A DNA stretch of 40,958 nucleotides from Anaerolineae bacterium CG2_30_57_67 (GTDB lineage Bacteria > Chloroflexota > Anaerolineae > Anaerolineales > Villigracilaceae), in assembly GCA_001872455.1 (NCBI GenBank), contig MNXJ01000017.1:1-40958 (forward strand), written 5' to 3'. A program made the translations under genes and the position numbers. Below are positions 1-40,958 of the stretch, piece after piece. Each line of letters opens with the position of its first letter. The stretch's first letter is position 1. The notes under the pieces are model-generated. The model searched no databases. It was not told where the DNA came from and worked only from the letters and a program-made list of their open reading frames with translations.

Positions 1-191
1 TAAGCCGCTTTCGCATCTGCCCAATCTTCGCACGCCTGATTGATCGGCTCCGTTGATTGTCGCTCCAACGCATGTGCCACTTTTTGACAACGCTGATTTA
101 ATCGCTTGTCTTCTAGGCGTATCTTCGAAAATTCTTCTTTTGCCCAAGAAATATCCTTGCTTTTCTGTTTCGTTGCCAATGTTCGGATCAC
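1..191 (-). CDS. IS4-family (Tn5-like) transposase, N-terminal part
   Basis: The partial reading frame starts at GTG 191 or, in frame, at TTG 179. An AGGAG motif lies 11 nt before the TTG. The visible residues contain ISWAKEEFSKIRLEDKRL, then EPINQACEDWADAKAA. These match the N-terminal DNA-binding domain of Tn5-type transposases (WA..EF....L.D.R, then a Q.C..WA..KAAY motif before the DDE domain). The DDE catalytic core lies outside the window. There is no ATG in frame, so the start is uncertain. The protein would cut and paste its own element by recognising the 19-bp ends. Confidence 0.75.
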   Translation of the reverse strand, partial: MIRTLATKQKSKDISWAKEEFSKIRLEDKRLNQRCQKVAHALERQSTEPINQACEDWADAKAA

Positions 192-217
192 TCCTGTTTT
201 TGATTTCTTGGCGTAGT

Positions 218-2734
218 TTACTCCACTTCTACCCTAGATGTGGGTAATAGACAGTTCATCACACGCCCTTCGATGGTATTGGCTTTGGCTGCATCCCAAG
301 CGTTGTCCCAGGGGTAAGTTCGATTTGCGATACCCAGCCCAAAGGGTATTGAACCACGGGCGGCGGCTTCCCATTCAGCTTCAGCCGGCAGGCGGTAGGG
401 TTGGCCTGTGATGACAGAAAGCCAGGCGCAGTAGGCCCTGGCTTCGAACCAGGTAATGCCCACCACCGGCTGGGATGGGTTGTTGTATTGAGGGTCGTTC
501 CAGAAGGCAGGTTCGGCGCGGGACTTCTTTGAAAGTTGCTTGGAAAGCTCTTCTTTGAGTTCTTCCTCGGTTAAACTGGCAATAAACACATAACTGTCAA
601 CTTGCGCAGGCGTAAAATTACCGCTTTGTTCCAGTGTTTTACGCACATCGGCCATGTCTTTCAGCTGTTTCCAAATATTCAGCCAGCTTTTGAACTGCCC
701 GCCCGCTACCTCCTCGCCTTTCAGCCAACGTTTGGACAGCTCGCCATCCCAGAATGCCTCGTTCTGATAGCCACCTGCAGCCATGAAACAGGCAAATTCG
801 GCATTCGTCACCGGCCATTTGCCCAGCGCGAAGGCATCCACGGTTACTTTGTGCTGAGGGTATTCATCTTCGTAAGTATCTTTTTCACCCTGTTTGCTGC
901 CAATCAGGTACTCCCCGGCGGGCACAGGCAGCATTGGGGGCAGGATGACCTGGACGCCGCCAATTTCCTGCTTCTCGAAGCGCGGGTCGCCAATTTTACC
1001 CAGCAGATACCCGGCTTGCAGGCGGGCACGCAGGTGGATGAGCGGGTTATAGAGATCGGCCAACAGGTCGGCGCGGGTGCTGGTTGTCACAGGATCGGGT
1101 TTCTCGATCCCGGCTTCATCCAGGCAGCGCGCAGCCAGGGCCGGGTTGGCCTGGCGCACGGCTTCGATCAGCTTTTCGGGCGCGCCGCTCAAGCCGCAGG
1201 CCAGGATGGTGGTCACTTCCCAGCCGCTGGAAGGCGGCTCGGGCAGCGGGTCCCAGTCCCCCACGGCGCTGGGCGGCATTTCAGCCACGCTGCGTTTGAC
1301 GCGCCACAGCCGGCCCAAATCTTCACCCAGATCAAAGCGGCGCAGTAATTCTTGAGCGGCAAAATATTCCTGTAAAACATGATGACGAAAGCGCACATCA
1401 GGCTTTCTTTCAGGGTCAAGCAGGGTGGCGCCACGCCCAAAATCGAACAGACTCTTCGAATCAATCGCGATGATTTCGTCGTCAATCTCCAATTGGGCGG
1501 GCAATGCCTTGCGCGCCGTTTCGAGGGCAAAGGTCAAGCCTTCGCCTTGCTCCTGCATGGAAAAGGCCATCTGCGCCAGGGCTTGCCGGACAGCTTGCGG
1601 CGGAAGTTGGGCCGGGTGATCTCTGTTTTCCTTGTACAGGAGCGAATCGGTGAAAGAACAAAAGAGCTTCCCGCGATTTTCAAAATTCTGGTTGGGGTTT
1701 TTGCGATAAACGACAGTTAGAATCAGCAGGTTGAGCGGGTTGTCGGCCAGCGCCAGCAGCTTGCTCTGTGGGTTTTCCAGAAGTTTTGCCAGACCATCAG
1801 CCTGATGCCGCTTCAGAAAATCACCAATCTTGTCTTTATCGAGCGGTTCCACCAACACGCGCGGTAGTTCCAATTCGCCCGCATAATCTAGAAAACGCCC
1901 GCTAAAAATCAGGCGGTTGCTGCCGCGAAAATCGGTGATGAAATTGCGCCAGGCCTTGAAGCGACCGGCGCGATCATGGCGCGGAATCTCGTTGACTCCA
2001 TCGGCCAGTAAAAGAATTCGCCCCGCCTTAAGTGCGGCGTCAAAGGGAGTGCCGACATGCCGCTCCCATTCGGTTTGCAGGAAGGTGTAGGGATCGTGGT
2101 CGTGTTGATCGCTCAGCCGCACAAAGAGGGGAATACGGGTCACCCCGGTCTGCCCGGTTTGAATGGCACGGGCGGCGTCATAGGCGATTTTCAGCTGTGT
2201 GGTGGATTTTCCAGACCCCGGCGCGCCTAAAATGATAAACGCCGGGTGATTCTGCATCGCCTCGGTAATATCTTTGAGCGGCTTCATGGTTGTTTGTGCC
2301 TGCTGGCCTTCCAGCGGCACAACAAATTCGGAAAAAAACGCCGGGAGTCCATCCAGCGCCTGACGAATATCCATCCGGCCAGATAACGGCACATACAGCC
2401 GCTCCCATGGCGCACAAATCTCACTCAATACCACACGGGCCAGGTAAATTTGCTCACGCCGGGCGGCGTTAGCGTTGGACTGAAGACCCTCCAGGAGTTC
2501 AATCTCATCTCTGGAGACCTGGATGGTGTTGTTGTCGCCCACCACCAGCACCGAGCCGCGGGCGTCTCCACCCACCTGGATGCTGGTTCCTGGCTCGCCC
2601 AAGAGCGAAATAATTTTCTCCAGCAGACCCTCCAGGCGGGTCAGGTCAGGGCTGAGATAGTTGGCCTGGTTGCCCATGACGACATCGCGGCCTGCGTTGA
2701 TATCATTGATGTCTTGCGGCTTATCATTGCTCAT
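218..2734 (-). CDS. NACHT NTPase fused to formylglycine-generating-enzyme-like domain, truncated by an IS
   Basis: The frame encodes 838 residues. The N-terminus has glycine-rich GRDVVMG and GDARG stretches typical of sensor or effector-associated segments in NACHT proteins. A NACHT P-loop (GAPGSGKST, residues 170-178) and a Walker B-like LLLADGVNE near residue 245 follow, then helical repeats. A C-terminal FGE/sulfatase-modifying-factor (SUMF1-like) domain starts near residue 650 (VPAGEYLIGS, later YRLPAEAEWEAAARG). Known relatives are STAND-type signalling or defence ATPases whose FGE-like domain is usually a ligand-binding fold. The FGE domain ends abruptly after ANTIEGRV. The last roughly 11 residues are coded by the inserted IS, and the GNVWEW-type core is missing, so the product is probably inactive. 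The start ATG follows AAGGGCG. Confidence 0.85.
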   Translation of the reverse strand: MSNDKPQDINDINAGRDVVMGNQANYLSPDLTRLEGLLEKIISLLGEPGTSIQVGGDARGSVLVVGDNNTIQVSRDEIELLEGLQSNANAARREQIYLARVVLSEICAPWERLYVPLSGRMDIRQALDGLPAFFSEFVVPLEGQQAQTTMKPLKDITEAMQNHPAFIILGAPGSGKSTTQLKIAYDAARAIQTGQTGVTRIPLFVRLSDQHDHDPYTFLQTEWERHVGTPFDAALKAGRILLLADGVNEIPRHDRAGRFKAWRNFITDFRGSNRLIFSGRFLDYAGELELPRVLVEPLDKDKIGDFLKRHQADGLAKLLENPQSKLLALADNPLNLLILTVVYRKNPNQNFENRGKLFCSFTDSLLYKENRDHPAQLPPQAVRQALAQMAFSMQEQGEGLTFALETARKALPAQLEIDDEIIAIDSKSLFDFGRGATLLDPERKPDVRFRHHVLQEYFAAQELLRRFDLGEDLGRLWRVKRSVAEMPPSAVGDWDPLPEPPSSGWEVTTILACGLSGAPEKLIEAVRQANPALAARCLDEAGIEKPDPVTTSTRADLLADLYNPLIHLRARLQAGYLLGKIGDPRFEKQEIGGVQVILPPMLPVPAGEYLIGSKQGEKDTYEDEYPQHKVTVDAFALGKWPVTNAEFACFMAAGGYQNEAFWDGELSKRWLKGEEVAGGQFKSWLNIWKQLKDMADVRKTLEQSGNFTPAQVDSYVFIASLTEEELKEELSKQLSKKSRAEPAFWNDPQYNNPSQPVVGITWFEARAYCAWLSVITGQPYRLPAEAEWEAAARGSIPFGLGIANRTYPWDNAWDAAKANTIEGRVMNCLLPTSRVEVE
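236..254 (-). repeat. Terminal inverted repeat of the Tn5-like IS
   Basis: This 19-bp end differs from the Tn5 mosaic end at three positions only. The homologous reading of the interrupted FGE gene stops exactly here, which fixes the IS/chromosome junction. Confidence 0.75.
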
Positions 2735-2781
2735 GGTATTTCGCCCTTATTCTGCATTCCAGTGTTTATCTGTCGAATCAT

Positions 2782-2787
2782 TTTATA
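2782..2787 (-). promoter_or_regulatory. Possible -10 box upstream of the NACHT-FGE gene
   Basis: On the minus strand the box reads TATAAA, about 48 nt before the ATG. No good -35 box is visible, so this is a weak call. Confidence 0.3.
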
Positions 2788-2875
2788 CGAGAGAACGTCG
2801 CCTTGTTTAGATAATAGACACAGAAAAGTGGTGTTTTTCTCAAAAAAAGGCGCATTTTTGACGGTTTTCAGGTTG

Positions 2876-2898
2876 CGTTCTGAGAACGCTTTGTTGGG
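2876..2898 (+). repeat. attC-like core repeat, copy 1
   Basis: This 23-bp sequence is shared, with one mismatch, with 4679-4701 in the same orientation. It contains a 7-bp-arm palindrome (GCGTTCT/AGAACGC, from 2875) followed by GTTGGGC, which fits the integron core-site consensus GTTRRRY. The two copies bracket the xylanase gene. Confidence 0.5.
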
Positions 2899-2926
2899 CA
2901 GTTTTTGACCTTACGATACCTTTGCT

Positions 2927-4423
2927 TTATTGTTGAATCCAATGCTCAAATAATACTTGCTTAATTACATAATTTGAAATAGTTGGTTGATAATTTATGT
3001 CAAGCGGCAAAGGCGATTCGCCTGCTCCATAAGGATACCCATCAGTAAACATCCATGTTGCTTTATCAGAAAATCCCCACGTTGTCACGCTTTTACAATT
3101 TATGGAACTTAAACAGGCTTCAAATATTGCACGATAAATTTTCGCTTTATGTTCCTGCTTCTGTTGATTATTCCAGTCTGACGGCAATCCAGCGATGTTT
3201 AAATCCAATTCTGTAATGTAAACATCAATCCCAATATTTTTATATTTTTCCATCAATACAATTAAGTCTTTTTTATATTTCTCAATAGTGCCATCGGTAT
3301 CGTTGGACACAAAATCACTTGCCATGATATGCGTTTCTATTCCAACCCCATTAATAGGCATGCCATTTAAAACCTTCTTGCTGACAAAGTTGAAAATTGC
3401 GTTTGATTCTCCGTTTATGACTGAATTAGTCCAAACGCCATCGTCAGATTTATCACCGTGAGGTCCATAAACGATATTATCGTTTAGTATCAAAGTCGTT
3501 TGCGGGGAAACATTATGAGCAATGGCAAATGTATCTTCAATAAATTTTTCTCCAAGCCTTGCGTAGAAGAAGTTGTTCCCTGGGATTCCTGCGCCGTAAA
3601 ATGCTTCACTTACAACACTGGCTTCTTTAAAATCAGTTCTTGTCAAGATGGCGGTTAGATGCAGTTTTATATATTCCCTTAACTCGTCATCGGACATTTG
3701 TTGAAGCCATTGAGGAGCGCTATCAGTTGTATAACCGTCAAGTAAATGCATGGCTCTAATTAGTACATTATTCGCTTTAGAGTAAGTAATCATCTTGTCG
3801 AAATTTGTCCAATCATAGTAAGCCAAAACTTCTTGAGGTGTAAGTTTTTTATCATTGGGAATTTTTTTCATCAACTCGTAATCACTCAATTCCCCATCTG
3901 TTGCCGCTATGGTGAAGTTGTTAGCAAATATTTTTCCGTATCTAGAATCGCTATCATAATCACCTGTCCAAATAGCAAAACTTGCTCCAACTTCAAAATC
4001 ATCTGGGAATATGTCTTTATATCCAATATCTTTCCATAAATCATCCGAACCTTGCATTGCCAACGGTACGCCATTCACTACTAAAAACGAATACTCCACA
4101 CCATTGACTTTCTTTGCTTGTGTGAACGCTTCGGGATTTTTGCGGATTTCATCGGTCAATTGACTTGTATCCATTTCCACGCTATTAACTGTAACCTTGC
4201 CACCGTAAGCATGAACAAACCCATCAACCCATTTGGATAAATCTTTTGTGTCTGCTAAATTTTCAGGTGAGGGCGTTGGCGTGATTGTAATAGTCGGTGG
4301 AATAGATGTAACTGTCAAAGTAGGTACAGCCGTTTCTATTGAAACGACTTTAGCCGCTGGCGCACAAGAAGCCAAGATAAAAGCGACAAGAAGCAAAACC
4401 GTGATGATGTTTTTGATTTTCAT
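2927..4423 (-). CDS. GH10 endo-1,4-beta-xylanase-like lipoprotein
   Basis: The frame encodes 498 residues. The N-terminus is a lipoprotein signal with lipobox LASC (Cys20), followed by a short Thr/Pro linker. The catalytic part has the GH10 layout. The acid/base Glu lies in VVSEAF (about residue 267; the family usually has VVNEA), and the nucleophile Glu in VYITELDLNI (about residue 405). A GVGIETHI strand lies between them. It would hydrolyse xylan or a related beta-glycan at the cell surface. The Asn-to-Ser change before the acid/base and the divergent N-terminal half make substrate specificity uncertain. The gene is visibly richer in A+T than its neighbours and sits between attC-like repeats, suggesting lateral acquisition. 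AAGG precedes the ATG. Confidence 0.8.
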   Translation of the reverse strand: MKIKNIITVLLLVAFILASCAPAAKVVSIETAVPTLTVTSIPPTITITPTPSPENLADTKDLSKWVDGFVHAYGGKVTVNSVEMDTSQLTDEIRKNPEAFTQAKKVNGVEYSFLVVNGVPLAMQGSDDLWKDIGYKDIFPDDFEVGASFAIWTGDYDSDSRYGKIFANNFTIAATDGELSDYELMKKIPNDKKLTPQEVLAYYDWTNFDKMITYSKANNVLIRAMHLLDGYTTDSAPQWLQQMSDDELREYIKLHLTAILTRTDFKEASVVSEAFYGAGIPGNNFFYARLGEKFIEDTFAIAHNVSPQTTLILNDNIVYGPHGDKSDDGVWTNSVINGESNAIFNFVSKKVLNGMPINGVGIETHIMASDFVSNDTDGTIEKYKKDLIVLMEKYKNIGIDVYITELDLNIAGLPSDWNNQQKQEHKAKIYRAIFEACLSSINCKSVTTWGFSDKATWMFTDGYPYGAGESPLPLDINYQPTISNYVIKQVLFEHWIQQ

Positions 4424-4448
4424 TTGATACCTTGTTTTGCAAGGAACT

Positions 4449-4702
4449 GCCTAACGGTTTGCGTTACCCGCTGGTGGGCGGGACGAGATTCGCTTCGATA
4501 GCAGGAAAAAACCGAAACCAGAAAAATGCTTGTAAGTCGGGACGAATCCCACCAGTCGGCTGCACGCCATCAAAAGTTGCGCTCATTTCACGACCCAAGA
4601 ACGGAATTTGGATCAGCAGGGACGTTGAAGAGCTTGGAACGACCCAAAATCACAGTTAATAATGGCTTCGTAAAGCTCCGTTCTGAGGACGCTTTGTTGG
4701 GT
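4449..4702. repeat. attC-like region upstream of the xylanase gene
   Basis: The region runs from GCCTAAC (4449-4455, fits RYYYAAC) to GTTGGGT (4696-4702, fits GTTRRRY). Inside it, CTGGTGGG at 4471 and CCCACCAG at 4548 are complementary, so it can form an imperfect hairpin. At about 254 bp it is longer than classical attC sites, and no integron integrase is present in the window. No gene is seen in 4424-4822. Confidence 0.35.
4679..4701 (+). repeat. attC-like core repeat, copy 2
   Basis: Direct copy of 2876-2898 with a single mismatch (G for A). It ends in the GTTGGGT core-like heptamer. Confidence 0.5.
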
Positions 4703-4822
4703 GGCGTTTTGATGATAGCGTATTAATTGGCGAAGCAGCCATTGCGGCAGGACGGCCAGCGACCCAGCCACCCCCACACAATCATCACCCTATTATAGCG
4801 CGTCGAATCAGTGACCGACTCA

Positions 4823-5248
4823 TTACCTTCCTTGCACCTGAGCCGTCCCGGTTTCTGTCACCAGAATTTGCGGCGTGATAGACGGAAAGAGCGCGGTCAA
4901 GTCTGCTGAGACGGCCACCAGAACCGTGTCCTGTCCCTGATTGATTTGGATACTGGTTACGGCGGGATGAATGTTGAATTGGCCCAGGTAGTCGTTGTTC
5001 ATGTCCGCGTAGGATTGCGCCATCCCGTAGGTCGCGCCGGTCAGTTCGATGCCGCCGTTTTCGCGGAAGACGCGCTGGTTGATTTCCGTCACAGCCGCCA
5101 CAGCCGCCGCGTCAGCGGCTTTCCCCAACTCCTGCCGGGCGTACATATAGCGGCCCACGTCGAAGGTCAGCGCCAGCATCGGGACAAAAATCGCGCCGAT
5201 AAACAGCGCCCACAAGGTAGACGAATACGCACGACGGTCACGCAGCAT
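4823..5248 (-). CDS. TadG-like pilus-assembly protein
   Basis: The frame encodes 141 residues. The N-terminus MLRDRRAY is followed by a hydrophobic helix (TLWALFIGAIFVPMLALTF) and then the hallmark DVGRYMYARQELGKAADAAAVAA of the TadG family. These proteins are membrane-anchored minor components of Tad/Flp pili. ATG 5248 was preferred to GTG 5257 because AGGGTGG sits about 6 nt before it, and because it begins 2 nt after the tadE stop. It is much shorter than full TadG proteins, which carry a vWA-type domain, so it keeps only the anchor and a small beta domain. It is the last gene of the pilus operon, and I see no clear intrinsic terminator after it. Confidence 0.8.
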   Translation of the reverse strand: MLRDRRAYSSTLWALFIGAIFVPMLALTFDVGRYMYARQELGKAADAAAVAAVTEINQRVFRENGGIELTGATYGMAQSYADMNNDYLGQFNIHPAVTSIQINQGQDTVLVAVSADLTALFPSITPQILVTETGTAQVQGR

Positions 5249-5250
5249 AG

Positions 5251-5664
5251 TTACCACCCTTCCTGGCGGAAAGTCGCCTCAGCCGCCACCTGGAAGGCGT
5301 CAGACGGCAGACCGGGGAAAAGGCTGGACAACCCGCCGAAGTAATTGGGAATTTCGCCGCTGACGCGAATTTTGAGAAGCGCGCCTACGCGACCACCGGG
5401 GGCGAGAATGGTCACCTGCGAATTCTGAACAATCGCAGCCGAGGCAATTGCCTCCTTACCAGCCGTAACAGCCGCGCAAGCCGCGCAGGATTGAGTCACG
5501 CTGCCCATGCGCGCGGCGTGCCGGGCGGCAGCCTGAACGGCCTGCTGGCCGAAAACCACCAGCCCCAGGTTGATGGTCGCCAGCATCACCAGAATTGCAA
5601 TCGGAAAGGTAATCGCCGCCTCAACCGTTTCCAGCGCGCGGCGGTCTTTGAGAAATTTCAACAT
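5251..5664 (-). CDS. TadE-like pseudopilin
   Basis: The frame encodes 137 residues. MLKFLKDRRALETVEAAITF is a prepilin-like leader and hydrophobic helix with Glu at +5 if cleavage follows the Ala of RRA. The rest is a small beta-rich domain with a CAAC motif. TadE pseudopilins are processed by TadV and help assemble the Flp pilus. The ATG at 5664 is preceded by AAGGAG at good spacing. A longer in-frame start at 5865 is rejected because it would run through flp on the same strand. The stop lies 2 nt before the tadG start. Confidence 0.85.
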   Translation of the reverse strand: MLKFLKDRRALETVEAAITFPIAILVMLATINLGLVVFGQQAVQAAARHAARMGSVTQSCAACAAVTAGKEAIASAAIVQNSQVTILAPGGRVGALLKIRVSGEIPNYFGGLSSLFPGLPSDAFQVAAEATFRQEGW

Positions 5665-5692
5665 AGGACACTCCTTCTTTTGAATGAGATTG

Positions 5693-5726
5693 CCCCGCAG
5701 CGGCGGACGACTCCGCCGCTGCGGGG
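5693..5726 (-). promoter_or_regulatory. Strong hairpin between flp and tadE
   Basis: A perfect 15-bp stem (5693-5707 and 5712-5726) has a 4-nt loop. No T-run follows on the transcribed strand. It could act as a partial terminator or a 3' RNA stabiliser, raising Flp pilin output over the minor pilins; this role is inferred. Confidence 0.7.
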
Positions 5727-5731
5727 ACGGT

Positions 5732-5899
5732 TCACATCGCGTTAGCGACGTTGGTGACGACAGCGGCGATATTGCCGCCGAGCAGTTGGTACGCGCCATA
5801 CGCCAAAACAATAATAGCAGCGGCCAGCACACCGTATTCGCTGGATTCCAGCGCGCGGCGGTCACGCAAAAAGCGGACGAGTTTAGTCAGTTTCATCAT
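5732..5899 (-). CDS. flp: Flp-type major pilin
   Basis: The frame encodes 55 residues and begins MMKLTKLVRFLRDRRALE. The Flp signature SSEYGVLAAAIIVLAYGAYQ follows, with Glu-Tyr at +5/+6 of the mature pilin. The residue before the cleavage point would be Ala rather than the usual Gly. After TadV cleavage the hydrophobic helix polymerises into the Tad pilus. The start has a near-perfect AAAGGAGGTG 8 nt upstream, the strongest ribosome site in the operon, which fits the most abundant product. The second ATG at 5896 is also possible. Confidence 0.88.
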   Translation of the reverse strand: MMKLTKLVRFLRDRRALESSEYGVLAAAIIVLAYGAYQLLGGNIAAVVTNVANAM

Positions 5900-5914
5900 A
5901 GGATTCACCTCCTT

Positions 5915-6427
5915 TCATAATAGAGTCGCGGTATAGGCGGAGAAACCCGCCAGAATCGCCAGCATGGCCGGGAACGTGGACTTTTTACGCGCCCACTGAA
6001 CAATGGCCTGAACGCCAGCCAGGTAAACAATCGGAAAAAGCGAAGCCGCACCAAAGACGAACATCAGCGTCAGAAGAACCTGCGCGTCCGCGCCGCCCAG
6101 GACGTTCCGCGCCCAGGCCAACCAGATGAAGAAAACGGCGTAGGTCAGCGGCAGCATGTCGGGAGCGGACGCAATGCCGTAGGCGGTCAATCCAACCAGT
6201 TGCAAGGCAACCAGCAGGCGCAAGACATCGGCGGGCAGGTTATCGAAGGCAATCAGCGACAGCACAAAGACAACCAGAACAATCTGCCCTCGCCACGTCG
6301 CCCAGAGAAGCGCGAAGCCCAGCGGCGGAATCGTCAGCCAGGACGGAAGCGCGCGAAAGCGCAGGTCGTAAATCAAGCAGATTGCCAGCCAGACAATCGC
6401 CGCCACGTACCAGGGCATCGTCATCAT
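5915..6427 (-). CDS. tadV: Prepilin peptidase TadV/CpaA (A24 family)
   Basis: The frame encodes 170 residues with about five or six membrane segments. The two aspartates of A24 aspartic prepilin peptidases are visible: YDLRFRALPSW near residue 20, and GGADAQVLL near residue 110 (family GxxD). The short length and the lack of an N-terminal methylase domain are typical of TadV/CpaA rather than PilD. It would cleave the Flp, TadE and perhaps TadG leaders at the membrane. It overlaps the preceding gene by 4 nt and sits just upstream of flp. Confidence 0.85.
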   Translation of the reverse strand: MMTMPWYVAAIVWLAICLIYDLRFRALPSWLTIPPLGFALLWATWRGQIVLVVFVLSLIAFDNLPADVLRLLVALQLVGLTAYGIASAPDMLPLTYAVFFIWLAWARNVLGGADAQVLLTLMFVFGAASLFPIVYLAGVQAIVQWARKKSTFPAMLAILAGFSAYTATLL

Positions 6428-6984
6428 GCCCGCCGCCCAGCCCCAGGGACTTCGTACATCGTCAGTCGCGCTGAAACCAACGGCTCACCGATCAGCGAAA
6501 GCCAGACCTGCCCGGCTTCGATGTCGAAGAACGCGCCGCTGGTGACAACCGACAATTCCCAAAATGGGATTTTGTGGGGCTTGTCGCCCAGAAGCGTGCC
6601 GCTGGCCGAAGCCAGCACGCCGCGCATTTTGAGCGCCTTGAGCAGACGCGCGCGAGGAACAGGGGTAAAGACCAGACGGCGCCCATCGGTGCAAACGCCA
6701 ACCAGAGCCAGCAGGTCGTCTTTCTTCCAGACCGAAACCGACAGCAGGCGCGGCGAACTGCCCAGGCTTTGCGCGGCCAGCGTATCCAGCCAGGCGCGCG
6801 GATCGCCCACGCTGGTTTGCCGGGCTAACTTTTCGCGCTTGAGCAGAATGTCCTGCGCGGCCCAGGACTCGGCCTGTTCGCGGATGCCGTCAATGGCGCG
6901 GCGTTGGCGCTCGTTTCCGGCAGAAATCAGCGCGCCGAGCAAAAAAATAGCGATTAGTACAGATGCAACGAGAATAATATCCAT
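6424..6984 (-). CDS. Membrane-anchored hypothetical protein of the pilus operon
   Basis: The frame encodes 186 residues. An N-terminal transmembrane helix (ILVASVLIAIFLLGALISAG) is followed by a basic helical stretch, then a soluble domain with several beta strands (LLSVSVWKKDDLLALVGVCTDGRRLVF). I do not recognise the family. It is coupled to tadV by an ATGA overlap, so an accessory role in pilus biogenesis is likely but only inferred. Confidence 0.65.
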   Translation of the reverse strand: MDIILVASVLIAIFLLGALISAGNERQRRAIDGIREQAESWAAQDILLKREKLARQTSVGDPRAWLDTLAAQSLGSSPRLLSVSVWKKDDLLALVGVCTDGRRLVFTPVPRARLLKALKMRGVLASASGTLLGDKPHKIPFWELSVVTSGAFFDIEAGQVWLSLIGEPLVSARLTMYEVPGAGRRA

Positions 6985-6996
6985 GCTTGAAACTCC

Positions 6997-8712
6997 TTAT
7001 TGTTTCTGAATTTTTGTCATCGTCTCGCGCAGGAGGCGTAATGAGTAATGACGCGGGTCAGCCAGGGCCGCGCTGGTGAAGGCCAGCCAGAGCGCCAGCA
7101 GCCCCACCGAAGCCCAGCCTACTCTTGGTGTGACCGGCGCAAGCGGCGCAGGCGGCTCCGGCGTGACGGTGGGCAGCGGCGGCGCAAGCGTGGCCGTATT
7201 TGTTGGCGATGGCCGCTTGGTGCGCGTGGCGGTTGGCGTGCTGCTGGGAGTCGCCGTATTCGTAACCGTCCACCAGGGGAAGAAGGTCGCTGTAGCGGGA
7301 ATGTAACGAACAGCCGTGTTCGTGGGTACGAATGTCGCCGTGTTGGTCGGGGTGAGCGTGGCTGTATTGGTGGGCGTGAATGTGGCTGTATTCGTGGGCG
7401 TGAATGTGGCTGTATTGGTAGGGGTAAAAGTGGCCGTGTTCGTGGGCGTAAATGTGGCGGTATTGGTGGGCGTGAATGTGGCTGTATTGGTAGGAGTAAA
7501 AGTGGCCGTGTTCGTGGGCGTGAATGTGGCTGTATTGGTAGGGGTAAAAGTGGCCGTGTTGGTAGGGGTAAAAGTGGCTGTATTGGTAGGAGTAAAAGTG
7601 GCCGTGTTCGTGGGCGTAAATGTGGCGGTATTGGTGGGCGTGAATGTGGCTGTATTGGTAGGGGTAAAAGTGGCCGTGTTCGTGGGCGTAAATGTGGCCG
7701 TGTTCGTGGGCGTAAATGTGGCGGTATTGGTGGGCGTGAATGTGGCTGTATTGGTAGGGGTAAATGTGGGCGCTATCGTGGCTGTATTGGTGCGCGTGGG
7801 ATGCGTGGTGGGCGTGAATGTGGCTGTATTGGTAGGGGTAAATGTGGGCGCTATCGTGGCTGTATTGGTGCGCGTGGGATGCGTGGTGCGCGTGAAAGTG
7901 GCTGTATTGGTGGGCGTGAATGTGGCTGTATTCGTGGGAGCGTAAACAGAAATATTGGACACAGTATTTATTCTGACATTGCCAGCGTAATCAATGGCGC
8001 GAATCTCGATGTTGTATGTTCTAACGGACAACGCAAAAGTGGCATTGAAAGGCAACCAGGTCGAACCACCATCGAGAGAGATGTCCAGCGAGGCCAGGCT
8101 AGATTCAAAATCAACAGCACCGGCGATGACATTCAGCGGCGCGAGATAAGAACCACCACTGGAGATATGCCAGACAATCGAAGGCAGAATATTATCAATT
8201 TTGGTATCAGTCGTCACCGCCAGGCTGGTATCCCCCCAGGATGAAACCGCCCAGCGCTGCCAGGAATGTGATAGAAAAGGCGGGTAAAACGAGCAAGAGC
8301 CGGACGCGGAATTGATGGTACAGACCGTGCCGCCGCTGTCCTCGACAATCGTAATCATTTGCCCTGGAATTGGTTCGTAGACTGTGTAAACAATCGGGTT
8401 GATGCTTTTGCACCAGCCGTTATTGCCTGGATTCGAGCAGGTGTACGCTGCCGAAATTGACGCAGGCGCGTAGATAATATCGGTGTGGTACGGGATGATT
8501 CTGTACAAAGGATCGCCTTCGTAGGGCTTGATGTCCGCGTAATCGCAAGAGTGCGTGACAATTGAGCCATCCGAGACTAACTTGACGCGCCAACAGATGT
8601 GACCGCCTCCGACTACGGTGCGGTCTCCGGGACCGGTGTACGCCAGGTTGGAGGCGGCCAGCGAGAAGAGCAGGAGTAAAAGCAATAAGATGGGAATGCG
8701 TAGTTTCTTCAT
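6997..8712 (-). CDS. Large surface protein with TPTNTATF tandem repeats
   Basis: The frame encodes 571 residues. A Sec signal peptide begins [21 protein letters not shown] Cys-containing N-terminal domain and an Ig-like module ([15 protein letters not shown] then [13 protein letters not shown]) follow. Next comes a Thr/Asn/Pro stalk of about twenty TPTNTATF octapeptides with two [16 protein letters not shown] variants, then a Pro-rich stretch and a C-terminal transmembrane helix ([21 protein letters not shown]) with a basic tail. The architecture is an exposed head on an extended stalk anchored in the membrane, possibly a pilus-associated adhesin. The start at 8712 has AAGGAA upstream; the longer frame to 8907 lacks a signal at its start. 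The Ig-like part resembles the end of the 9027-10427 product. Confidence 0.75.
7316..7945. repeat. 24-bp tandem repeats coding the TPTNTATF stalk
   Basis: Units of 24 bp repeat more than twenty times. The third-base variants alternate (gtattggtgggcgtgaatgt, gtgttcgtgggcgtaaatgt and similar), giving larger repeated blocks. The array is prone to length change by slippage, and assembly length should be treated with caution. Confidence 0.9.
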
Positions 8713-8723
8713 ATAAATGTTCC

Positions 8724-9026
8724 TTACTGGCATAAGCCGCGCGAGACGCCGACGCCGTACTCCGTCAGCAGGTAGAAATTGCCCGCCGCGAGAAAGAAAA
8801 GCAGAATTCCCAGCGCGGGCTGGCCGAACTTCGTCACCACCCCCGGCAGGACAATGCCTGTTATGAGAGCGGTCAGGAAAATCACCAGCCAGACATCCGT
8901 CAGACAATCCGTGCTGGGGACGAAATAGACTGTCAGCCAGACGCTGGCGTACAGCACAATCTGGACGAAGAACAGCACCAGCGCAAGCGCGCGCAGAAAG
9001 ACATCTTTTTCGCCATCTTTCTCCAC
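8724..9026 (-). CDS. Small three-TM membrane protein
   Basis: The frame encodes 100 residues with a charged N-terminus ([10 protein letters not shown]) and three hydrophobic segments: [41 protein letters not shown] and [17 protein letters not shown]. The family is not recognised. It starts directly after the stop of the upstream surface-protein gene and precedes the repeat-stalk protein, so it is probably part of the same translation unit. Confidence 0.65.
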
Positions 9027-10427
9027 TCAGTCCACTGCTTTCAGCACCGTTACGTTCCAGACCGCCACCGGACTCATATTTCCGGCATAATCCAGCGCGC
9101 GCGCCCGAACAACGTACTCACCCTCCGACAGGTCATCGACATGAACCGCAAACTCCCAATAAAACTTGGGCGCGTGCGGCGTGTTCGGCAGGGTCGGGTG
9201 AATCTCCCATGTCTTGCCGCCGTCCAGCGAGAACTGGACTTCGCGCACCCCGGAATACGGGTCGCTGGCTACGCCGTGCAAAGACGTGTTTTCCGTCAGC
9301 CGAGAGAGGTTGTCCGCGTCGAAGGTGATCTCCGGCGGAGTCGCGTCAATGAAAACTCGCTGCAACAGGCTTCCGCCGGTATCCAGTGACCAGACGATTT
9401 GATGTTCGCCGTCTCCGATGATTGCCTGCATAGCCGTGTTGCTGGGCTTGGCGGGGATAGTTTCCAAATCATCTCCATCATCCAGACGCGAGAACATCCG
9501 CGCCTGTCCATTGACCGTTATGTAGGCCAGCACAACTTCCGAGCGATACCAGCCGTCATCGTTGCCGTTGAAATCGCCGTCCAGCGGTTTCCCGATAATC
9601 AGGTTTTCCGGCTCCGGCACAACGTCCAGCGTCCAGAGCAGCGCGTCATTGCGATGCGGCGAAACGCTGGTAGAACCAATCAGCAGATTGCTGGGCGTAA
9701 TTTGCTGGCCGCTATCGAGCAATACGGATTCGCTGGTATCAACCAGGTTCCCCAATCGCCGCAGGGAGTCGTCATCGCATTTACGCCAATCAACGCCGGT
9801 TTCCGAGACGTGCGCGCCCGCGAGGCTCACGCCAACCAGGTCGCCAATCGCGGGCGTAATCCGGGCAACCTGCACCCCGTCCAGGTCGAGCAGCACCCAG
9901 GCGGCGAAGTGCCGCGACTGGACTTTGGCGGCGTGGCCTTTCAAGCCCAGCGGATTGACTTCCTGCACATCCATCACCCGGCCAGTGAACGACCAGCGGC
10001 GCAGATGCGCGTTGTAGCGCAGCGGCAAGACGGACATGTCAGCAATTTTCAACGCCTGAAATTCAGGGTCTTCGCAGTGTTCGCCTTTGCAGACCTGCCA
10101 CTGAATCGAATGCCAACCAGGGGTGGTCAGCAGGACTTGATTGCCCTCGACGGCGGGTGCGCCGTCGAGGGCGGAGGTAATAACCGCGTTAGGGTCTGGC
10201 GTCTCTGCGACGGCTGTTACTGCACCGGTAAAAAAGCCGTCCTGTGTGAGACGCGCGTCCGTCCGGTAAGAAATCAGCAGGGGAATGTTCTTCTCCGATC
10301 GGTGACTAGACACCGCCGAGCGGACGATGGCAGTAGAAGCGTGCGGCGCAACCCATAGGGTCGCCAACACGACGAGAACGGAAAGAAGCGCCAGGATGAT
10401 GCCCTCGGATACGCGATTATTTGACAT
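9027..10427 (-). CDS. Membrane-anchored surface protein with a C-terminal Ig-like domain
   Basis: The frame encodes 466 residues. An N-terminal signal-anchor ([17 protein letters not shown]) is followed by an extracytoplasmic region. The C-terminal module around residues 370-460 has [26 protein letters not shown] and [17 protein letters not shown]. These are typical of bacterial Ig-like or fibronectin-like repeats and are shared with the Ig-like part of the 6997-8712 product. The middle contains [10 protein letters not shown], a possible calcium-binding loop. Probably an adhesin or pilus-associated surface factor; the function is unproven. Confidence 0.65.
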
Positions 10428-10439
10428 GGGGAGAGACTC

Positions 10440-10904
10440 CTATTGAGCAGCAGGAGCCCCAGCAGGAGCCGCAGCGGGAACAGCGGGCGCGACAAAGTTG
10501 CGGATGGTGATCGCGCCCTTGCCGGTCACAGGGTCAGGATTGACGCGAATGACATAAAAGCCAGGTACAAGCGTTCCCAGATTGATAGTGCGTGAGAAGA
10601 CCGTCCCAGCCGCGCCCATCCCGCAATCGCGGTTGGTCACCTTGACGTTGTAAAATTTGATGATGATGTTTTTGCCAGCAACCACCGCGCTATACTCCAC
10701 TTTGTCGCAAGTGCCAACGCCGGTGATGCGGAAGGTGGCCGGTTGATTGTCCAGCACCTTGATTTTTGTGACACTGGCGTAGCCCATGATTTTGTGCTTT
10801 GGGCCGCTGTATTTTGCCAGCGCCACGCCGCCAGGGGCCAGCGCGCCGAAGGCCAGGGCGACCAGAGCGAACAGAGAAACGAACCAATTCAGACGAGATT
10901 TCAT
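10440..10904 (-). CDS. Small secreted protein, Ala/Pro-rich tail
   Basis: The frame encodes 154 residues with a Sec signal (WFVSLFALVALAFGALAPGGVALA). The mature part is a predicted beta sandwich with two Cys residues (GTCDKVEY and NRDCGMG) that could form a disulfide. The tail is APAVPAAAPAGAPAAQ. No family is recognised. It lies between the ICMT-like gene and the large surface protein, and is likely an extracellular component linked to the pilus. Confidence 0.65.
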   Translation of the reverse strand: MKSRLNWFVSLFALVALAFGALAPGGVALAKYSGPKHKIMGYASVTKIKVLDNQPATFRITGVGTCDKVEYSAVVAGKNIIIKFYNVKVTNRDCGMGAAGTVFSRTINLGTLVPGFYVIRVNPDPVTGKGAITIRNFVAPAVPAAAPAGAPAAQ

Positions 10905-10934
10905 AACGAACTCCTTTGAGAACGTCTGGCTGAA

Positions 10935-11498
10935 CTACCAGACGAATGGAATAAGACGCCAGCGCACCAGGCGCTTGTAAGCGTCGTAACCAGCAATGAT
11001 TTTTTCTTCGCGCAGAATGCGAAGGACTTGCAGCAGGATAAGAATTGCCAGCGGGACAAGGCCCTGCGCCGGATTGGCAATCGTCAGCACACCGCGCAGC
11101 AGCAATTCGCCCAGGTACATCGGGTGGCGCACAAGCCGGTACACGCCAATCGCCACCAGGCCCCGATCCGCGGGAGCAATCCCAAAGCGCGGGCCAAGCG
11201 TGCCGAGTGAAACCAGCACCAGGGTGTAGCCTGCCATTCCCACCCACAAGAGCGCGCCGCTGGGTGTAATCGGCATTAACGGAATCGGCAGGAAGGCCGC
11301 GCACAGCCCTAGCCACAGCCCAACCCGGTCGGATACCTTCTCCGGTTCGCGTTCTAGGTAGACCCCGACCAGCATCAGGTTATGGATGACAGCCATCCAG
11401 TTCAGCGGCGAGGGGTATTCCAGCGCGACATAGATGGAGAGCGCGGCCAGTACCAGGAAGAAAACAGCGGTCAGGACATCGGCCATGTAGCGTTTCAT
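10935..11498 (-). CDS. ICMT/PEMT-like membrane methyltransferase
   Basis: The frame encodes 187 residues with several membrane helices. The C-terminal signature of the isoprenylcysteine carboxyl-methyltransferase / phospholipid methyltransferase family is clear: GVYRLVRHPMYLGELL, then LREEKIIAGYDAYKRLV and RWRLIPFVW. These enzymes bind S-adenosylmethionine between the RHPxY motif and the C-terminal E..Y..Y motif. The substrate is unknown. Because it overlaps tadC by 4 nt, methylation of a pilin, a lipid or a secreted partner is possible, but this is inference from context. Confidence 0.75.
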   Translation of the reverse strand: MKRYMADVLTAVFFLVLAALSIYVALEYPSPLNWMAVIHNLMLVGVYLEREPEKVSDRVGLWLGLCAAFLPIPLMPITPSGALLWVGMAGYTLVLVSLGTLGPRFGIAPADRGLVAIGVYRLVRHPMYLGELLLRGVLTIANPAQGLVPLAILILLQVLRILREEKIIAGYDAYKRLVRWRLIPFVW

Positions 11499-12361
11499 TT
11501 CACGCCTCCAAACAGGCCGATGACAACCGGGTAGCCCACGATGGTCAGGATGGTGACCATGAACGGCACAAAGTAGAAGAGAACCATCGGCACAATCATC
11601 TCGGAGCCAAGTTTTTCGGCGCGTTGTTCCGCTGCACCAATGTACCCAGCCGCGATGCCCATCGCCATCTGACTCATCAGTTCCTGCCGCGCCGAGCCGT
11701 TGCGGATGAAGGAAAGTTGAACGCTCATGCCAATCAGTTCCGGCAAAAGCGAGGCCTGCGCCTCACGCTGCATCTGTTCAATCAGGTTGCGGCCTTGCGA
11801 CTGGCGAATTACCATCCGCATCCACTCCCCCACCAGCCCCGGCGTCTTGGCCGTGCGAGTGAAGGCTTCTTCCATAGAAATACCGGCGGACATCTGCGCC
11901 GAAACCAATTGAATAAATTCTGGCAGTTGTGAGACAAACTTGCGGCGCGTGCGGCGCGCCACGCCCCCGGCAGACATGCCAGGGTACGACCAGCCGAAGT
12001 AGCCCGCCATGAGCGCCATCGGCAGCGCGGAAGTCAGAATCATGCCGCCCACGATACCGCCCACAGCGGCGGCGACTTGCAGGGCGATGAATTGCACCGC
12101 GTTCCAGCCGACCCACTTGCCAGCCATTTGCGCCCAATACAAATCCGCTTCCACCTTGCGAATCATTGGCGGCGGCGCGTATTTTTGCACCGGCACACCC
12201 AGCGGGGTCAGCGCCGATTGCAGGCGCGAACCCGCTTGCGGCGCGGCTTGATGAGCGTCCACCAGCGCCCCAGACGGGACACGATTCCAGATAAATTCCA
12301 CCGTCAGGTACACGATGAAGAGCGTTGTCAAAATGCCAACCAGATAAATTAGTCCGGTCAT
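11495..12361 (-). CDS. tadC: TadC-like pilus platform protein (T2SSF domain)
   Basis: The frame encodes 288 residues. The N-terminal TM helix is LIYLVGILTTLFIVYLTVEF. A cytoplasmic stretch and a T2SSF-type helical domain follow (LPEFIQLVSAQMSAGISMEEAFTRTA), with membrane helices at the C-terminus. With TadB it forms the inner-membrane platform through which TadA drives pilin assembly. ATG 12361 was chosen because AAAGGAGG lies just upstream; it also overlaps the stop of the 33-residue gene before it. A longer frame to 12499 runs through other genes. Confidence 0.85.
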   Translation of the reverse strand: MTGLIYLVGILTTLFIVYLTVEFIWNRVPSGALVDAHQAAPQAGSRLQSALTPLGVPVQKYAPPPMIRKVEADLYWAQMAGKWVGWNAVQFIALQVAAAVGGIVGGMILTSALPMALMAGYFGWSYPGMSAGGVARRTRRKFVSQLPEFIQLVSAQMSAGISMEEAFTRTAKTPGLVGEWMRMVIRQSQGRNLIEQMQREAQASLLPELIGMSVQLSFIRNGSARQELMSQMAMGIAAGYIGAAEQRAEKLGSEMIVPMVLFYFVPFMVTILTIVGYPVVIGLFGGVK

Positions 12362-12459
12362 TTTTTGCCTCCTTTGCGGCGTTCCATGACAGCGACATAG
12401 CCCGCCAGCAACAGCAGCAGACCAATCAACGACAAGATGCCCGATTCGATGGGACTCAT
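12358..12459 (-). CDS. Tiny single-TM protein between tadB and tadC
   Basis: The frame encodes 33 residues: MSPIESGILSLIGLLLLLAG then a short tail ending RRKGGKK. It is one membrane helix with a positive C-terminus. It has a GGAGG ribosome site, and both junctions are ATGA overlaps (with tadB and tadC), strong evidence that it is translated. A role in stabilising the TadB/TadC platform is plausible. Confidence 0.65.
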   Translation of the reverse strand: MSPIESGILSLIGLLLLLAGYVAVMERRKGGKK

Positions 12460-13340
12460 ACCGCCTCCATTGCCATTGAGCGCAGAATAAAGTAACCAAT
12501 CACCATCGCCAGCGCCACCAGCCCCAGCACAATCTGAACCGGCGCGGCGCGCATCGAGAGCGAAATCAGCGGGTCATTCGAGAGATAGACCAGCAGGCCG
12601 CCCAGGACGGCGGGCATCATGAAAACCGAAACCATCACGTCACCGGCTTTGGCTTGCGCCCGGTTGCGCGCGCCCAGAATTTGTTGGACACGCTGCGAGA
12701 TGTCCATCAGCGTTTCGGCGTACTTGCTGCCGCCCGCGTCGAGATACCCATCCAGCAGCGTTGCCAGGTTGGAGAGCGAGGTCGAAGGCGACCGTTCGGC
12801 CAGCGCGTACAAGGCGGCGTGGCGATCTTTGAAGCGCAAATCAGAAGCCGTCAGAAACAACTCGGACGAGAGCGGATTTTTGCCCTCCAAATCGAGCGAG
12901 GCGGCCACCTGCTCCAGCACGTCCGCAATGGCCCCGCCCGCCAGCAGGCCAGCGGCGATACGCCCCACCGCAATCGGCAGGACTTTTTCGATTTCATTGC
13001 CGCGCCCTTTGGCCTTGTCGTCCAGCCAGGCTTGCGGCGCGAACCAGGCGATACCGCCCAAGACCAGACCGACAAAGCCGCCCAGGAAGGACGCGCCCAG
13101 CGCGAAGGCGGCCAGCGCCGCGCCAGTGGTGAACAACCGGAATGTGACCGGCTTGAGCGCCACCCCCGCCGCCAGCAGTTTGTAGTCCAGCGATTTTGGG
13201 TCGAGCGTTTGCAGGCTGCTGGCCGAATCGGCGTAGCCGTAGGCCGAAGACAGCGCGCCCGGCTTGCGCTCTCGCGGCCAGAACTGCCACAGCACCAGCA
13301 GCACGGACAAGATTGCGATTAGAAAGATGATTCCATTCAT
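12456..13340 (-). CDS. tadB: TadB-like pilus platform protein (T2SSF domain)
   Basis: The frame encodes 294 residues. The N-terminal TM helix (GIIFLIAILSVLLVLWQF) is followed by a second membrane region (LAAFALGASFLGGFVGLVLGG). The T2SSF cytoplasmic domain follows (VLPIAVGRIAAGLLAGGAI, LDISQRVQQILGARNRAQAK), then two C-terminal helices. It is the expected partner of TadC. The start has TGGAG 8 nt before it. The stop overlaps the start of the tiny TM gene by 4 nt. Confidence 0.85.
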   Translation of the reverse strand: MNGIIFLIAILSVLLVLWQFWPRERKPGALSSAYGYADSASSLQTLDPKSLDYKLLAAGVALKPVTFRLFTTGAALAAFALGASFLGGFVGLVLGGIAWFAPQAWLDDKAKGRGNEIEKVLPIAVGRIAAGLLAGGAIADVLEQVAASLDLEGKNPLSSELFLTASDLRFKDRHAALYALAERSPSTSLSNLATLLDGYLDAGGSKYAETLMDISQRVQQILGARNRAQAKAGDVMVSVFMMPAVLGGLLVYLSNDPLISLSMRAAPVQIVLGLVALAMVIGYFILRSMAMEAV

Positions 13341-13344
13341 GTTT

Positions 13345-13455
13345 TTATCTCCAGTGTTCCAATAAAAATCTCATGCCAGACAGCGGGCCGAAGGTCAGCG
13401 CGGCTAACACGCCGCCAAGAAAGCCAATGAAAAGGCCATACCAGAATTTATTCAT
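13345..13455 (-). CDS. Tiny single-TM protein between tadA and tadB
   Basis: The frame encodes 36 residues: MNKFWYGLFIGFLGGVLAAL, then a short tail FGPLSGMRFLLEHWR. It has a glycine-rich (GxxxGG) membrane helix. It overlaps the end of tadA by 8 nt, and GGAG lies close upstream. The family is not recognised; the second of three such mini-proteins inside the pilus operon. Confidence 0.55.
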   Translation of the reverse strand: MNKFWYGLFIGFLGGVLAALTFGPLSGMRFLLEHWR

Positions 13456-14773
13456 GCTCCGGCTCCGTGGCAGAATTGATGTCGCCCAATTTCGTCCAGC
13501 GCGGCGCGTCCACCGGCGAGGATTCGTCATATTTCCAGATGGGCAGAAACACTACCTTGCCGTCTTTCAGGTCTTTGCCAACCGCCGAGAAGGAAATCAC
13601 CCGCCGCTTGTCGTGGCGGATGCCGATTTGCAGGTGCAGGTCAATCGCGCTGGCAAAGGTGCGCGAGATTTCCGCCGGGCGCGCCTGGCTGTGCATTCCC
13701 ATTTCGGTGATGACGCGCTCCACCGTGTCACGCGGACTTTCAGCGTGGAAGGTGCTTGCGCCAGAGTGGCCGGTCGTCATGGCCGAGAACAGGGCTTCCA
13801 GCGCGTCACCGCTGCGGGCCTCGCCCACAATCAGGAAGTCCGGCGAGAGACGCATGGCGACTTTCACACCATCCGCCAGCGTGACCGCCGCGACTTCCGT
13901 GCCGATGGCTTTGGGGCGCGCCTCGAAGGATTGCACGGTAGTGCGGTCAATCCAGATTTCTTCCGGGTCTTCGATTTTCACGATGCGCCAGCCTTCCGGT
14001 AGGAAGTTGCACAGCGCCGAGAGCATGGTGGTTTTTCCGGTGCGCGTGCCGCCGCACACCAGCAGTCGCTTGCCAGACTGCATCGCCGCGCGCAGGTCGT
14101 CCATCATCTCCGCAGGAAGCGCGCCGCGCTCAATCAGCCATTCCGGCAGGACAGGCTTTTGCTCGAACAGACGCAGGTTAATGGCGGGCATCCGGCCAGG
14201 CGGAACAATCGCCGGGTGCAAAACGGTCAAGCGCCCACCGCCTGGGTTGTCGGGCGATGGCGGCAGCTTGGCGTACACCACCGGATTGACCTCGTTCAGC
14301 GTCTTGTTTTGCGGCCCCAGCAGGCGATCCAGTACGCGCCAGACCTCACCCGCTTCCGGGTGCAGGTCAATCGTCTCGAAGCGTACCGAGCCTTTCCGCA
14401 TGATCTGAATCAGCCCGCTGGAGTACACCGCGATTTCCGAGACATCCGTGCGGGCAGGCGGCAGGAGCAGGTCGAGAAAGCCCAGCCCCAGCAAACGGCG
14501 GGTAATCTCGCTGCCCAGGGCGTTTTCGTACATTGGCCCAGGGCGCAGGTTGCGGCGGCGGAAGGCGGCGGCGACTTGCGTGGCGACCCGCTCTCCGATG
14601 GCCGCGCGCTGTTCGGCAGACGGATTCGCCAGCAGCGCAGGCGGGTACGTCTGATTCACATCGTCAATCACCTCGTTGGTGACAGCGGCGCGCACTTCGT
14701 CCATGTTCGCGTCGGGCGCGACAGCCGCACCGGAAGACACGCTGGGAGTGGAATAGAAAGAAGCCAGGCTCAT
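13448..14773 (-). CDS. tadA: TadA/CpaF pilus assembly ATPase
   Basis: The frame encodes 441 residues. The N-terminal helical and link domains (about 1-200) include FLDLLLPPARTDVSEIAVYSS. The secretion-ATPase core has Walker A GGTRTGKTT near residue 240, the Asp box VKIEDPEEIWI, Walker B LIVGEARSGDALE near residue 314, and the His box GHSGASTFHAES. TadA is the hexameric cytoplasmic motor of Tad pili, powering extension and probably retraction. It is translationally coupled to the 43-residue TM gene upstream by an ATGA overlap. Confidence 0.92.
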   Translation of the reverse strand: MSLASFYSTPSVSSGAAVAPDANMDEVRAAVTNEVIDDVNQTYPPALLANPSAEQRAAIGERVATQVAAAFRRRNLRPGPMYENALGSEITRRLLGLGFLDLLLPPARTDVSEIAVYSSGLIQIMRKGSVRFETIDLHPEAGEVWRVLDRLLGPQNKTLNEVNPVVYAKLPPSPDNPGGGRLTVLHPAIVPPGRMPAINLRLFEQKPVLPEWLIERGALPAEMMDDLRAAMQSGKRLLVCGGTRTGKTTMLSALCNFLPEGWRIVKIEDPEEIWIDRTTVQSFEARPKAIGTEVAAVTLADGVKVAMRLSPDFLIVGEARSGDALEALFSAMTTGHSGASTFHAESPRDTVERVITEMGMHSQARPAEISRTFASAIDLHLQIGIRHDKRRVISFSAVGKDLKDGKVVFLPIWKYDESSPVDAPRWTKLGDINSATEPEHE

Positions 14774-14901
14774 GACAACTCCTTTGTGATGATGTCCATT
14801 AATTCGCGTTCTTCTTCATCGCGGCTTATCATCCCAGACAGCGCGAATGGCGAAAAAAACACGAGTGCGGCGAACAGGGAGATACAGATAAAAAGACACA
14901 T
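14770..14901 (-). CDS. Tiny single-TM protein between tadZ and tadA
   Basis: The frame encodes 43 residues: MCLFICISLFAALVFFSPFA, then an acidic cytoplasmic tail (SRDEEERELMDIITKELS). It starts 2 nt after the tadZ stop, and its own stop overlaps the tadA ATG. No good ribosome site is visible, so it probably depends on re-initiation. Its acidic tail could contact the ATPase. Confidence 0.55.
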   Translation of the reverse strand: MCLFICISLFAALVFFSPFALSGMISRDEEERELMDIITKELS

Positions 14902-14903
14902 GG

Positions 14904-16232
14904 TTAGCCGAGCCTGAACTTGGGAAATAGCCGGGAGCGCGGCTCTGGCCGCACCTGGGCAGCCGCCTCGTTATTGCCCAAACGCGGGAACAGGCCGCCG
15001 ATGATTTGGCGCACGCCTTTTGCCAGGGATTCCGAGCGCGAGACAGCCGGGGCACGTTGGTCTTGCGCCGCCTGAACCGCCGGGTCGCTGTCAATCACGG
15101 CCAGGATGGGCGGGGTCCAGCCCGCCGCTTCGGACAGTTCGGACAGGAATTGTCGCGGGGTGAAGGCGTTACCAGCGCCTGCCTGATTCAGCACCAGGTA
15201 GGTGGACTCGCGCGGCAGGATGCCGCCCAGGTTGCTCAGCCAGTTCAGCGTGTGATGCGTGGCGAACAAGTCCGCCATCGTTGGGCGCGCCACGATGATT
15301 CCGGTATTGGCGAAACTCAGCGCGTGCAAGTCCCACTCCGTCTCTGTCGTGGGTAAGTCCATCAGCAGCGCAGCGTATTGGCCGTCATCGGCGGCCAGCA
15401 ACATCGAAGCAATGCTGTTCGGCGCTTGCAGGTCAGCCGAGTTGGCCGCGCCTTTCAGGTATTCCAGGCTGTTTTCCGGGGCCAGCAGCACGTCCAAGCC
15501 CTCGACGCGCTGGATGGCGGACTGGATGGCCGGTTTGCCGGGCCGCTCAAAGAACTCGGTCAGGCTGGGGTTGTAGCGCAGGCTGGAGAAGTGCGGCACA
15601 GCCGCAGGCGGCAGCCCCAGCGAGAGCAACAGCGTCCGCACCGACAGGCGCACCGCCAATTCGTAGCCAAGCGCCTCGGCCAGCGTCGAAGTCCCTGCCC
15701 CGCCACAGTGCGACAGGAACGCAATCCGCTTTGTGCCAGTCACCAGCCCCGCGCCAGCAAACGCGGACGCGCCCAGGCCAGACATGCCCGCGCTACTGAC
15801 AGCCGCCGCGACTTGCGGTTGCGCGGTGATTTGCTGCGTGCGGCTTCGCACGGTCTGGCCAGCGCGGAAGGCTTCATCTGGGAGCGTGGCAAAATTAATC
15901 GGCTCAACATAGACCCCGGCCACGACTCCCGTCATGGCGGCAAACGCGCCCTGAAGTCTGGCGTCTACCTCGCTCAATAGCACAATCGCCGCGCCGTTCC
16001 AGGTCTTCATGTCTGCCAGCAGTTTGAGCAGGTCATCCGGCCCCGGCGCAATACGCGAGTGGACAACCAGCACGTCCGGGCGCGTTTGCTCCAGCGAGTC
16101 GCGCAGGGTCGCCCAGGTCGTAGGCAGGCTGGAAATAATCATGTCCGCGCGCGGCAAAAACGGCGGCTGGAGATTGTAGAAAACCAGGTCGTGGCCGTCA
16201 CCGGCGAGCATGATGGAATATTTCTCGGCCAT
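14904..16232 (-). CDS. tadZ: TadZ/CpaE-like ParA-superfamily ATPase
   Basis: The frame encodes 442 residues. The N-terminal part (about 1-130) looks like a degenerate response-regulator receiver (PDVLVVHSRIAPGPDDLLKLL, AAIVLLSEVD). A ParA/MinD-like domain follows with a deviant P-loop CGGAGTSTLAEALGYELA near residue 177. Residues VDVLL/ALLMDLPTT mark the later strands. The usual XKGGXGKT lysines are replaced (GGAGTS), as in many TadZ proteins. TadZ places the Tad machinery in the cell. It shares one nucleotide with the cpaB stop (TAATG). Confidence 0.85.
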   Translation of the reverse strand: MAEKYSIMLAGDGHDLVFYNLQPPFLPRADMIISSLPTTWATLRDSLEQTRPDVLVVHSRIAPGPDDLLKLLADMKTWNGAAIVLLSEVDARLQGAFAAMTGVVAGVYVEPINFATLPDEAFRAGQTVRSRTQQITAQPQVAAAVSSAGMSGLGASAFAGAGLVTGTKRIAFLSHCGGAGTSTLAEALGYELAVRLSVRTLLLSLGLPPAAVPHFSSLRYNPSLTEFFERPGKPAIQSAIQRVEGLDVLLAPENSLEYLKGAANSADLQAPNSIASMLLAADDGQYAALLMDLPTTETEWDLHALSFANTGIIVARPTMADLFATHHTLNWLSNLGGILPRESTYLVLNQAGAGNAFTPRQFLSELSEAAGWTPPILAVIDSDPAVQAAQDQRAPAVSRSESLAKGVRQIIGGLFPRLGNNEAAAQVRPEPRSRLFPKFRLG

Positions 16233-17128
16233 TATTGCCCCTGCGGTTTGTTGATGGTTGTGTACAGGTCGCCCAGGTTGAGCGTCAGCACCTGGTCAAT
16301 CGCCAGACCGTCCGCCGGTTCGAGCGCCAGGTGAATCTTGCCGTACTCGTCCAGCGCGGCAATCAGAGTCGCCGGATTGACAAACAGCCCCGGCGCAAGT
16401 TCCACCGGCTGCGTGGGAATGTCCAGCACAATCACGGAATTGCTGTTCGTGCTTTGGGCGCTGGCAAACATCTGTTCGTTGCTGGAGGAACTTGGCGGAA
16501 GTTCCTGGTAGCGGAAGGTCTGCGGCACGAGCAGCACGCGCAAGCCAGTCACGGCGATACGCGCCACCGGAGCCTGCACCGGTTCAGGGGTTGGCGTCCC
16601 AGACGCGGGCGCAGCCGGGGTAGCTGCGTACAAGTCCGCTGCGCCGGAGGGCGCAGAAATACCGGCGGCGCTGCTGGCAGCGGCAAACACGTTCTTGACC
16701 AAATCCGGCGACAACATGCCAATAACCGTAACCGTCTGCCCTTCGCGCAGCAGACCAGCCACGCCCGAGGACAGATTGACCTTGATGGCTACTGCCACAT
16801 GGCCGGGCGCAAGTTGGGACGGAATGCCGGAGGCGGCGGTTTCGCCCAGCACGGAGGTCGTGATAAAGTCGCCTTTGGCGCGGCCCACCGTCAGCATCTT
16901 GCCGGGCAAGGCGTCGAGGCTGGTAACGGCATCCTTCGGGACGCCGCCCGCCGGAATACTCACGGTTTCCACCAGGTCAGCCGTGAGCAGCGTGCCAGGC
17001 GCAAGGGCGCTTTTGGCAACCAGTACCGGCATCGGGCGAATCGTGCCAGCCAGCAGCGCAATCACCGCCACACCAATCACCAACGCGAAAACAATCACAA
17101 TCAGGGGCGAACGTTTTTTACTTTCCAT
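16232..17128 (-). CDS. cpaB: CpaB/RcpC-like pilus assembly protein
   Basis: The frame encodes 298 residues. An N-terminal TM anchor (LIVIVFALVIGVAVIALLAG) is followed by an SAF domain (VLVAKSALAPGTLLTADLVETVSIPAGGVP), then an RcpC-type domain (HVAVAIKVNLSSGVAGLLREGQTVTVIG). In diderms CpaB works with the secretin CpaC; no secretin gene is visible here. ATG 17128 has AAAGGAGA upstream; the longer frame to 17233 is not supported. It is first of the conserved tad genes in the operon. Confidence 0.88.
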   Translation of the reverse strand: MESKKRSPLIVIVFALVIGVAVIALLAGTIRPMPVLVAKSALAPGTLLTADLVETVSIPAGGVPKDAVTSLDALPGKMLTVGRAKGDFITTSVLGETAASGIPSQLAPGHVAVAIKVNLSSGVAGLLREGQTVTVIGMLSPDLVKNVFAAASSAAGISAPSGAADLYAATPAAPASGTPTPEPVQAPVARIAVTGLRVLLVPQTFRYQELPPSSSSNEQMFASAQSTNSNSVIVLDIPTQPVELAPGLFVNPATLIAALDEYGKIHLALEPADGLAIDQVLTLNLGDLYTTINKPQGQ

Positions 17129-17150
17129 TTTCTGAATCTCCTTTTTGAAT

Positions 17151-17459
17151 TTAGTAACAGCGAATGCTGGAACTTGAAATCGTGCGTAGTCTGAGGCCAG
17201 GGCGTAAGCGGACGTAAGCCTCCACCAGCGCAATCAGCACCGACAGCGAGTGACCGTACATAGAGAGCGTCACGCTCAACTCGTAGTACAGTTCTGCCAG
17301 GAACAGCGCGGTCATATTCTCGGCTTCATCTGCTGGCATGTCTTCCGTAAAGTCTGGGTCGTCAAGAATGTCCGTGTTCGCCAACGCCAGGCGAACACTT
17401 TTTTGGGGCAAGGTGAGCAGCCGCGCCAATTGCGAGATATAAAAATTGCGCCTGGTCAT
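17151..17459 (-). CDS. Hypothetical protein, paralogue of the upstream gene
   Basis: The frame encodes 102 residues, starting MTRRNFYISQLARLLTLPQK. Its first 25 residues resemble the next gene upstream (YI..[IL]AR[VL]L..P...V...L), followed by an acidic stretch and an amphipathic helical half. The family is not recognised. It overlaps the upstream gene by 4 nt and precedes cpaB. Confidence 0.55.
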   Translation of the reverse strand: MTRRNFYISQLARLLTLPQKSVRLALANTDILDDPDFTEDMPADEAENMTALFLAELYYELSVTLSMYGHSLSVLIALVEAYVRLRPGLRLRTISSSSIRCY

Positions 17460-17728
17460 GCTGGACTCGTCTCTATCATCCCGGCGGCTTTGAGATTGTG
17501 CTCAATCCGGCTCAGTCTGACGCCGTTGCGGGACAGCACCGCGCTCAGGGCGCGCCGCAGGTCGGGGATGGAAGCCGCTTCGATTGCGCGGCGGCTGTCT
17601 TCGTCGCACTCCTCGTAGATGGACGAGGGGTAGAAGAAGAGCGTAAACCTCAATTCCTGCTCGACTTCATACGGCGGCGCGCCCAACACGCGCGCAATGG
17701 CATTGATGTAGACATCTTTGACTTTCAT
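17456..17728 (-). CDS. Hypothetical protein, first of a paralogous pair
   Basis: The frame encodes 90 residues, starting MKVKDVYINAIARVLGAPPY. AAAGGAGAG lies upstream. It is a small helical protein (RRALSAVLSRNGVRLSRIEHNLKAAG) with an acidic middle (EECDEDSRR). It lies between the giant ATPase gene and its paralogue. No function can be read from the sequence. Confidence 0.55.
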   Translation of the reverse strand: MKVKDVYINAIARVLGAPPYEVEQELRFTLFFYPSSIYEECDEDSRRAIEAASIPDLRRALSAVLSRNGVRLSRIEHNLKAAGMIETSPA

Positions 17729-17745
17729 GCTTTCTCTCTCCTTTG

Positions 17746-20700
17746 TTACTGCAACGAAATCACGATTTCGGCGTCTGCTGGTTCGTCCACGGCCAGAAGC
17801 AGCGGCTGAATCAGAGCTGGCTCCAGGTCGAGTACGTCCATGCTGTAGCCGAGTTTGGCAATCGCCATCGTGCGCGGAATGCGCGCCAGATAACGCTTGT
17901 ATTCGGTGTTCACAATGCCCTTTTCCGAGCGCGCCAGGTGCGGCAAGATTGTGTCGCGGTCCTTGCCGTCCTTTGTCTGGAAGACAAACATGTTGGCGCA
18001 CGAGGCCAGGATGCCCGGCGGCAGTTCGGCTGCGGTCTGGCCCATCAGGTGCAGGTAGATGAAATACTTGCGCCCATCCCGCCACATCGTCTGGAAAATC
18101 TCAGCCACAGACCCGCCGCTCTTTTTCTCCGAATCCGAAGCGGCGCCGCCGCCTACGCCCGAAAGGACTTTGTTGGCTTCCTCGAAGAAAATCTGCATCG
18201 GTGGGAATTTCTCCCCGGCCAGACTTTCGCGGCGGCGCACAATCGCGTCCAGGTACAGGATGACGGCCATCAGCGAGAGCAAGGCAGACTTGGCGAATTC
18301 GTCCATTTCCGCGCCGCCCTCCACCACCGTGACGCCCCACTGGTCATCTTCGGGGCCGAGCAGCCCCAGGTCTTCCACCGCCAGCGAGTCGTCTCCCGGC
18401 CCGTATTGCGCCAGCATCTGACTATCGCCAAACTGCTCCAGACGCAGCAGCACGCCTTCCAGGCTGGTGCGGCTGGCCTGATCTTTGCTGGCCGCAACTT
18501 CCTCGTAGTAGGCGCGCAGCAAATCCAGCCAATCGCTCACGCTAACGCGCTTGCTGCGAAGAGTCGCCAGCATTTGTTGTTTCTCGCTGCTCAAGGCGAG
18601 AACATCCGTGCCAGCGGGAATTCCGAGCGCGGTGGCTTCTTCATCGTCCAGCGTGAGCAATTCGCTCATGCGGCTTTCCAGCGCGGCGCGCTCGTCTACC
18701 AGCCGTTCAGCGGACGCGGCAAAGTTCTTCTTTGGCTTTCTCTCGTCGTCCTGACTGTCCAGCGTGGCCTGCGCTGATTTGGCAAGTTTGGTGAATTGAG
18801 CATTGAGCGCCTCAATTTTCTTGCTGTAATAGGGCTGGATGTTGAGAATCAGCACGCCCTCACGGCTGTACAGTTCAGTCAGGGCGCGCCGCATGAATCC
18901 GAGTTGGCGCGCGCCCATCTGCCCGGCGTTGGCAAAGAGTTCCGAAATTAGCGAGACGTACCGCCCTGGGTCAATCCGCCGTGGAATCTTGAGAAAGTTC
19001 CAGCGCATCGGGCGTTTTGCGCCGGGAAACAGTTGGCGAATGTCCACCCGCCCCTTAAGACCCGGCCAGTTGAGCGCCTTGCGCCAGCCCTGGCCGAAGT
19101 CCAGCACGATGGTGCGGAAGTGCCAGGCTGCCGTTGTCCCGTAGGCCAGCCGTTCAGCCGCCACCGTCTTGCCAAAGCCAGAATCCCCCAGAAAGGCCGT
19201 GTGAAAGTGCCTGTCACGAGAGAGGCGCAGCATCACGTTGGTCAGTTCGCCGTTCTCCACCGACCACTGATTCCCCAGGACGACATCCCCAGGCATGTCA
19301 GGGAAGAAGGCGAATTTTGGCGTTTCTTCCTGCGTGGTTTGCGCCATGCCCTGCTCGAACACGCCCGGCGATGTGTAGGCCGCCAGTTGCAGCATGGTCA
19401 GCAGCGTAGAATCCATGTAGCCGGAAAGCGCGCCGGGGATCGTTTCCACCCGCGTGGAAGGCGTCCAGGCTTGCGCGTGCGCCCGAATGTATTGATTCTC
19501 GTCATCGTTTAGCGTGCGGCACTGCACGCCCGTCACCACTTCCTCCGTCCCCTGAAAAGATTCCGGCAGCAGCCCCATCATGGCCTGCAAGCCGCGCTCG
19601 GTGGAGGTCAGCGCGTATAAATCGGTGTAGTACGCGCCTTCGATGCTGGCCGTCCTCAGCAGTTTTTCCTGCGTCCGCATGATTTCGGTAATCAGAATAG
19701 CCGGATCGTTCTGCCACTGCGCCGAATTGCCCATCGAGAAGGATGGCGCCACCCCCACCGCCAGCCCGCTGCTGGTCGTGTGACCCAGACCGTCCGACCA
19801 GGATTGACTGGACGCATTGGTATGTCCCTGGCTGCTGGTGTCCCCCACCGACGATGACGTGCCGTGCGAGACAGAATCAGAAACCGAATCGCTGGACGAC
19901 CACGACTCACCAAACGACTCGCCAGCCGAAACGCCCTGCGACTGGCTGGCCGTAACGCCGTGCGATACGCCCTCAGCGTGCGCGCTGCCGGAAGTGCTGC
20001 CCGACATCGTGCTGTCCGAGTTACCCTGACTCCAGCCCGCCATAGAAGAGTCAACCGTACCCCAACTGTGACTGCCGTTGAGACTTGCCACTACCGCGCT
20101 TAAGCCACCGCTAAATCCCCAAGTGTCCGACGCTGAATGCGATGTCGCGCCGCTCGTGCCGCTAGAGTCAGTATGGGAAGAAGACGACGAACTTGAGTGC
20201 GAATCGGTGTCAGTCACCGAAGTGCCGTCCGATGTGCCCGTCCCGGTGCTGCTGGACGTGCCGCTATTGATGGTATGCGAACCGCCCACCGAGGTCGCGT
20301 GACCGGTACTGTGAGCGTAGCCGTCCGAAATGCCGGAGCCAACCGAGTGCGCCGCGCCAGTTGAGTCCGCCACGCCTGTGCCAGTGCCATAACTGCGCGA
20401 GGCCGAGTCGGCAAGTGCGCCGGAGAGCATGGCAGGCAGGCTCACGCCAAAACTGGCCGAGCGGATGCCCTGCTGCTGGCTGGCCCAGACGCTGGTTTCT
20501 TGTGCATACCCAATCAACAAATCCGAAATCGTGTCAATCGGTACATGATAGGCCAGCGCCATCAGCAGGAAGTCTTCCCGCAGGGATGCCATGCCGCGAT
20601 ATAGGATTTCATTCTGCTGGAGCGAGTACCCCTGCGCCGCCTGGTCGCCGGTCGTGAGCGGGTTTTGCGTTCCATGCGGGCTGCGCGAGTTCTCGCGCGG

Positions 20701-21249
20701 GTCGGGATGTCCAACCGTCACCAGTGCATGCGGCATCTTTTCAAGCGAGTCGTATACCCAATTCCCCAGCCGGGCCGAGATGGGCTCCAGCCGCATCTGG
20801 CGAAACTCGGCTTTCAGCGCGCCTTCCATTAAGCCCAGGTCACGCGCGGATTCGCGCGCGGCTTCTTCCAGCGTGTCTGCAAACGAAGTCACGCCGTAGC
20901 ATTGGACAATACCCAGCGGCGATTCGCCAAACACGCCCCCCGCCAGATAAACCAGATTGACCTGCGCCCCAGCCAGGCCGCGCAGAATGGAACGCATCTT
21001 CTGGAGCAGGCCGGAATCCGCGCTGGCTTCCAGCGGCAGGAATTTCAGCATCATCAGGCGAACTACCCGATAGCCCGTAAACGTGCGGCCATGCTCCACC
21101 TCCGTCATTTCCGTCCAGAGATAGTCAGTCTGCGTTTGGCCAACAAACGCGATTCCAGAACCGCGTACCTGAAGGTCTGCGGGGATGGCGAGGGCGGCTG
21201 TTTTTCGGGTCAGCCAGGTGGGGAGCATTTCGGTAATTTGTTGGATCAT
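17746..21249 (-). CDS. VirB4/HerA-type AAA ATPase with a Ser/Gly-rich insertion
   Basis: The frame encodes 1167 residues. An N-terminal domain (1 to about 275) contains a TEVEHGRTFTGYRVV segment. Residues about 278-500 are an extraordinary Ser/Gly/Thr/His-rich low-complexity insertion (SHSSSSSSSHTDSSGTSG and similar). The motor follows, with Walker A FLGDSGFGKTVAAERLA near residue 690, a coiled-coil insert near 800-880, and Walker B MQIFFEEANKVL near residue 1020, then ...HLMGQTAAELPPGILASCANMFVFQTKDG. This layout fits VirB4/TraC or HerA-like translocation ATPases of type IV secretion. ATG 21249 was preferred to 21384, which overlaps the preceding gene; the ribosome site is weak. It precedes the Tad operon in the same orientation. 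Confidence 0.75.
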   Translation of the reverse strand: MIQQITEMLPTWLTRKTAALAIPADLQVRGSGIAFVGQTQTDYLWTEMTEVEHGRTFTGYRVVRLMMLKFLPLEASADSGLLQKMRSILRGLAGAQVNLVYLAGGVFGESPLGIVQCYGVTSFADTLEEAARESARDLGLMEGALKAEFRQMRLEPISARLGNWVYDSLEKMPHALVTVGHPDPRENSRSPHGTQNPLTTGDQAAQGYSLQQNEILYRGMASLREDFLLMALAYHVPIDTISDLLIGYAQETSVWASQQQGIRSASFGVSLPAMLSGALADSASRSYGTGTGVADSTGAAHSVGSGISDGYAHSTGHATSVGGSHTINSGTSSSTGTGTSDGTSVTDTDSHSSSSSSSHTDSSGTSGATSHSASDTWGFSGGLSAVVASLNGSHSWGTVDSSMAGWSQGNSDSTMSGSTSGSAHAEGVSHGVTASQSQGVSAGESFGESWSSSDSVSDSVSHGTSSSVGDTSSQGHTNASSQSWSDGLGHTTSSGLAVGVAPSFSMGNSAQWQNDPAILITEIMRTQEKLLRTASIEGAYYTDLYALTSTERGLQAMMGLLPESFQGTEEVVTGVQCRTLNDDENQYIRAHAQAWTPSTRVETIPGALSGYMDSTLLTMLQLAAYTSPGVFEQGMAQTTQEETPKFAFFPDMPGDVVLGNQWSVENGELTNVMLRLSRDRHFHTAFLGDSGFGKTVAAERLAYGTTAAWHFRTIVLDFGQGWRKALNWPGLKGRVDIRQLFPGAKRPMRWNFLKIPRRIDPGRYVSLISELFANAGQMGARQLGFMRRALTELYSREGVLILNIQPYYSKKIEALNAQFTKLAKSAQATLDSQDDERKPKKNFAASAERLVDERAALESRMSELLTLDDEEATALGIPAGTDVLALSSEKQQMLATLRSKRVSVSDWLDLLRAYYEEVAASKDQASRTSLEGVLLRLEQFGDSQMLAQYGPGDDSLAVEDLGLLGPEDDQWGVTVVEGGAEMDEFAKSALLSLMAVILYLDAIVRRRESLAGEKFPPMQIFFEEANKVLSGVGGGAASDSEKKSGGSVAEIFQTMWRDGRKYFIYLHLMGQTAAELPPGILASCANMFVFQTKDGKDRDTILPHLARSEKGIVNTEYKRYLARIPRTMAIAKLGYSMDVLDLEPALIQPLLLAVDEPADAEIVISLQ

Positions 21250-21310
21250 GGTAATTCCACGCCCGCGCACAAACGATTTTGCAGGCAGGGGTCGAATCAC
21301 ATGACTTTGG

Positions 21311-21346
21311 CTCCGTCTCACTGGATTTTTGTCCAGTGAGACGGAG
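21311..21346 (-). promoter_or_regulatory. Perfect hairpin upstream of the VirB4-like gene
   Basis: A 15-bp perfect stem (21311-21325 and 21332-21346) has a 6-nt loop. It lies just after the stop of the preceding gene and about 60 nt before the VirB4-like ATG. No T-run follows on the minus strand, so it may be an attenuator, an RNA-processing site or a protein-binding site. Confidence 0.6.
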
Positions 21347-21352
21347 GTCTTG

Positions 21353-21724
21353 CTAGGCCCAATAGTGGTTGTCCACCAGGGCAAGAAGTTTTGGGGCGCT
21401 TGCGTACCAGGGCAGCGCGCCAGCCACGGCTTCTTGCAGGGTCTGGTCCGTCCTGACAGGGACGTAACCGAGACATCCTACAGAAGACGTAACCGAGAAC
21501 GCCGCCAGCGCACGAGCTTGAGTGTCGCCGTTGAGGAGGGAATTTAGTCGTTCCCACGGCTCGAAGGATACGTAACCAACACCGTCCCAACCGGGACATT
21601 GCTGGCGATACCCTTCCAAACGAGCGCGGACGGCTGGCACCTCGGCGGGAAGAACGCTGAGAACAGCGGCCAGGACTTCGGACTCCCGATCATCGGGAAA
21701 TTGCAGGTAAAGCGAGACGGACAT
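21353..21724 (-). CDS. Hypothetical small cytoplasmic protein
   Basis: The frame encodes 123 residues, beginning MSVSLYLQFPDDRESEVLAA. It has no signal peptide or membrane helix, one possible Cys pair (CPGWDG and VGCLGYV), and a Trp/Tyr-ending tail (LVDNHYWA). The family is not recognised. GGAGGTCACC precedes the ATG. It sits directly upstream of the VirB4-like gene, separated by a hairpin. Confidence 0.55.
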   Translation of the reverse strand: MSVSLYLQFPDDRESEVLAAVLSVLPAEVPAVRARLEGYRQQCPGWDGVGYVSFEPWERLNSLLNGDTQARALAAFSVTSSVGCLGYVPVRTDQTLQEAVAGALPWYASAPKLLALVDNHYWA

Positions 21725-21762
21725 GGTGACCTCCTTAGGGTCGGTGTGGGGTTGCGGGTGGG

Positions 21763-21990
21763 TTAGATGACGAAAGAGTCATCGTCGTAAGCCGGGATGT
21801 CGCGCTGTGGTTCAGGCGCTGCAACAACGAGCGCGGTCTTTTCAGCCGGAAGACGAGTTCGCAGGATGTAGGCGAAGGCATCAGCGGTTTTGCCGCTTTT
21901 GACCAACTTGGCGAAAAAGACAGCCTGGACGACGAAGACGACGACGAAGACGACAACAACGATTCCGAGAAAGAAAGGAACCAGATTCAT
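21763..21990 (-). CDS. Small single-TM protein with acidic tail
   Basis: The frame encodes 75 residues. The long Val/Phe-rich membrane helix (FFLGIVVVVFVVVFVVQAVFF) is followed by a basic segment and an acidic C-terminus (YDDDSFVI). AAAGGAAAA lies upstream. It is probably a membrane component of the transfer or pilus machinery; the family is not recognised. Confidence 0.55.
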   Translation of the reverse strand: MNLVPFFLGIVVVVFVVVFVVQAVFFAKLVKSGKTADAFAYILRTRLPAEKTALVVAAPEPQRDIPAYDDDSFVI

Positions 21991-22023
21991 GAGATTTTCC
22001 TTTGTGTGTGTGTGTGTGTGAGG

Positions 22024-22055
22024 CGGGTCAGACGAATGCCTGACTGCCGCTTTTG
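22024..22055. repeat. 32-bp direct repeat, copy 1
   Basis: Identical over 32 bp to 22302-22333. The repeat contains a GTCAG/CTGAC mini-hairpin and lies downstream of a (GT)n tract. The copies flank the 51-residue membrane-protein gene. Confidence 0.8.
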
Positions 22056-22070
22056 TGTTTTTTGTTACAG

Positions 22071-22102
22071 GCAGATGTCAGACGATTAAGCCTGACATCT
22101 GC
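22071..22102. other. Hairpin downstream of the 51-residue gene
   Basis: The stem is 11 bp, perfect, at 22071-22081 and 22092-22102 with a 10-nt loop. It lies 20 nt beyond the stop of the small gene on the minus strand. The following bases are moderately T/A-rich, so a terminator or stabiliser role is possible. Confidence 0.5.
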
Positions 22103-22121
22103 TTTGGTGAGGGTGTCCTGG

Positions 22122-22277
22122 TTACTTCTCCTTGAAAATCCAGGAGAAGAGACCAATTAGGACACCCAGGAATATCCCGTCCACGAAAGTGAACCAATCT
22201 TCCTGCATCAAGGCTTGAAAAACTACCTTGATGACGAGAACAACGGCCGACAGTACGTAGTAAGACTTTGCGCTCAT
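22122..22277 (-). CDS. Small two-TM membrane protein
   Basis: The frame encodes 51 residues, starting MSAKSYYVLSAVVLVIKVVF. Two hydrophobic segments are separated by QEDWFTFVDG, and the end is basic (FKEK). A good AAGGAG lies 7 nt before the ATG. The gene is flanked by the 32-bp direct repeats. No family is recognised. Confidence 0.6.
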   Translation of the reverse strand: MSAKSYYVLSAVVLVIKVVFQALMQEDWFTFVDGIFLGVLIGLFSWIFKEK

Positions 22278-22657
22278 GGGTTTTCTCCTTGTGTGAGCAA
22301 ACGGGTCAGACGAATGCCTGACTGCCGCTTTTGATGTGTGTATGAGAATCAGGAAAGCGAAAACGACAGATGACGGCGAATGCCGTCCTGTTTGTTTTGC
22401 TTGTGATTCTCCTGGTGTGTGTTAGGGGGTGAAACCTGATGTGTGTGTTACTGGTATGTGTTTAAGATTGCATTTAAAGGTTCTGATACGAGGTAAAAAG
22501 AGAAACGAAAAAAACAACGATGAATTTTTGGATGCGAGTAAGAAGAGATACGAGTGCAGGGATTTCCCAGCAACGAATGATTAAAATGCCTTGTAGAAAA
22601 CAGGGCAATTTATTGATGCCGCTTACCCGCGCAGGTAAGCGGCACGCATAAATCGCT
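22278..22657. other. Non-coding stretch with GT tracts and hairpins
   Basis: No convincing gene is seen. The stretch holds the second 32-bp repeat (22302-22333), several short GTGTGT tracts, an imperfect inverted repeat around 22345-22412, and a perfect 11-bp hairpin (22617-22627/22634-22644, loop cgcgca) just after the stop of the 22658-23251 gene. Confidence 0.5.
22302..22333. repeat. 32-bp direct repeat, copy 2
   Basis: Exact copy of 22024-22055, 278 bp away, on the other side of the small membrane-protein gene. Confidence 0.8.
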
Positions 22658-23251
22658 CTATGCAACAGGTTTCTTGGCAGCCTCCTTTCCTGCGACAGTT
22701 TCTTTGTCTTCGCCAAAATAGTTTTTAAGCACAGTTCGCACAGCGGCCATGATTTGGGCGCGCGTTTCAGGGCTTTCAGCGTCGATGAGGGATAACAAGA
22801 CATCTAACGCTCTGGGCAAAATATACCGAGCGCCAGCGCCATCGTCATTGTCATCGTAATCCGTATCATCGTCAGCCATGAACAGGTCATCGGAAGACTT
22901 GCTCCGAATAACATATTTCGCGCGCTCAATGGTGTCACCAATGCCTGCCAGCGTCCGGGCTTCCCACATATCCCCGACGCCGAGATAACGGACAAGGAAA
23001 GCGTCTTCTTCTGGCGCAACGCCGAGATTGAAGAACAATGCCAGGTCTTGGCCAACATTTACGCGGATAGCGCGAGCCAGCGAATCCATCTCAACGAGTT
23101 CAACGCCAGGCAATTGACCTTTGCCGAAAATTTTGTGCAAGAGCGCGCTGCAACGGTCACGGCGAGAAGGCCCATCGACCAGGTTTCTTTCCGCAGCGGC
23201 ATGAAACGCTTCGCTTGCTGCGACTTCATAAGGATAGAATTTTGAAGACAT
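22658..23251 (-). CDS. Hypothetical acidic soluble protein
   Basis: The frame encodes 197 residues, starting MSSKFYPYEVAASEAF. It has no signal or TM helix. An Asp-rich run (MADDDTDYDDNDDGAG) sits near residues 127-142, and the C-terminus is Lys/Ala-rich. ATG 23251 has AAAGGAA upstream; the longer frame to 23704 runs through the next gene and is rejected. The family is unknown. It lies between the VirB6-like membrane protein and the ATPase, possibly as a cytoplasmic partner. Confidence 0.6.
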   Translation of the reverse strand: MSSKFYPYEVAASEAFHAAAERNLVDGPSRRDRCSALLHKIFGKGQLPGVELVEMDSLARAIRVNVGQDLALFFNLGVAPEEDAFLVRYLGVGDMWEARTLAGIGDTIERAKYVIRSKSSDDLFMADDDTDYDDNDDGAGARYILPRALDVLLSLIDAESPETRAQIMAAVRTVLKNYFGEDKETVAGKEAAKKPVA

Positions 23252-23274
23252 ATTTTTATTCCTTTCAGGGGTTT

Positions 23275-23958
23275 TTACCGTCCGCCGCGATAACGCAGAC
23301 GTTTCAGCACCTGGGCCGGGTTGGCGCGCGGTTGAGTAAGAGAAGTGGGGTACAACCCCACCTGCTGGGCTACCATGTAGAAAAAGCCCATCGGGTACAC
23401 CAGCCACAGCGTCCAGGTCAGGATGGCGGTCACGTTTCCGCGTGTGTTCGCCAGCACCTGCGCCGCGCTGTCTGCCGAGCCAAGCATCGCCGCCCATTGT
23501 TCGGGCGTGATTTGTTCCATGTAGCCAAGATACAGGCGGCTGGCAATCACCAAGAGGGCGTAGCCCAGGATGGCTTTCTTCTGCCCATCCAACAGGGTGA
23601 ATTGCTGGTTGGCTGCCAGCAGCACCGCAACGAAACTCGCCAGCCACATGGCCGCTCCGATCCAGGGAACGGGCGCTCCCATACCCCACTGCGCGACAAG
23701 CCACACCACCAGCACTACCCCCGAATAAATTTGAGATAAATGGGAGGGGGCAGCCTGAGATTCGCGGCCTGCGCGCGTGGGACGGGAGGAAGATAGGCTT
23801 TGCAGCGGCGCGTCAATCACCAGCGCAATCATGCCAGCCGAAGCCATGCTCACCAGCGCGGGCAGGATGCCGGTCAGCGCGTAAAGCGGCCACAGCAACC
23901 CGTTCACGAAGTAAACAGGAATATCCAGCAGGAAGTTTGTCAGGGTATCGAGCGTCAC
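23275..23958 (-). CDS. Polytopic membrane protein (VirB6-like position and topology)
   Basis: The frame encodes 227 residues with about five or six membrane helices. An amphipathic N-terminus (TLDTLTNFLLDIPVYFVNGLL) is followed by a cytoplasmic loop (SSSRPTRAGRESQ) and helices around GVVLVVWLVAQWGM, AAMWLASFVAVLLA, ILGYALLVIASRLYLGY and ILTWTLWLVYPMGFFYMV. Topology and position in a transfer-like cluster suggest a VirB6/TrbL-type channel component. That is inference, because VirB6 proteins have little sequence conservation. Confidence 0.55.
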   Translation of the reverse strand: MTLDTLTNFLLDIPVYFVNGLLWPLYALTGILPALVSMASAGMIALVIDAPLQSLSSSRPTRAGRESQAAPSHLSQIYSGVVLVVWLVAQWGMGAPVPWIGAAMWLASFVAVLLAANQQFTLLDGQKKAILGYALLVIASRLYLGYMEQITPEQWAAMLGSADSAAQVLANTRGNVTAILTWTLWLVYPMGFFYMVAQQVGLYPTSLTQPRANPAQVLKRLRYRGGR

Positions 23959-23973
23959 AGAAGAACCTTTCTT

Positions 23974-25365
23974 TTAGTTGGAAGATGCGTCAATCAGCGT
24001 CGGGATGACGATGTAGACCCTGACGCTGCCCTTCGTCGAGATGGTGCGCGGCTGGGTAATCATCCGGCCCTGATAGTAGGTGCCTTTTGTGCCAACCATG
24101 AGCGTCAGGTTGAATGTGGCCGGGTCAGCGAAAGGAACATTGAGCGCAGTCAAATCCGCGCTGCACGTTCCCCCACCACAGCCCACCACAGGCTGACCGT
24201 AAGTTGCCAGGTTGAAAGACGCCTGGTGAACATACGCGCCGGGAAATTGCTGGCGCAGTTCGCCGGTGATGTAATCCACGCTGGCCTGCGTCATTTCGGC
24301 GCGGGCAATCACCTGGGTAATTTCTTCCGGCAAGGTTGCCTGATGCAGAATACAGGCCGGGCCTTCGATGATGTAACCTGGCATTCCGTTGTTGCGGGTA
24401 CAGTTGCCAACCGGATGCTGATTGTTCAGCGCGTGACATTCTGTGTCCTGGCCTACCTCGTACCAGTAGTAGATGACCGGCGGAATTTTGATACTTCCGC
24501 TGATGTCCACGCCGCGCTTTTCGTCATCCTGCCCAACTGCCAGCGGATGATTCGGAGCGGTTGCGCTGATGTCGTGGATGATGGGCGCCTGCGTGAACGA
24601 AGGTAACGGGCAGATCGGGACTGGCGGCGGGGTGACCGTGACAGTTGTCGGGTCAGGGGTGGCGGGCAAGCCGCACAACACCGGATTTGCCAGGCAGACT
24701 TCCGCCGGGCAGCCACCAGGGGCAGCGTTGCAGGAGTCATAGAACAGGCCAAGCATATAGACATTGCCATCTTCCCCGGAAAGGTCACTCAGTAATCCCA
24801 TCAGGTTAAACACATCTGAGCCTTTTTGACCAAACAAAGACCATATGCCTCCATTCCCGGCCAGCGCGGCATCGGCGAATAGGTTGGCATCCACAAGACT
24901 CATGTTGCTAATATCTTGCAATAGACCAGATAAACTTAAATTGCTGAGTTCCTGACCCATAGACCCCCATAGAGAGATTTGCGTACCCAGCCCGTTTCCT
25001 AGTTGTCCGTCAGCAGTTGTCAGACCTGATTCCACAGGGTTCATCGACATGAAAAACAATGTCGTTGTGGATGGAATAAAGAAGGTCGTGCCATCCGGGG
25101 CAACATACTCGTTATAGACGGCTTGTGGCTGAATACCCGTCCAACTAGGAAAAGTAGGCATCCAACTCACCGCAACAGAAGTCTCACCGACTTGCGTAAC
25201 TCCGGGCAACAGATTTCCGTTTGCGTCGAAGAGTTGACTGAAGTCGTTACCTACAGTGTCCGCCTTTGCCGGACTACCCGACAGCAGCGCAGCCAGCGCC
25301 ACAGAGAGAAGCAAAACGGCGCTGAGTGCCGCCGTTCCAAAGTTAAAAGCATGGGTCTTTCTCAT
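23974..25365 (-). CDS. Secreted protein of the transfer-like cluster
   Basis: The frame encodes 463 residues with a Sec signal (ALSAVLLLSVALAALLSGSPAKA). The mature region is Gly/Ser/Leu-rich at first, then a Cys-containing stretch (CNAAPGGCPAEVCLANPVLCG) and a Pro/Thr linker (PDPTTVTVTPPPVPICPLP). A C-terminal beta domain ends RVYIVIPTLIDASSN. No family is recognised. It is coupled by ATGA overlap to the VirB8-like gene, so it is likely an extracytoplasmic part of the same machine. Confidence 0.6.
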   Translation of the reverse strand: MRKTHAFNFGTAALSAVLLLSVALAALLSGSPAKADTVGNDFSQLFDANGNLLPGVTQVGETSVAVSWMPTFPSWTGIQPQAVYNEYVAPDGTTFFIPSTTTLFFMSMNPVESGLTTADGQLGNGLGTQISLWGSMGQELSNLSLSGLLQDISNMSLVDANLFADAALAGNGGIWSLFGQKGSDVFNLMGLLSDLSGEDGNVYMLGLFYDSCNAAPGGCPAEVCLANPVLCGLPATPDPTTVTVTPPPVPICPLPSFTQAPIIHDISATAPNHPLAVGQDDEKRGVDISGSIKIPPVIYYWYEVGQDTECHALNNQHPVGNCTRNNGMPGYIIEGPACILHQATLPEEITQVIARAEMTQASVDYITGELRQQFPGAYVHQASFNLATYGQPVVGCGGGTCSADLTALNVPFADPATFNLTLMVGTKGTYYQGRMITQPRTISTKGSVRVYIVIPTLIDASSN

Positions 25366-25877
25366 TTTGCACCTTCTTCCGAGAACGCGAGACGCTCAAA
25401 CTTCCAGCCGCTGGTGGCGTTCTCAACCACCACGACATTCACATCACCCGAAGTCTTGTTCCCGTCAGGGTCAGTACAAGACAGGCTGACTTGCCAAACC
25501 TGGTGCGCTTCCACACCCTCCGCGGCCGGAGTATCGTTAGTGCGTTTCGCGCTGGCGGCCTGGCAGAACTGTCGCACGCTTCCCGCCGCCACTTGCGGCC
25601 AGACCATCGGCGAATAAGACGTTTTTAGAACTTTGCATCCGTCATCACTGGAAACCGCACAGACGGCGTTTTCCCAGGCGGATTGCCCTTTTTCGTAGTC
25701 GGTGGATAGAAACGCTTCCGCGCCAGCGCGGGCAGCAGCCTCAGCAGACGAGGGCGCAGTCACCAGAGCGGTGACCTTCGGCCCGAAAGCAAAGCCCACG
25801 GTGACGAGGACGATAAAGACCATCAGCGCCGCAATGATTTTGTTCGGGGTAAGAGCGACAAACTTTTGTTTATTCAT
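25362..25877 (-). CDS. VirB8/TcpC-like membrane protein (predicted NTF2 fold)
   Basis: The frame encodes 171 residues. A short cytoplasmic N-terminus, one TM helix (IIAALMVFIVLVTVGFAFG) and an extracytoplasmic domain follow. The domain runs from AAARAGAEAFLSTDY to a final beta strand SGWKFERLAF. That order, with three Cys residues and VWQVSLSCTDPDG, resembles the NTF2-like domain of VirB8/TcpC conjugation proteins. The assignment rests on topology and pattern, not a full family match. ATG 25877 is better spaced from AAGGAG than ATG 25883. Confidence 0.45.
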   Translation of the reverse strand: MNKQKFVALTPNKIIAALMVFIVLVTVGFAFGPKVTALVTAPSSAEAAARAGAEAFLSTDYEKGQSAWENAVCAVSSDDGCKVLKTSYSPMVWPQVAAGSVRQFCQAASAKRTNDTPAAEGVEAHQVWQVSLSCTDPDGNKTSGDVNVVVVENATSGWKFERLAFSEEGAK

Positions 25878-26145
25878 TGCCATCTCCTTCCAAGAGAGAA
25901 ACTTCGCACGCCGCAGATGCGCGGGCCGCGCGTTCGGCTTTGGCAGCCGCCAATTGTTCAAGTAAGAAATCCATTTCGGCGTAGTACACCGGCACACGGC
26001 GCGTTACCCGCCGCCTTCGACAGCCGCGCATCAGCGCAGAGCGGGTCACCAGGCAACCGTAGTCAGTTGCCTCAACCGTCACGGTGACTTGATTGCTGGG
26101 AATAAATACAGCGCCGTTGAAGTTCGAATAATCCGGTAAAAGCAT
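25870..26145 (-). CDS. Hypothetical small protein
   Basis: The frame encodes 91 residues, starting MLLPDYSNFNGAVFIPSNQV. It has beta-strand character, then a basic stretch (RGCRRRRVTRRV) and a helical Ala/Glu-rich C-terminus. TAGGAG precedes the ATG; the longer frame to 26214 would run into the terminator hairpin. The last 8 nt overlap the VirB8-like start. The family is not recognised. Confidence 0.55.
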   Translation of the reverse strand: MLLPDYSNFNGAVFIPSNQVTVTVEATDYGCLVTRSALMRGCRRRRVTRRVPVYYAEMDFLLEQLAAAKAERAARASAACEVSLLEGDGNE

Positions 26146-26187
26146 GATTGCGCTCCTAAAAAAAAGTAATAAGCCGAGAAAACAAAA

Positions 26188-26243
26188 ACGGCGACCATCG
26201 CAACAATCCCTCAAAGCGAGGAGACTATTGCGATGGTCGCCGT
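26188..26243 (-). terminator. Intrinsic terminator-like hairpin
   Basis: A 16-bp perfect stem (26188-26203 and 26228-26243) with a 24-nt loop containing a smaller CCTC/GAGG hairpin is followed on the minus strand by TTTTTGTTTT. It separates the small zinc-protein genes from the transfer-like operon, so that operon should have its own promoter or rely on read-through. Confidence 0.75.
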
Positions 26244-26375
26244 AAACGTATGTACTACGAATTATCGGGTGAAAAGGCGACTTGGAACTTTACTGCATCG
26301 TGGTCGTGCTTGTGTTCTCGTGACTTGCGAAAATCATTTTACAACAAAAATCAAAAACGAACCTTAAAATATTTC

Positions 26376-26669
26376 TCACTCTCCGCCATGTTCCCGGCAG
26401 ACGTAGCCCAGGAAAGTTTGGCCCACGGCGGGCGCGCCGCAGAAAGGACATTGATGCTCTCCAGGCTCCCGGCTCCGTTCAACCGCTTCGCGTTCCGCAG
26501 TGTCCCATCCCGTAATCCAGACAACCGCCAGCACCAGGTCTTGCGATGAGTAAGGATTTCTGGCGCGATCCCGGCCAAAGTCATGCGCGGCAACCCCCTC
26601 TGCGTAGGCAATGCTCCGCGCGTACTGCGAAGGGCGGTCAACCACATCCGTTTCGTCCCTATCCTGCAT
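26376..26669 (-). CDS. RMF-like domain fused to a zinc-binding tail
   Basis: The frame encodes 97 residues. Residues 21-60 follow the ribosome-modulation-factor / CrpP-like pattern A...G..A...G....NPY........WI.GW..A (AYAEGVAAHDFG, RNPYSS, VVWITGWDTAE). Residues 74-94 form a CPFC ... CREH zinc site. RMF dimerises 70S ribosomes; many plasmid and phage proteins carry the same small domain with unknown roles. The ATG follows GGGAGGGTCAAT. It may act on the host ribosome, or may be only a structural relative. Confidence 0.55.
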   Translation of the reverse strand: MQDRDETDVVDRPSQYARSIAYAEGVAAHDFGRDRARNPYSSQDLVLAVVWITGWDTAEREAVERSREPGEHQCPFCGAPAVGQTFLGYVCREHGGE

Positions 26670-26739
26670 ATTGACCCTCCCACCGAAAGAGCAAGTAGCC
26701 TGCGAGGCCCCAGCACACCGGAAATGACGCAATCAGGAG

Positions 26740-26829
26740 TCAGTTGATTTCAGGCGTTGTGCGCTCGGCCAGGAACACGAACCCGGCAAACAAAAGGCCG
26801 ACCAGAATACCAGCAACCGTCTTTTTCAT
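26740..26829 (-). CDS. Tiny single-TM protein
   Basis: The frame encodes 29 residues: MKKTVAGILVGLLFAGFVFL, then AERTTPEIN. It is one membrane helix. AGGTAGC precedes the ATG, which lies 1 nt after the stop of the zinc-ribbon gene upstream. It is likely translated by coupling; the function is unknown. Confidence 0.45.
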   Translation of the reverse strand: MKKTVAGILVGLLFAGFVFLAERTTPEIN

Positions 26830-26830
26830 G

Positions 26831-27001
26831 CTACCTGCCTTTCTTGTTCTGATTATCGTTTTTCTTTGGCTGCTCACGCGGCAATGCTTCACCGCCAAAC
26901 AGGTTTGCGACCAAAGCGTTGATTCTCTTGTCGTCACACGCCGGGCAAAGATTGTACGGCGACGGAGCGTGCAGCGGCTTTCCACAATTTTTACAATTCA
27001 T
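26831..27001 (-). CDS. Small zinc-ribbon protein
   Basis: The frame encodes 56 residues, starting MNCKNCGKPLHAPSPYNLCP. CxxC (3 and 6) and CPAC (19 and 22) form a compact zinc ribbon. The rest is a basic, hydrophilic tail rich in Lys/Asn/Gln (QPKKNDNQNKKGR). The same AGGCAGGTA ribosome-site sequence is used by this gene and the next. It probably binds nucleic acid or protein. Confidence 0.6.
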   Translation of the reverse strand: MNCKNCGKPLHAPSPYNLCPACDDKRINALVANLFGGEALPREQPKKNDNQNKKGR

Positions 27002-27073
27002 GTTATTACCTGCCTTTCGTTTTTCGGCTGTTGCAGAGCGGGGAGTTTACCTCCCCACCCTGCGAATTCGTTT

Positions 27074-27631
27074 CTACTGCCCATTGGCTTGCTGCGCGTT
27101 GTGGACGGGCAAGGTGGTCGAGCAAACACGCGTGGGATTCCTATCGAACAAAGGCATCCCTTTGTCATTTGCAAAAAACCACCAAACACTGTTGCTATAA
27201 GTTTCCCACCAGGCGGCAAAGAAATTATCACCATACAAGATTTCATCAGCGGGAAACTTGGAAAACTGTCTTTTTTCTGCTGCGGCGCGATAGGCGGCAT
27301 TACCTTCGTGGGCGCGCAACCCCTTAACGGTCAAGTAATCCGCAATCACAGCGCGTTGAGCGAGTCGGTTTTGCGACTTTTCGCACGCTCTCTTATACCC
27401 AGCGGCTTCCAATTTGTCATCCCATGCGCGCTTTTGTTCCAAGCGGCTGTCCCAGAATTCGCGGAAAGTCAGGCCAGGCGCATACCGCTGCGCTTCACCC
27501 GGCATCGGCTTGTCCAGCATGTCGTTCACCCGCCAGGCGAAATACGCGCCATAAGCCAGCACGCCCAAGAATACCAGCGCAATCGCCGCCTTGATTACAT
27601 TGCCAACCAGTTTGAAAAATTTGCCAATCAT
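27074..27631 (-). CDS. Membrane-anchored hypothetical protein
   Basis: The frame encodes 185 residues. An N-terminal TM helix (VIKAAIALVFLGVLAYGAYFAW) is followed by a mostly helical soluble domain with many aromatic residues (FFAAWWETYSNSVWWFF). AAGGAG lies 8 nt before the ATG. The family is not recognised. A hairpin (27040-27056, GGGGAG/CTCCCC) lies just after the stop. Confidence 0.55.
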   Translation of the reverse strand: MIGKFFKLVGNVIKAAIALVFLGVLAYGAYFAWRVNDMLDKPMPGEAQRYAPGLTFREFWDSRLEQKRAWDDKLEAAGYKRACEKSQNRLAQRAVIADYLTVKGLRAHEGNAAYRAAAEKRQFSKFPADEILYGDNFFAAWWETYSNSVWWFFANDKGMPLFDRNPTRVCSTTLPVHNAQQANGQ

Positions 27632-27739
27632 GTGTGTTTCTCCTTCTGTCTTTTGGATTTCGGTCAGAAGACCGATAAGTCAATCTTAAAACTCGTTTGT
27701 TAGATTTTTATTTGCGCCGCATCATATTTGTGATAAATT

Positions 27740-27949
27740 TCACGAGCGCACAACGGCGCGCGGGCGCGGGGGGCGCGTGCACCTGGCGGGAAGAAAACCC
27801 GGGGTTATCGCTGGCTCCGGCGGACGGAGCGCCAAAAAACACGGCGTGCAAATCCACCGGCGGACAGTTTTCCCGCTTTCATCAGCACTAGTCATCAGGT
27901 GAATTCCAGTACCCGGGGCTATCATTTTTCCGCATTCGTCACATTCCAT
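27740..27949 (-). CDS. Small zinc-finger protein
   Basis: The frame encodes 69 residues, starting MECDECGKMIAPGTGIHLMT. Two CxxC pairs (MECDECG and WICTPCF) fit a treble-clef or ribbon zinc site. The C-terminus is Pro/Arg-rich. The ATG lies right after a region with four ACTTACAACT-type repeats that may control it. Confidence 0.5.
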   Translation of the reverse strand: MECDECGKMIAPGTGIHLMTSADESGKTVRRWICTPCFLALRPPEPAITPGFLPARCTRPPRPRAVVRS

Positions 27950-27964
27950 TTGGCTACCCTTTCA

Positions 27965-28090
27965 ACTTACAACTCAAATGACAAAAATACTGTATTTATG
28001 AGTCCCCCGTACCACATAAAACCCCGTTGTAAGTGTTACTACGCGCATTTTTTACCACTTACAACTAATTTTTCGAGGGGACTTACAACT
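27965..28090. repeat. Cluster of ACTTACAAC repeats (operator or iterons)
   Basis: ACTTACAACT occurs at 27965-27974, 28057-28066 and 28081-28090. An inverted copy (GTTGTAAGTG, 28026-28035) forms a 10-bp-arm inverted repeat with CACTTACAAC at 28056-28065. The stretch is AT-rich and contains the palindrome AAATACTGTATTT. It lies between the nuclease-like gene and the zinc-finger gene. It could be the promoter-operator of the downstream genes or origin iterons. Confidence 0.6.
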
Positions 28091-28096
28091 GATTTT

Positions 28097-29371
28097 TTAG
28101 CGCGCCCACAGTCCAAAATTTGCCAATCTTTCATCGCTCATTTTGGATAAATTGCACAGGTGGATCACCGCACTGGCGATTTTTACCGGGCCGAGCGCAT
28201 TGGTGATTTCACGCAGTACCTTGTTTTGCGCGGAGGAGTTTTCGCACATGACGTACATGCGCCCACCGGTGAAACTGGCGTAGCGCCGCCACTTGGCCTC
28301 CGTGTCCTGGTTGCCCTTGTCGGACTGTGTTTCGACCTCGAAGTAAAGCGTCTCGCCGTTTTTGCTGGCGGCAATGTCGGGGTTGAATTTCTCGCCACCC
28401 GCTTCCAGTACCGGCGCGTCCTCGACAATGGTGTACCCGGCTTTCTGGAGCCAGTCGCGCGCCGTCAGGTTGAGCAGGGTATGGGCGTCGGTCTTGTGAT
28501 ACTTTTTCAGAGTCCACTCGTTGGGCGCGGCAGACTGGCCGGTCAATAACAGATAAGCGGTCTGGCCGAGGTCTGTCAGCCGCAGCAATTCGGCTGGCCT
28601 GCCAGACAACCCCGCCACGCTGGCGAAGTTTTCAGCCAGCCCACTCGACACCATATCGGCAAGAATGTCGTTGATACTAGAAGAATACGGCGAATCGATG
28701 CCGAGTTTCGCGCTGATTCGTTTGCGAATTTCGAGAGAACGGGCCAGCCCGCTCTCCCCCATCAGACGCACAACTTCCGATTGGCGCGGAAAGCGTTTAT
28801 CTGCCTTCCAGCGCGTGAAGAATTCCGGCTCGGCGCGGACACCGGATTCGCCAGCGGATTCACCAGCAGATTCGCTCTGCTTTTCGTCGGCGCGGGCGGC
28901 CATGATGCGCGCGGCCTCCAACTGGTTTTTGAGCGATTGATTTTCCTCCGCCAGGGCTTTTTTCTCGGCCTCGAATTGGGCGAACATCATCCGCTTCTCG
29001 ACTTCGTGTTGCGCGGCCAGAGATTTCTTCTCGGCCTCGAAGCGGGCCACGTTGGTATTGTTGTTAGCGTCTGCCCGTAACTGTACGAAACGTTCATGGA
29101 TGATGGCGTACAGTTTGTCCGGCGGTGTGAGATGGGGTTTGCGGCCAGCCTGGGCTTCCGACTCCATCCAGTCCGCCGCGACCTGAGTCGTAATCGCCAC
29201 CATCAGGTTTTGTACCCGATAGTAGTCCTGGAGCGCCTTTTCGGCAGCCTTGCTCAGACCGTCCACGATGCCCAGCCGAATGCCGAGCGTGGCCGGGTCA
29301 ATCGCGCAGGAAAGCCGTCCGCTGCGGATGGCGGCGATGACATCTTCTAGGGTTTCGGGTTGGTCAGCCAT
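28097..29371 (-). CDS. Coiled-coil protein with a PD-(D/E)XK-like nuclease domain
   Basis: The frame encodes 424 residues. An N-terminal helical domain is followed by a coiled coil (about 105-165, FEAEKKSLAAQHEVEKRMM repeated). A middle region looks like winged-helix DNA-binding modules (LARSLEIRKRISAKLG, LRLTDLGQTAYLLL). The C-terminal domain has GYTIVEDAPV, then NPDIAAS and LYFEVETQ near residues 330-349. This matches the D...ExE/Q core of PD-(D/E)XK nucleases. It may process element DNA during replication or transfer; no classical relaxase is visible nearby. The catalytic call is by motif only. Confidence 0.6.
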   Translation of the reverse strand: MADQPETLEDVIAAIRSGRLSCAIDPATLGIRLGIVDGLSKAAEKALQDYYRVQNLMVAITTQVAADWMESEAQAGRKPHLTPPDKLYAIIHERFVQLRADANNNTNVARFEAEKKSLAAQHEVEKRMMFAQFEAEKKALAEENQSLKNQLEAARIMAARADEKQSESAGESAGESGVRAEPEFFTRWKADKRFPRQSEVVRLMGESGLARSLEIRKRISAKLGIDSPYSSSINDILADMVSSGLAENFASVAGLSGRPAELLRLTDLGQTAYLLLTGQSAAPNEWTLKKYHKTDAHTLLNLTARDWLQKAGYTIVEDAPVLEAGGEKFNPDIAASKNGETLYFEVETQSDKGNQDTEAKWRRYASFTGGRMYVMCENSSAQNKVLREITNALGPVKIASAVIHLCNLSKMSDERLANFGLWAR

Positions 29372-29865
29372 GTGCTGGACTCCAATTCTTGCAGCCGGGC
29401 GCGGGCATTACTCAATGCGGCTTGCGCGGCGGCTTGATTTTCGGCGCTCCCGGCAGTCGTCCATGTCAGCGAGGCGCGGGCAGCGTCCAGGTAAGCGGCG
29501 GCTGTGGCGGTCAGCAGAGCGCGCACAGGCAGCGCGGCATTGGGCGTCGCCTGTCGGTCAATCTCTTTGGCGAGGTTGGTGGCAGCGCTCAGGATGCGAT
29601 TGACTGATTCGGCTTTGCTGTACAGGTCATTGCCAAAGGCGCCACCCAGGACAACATTCAGCGATGAATCCAGTTCGTGAAAGCGGCCCACCCACTGCTG
29701 GGCCGCTTGCTGGTAAATCAGCGTGTCGCGGACGCCAGGCAGCAGCAGCATTGCGCGATTGCCGGAATCGCGTGGAGATGCAAAAAAGCCTATCAGAATC
29801 AGAAGAGGCAGCAATACTGCCGCCGCTGTCCAGCGCGGGATGGTAATAATGCCTTCGTCTCTCAT
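29347..29865 (-). CDS. Membrane-anchored helical hypothetical protein
   Basis: The frame encodes 172 residues. An N-terminal TM helix (WTAAAVLLPLLILIGFFA) is followed by an extracytoplasmic helical domain rich in Ala (AALPVRALLTATAAAYLDAARASL). It overlaps the SSB-like gene by 4 nt and the nuclease gene by 25 nt, so it is tightly bound to the replication module. The family is not recognised. Confidence 0.55.
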   Translation of the reverse strand: MRDEGIITIPRWTAAAVLLPLLILIGFFASPRDSGNRAMLLLPGVRDTLIYQQAAQQWVGRFHELDSSLNVVLGGAFGNDLYSKAESVNRILSAATNLAKEIDRQATPNAALPVRALLTATAAAYLDAARASLTWTTAGSAENQAAAQAALSNARARLQELESSTWLTNPKP

Positions 29866-30326
29866 GCAGTCACGTCTTCCGTGTCGCTGTATGCAGGCGC
29901 AAAAATCAACATGGGTTCATCGCCGGGAAACTTTCCTGCCGCCGAAAGGCGCTGGCGGCCAGCCGCCCCGCGCTCGAAGTTGCAGCCCTCCATAAACTCG
30001 ACCCGATAAGCAACGTACTCGATAATTTTTTTTGACTTTGGCGCGCCTTGCTCGGTCAGGTTGTCGCGGTCTGGAAGATAGCGCTGGCGCATGTGCGCCT
30101 TGACCAGCAGACGCGCGCCTGCCTGCAAATACCCATCCGCCAAGTCTGCCAGGTCGCCGGTCATCACAATACGGACATTCTCCAAGTCCTCGGACGGATG
30201 GCGGCCCTTTACGAACATCAGCACTCGCAGGTACTTGTAGGTAGTTCCGTCCGAAGATCCCCGATTCGTGGAATAGATGTCACCAGAGATGTCGCCAATA
30301 AACTCTACTTCGTTGATTCCTGTCAT
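29862..30326 (-). CDS. SSB-like OB-fold protein
   Basis: The frame encodes 154 residues. The start (MTGINEVEFIGDISGDI) and the strand pattern YKYLRVLMFVKGRH, VRIVMTGDLADLADGYLQAGARLLVKAHMRQR fit a single-stranded-DNA-binding OB fold. A C-terminal acidic tail is short (SDTEDVTA) and lacks the usual DDDIPF tip. It would protect single-stranded DNA during element replication. It is next to dnaB and rep. The distant similarity makes this a moderate call. Confidence 0.6.
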   Translation of the reverse strand: MTGINEVEFIGDISGDIYSTNRGSSDGTTYKYLRVLMFVKGRHPSEDLENVRIVMTGDLADLADGYLQAGARLLVKAHMRQRYLPDRDNLTEQGAPKSKKIIEYVAYRVEFMEGCNFERGAAGRQRLSAAGKFPGDEPMLIFAPAYSDTEDVTA

Positions 30327-30449
30327 GCCGCCTCCAATAAAAAGATAAGAATAATTTTTGCAACAATTTCAATGCTGTCCTAGCGCGGGCCAGCATCGAA
30401 AATTTACGCTCTTTCTAGATAAGCGTCAAATTACAAACTTGCAAAGCAC

Positions 30450-31796
30450 TTATTTTTTGCTTGCGAAAGCCGCGCTTTCAAAGCGCGTCAGCGCGGCGTT
30501 GAAAAACAAATCCACCAGGCCAGTTTGGCCGTCGCGGTTCTTGCCAACCTTGAAGCGTGAGCGGTTGCCGTCCTGTTCGGGCCGCCAGATGAAGGCCACC
30601 ACATCGGCGTCGTTTTCAATTGCGCCGCTCTCGCGCAGGTCAGAGAGTTGCGGTTCGTGGTCAGCCCGCATTTCGGCGGCGCGGTTGAGCTGCGCCGCCA
30701 CCAGCACCGGCACGCCCAACTCGCGCGCCAAAAGTTTCAGCGCGCGCGAACAGTAGGCGACTTCCTGCTCGCGGTTCTGAAAACGCATCCCGCTCCCGGC
30801 ACCCATCAGTTGCAGATAGTCCACAATCACCAGGTCGAGGCCAGCGCCGCGCGCCAGTTGATGGCATTTGGCGCGCAGGGAAACCGGCGTCAGACCGGGA
30901 CTATCATCCAGGAAAAGGCGGCTGTTTCCCATGCGCCCAACCGATTCGGTGAACGTTTCCCAATCTTCGACAGCCAGCACGCCGCTGGTCAATTTGGCGG
31001 AATTGATGCCCGAATCCTGCGCCAGAAAGCGGCGCATCAACTGTTTGGCAGACATTTCCAGTGAGAAGATTGCCACGCGCTGGCCGAGTTTCAGAATCTG
31101 GTGGCGGGCGATGGAAATCAGCCAGGATGTTTTGCCCTGGCCGGGGCGTCCAGCAACGACGTACAACCGCTCTGGCTGCAAACCGCCCCCCAGGAGCCGG
31201 TCCACATCCAGCAGGCCGGTGGCGATCAGGTCGTTGGGCAGGCCCTTGCCAGTGGCGAGGAGTTGTGCGCGCTCATTCATTTCGTCGTAAATTTCGCCAG
31301 CCACATCGTGCGCGGTGAGAATTTTCTGCTCAACGCCCTGCCCCACCCGACGCAGTATCTCGTCCGCCTGACTCAGCAGGCTGGTGGCGTCCAGGCTGGT
31401 GTCGTAAGCCTGGCGCGCCAGTTGGTTGGCGGCAGCCAGCAGATCACGCCGAATGGCGTGGCCTTTGATGATTTCCGCGTAGCCTGCGGCGTGCAAAGTG
31501 GACGGCACCTGGTTGAGCAGGCTCGTCAGATAGGCCGGGCCGCCAATTTCGTCGAGATGCCCGGCGGCTTGCAGTGCCGCGCAGACGGTCAGGGTGTCAA
31601 TCGGCTGGCGCTGCGCCTCCAGCGCCTGATAGGCCGCCCAAATAAACCGCAGGCGGTGAATGTAAAACTGGTCTTCGCTCAGCCCCAGCGTCTGGAGCAG
31701 TTCGGGGCAAAGCAGCACCACGCCCGCCACGGCTTCCTCGGCTTCCAGGCTGTGCGGCACGCCAGTGAAATCATCGTTTTCAGCATCAGCGAACAT
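30450..31796 (-). CDS. dnaB: Replicative DNA helicase DnaB
   Basis: The frame encodes 448 residues. The N-terminal DnaB domain (PHSLEAEEAVAGVVLLCPELL) is followed by the RecA-like C-terminal domain. Walker A is GRPGQGKTS near residue 221. Later motifs are VAIFSLEMSAKQLMRR, LVIVDYLQLM, NREQEVAYCSRALK and LSDLRESGAIENDADVV. It is a hexameric 5'-3' helicase that opens the replication fork. An element-borne copy beside a Rep gene points to self-directed replication. The start at 31796 has AAAGGAGATT upstream and overlaps the rep stop. Confidence 0.92.
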   Translation of the reverse strand: MFADAENDDFTGVPHSLEAEEAVAGVVLLCPELLQTLGLSEDQFYIHRLRFIWAAYQALEAQRQPIDTLTVCAALQAAGHLDEIGGPAYLTSLLNQVPSTLHAAGYAEIIKGHAIRRDLLAAANQLARQAYDTSLDATSLLSQADEILRRVGQGVEQKILTAHDVAGEIYDEMNERAQLLATGKGLPNDLIATGLLDVDRLLGGGLQPERLYVVAGRPGQGKTSWLISIARHQILKLGQRVAIFSLEMSAKQLMRRFLAQDSGINSAKLTSGVLAVEDWETFTESVGRMGNSRLFLDDSPGLTPVSLRAKCHQLARGAGLDLVIVDYLQLMGAGSGMRFQNREQEVAYCSRALKLLARELGVPVLVAAQLNRAAEMRADHEPQLSDLRESGAIENDADVVAFIWRPEQDGNRSRFKVGKNRDGQTGLVDLFFNAALTRFESAAFASKK

Positions 31797-32973
31797 GGGA
31801 ATCTCCTTTGAGCGGATTTTTGGGAATTCTTGCCATTTGATCGTCCACATATTTCTTCAGCGCGGCGTCCTGTGCGGCGGTCAGCGGCTGGTCGATGTCG
31901 AAGCCCAGCGTGGCCGAGATTTCCCTGCGGCGCTGCGCCGGGTCGTACTCCGGCTGAATCGGCGCGGGCGCGGCGGCGATTGACGGGGTTTTGTTCAGCG
32001 ATTGGGCGGCCAGGACGGCTTTCATGGTTTTTGCCAGCGCGCCGGGGTGCGCCACGCGGAAGGGGTTTTCGTTCCAGTCTTTGCGGGTCAGCGCCAGCGC
32101 GTCTTCGAGCGATGTGCCATATTGGGAGGCGATTTGCGCCAGTTCGCGCAGACCGCGAATCCACAGGGCGAAGTCGCCGCCTTTTTCGTTGGGGTCAGGC
32201 TTGGGCGGAATCGCCAACCCGAACAATTCGCGCATTCGTTCGGCCCCTGATTGGCAGTCTTTGGGGAAATTTTCAACGGCACACACGGGCGCGCTTTTTG
32301 CGCCCAAAGTTTTGCTGCCATATGTTTTTTTAATTAAAACTTCTTCTTTAGAGTCGGGTGCAGTTCCTTCGGGTGCATTTCCTTCGGGTGCATTTTTCGA
32401 CATGAAATCCTTGTCGAAAAATGCACCCCCCCGCTCATTTTCGGAGGGGGGTGCATTTTTTGCACCCCCCCTGGGGTCGTTCTCGTTTTCTGGGAAAAGT
32501 ACGTTTTCCGGGCTGCCCTGCCCGGCCTGATTCGGGCAAAAGAGGCTGTTTTTCGCCCCTTTTTGCCCGTTTTCCTCGTCTTCGGGGCCGGATGTGCTTT
32601 GTGTATTCCCCTGCCCGTCCTCGTCTTCTGGGGGGGGTGCATTTTTTGCACCCCCCTGATTCGGGCCTGGCTGGGGGGTGATTTTGGCCGCGCCATCAGC
32701 CGTATAAATTACCGGGATGCGGTAGCGATTCGTGCCATACGGACCCTGACCGTCCGAAATCAGGAATCCGTTTTCCACCAGGGAACTCGTGGAGGCCTGC
32801 ACGGCGCGCTCGGCGTAGCCGGTTTTCCTGCAAATCAAATCCACCGAAGGGAAAACATTTTTGCCATTGTGGTCTGCATGGTCCGCGTAGGCCAGCAAAA
32901 TATATTTTTCGGCCCGGCGAAAAACATCCGTGACCGGCAAATTCCAGACCAAACCCATCACTAAACCGCTCAT
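31786..32973 (-). CDS. Winged-helix replication initiator (Rep)
   Basis: The frame encodes 395 residues. The N-terminal 90 residues are a helix-turn-helix domain (RAEKYILLAYADHADHNGKNVFPSVDLICRKTG..ERAVQASTSSLVENGFL) like those of phage and plasmid initiators. A long low-complexity linker follows, with repeated GGAKNAPP and APEG units. The C-terminal domain (FALWIRGLRELAQIASQYGTSLEDALA) resembles a helicase-loading end. The gene is directly upstream of dnaB, with an 11-nt overlap. ATG 32973 has AAAGGATT. Its linker DNA contains strong palindromes, which could be an internal origin. Confidence 0.65.
   Translation of the reverse strand: MSGLVMGLVWNLPVTDVFRRAEKYILLAYADHADHNGKNVFPSVDLICRKTGYAERAVQASTSSLVENGFLISDGQGPYGTNRYRIPVIYTADGAAKITPQPGPNQGGAKNAPPPEDEDGQGNTQSTSGPEDEENGQKGAKNSLFCPNQAGQGSPENVLFPENENDPRGGAKNAPPSENERGGAFFDKDFMSKNAPEGNAPEGTAPDSKEEVLIKKTYGSKTLGAKSAPVCAVENFPKDCQSGAERMRELFGLAIPPKPDPNEKGGDFALWIRGLRELAQIASQYGTSLEDALALTRKDWNENPFRVAHPGALAKTMKAVLAAQSLNKTPSIAAAPAPIQPEYDPAQRRREISATLGFDIDQPLTAAQDAALKKYVDDQMARIPKNPLKGDSHVR
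32389..32425. repeat. 14-bp-arm hairpin in the rep linker
   Basis: The arms at 32389-32402 and 32412-32425 are perfectly complementary with a 9-nt loop. Just before it on the plus strand are three 15-bp repeats ending in gggtgca (from about 32353). Confidence 0.7.
32446..32470. repeat. G/C-tract palindrome in rep, copy 1
   Basis: A 25-bp sequence with a perfect 10-bp stem (ggggggtgca / tgcacccccc) and a T5 loop on the plus strand. It is identical to 32632-32656. Confidence 0.8.
32632..32656. repeat. G/C-tract palindrome in rep, copy 2
   Basis: Exact copy of 32446-32470, 186 bp away and also inside rep. It codes for the repeated Gly-Gly-Ala-Lys-Asn-Ala-Pro-Pro unit. Confidence 0.8.
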
Positions 32974-33107
32974 ATTGAATCCTTTCTTGCAGCCGTTGAG
33001 AAGCCCGCCTCGGGGCGATTTTCCCTTACTCTTATCGCAGGCCGGATTTCCGCCGAAAGGCGGCTTGTAGGCCGTTCTGACGCGGCGATGTACGCAACAC
33101 GGTACAC

Positions 33108-33170
33108 AACGTGGTACGCAGCGCTCCCGCAATGTTCCCGCAACGTGGTACGCAGGTTGCGTACCACGTT
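33108..33170. repeat. Iteron/parS-like repeats upstream of rep
   Basis: The 13-mer aacgtggtacgca occurs at 33108-33120 and 33142-33154, and inverted (tgcgtaccacgtt) at 33158-33170. The last two form a perfect 13-bp stem with a 3-nt loop. A degenerate copy (acacggtacac) precedes them. They lie between the RHH partition-like gene and rep. They could be the centromere, the origin iterons or an operator. Confidence 0.7.
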
Positions 33171-33217
33171 GGCCCTCGCCCAAAAATTTTCTCGGTTTTT
33201 CCGAAACCCGATTTTTC

Positions 33218-33856
33218 TCATTCCGCGCTCCAGCCTGAAACGTCCCTGGAAGCCACCATCTGGATGCCGATTTTGACGCTCCCGGCGCGATATTCGTCCA
33301 CCGCGTACTCCAGCAGGCGGGTCACGATTGCGCCTTGTGCCACGTCATATTGAGCGGCTAATGCCTTGATGCGCTCGTGCGTCTCGCGCGTCCAGCGAAA
33401 CCAGCCGCTCTTACTTCTGTGGCGGGGAGCGGCGATAAGTTTGCGGCGGCGCTGCTGGCGCTCGTAGTCTGGCTTGACTTCCTGCGCCCAACCGGACGCG
33501 CGCTCCCAGGTCAGCGTCATGCGCGCGCTGCCCTGGTTGGGATTGACACTCGACTGCATTGGAACTTTGCCCTGGTCGTACATCGCCAGGGCGTAATCCA
33601 TCATGGTTGCGGCAAGGGTGGAGATGTTGTTGATTTTGAGAGTGGTGGCAATCCCCGAAATGGCAAAATACACTTGCGGGTCGGTCAAGTCGTAACGGAA
33701 GGCGGGGTGCTGCTGGAACCAGGTGGGGGAGCCGTCCCGCTTGCTTTTGCGCGGCGCAGGCGTCGCGTTTCCGGCGGCTGGCTTGACGTTCAGCATGTCG
33801 AGGATGGGATTATGTTGTTCGGTTTGTACCGGGGCGGGTTTACGGGGAGCAGGCAT
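33218..33856 (-). CDS. RHH-type DNA-binding protein, probable partition partner of ParA
   Basis: The frame encodes 212 residues. The N-terminus is Pro/Ala-rich and disordered. A middle domain follows (FRYDLTDPQVYFAISGIATTLK). The C-terminus (about residues 150-190) is ribbon-helix-helix-like: GWFRWTRETHERIKALAAQY, then IVTRLLEYAVDEYR. It starts 4 nt after the parA stop. The position matches ParG/ParR-type centromere-binding proteins. The repeats just downstream at 33108-33170 are its likely site. Confidence 0.6.
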   Translation of the reverse strand: MPAPRKPAPVQTEQHNPILDMLNVKPAAGNATPAPRKSKRDGSPTWFQQHPAFRYDLTDPQVYFAISGIATTLKINNISTLAATMMDYALAMYDQGKVPMQSSVNPNQGSARMTLTWERASGWAQEVKPDYERQQRRRKLIAAPRHRSKSGWFRWTRETHERIKALAAQYDVAQGAIVTRLLEYAVDEYRAGSVKIGIQMVASRDVSGWSAE

Positions 33857-33860
33857 GGCG

Positions 33861-34658
33861 TTATCCCTTTAGCAGATTTTTTGCCAGACCGGAGAATTCC
33901 TGAGCCGCGCGCAGGGCGTAGCGGTTAGACTTCTCGCTGGCGAGTTTCTCAAAGATGGTCAGTTGGTTGGCTGGCAACTCCCGCACAGCGGCGGCCTCGT
34001 GAATGGGGGAGAGCACCGCATCGCCAAACAAAGCGCGGATTTCATCCAGCACGATGCGGCGCTCGTTGGTGCGCTCGTCGTAGAAGGTGGGCAGCAGCCC
34101 GGCCAGACGCCCCGGCCAGCCTTTGGCCGTGAGGGCTTTCAGGGTGGCAATGGTTTGTTTTGCGCCCTCCAGCCCAGCCGCCTCGCAAGAAACCGGCACC
34201 AAAATATCGTCCGCCGCCCACAAGACCATCTCCAGAATGCCGCCGAGAGAGGGGGCAGTATCCAGAATAACCAGGTCGTACCGGCTGAACTGTTCACGGA
34301 TGGCGCGGGCCACCAATGTCAGGTCGGGCGCGCCGGTGAAGATGAGCGCTTGCGCGGTGACGGTTTCGGCGCTGCCCGGCAACAGCGAGAGCCGTTCCCG
34401 ACCACTGGCTTGCACGGCGGCCTGGATTTGCTCGTTTTTATTGGGCATCAGCGCGGCCAGAGCGGGCAGGTAGGCGGCCAGCAGGGTGTACGCGCCGGGG
34501 GCGTGGGCGAGTCCCAAAAAGGCGGCGGCGTTGCCCTGCGGGTCGAAATCTGCCAGCAGGACGTTTTTGCCGCTGATGGCAAAGGCAGCGGCCAGATTGA
34601 CGGCGGTGGTGGTTTTGCCCACCCCGCCTTTTTGATTCGAGACGGCCAGAATTTTCAT
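33861..34658 (-). CDS. parA: ParA partition ATPase
   Basis: The frame encodes 265 residues. The deviant Walker A SNQKGGVGKTTTAVNLAAAF lies at the N-terminus, with VLLADFDPQGNAAAFLG, then YDLVILDTAPSLGG (Walker B) and ILVPVSCEAAGLEG. It is a small ParA without an N-terminal HTH (type Ib-like or phage-like). It would segregate the element together with the RHH protein. ATG 34658 starts the conserved fold; AAAGGAAA lies 11 nt before it. An in-frame ATG at 34685 would add 9 residues. Confidence 0.9.
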   Translation of the reverse strand: MKILAVSNQKGGVGKTTTAVNLAAAFAISGKNVLLADFDPQGNAAAFLGLAHAPGAYTLLAAYLPALAALMPNKNEQIQAAVQASGRERLSLLPGSAETVTAQALIFTGAPDLTLVARAIREQFSRYDLVILDTAPSLGGILEMVLWAADDILVPVSCEAAGLEGAKQTIATLKALTAKGWPGRLAGLLPTFYDERTNERRIVLDEIRALFGDAVLSPIHEAAAVRELPANQLTIFEKLASEKSNRYALRAAQEFSGLAKNLLKG

Positions 34659-34675
34659 AACTGCTGGGTTTCCTT

Positions 34676-35026
34676 TCACTGGCACAGGTATTGGGCGTTC
34701 AGCCAGCCAGCCAATCCGACTACGGTGACTTTCGCCCAGGCCGATCCATCGCGCTCAATAGTTTCGCCGGTGGGGGTGACGGCCGTGTCTGCGGTCAGGA
34801 CAGCGACGATGGCCGCGTTCACCCCGGCCTCGGCGCGCAGGTTGAGGTGTTCCGCGCAAACGATACGCGCGGCGGGTGCGGTGGGGGAGAGGGCGGTAGA
34901 TGATGCAGTAGATGATGCGGTAGGTAACGTCATCAGGGCTTGCTGATTTGCGCTCAAGCCAGTGGTGATTGAGCAAGCCAGGCTGGCGAGAGCAAGGACG
35001 ATAAGAGCGGTCAGTATCTTTTTCAT
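34676..35026 (-). CDS. SH3b-domain lipoprotein
   Basis: The frame encodes 116 residues. The lipoprotein signal ends in LASLAC (Cys18). A Thr/Ser/Pro linker is followed by a bacterial SH3 domain (HLNLRAEAGVNAAIVAVLTADTAVTPTGE, then WAKVTVVGLAGWLNAQYLCQ). SH3b domains bind cell-wall peptides, so it may dock the machinery at the wall. Its start overlaps the stop of the upstream -1-frame segment by an ATGA. Confidence 0.75.
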   Translation of the reverse strand: MKKILTALIVLALASLACSITTGLSANQQALMTLPTASSTASSTALSPTAPAARIVCAEHLNLRAEAGVNAAIVAVLTADTAVTPTGETIERDGSAWAKVTVVGLAGWLNAQYLCQ

Positions 35027-35280
35027 AGTTTCAACTCCGTGCCGGTTACTGTTTCATGGAACGATGCGCCTGGGAAAAAGGCGATGGCCCCGTCTGCGGC
35101 GTTCAGCCAGCGCCCGCCAGATGTCGCGCAGGCGGAGAGCAGGATTTCGAGCGATGCCTGTCCGTCCGGTCTTTGGCGCTTCCCGCCGCTACGGGCGGGA
35201 GCCTGCTCCTGGAAGATGGCCGCGCGAATGGGACGGGCTTCTTCCAGGGGCAGGCTGACCGGCTGGGCTTCTAAGGGTTT
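35023..35280 (-). CDS. -1-frame extension of the 35271-36131 gene
   Basis: An 85-residue open frame, KPLEAQPVSLPLEEARPIRA onward, ends ...FHETVTGTELKL. It contains no ATG, GTG or TTG where a start would be needed. It lines up with the end of the upstream gene if the ribosome slips -1 at 35274-35280. It ends in an ATGA overlap with the SH3b gene, as a real coding segment would. The composition (RWLNAADGAIAFFPGASF) looks like a folded domain. Confidence 0.5.
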   Translation of the reverse strand, partial: KPLEAQPVSLPLEEARPIRAAIFQEQAPARSGGKRQRPDGQASLEILLSACATSGGRWLNAADGAIAFFPGASFHETVTGTELKL

Positions 35281-36131
35281 TGCGGCAGATGGCCGTTGTG
35301 ATTGCTGCCCGCGGACGCGGCGGCGGCCAGATCGATGCCGCGGTCGCCGGGAACGAGCGGACGCGGGGCGGCAGCGAAAGCAATCGGCTGGGGGGCAGGC
35401 ACATCAGCAGCGGGGGCGTCAATCGGCGCTGCGGGGGCGGCCTCCGGCTTCTTCCACCAGGTGCGTTTCTGCGCGTTCACCTGGCGATGTTTCTTGCCTT
35501 CGAGTTCGTCCAGCACGCGGCGCAGGTTTTCGGTGCCGAACTCGTCCGCGATGGCGCGCTCCATTTGCAGGCGTTCCCGCCACGAGGTCAGCACGCTTTC
35601 AGCAATTTCGGCGTTCAGGCTGGCAATTTCCTGGCGGGCTTGCGCGGAGGCCATCATGCGCTTGGCGCGCATGTCGGGGTGGCTGTAGTAGTAGGCCAGG
35701 AACAGCACGGCGTGAGCGGAGAGCGAGACGGCCAGCATCCCCAACAGAAATTCGGCGTTCACCGAGGCCTGGCCGGGCAGAGTGACAAATTCGGCCACGC
35801 CCACTACGACGCCCAGCGTGAGCGAGATGACAATCCCAACCCACGAGATGACGCGCATGATGCCGTTGGCTTTCTTGTGCTGGACAGCGATTTCCCACAG
35901 CAGGAAGGGCAGGAAGGACGACATCACGGCAAAGATGCCTTTCCAAATTTCGCCGGTGGCATCGTAGGCGAAGGCGTAGACGCGGTATTCGCCCGCCAAC
36001 AGGAGCAGGTTGCCAGCGCCGAAGGCCAGGGCAGGAGCGTTGTTTTTGAGCGTTTCCTGCCAGTCCACAGTTGCGATGGGTTCAAAAATGGGGGTGTCGT
36101 CCTCGTTGGACGAAGGGTATTGAGTGTTCAT
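35271..36131 (-). CDS. Multi-TM membrane protein with helical cytoplasmic tail
   Basis: The frame encodes 286 residues. About four membrane helices (ALAFGAGNLLLLAGEYRVY, FAVMSSFLPFLLWEIAV, WVGIVISLTLGVVVGVAEF, FLLGMLAVSLSAHAVLFLAYYY) are followed by a coiled or helical region (MASAQARQEIASLNAEIAESVL) and an Ala/Pro-rich tail. The start at 36131 has AAAGGAG upstream. No family is recognised. It may continue through a -1 frameshift into the 35023-35280 segment. Confidence 0.65.
   Translation of the reverse strand: MNTQYPSSNEDDTPIFEPIATVDWQETLKNNAPALAFGAGNLLLLAGEYRVYAFAYDATGEIWKGIFAVMSSFLPFLLWEIAVQHKKANGIMRVISWVGIVISLTLGVVVGVAEFVTLPGQASVNAEFLLGMLAVSLSAHAVLFLAYYYSHPDMRAKRMMASAQARQEIASLNAEIAESVLTSWRERLQMERAIADEFGTENLRRVLDELEGKKHRQVNAQKRTWWKKPEAAPAAPIDAPAADVPAPQPIAFAAAPRPLVPGDRGIDLAAAASAGSNHNGHLPQNP
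35274..35280 (-). promoter_or_regulatory. Candidate -1 slippery heptamer
   Basis: On the minus strand the sequence is A AAC CCT, the X XXY YYZ form, followed at once by TAG in the zero frame. Slippage would read AAA CCC and continue for 85 codons. A 7-bp hairpin (TCCCGCC/GGCGGGA) sits about 70 nt downstream, further than usual for a stimulator. Confidence 0.4.
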
Positions 36132-36142
36132 GGTGACTCCTT

Positions 36143-36775
36143 TCAAAAAGTTGCGGGACTGAATTGCATCCACTGGCTGCGCCAGCGGAGGATGAATTGG
36201 CCGGGGAGCAGGTCTTCGGTTGCGCCTTGCCCAAGGACAAAGGACATTTTTTGCGCGAAAACCTGACGCAGCAGATTTCCCCAGCGCGTGGGTTGCGCGG
36301 TGGCGACCAGCGAGATGTTCGCGCTGTTGGCGACGCAGGCGTGCATAAACTCCGTCGCTCCCGGCCAGTCTTCGGCGACATTGTCCAGCAGCACCAGCAG
36401 GCGGGTAACGCCTGGCGTCCACTGTTTTAGCCGGGCGGCGACAACGGGCAACTGCGAGAAATGGAATATGCTGCCGAATCCGTTCCATTCACGCAGTTCA
36501 TCCGTGACGATGAGCGGCGCAAGATGGGGGAGATTGGCGCGGGCGCTCCAGGCCAAAGTCTTCAGCAGGGCGGTCTTTCCCGCTCCCTGGCTGCCCAGAA
36601 CCAACAGCGGGCGGCTGCGAGGCAGGATAGGGTAGGTCATGCCCATGCCGTCCGAGCAGATACCGAGCAGGGCATTGTCTTGCGGCAAAGGCCGCATACG
36701 TTCCAGCAGCGCGGTAATCGTCATTCCGCCGCTGACAGTGCGGGTAATCGAACGGGTAGTTGCCAGATTAAGCAA
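36143..36775 (-). CDS. Small P-loop ATPase
   Basis: The frame encodes 210 residues. Walker A GSQGAGKTALLKTLAWSA lies near residues 61-70. A strand-rich Walker B-like RLLVLLDNVAE follows near residue 130, then ISLVATAQPTRWGNLL, a sensor typical of FtsK/VirB4/TraG-like translocation ATPases. It is too short for a complete coupling protein. It could load DNA or assist the large VirB4-like ATPase. It overlaps the upstream gene by 8 nt. Confidence 0.65.
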   Translation of the reverse strand: MLNLATTRSITRTVSGGMTITALLERMRPLPQDNALLGICSDGMGMTYPILPRSRPLLVLGSQGAGKTALLKTLAWSARANLPHLAPLIVTDELREWNGFGSIFHFSQLPVVAARLKQWTPGVTRLLVLLDNVAEDWPGATEFMHACVANSANISLVATAQPTRWGNLLRQVFAQKMSFVLGQGATEDLLPGQFILRWRSQWMQFSPATF

Positions 36776-36986
36776 GGGAGTCCTTCCGGAATATTTGTCC
36801 GCCCCGCACGATTAGTTTTTCGCCGGTGCGTTCGTTCACGAAGACGGTGCCTTCTTCAAACGGGCAGGGCGGATTGGCGTCGGGTGCGTACGGTTGAATA
36901 TCAATCAGGCGCAGGCGCCTCCCAGCGAAATCGCCGGAGGGGTCGCTGCTAACGCGCCATTCGTAGCCGTGATTAATGTTGACCAT
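36768..36986 (-). CDS. Small hypothetical protein
   Basis: The frame encodes 72 residues, starting MVNINHGYEWRVSSDPSGDF. It is beta-rich and ends KLIVRGGQIFRKDSLA. AAAGGCGAG lies before the ATG; a GTG 15 nt upstream is an alternative. It overlaps both neighbours. The family is not recognised. Confidence 0.55.
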   Translation of the reverse strand: MVNINHGYEWRVSSDPSGDFAGRRLRLIDIQPYAPDANPPCPFEEGTVFVNERTGEKLIVRGGQIFRKDSLA

Positions 36987-37218
36987 GCTCGCCTTTCTCA
37001 CGCACCACGACGACCAGTTCGCCGTAGCCGAGCAGCTTGCCCGCTTCGTCCATGACGCGCAGGTTCAGCGCGGGGTGCGTCCAAAACGACCCGACAAGTG
37101 CAAATTTTTCAGCGCTGTTCGGGTCGTTCAGCGATAATGAAACCACGCGCACAATGCGGCCATTGAGCGTTTCCGCAATGGCAAATTCCGCTTGGGTAGG
37201 TGGGATGAGCGTCGTCAT
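36973..37218 (-). CDS. Small hypothetical protein
   Basis: The frame encodes 81 residues, starting MTTLIPPTQAEFAIAETLNG. It is beta-rich (IVRVVSLSLND, ALNLRVMDEAGKLLGYGELVVVV), possibly an OB- or barrel-like fold. It overlaps the upstream gene by an ATGA. The family is not recognised. Confidence 0.55.
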   Translation of the reverse strand: MTTLIPPTQAEFAIAETLNGRIVRVVSLSLNDPNSAEKFALVGSFWTHPALNLRVMDEAGKLLGYGELVVVVREKGEHGQH

Positions 37219-37493
37219 TTACGCCCCAGTGCGGCGCGGACGCGCTCAACCTGCGAGAATGCAATTTCGTAGCCGTATTTTCGCAAGGCATCCACCAATC
37301 GGATGTAGTCGGACGCAATCCGCCGCTGGTCGTTGGTCATTTGTTCCAGGCGGATGCCGCGCATTTGCTGGGCGGTGACGTTGAACTCGTCAATCAGGAC
37401 TGACTTTTGTTCTGCCGGGGTCATGGCCACCCAGCAGTCTGCGGCGGTCTGCCGCTGGCGGGTGCGCGGCGACCCGCTTTTGGGATCAAACAT
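37215..37493 (-). CDS. Small hypothetical protein, first gene of the operon
   Basis: The frame encodes 92 residues, starting MFDPKSGSPRTRQRQTAADC. A basic N-terminus is followed by a helical body (SVLIDEFNVTAQQMRGIRLEQM, YIRLVDALRKYGYEI). The ribosome site GAGGAGG lies 8 nt before the ATG. The longer frame to 37694 is unsupported. It heads the co-oriented cluster downstream of the tRNA-like RNA. The family is not recognised. Confidence 0.6.
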   Translation of the reverse strand: MFDPKSGSPRTRQRQTAADCWVAMTPAEQKSVLIDEFNVTAQQMRGIRLEQMTNDQRRIASDYIRLVDALRKYGYEIAFSQVERVRAALGRK

Positions 37494-37555
37494 GAGAACC
37501 TCCTCTTGGGGTAAAATGGAGGCGGCTTCCGCAAAAAGAGCCACCTTAGTTTGGA

Positions 37556-37584
37556 AATCCCGCTTGCATCGGGCAGGCGGGATT
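37556..37584. promoter_or_regulatory. Hairpin upstream of the operon
   Basis: An 8-bp stem (aatcccgc/gcgggatt) is followed by T5 on the plus strand, so it would terminate plus-strand RNA. On the minus strand only a short T-run follows. Confidence 0.4.
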
Positions 37585-37601
37585 TTTGCGTATGGTAGGG
37601 T

Positions 37602-37652
37602 ACAGGCAGGGGCAGGTGATACCAGTAAAATTTTTGGCCTGCCCCTGCCTGT
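37602..37652. repeat. 15-bp-arm inverted repeat
   Basis: The arms acaggcaggggcagg (37602-37616) and its exact complement (37638-37652) flank a 21-nt AT-rich loop. It lies in the non-coding stretch before the operon. It could be an oriT, a regulator site or an RNA leader structure; nothing decides between these. Confidence 0.6.
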
Positions 37653-37720
37653 CAGCCGTCCGCGCCGTAGTGGGGGTGGGGAATGCCCGTACACGAGCGG
37701 GAAAGCCGGAAAATTGCAAC

Positions 37721-37771
37721 AAAAAACACGCCCGCTGGCTGACAGTGTTTGTCAGCGGTCAGAAAGGCGTG
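37721..37771 (-). terminator. Intrinsic terminator after the tRNA-like RNA
   Basis: On the minus strand, CACGCC pairs with GGCGTG (arms at 37766-37771 and 37727-37732), with an inner 7-bp hairpin (GCTGACA/TGTCAGC, 37738-37756). Six T residues and then GTTGC follow. It would end a transcript of about 160 nt started at 37880. Confidence 0.7.
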
Positions 37772-37783
37772 CTGTTCGGTTGA

Positions 37784-37847
37784 TGGGGACGGGCAGGAGT
37801 CAAACCTGCATTTGCATTCGCGCGTTTACTGGCGCGCCCCGTGTCCC
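37784..37847 (-). ncRNA. tRNA-like small RNA lacking a D-arm
   Basis: The 64-nt sequence has a 5-bp acceptor-like pairing (GGGAC/GTCCC), an anticodon-like arm (CGCGC CAGTAAA CGCGCG) and a strong T-arm (GCAGG TTTGACT CCTGC). There is no D-arm, and the CCA is degenerate (ATCA after the pairing). The loop would read GTA (Tyr), but position 33 is A instead of U. It sits between a sigma70 promoter and a terminator. It may be a decayed tRNA, an attachment site or a regulatory RNA. Confidence 0.5.
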
Positions 37848-37886
37848 TTTTTCACCGTTGCGATGTTGCTACTGGGGTGTAGGGAT

Positions 37887-37915
37887 AGTTTAGCAGAAGT
37901 AATCCATGTTGTCAA
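37887..37915 (-). promoter_or_regulatory. Strong sigma70 promoter
   Basis: TTGACA (37915-37910), a 17-nt spacer and TAAACT (37892-37887) on the minus strand. The start point would be near 37880, just before the tRNA-like RNA. Confidence 0.8.
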
Positions 37916-37930
37916 TACTTGGATTACTTC
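37896..37930. promoter_or_regulatory. Operator overlapping the promoter
   Basis: A perfect inverted repeat, gaagtaatcc (37896-37905) and ggattacttc (37921-37930), is separated by 15 nt and covers the -35 box and most of the spacer. It adjoins the HTH regulator gene, its likely ligand. Confidence 0.7.
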
Positions 37931-37995
37931 TTTATAAAAAAAAGACGACTCTCAAATCGCGAGCCGCCTAAAATTTGCAGTGATAAGAAGTAACT

Positions 37996-38454
37996 TTAGG
38001 TATGCGCCCTGTAAGGAAGTCCGTTTTCGCTAAATACTCTGCGCCCCTGTCCTCCTATCTTGCGATAAATCAAAGCGCAGTATGCTACATCGGACTCGTC
38101 AAGCAAGATTTTTTCTCCGCCTTGCACCGCCGCTCTTTCTACTTCGCCAATCAGGCCTTTTTTATACCATCGGAATATAGTAGAAAAGCCAATGCTATAT
38201 TTTTTAGATGCCTCTTTTATACCAATACCAACTCCCTTCAAATGGGAGTGCATCTTATACTCCGGCAAATCTTCCTTGCGGAGCGGGGCGGCTTCATCGC
38301 GGACATCATCTTCGCTGACAACCAGATTTTTGTTTACCATAGCGGCTTTGATTCTACCATTCTCAATAAGGCTTTGAATCCGCTCAACAGCCAGCCCGTA
38401 CTTTCGGGCGGCTTCGGGAATGGGAAGTAAGGTGGGAAAAGCGGCAAAAGTCAT
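37996..38454 (-). CDS. Two-HTH excisionase/MerR-type regulator
   Basis: The frame encodes 152 residues. The first helix-turn-helix (LLPIPEAARKYGLAVERIQ, then SLIENGRIKAAMVNKNLVVS) and the second (IGIKEASKKYSIGFSTIFRW, then YKKGLIGEV) both follow the excisionase/MerR pattern EAA+KYG....I..LI..G+I. The C-terminus carries YRKIGGQGRRVF. The position next to a palindromic operator-promoter suggests a repressor or an excisionase-like switch for the element. ATG 38454 is the first good start; its ribosome site is poor. Confidence 0.7.
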   Translation of the reverse strand: MTFAAFPTLLPIPEAARKYGLAVERIQSLIENGRIKAAMVNKNLVVSEDDVRDEAAPLRKEDLPEYKMHSHLKGVGIGIKEASKKYSIGFSTIFRWYKKGLIGEVERAAVQGGEKILLDESDVAYCALIYRKIGGQGRRVFSENGLPYRAHT

Positions 38455-38468
38455 AAGTAGGATTCTTT

Positions 38469-38527
38469 TCTCGGCCAAGCGTAATCGCCCTGATACAGAG
38501 CCTCAGGGCGATTACGCTTGGCCGAGA
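38469..38527. repeat. 25-bp perfect inverted repeat
   Basis: The arms at 38469-38493 and 38503-38527 are perfect complements with a 9-nt loop. It lies between tRNA-Asp and the HTH gene and is not followed by a T-run on either strand. It could be a tRNA-downstream terminator, a recombination site or an operator. Confidence 0.75.
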
Positions 38528-38566
38528 GGCCATAAACTACGGTGAATTACTGTGCCTACACCTCTG

Positions 38567-38639
38567 CGATCCCGACGGGATTCGGACCCGCGATCTCGGC
38601 CTTGACAGGGCCGCATGTTAGCCGCTACACCACGGGATC
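38567..38639 (-). tRNA. tRNA-Asp (GTC)
   Basis: The 73-nt cloverleaf has acceptor GATCCCG/CGGGATC, the D-arm with GTGTAGCGGCTAACAT, anticodon arm CGGCC CTGTCAA GGCCG (anticodon GTC), T-arm GCGGG TCCGAAT CCCGT and discriminator G. CCA is not encoded. tRNA 3' ends are common integration sites, and the co-oriented mobile block begins just beyond this one, but no duplicated 3' end was seen in the window. Confidence 0.93.
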
Positions 38640-38666
38640 AGTAACAGTATTTCTTAAGCGGGCGAT

Positions 38667-38695
38667 AGTTTATCATGGGGAGAGTGGAACGTCAA
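38667..38695 (-). promoter_or_regulatory. sigma70 promoter of tRNA-Asp
   Basis: TTGACG (38695-38690), a 17-nt spacer and TAAACT (38672-38667) on the minus strand, 27 nt before the tRNA. Confidence 0.8.
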
Positions 38696-38741
38696 GGTGA
38701 TCGCAGGGAAATTGCATCTAAATTAAGGCTGATTGGCGGTT

Positions 38742-40424
38742 TTATCCTTTCCCGGCCACTTTGGCCCAGGTGTCTTTGAGCGAAACTGCCCGGTTGAAGA
38801 TGGGTTTGCCGGGCGTGCCGTCGGCGTCGGCGCAGAAGTAGCCGATGCGCTCGAACTGGAATTTCTCGCCGGGGCGGGCCTCCGCCAGCGAGGCTTCCAA
38901 CTGGCAGGCGGGGAGAATCTCCAGCGAGGCGGGATTCAAATTCTGCAGAAAGCCCTCGCCCGCTTCGGGGTCGGGGTCGCGGAAAAGCCGGTCGTACAGG
39001 CGCACTTTTGCCGGGATGGCGTGCCGCGCCGAAACCCAGTGAATGGTGGATTTGACCTTGCGCCCATCGGGGGCGTCGCCGCCGCGCGTGTTGGGGTCGT
39101 AGGTGGCGTGGACTTCGATGACGTTGCCGGCGGCGTCTTTGACGGCGTGCGTGCATTTGACGAAGTAGGCGTAGCGCAGGCGCACTTCATTGCCGGGGAA
39201 GAGCCGGAAATATTTGGGCTGCGGTGTTTCTTGAAAATCTTCCTGCTCGATGTAGAGTTCCTTGCAAAAGGGCAGCGGGCGCGTTCCGGCGGCGGGGTCT
39301 TCGGGGTTGTTGACCGCGCTCATTTCTTCGGTTAAATCGTCTGGGTAGTTGTCAATTACCAGTTTCAGCGGGCGCAGGACGGCCATGCGGCGCGGGGCGC
39401 GTTTGTTCAGGTCGTCGCGCAGGCAGTGTTCGAGCAGGGCAACATCAATCACGCTGTCATTTTTGGCAACGCCGACCCGCGCCACAAAATCGCGGACGGC
39501 TGCGCGGGTAAATCCGCGCCGGCGCAGGCCGCACAGGGTCGGCATGCGCGGGTCGTCCCAGCCGCGCACATGATTTTCCTTGACCAGCTTGAGCAGTTTG
39601 CGTTTGCTCGTGACGGTGTAGTTCATGTTCAGGCGGGCAAATTCAATCTGACGCGGGGCAAAAATTTCCAGCTCGCGCAGGAACCACTCGTAGAGCGGGC
39701 GATGGGCTTCATATTCGAGCGAACACAGCGAATGGGTGACGCCCTCCAGCGAGTCGCTCTGCCCGTGGGCAAAGTCATACATCGGATAGATTTTCCATTG
39801 GCTGCCGGTGCGGTGGTGCGGCGGCGTCTGCAAGATGCGGTACATGACCGGGTCGCGCAGGTTGATGTTGCCGGAGGCCATGTCAATTTTGGCGCGCAGG
39901 GTCAGGCTGCCGTCGGGGAATTCGCCGTTTTTCATGCGCTCAAAGAGCGCCAGGTTTTCGGCCGCCGGGCGATTGCGCCAGGGGCTTTCCACGCCCGGCT
40001 CGGTCAGCGTGCCGCGATTTTTGCTGACCTGTTCGGCAGTTTGCTCATCCACATAGGCTTTGCCTTTTTGGATGAGTTTGACCGCCATCTGGTAGATCTG
40101 CTCAAAATAATCGGAGGCGTAAAACTCGTTGGCCCAGTGAAACCCCAGCCATTCAATATCTTCCTTGATGGCGTCCACATATTCGACATCTTCTTTGGTC
40201 GGGTTGGTGTCGTCGAAGCGCAGATTGCACTCGCCGCCGGATTCCTCGGCGATGCCAAAGTCAATAATCAGCGCCTTGGCGTGGCCGATGTGCAGATAGC
40301 CATTCGGTTCGGGCGGAAAGCGGGTGCGGATGTGGTTGAAGCGTCCGTTTTTCAGGTCTTCGCGCACCGCGTCGCGGATGAAGTCTTGCGCTTTTTCGGT
40401 CGGTTGAATGTCGTCGTTGCTCAT
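38742..40424 (-). CDS. glnS: Glutaminyl-tRNA synthetase
   Basis: The frame encodes 560 residues, full length for bacterial GlnRS. The class I signature [16 protein letters not shown] (HIGH) lies near residue 41, and the KMSKS equivalent is VTSKRKL near residue 270. [11 protein letters not shown] and the C-terminal anticodon-binding beta barrels ([20 protein letters not shown]) are present. It charges tRNA-Gln directly with glutamine. It is a chromosomal housekeeping gene marking the flank of the mobile block. AGAAGG precedes the ATG. Confidence 0.95.
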
Positions 40425-40471
40425 AAAAAATCCTTCTCACTGCAGGAATGCTCCAAACGTATTGGCACGCA

Positions 40472-40477
40472 ATTATA
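40472..40477 (-). promoter_or_regulatory. -10 box of glnS
   Basis: TATAAT on the minus strand lies about 48 nt before the glnS ATG. The -35 region is weak. Confidence 0.5.
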
Positions 40478-40620
40478 AGCCGAAATCGTTATTTCCTGAT
40501 TTTGTTTGAAAGTTGGCAGGCTTTCGACTCCATCTCTAATATGATTTGTGTGGGCACAATTTTGCCGCCGATGGAGTAGAATTGTGGTCACAGAGCGAAC
40601 CACAATAAAGGAGCCAGCCA

Positions 40621-40958
40621 TGACAGAAGTGGTAAACTAAATTTAGACAAAAAAATGAGTCGATCTAAGGTGTAAATTAAGCGCATGAAAAAACATTACA
40701 CCGCCGAACAAAAGGCCAAAATCGTCATCGAAATTCTGAAAGAAGAGCGCAAAAGCGAAAAGGCTCAACAGGCCGAACACGAGCGCGAACTCAAAGAACT
40801 ATACGCCGAGATCGGGAAGTTGAGCACACAACTCAACTGGTTGAAAAAAATCTGGCATCGAACCTCCCGCGTAGCGAACGACAGGAAATGCTCGAGCGGG
40901 AGAAACCCGAAATCTCGCTGGCGGAGCGAGCCGACCTGCTGGGGATCAGCCGCTCGAG
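40621..40958 (+). mobile_element. IS3-family element, degenerate and partial
   Basis: The left part resembles the leader of IS3-family elements: TG start, GTAAACTAAATTTAGACA, then ctaaggtgtaaattaag before the orfA ATG. The exact left end (40621 or about 40630) is uncertain. The element runs off the window. Confidence 0.7.
40685..40958 (+). pseudogene. IS3-family transposase orfA/orfB remnant
   Basis: ATG 40685 opens MKKHYTAEQKAKIVIEILKE, the typical OrfA start. After KEERK the helix-turn-helix middle is missing (about 35-40 residues), and the frame resumes with the leucine-zipper segment ELKELYAEIGKLSTQLNWLK. After a seven-A run it leaves the expected frame; KSGIEPPA* is read in another frame, and LPRSERQEMLEREKPEISL with RADLLGISRS (OrfB N-terminus) in a third. 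The internal deletion plus broken frames make it inactive. Confidence 0.75.

Follow-up and report, generated by a model that had tools for sequence, protein, structure and literature searches.

A degenerate tRNA-like structure and its relatives in the predicted leader RNAs of tRNA-associated integrative elements of Anaerolineae

In a family of putative integrative elements of Anaerolineae, one gene order recurs with variations: a tRNA gene, a two-HTH regulator gene, a palindrome over the −35 box of a promoter, an untranslated leader carrying a tRNA-like structure, a terminator-type hairpin, and then further genes. One example lies in the window, by which we mean the whole 40,958-nt stretch of DNA analyzed here (Table 1). 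The window alone would be of modest interest because its tRNA-like copy is degenerate; the recurrence of the layout with other crippled tRNAs in elements of the same class hints at a function. As a tentative general reading, which may well prove wrong, we suggest that a widespread family of tRNA-integrating elements of Anaerolineae repeatedly captured tRNAs and discarded the portions needed for decoding. The remaining acceptor/T-arm half would have become fixed in the leader, itself untranslated, of an early operon under repressor control (one branch would carry it inside a long leader RNA not described before), and there it would give host tRNA-processing enzymes a handle to cut, protect, or time the leader. 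No description of a tRNA-like leader in such integrative elements was recognized in the literature searched, mostly at less than full-text depth.

Table 1. Coordinates of the features discussed, as positions in the window
Feature	Position	Strand	Method or remark
Promoter-like TTGACG-17-TAAACT of tRNA-Asp	38667..38695	-	Promoter scan
Host tRNA-Asp(GTC) gene, presumed integration site (attL)	38566..38639	-	ARAGORN; Rfam tRNA, 61.1 bits
Perfect 25-nt inverted repeat between tRNA and regulator	38469..38527	-	Inverted-repeat search
Two-HTH regulator, 152 aa from ATG (listed from TTG at 38478)	37996..38454	-	Pfam, PHROG, and family searches
Palindromic operator-like site	37895..37931		Inverted-repeat search; architecture conserved in family
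Promoter TTGACA-17-TAAACT	37887..37915	-	Promoter scan; −35 box 37915-37910, −10 box 37892-37887
Degenerate tRNA-like: acceptor GGGAC[AC]GG/CCGTCCC, hairpin, T-arm	37785..37847	-	Motif shuffles and folding
Anticodon-arm-like hairpin, 5 bp, 8-nt loop	37820..37837	-	Fold
T-arm GCAGG-TTTGACT-CCTGC, 5 bp, loop TTTGACT	37793..37809	-	Relaxed T-arm motif
Terminator- or attenuator-type hairpin with U6	37721..37773	-	Fold; 94% conserved in contig C25
First ORF after the leader	37215..37493	-	ATG 37493 preceded by GAGGAGG; longer ORF 37215-37694 listed

The window probably carries an integrative element at tRNA-Asp; we call it integrative and make no claim that it is conjugative. The element encodes a replication initiator (PHROG match, 3e-13), a DnaB helicase, ParA, and two proteins with Pfam matches under the cutoff, one weakly similar to SSB and the other a large ATPase of HerA type, the latter with a homologue in the Bellilinea element. 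No integrase was found among the 15 window proteins given to Pfam. A 21-nt piece of the 3′ end of the tRNA-Asp gene occurs only once in the assembly, allowing up to two mismatches, and the contig ends before any attR. The regulator matches Pfam HTH_17 above the cutoff (1.1e-6), DUF3853 just under it (6.3e-4), and a PHROG excisionase/regulator family (9.3e-4). The promoter-like site of tRNA-Asp may also feed the regulator, and the inverted repeat between the two genes is a possible attenuator or terminator. Elsewhere on the minus strand, the window carries a gene whose 838-aa product has an FGE-sulfatase domain and, below the Pfam cutoff, a NACHT-like match (218 to 2734), possibly a cargo or defense gene; an ORF with a long low-complexity TPTNTATF repeat (6997 to 8907); and a type II/IV secretion ATPase (13448 to 14773; Pfam T2SSE), around which lie genes that we take to resemble a Flp/Tad pilus set. 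A third regulator copy in the window's genome (L033, on contig 21 of G000) lies next to a tRNA-Asn gene, with 121 of 155 residues matched and one stop.

The regulator has relatives in 21 of the 101 genomes close to the window's (its own genome included), in 19 of 152 genomes of the family, in 51 of 400 genomes of the order at an E value of 1e-10, and in 71 of 396 genomes of the class at 1e-3, many of these last being weak partial matches. In named genomes they occupy 58 loci, nearly all of them labeled Anaerolineae or other Chloroflexi; the exceptions are single contigs labeled Caldisericales, Bacteroidales, and Micrarchaeota, which are possibly misbinned. A pattern-based scan of viral contigs confirmed no regulator relative. 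To compare surroundings, 149 loci were reduced to 101 by dropping 48 exact duplicates, near copies being kept, and the 94 with at least 450 nt upstream were used for the tRNA count (the other 7 were shorter). At 58 of these 94 loci, a tRNA gene on the same strand ends less than 450 nt upstream of the regulator, compared with 0 of 94 on the antisense strand and 0 of 58 in a stretch 1000 to 1450 nt downstream; the 60 loci in all that have an upstream tRNA represent 21 anticodon types. Fifteen loci among L063 to L079 have no upstream tRNA, most of them with a similar promoter directly after the regulator gene, and look like a separate subfamily.

Two relatives have exact att repeats with an integrase gene beside one of them. 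In G048 (Bellilinea caldifistulae), the end of a tRNA-Lys gene is exactly repeated over 45 nt at a distance of 64.6 kb, and a gene for a 293-aa tyrosine integrase adjoins the distant repeat. In G012, a 65-nt tRNA-Leu repeat is present in three copies, one of them beside a gene for a 319-aa integrase. Both integrases match Pfam Phage_integrase (6.9e-27 and 5.4e-33), and in both genomes the repeats correspond to the 3′ part of the upstream tRNA gene. Collectively, these sequence comparisons indicate that the regulator marks a family of integrative elements in Anaerolineae.

The preliminary description of the window had placed a consensus promoter inside a palindrome with 10-bp arms. In line with this, TTGACA-17-TAAACT was the top scorer among three promoter-like sites between 36500 and 39000 (shuffle mean, 1.3), and the inverted repeat around it has arms of 15 nt (37895 to 37909 and 37917 to 37931), complementary at 14 of 15 positions (93%). 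That the promoter is operator controlled, as was also claimed, holds as a statement on architecture, which the family appears to share. A recognizable promoter was present at 64 of the 101 loci, near copies included, and the palindrome was scored on both sides of its −35 box: it reached at least 10 of 13 positions in 42 promoters and at least 11 of 13 in 30, while pairing halves from different loci gave 7.1% and 1.5%, respectively. In this first count, the promoter had been picked partly by its own palindrome; with promoters picked by their hexamers alone, the numbers were again 42 and 30 of 64 (null, 5.8% and 1.4%). Across the family, the palindrome is retained though its letters diverge, the pattern expected of a repressor and an operator that diverge together, and we infer that the regulator binds it.

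A terminator downstream of the tRNA-like was also borne out, as a hairpin of −20.7 kcal/mol (37773 to 37721) followed by UUUUUU. It goes unlisted by a simple terminator scan because the rule used there wants a plain stem with a loop of 3 to 8 nt. The proposal that promoter, fold, and terminator make up a self-contained RNA gene of about 160 nt describes one possible arrangement; the RNA could just as well serve the minus-strand genes downstream as their leader, because the promoter scan lists no other promoter-like site on that strand between 37885 and 36500. Rfam matches in the window leader at E values up to 10 were all far under the gathering scores, and the 401-nt stretch from 37600 to 38000 had no match in the phage collection. 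Past the terminator, the leader contains a perfect 15-nt inverted repeat (37602 to 37652); a similar hairpin was seen by eye in L039.

Between promoter and hairpin, the preliminary description had recognized a tRNA-like fold without a D-arm. The shape is present: the window tRNA-like is 63 nt long, with a T-arm, an anticodon-arm-like hairpin, and an acceptor of 7 pairs with a 2-nt bulge. The relaxed T-arm motif has its sole minus-strand match in the whole window at this T-arm (the plus strand has two) and arises in 1 of 20,000 dinucleotide shuffles of the 158-nt RNA; a T-arm together with an acceptor as good (7 pairs and a 2-nt bulge) arose in 0 of 20,000. The fold as named has a free energy of −23.5 kcal/mol, against a minimum of −23.6 kcal/mol. 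Taken alone, the 63-nt tRNA-like is of ordinary stability (z score, −0.93; 33 of 200 shuffles equally stable), and the entire 158-nt RNA is more stable than its shuffles (z score, −2.31; 2 of 200).

On the other side of the account, the window fold has an 8-nt loop where a 7-nt anticodon loop is expected, a bulged acceptor, and no D-arm; it also fails the strict tRNA-like rule given below. It was not called as a tRNA by ARAGORN or by the Rfam tRNA model (RF00005), either at the gathering score or at E values up to 10, and ARAGORN with lowered thresholds was discarded as a test, since it called tRNAs everywhere. The mini-tRNA model R1, derived from the relatives, matched the T-arm only (9.6 bits; E value, 3.1), with no match to acceptor plus T-arm. 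The window copy thus reaches no significant score with a tRNA model. A second copy of the region in the same genome, on contig C25, retains the promoter region (78%) and the terminator (94%), but the tRNA-like is missing; no second copy of the tRNA-like itself was found in the genome at an E value of 0.001. The window copy is a degenerate tRNA-like, and the tRNA-like reading is right for the family, in which relatives carry clear tRNA-likes after the same promoter; for the window copy, it is only suggestive.

To pass the strict rule, a tRNA-like had to have a 5-bp T-stem, a TT[CT]RANY loop, and an acceptor with at least 6 of 7 Watson-Crick pairs, and to lie no more than 700 nt after the regulator. 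The rule was given 56 of the 58 loci in named genomes (the weak partial matches L095 and L096 were omitted), of which 8 had fewer than 300 readable nt downstream, leaving 48. Strict tRNA-likes followed the regulator at 12 of these 48 loci, compared with 0 of 48 on the antisense strand, 5 of 2,400 shuffles, and 0 of 35 control stretches; 36 loci had none. Nine of the 12 belong to one homologous type, and the remaining 3 differ from that type and from each other. In the larger set, where downstream lengths ranged from 0 to 700 nt, 15 of 101 loci passed. Ten of these carry a 48-nt mini-tRNA made of acceptor and T-arm only. A second type, in L010 and L011, is a Ser-like form with a large variable arm (L010 z score, −3.68; 0 of 200 shuffles); a third, in L017 (the same locus as L061), combines a D-arm with an enlarged C/U-rich anticodon loop and scores 48.2 bits with the Rfam tRNA model; and a fourth, in L018, is D-armless, with L155 as a separate further case. 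Outside the strict rule, L060 was called both by Rfam tRNA (37.4 bits) and by standard ARAGORN and L143 by ARAGORN only. The Rfam tRNA model at E values up to 3 gave no call for the tRNA-likes of L010, L018, L143, L155, L009, L029, or the window. A candidate in L006 reads as a coding gene and was taken as a chance match.

The distance from the −10 box fell into two ranges among 21 loci. Nine have the tRNA-like close, 17 to 39 nt after the box (the window, L010, L011, L016, L017, L039, L060, L133, and L143); L016 is cut by its contig end, and the forms in L039 and L133 are degenerate and were recognized by eye. In the other 12 (L018, L155, and ten mini-tRNAs), it starts 171 to 296 nt after the box, behind a terminator-type hairpin in the loci read, and because of these 12 loci the place of the tRNA-like in the regulatory logic is not fixed.

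The mini-tRNA was aligned from 8 of its 11 places, L054, L090, and L103 being repeats of included sequences. All 112 of 112 cells in the 8 sequences are paired, and the linker holds an invariant GG. Three of the five T-stem pairs have changed on both sides (15 of 500 shuffles were as high), and the covariation score was equalled by 1 of 500 shuffles; further pair types were no better than shuffles (486 of 500 as high), and the acceptor is uninformative on covariation because it is invariant. In the 400 genomes of the order, model R1 found 12 places of at least 69 bits, 8 of them training sequences and 4 further copies, and all 12 lie 0.3 to 1.3 kb downstream of a regulator copy, which in one case is a 39-residue fragment. 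Bellilinea caldifistulae GOMI-1, a cultured relative, has three copies that include the mini-tRNA. At an E value of 0.1, the model had matches in 170 of the 400 genomes, mostly short or low scoring. Two mid-score matches, on contig 188 of G738 near 1265 (36.4 bits) and on contig 23 of G048 near 232079 (33.8 bits), have no listed regulator upstream. The model was applied to 18 sources, the window included, where a match of 18.9 bits at 14195 to 14246 falls inside the secretion-ATPase gene and was taken as chance (other strand, 10.5 bits).

Around the mini-tRNA extends a long leader that is conserved in sequence and contains hairpins, including a terminator-type one. No Rfam model matched it at the gathering score in 13 loci, nor at E values up to 1 in one locus. 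RNAalifold predicted 71 pairs, of which 6 show changes on both sides, 2 of these in the mini-tRNA; the covariation term was unfavorable (+1.25), and the structure beyond the mini-tRNA is therefore without covariation support. Runs of N interrupt the leader sequence of L041 and L043. In L042, L047, and L049, a complete tRNA(CAU) gene lies about 0.8 to 0.9 kb after the regulator, near the end of the long leader and before further element genes.

A comparable geometry is found in ICEKp1, in which the promoter of tRNA-Asn drives the first gene, the integrase, in the integrated state and stem-loops lower the readthrough, according to the parts of the source consulted (PMC13023037). As in the family described here, ICEKp1-type elements are reported there to integrate at a tRNA 3′ end, with the first gene just downstream on the same strand and stem-loops between. 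The first gene of ICEKp1 is the integrase, however, whereas here it is the two-HTH regulator and the integrase lies at the other end in two relatives; the consulted parts of the same source mention no tRNA-like leader in ICEKp1 or related elements (PMC13023037). By analogy, the similar geometry, together with the 25-nt inverted repeat, suggests expression of the regulator from the integrated form of the element. The explanation we prefer, and consider quite possible though short of probable, is that a repressor tied to the integrated state controls the early operon of the element and that half of a captured tRNA, no longer able to decode, sits in the leader of this operon as a module for processing or structure. 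In the integrated state, transcription from the tRNA promoter would read through a hairpin into the regulator gene, and the regulator would bind the palindrome and keep the promoter off. Once the promoter fires, a leader RNA would be made from near 37880, its acceptor/T-arm tRNA-like would fold, and the RNA would then meet an attenuator-type terminator ahead of the genes at 37493. The tRNA-like would stem from a captured tRNA in which the decoding parts are gone and the half recognized by processing enzymes survives, and most likely it would serve the leader as a processing or stability module. The acceptor/T-arm half of tRNA is recognized by RNase P, RNase Z, and the CCA-adding enzyme, and acceptor plus T-arm form the minimal substrate of RNase P and RNase Z. 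The C25 copy without a tRNA-like and the 36 of 48 loci without a strict one imply that the module is dispensable, replaceable, or decaying. In the window, the module is degenerate and may be losing its function, perhaps surviving as a remnant.

A strong competing explanation is decay, as a close paralogue lacks the module. Elements would pick up host tRNA genes whose copies decay without function, and the window would hold a late remnant. The lack of a score with any tRNA model in the window, the loss of the tRNA-like from C25 while promoter and terminator stay, and the less decayed forms in relatives (L061 and L060 with the Rfam model; L060 and L143 with standard ARAGORN) all fit decay, which we regard as a serious possibility, if a somewhat doubtful one. 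It accounts less well for the mini-tRNA, which retains perfect pairing with compensatory changes, for the retention of acceptor and T-arm in several dissimilar forms in which the D- and anticodon parts were lost or enlarged, and for the close placement after the promoter in 9 loci.

We think it unlikely that the window encodes an independent small RNA of about 160 nt, ending at the terminator, with a function in trans, in which it would either occupy a tRNA-binding enzyme as a tRNA mimic or act as antisense RNA built on a tRNA scaffold. The promoter, the fold, and the terminator-type hairpin would form a complete unit for such an RNA, and in L017 and L018 the enlarged anticodon loops are C/U rich and could pair with ribosome-binding sites; however, the terminator could instead work as an attenuator, the loop in the window is not C/U rich, and the mini-tRNA is without such a loop as well. 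The suggestion that the tRNA-like is the attachment site of the element did not survive and is highly improbable: family elements do sit at tRNA genes, but the tRNA-like is not the attachment site because in two relatives the att repeats derive from the upstream tRNA, and it has no second copy in its genome at an E value of 0.001. Just as improbable is a functional D-armless tRNA taking part in translation, for which the overall shape speaks, but against which stand the 8-nt loop, the bulged acceptor, a change of T-loop C56 to U, and the lack of a tRNA-model score.

Among known RNAs, the large RNAs GOLLD and ROOL belong to phages and prophages and often lie close to tRNAs, which in GOLLD can also occur within the linker, as far as described in the parts of the source consulted (PMC12286853). 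They resemble the leaders here as long mobile-element RNAs with tRNAs nearby or, in GOLLD, inside the linker (PMC12286853, consulted in part). The long leader of the relatives differs from both in having no Rfam match in the 13 loci compared at the gathering score and in its setting: it belongs to Anaerolineae integrative elements that also have a palindromic operator-like site and the mini-tRNA. The tRNA-like domain of tmRNA consists of acceptor and T-arm with a stemless D-region; the mini-tRNA likewise has acceptor and T-arm, with the invariant GG in its linker. ARAGORN reported a tmRNA neither in the window nor in any locus to which its tmRNA option was applied. The mascRNA/MEN beta RNA (RF01684), which is eukaryotic, is likewise a truncated tRNA-like, and the L052 mini-tRNA matches its model weakly (22.2 bits; E value, 0.13), under the gathering score of 42.5; the same model gives a real tRNA 23.5 bits. 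If the general reading is true, these leaders would provide a collection of natural minimal tRNA mimics that evolved separately in bacteria, some of them in cultured hosts such as Bellilinea caldifistulae, and would connect three subjects that tend to be studied separately: the integration of elements at tRNA genes, the divergence of repressor and operator among related elements, and the still enigmatic large leader RNAs of mobile elements.

Three further observations concern the elements themselves. The gene downstream in L030 and L063 looks ParM/actin-like. In L194, the sequence beyond attR resembles the left end of another family element, which suggests a tandem insertion. In L167, the region from about 9000 to 19900 contains many ORFs with repeated RVWGT and HPHVCGEH peptides, possibly a CRISPR array read as protein.
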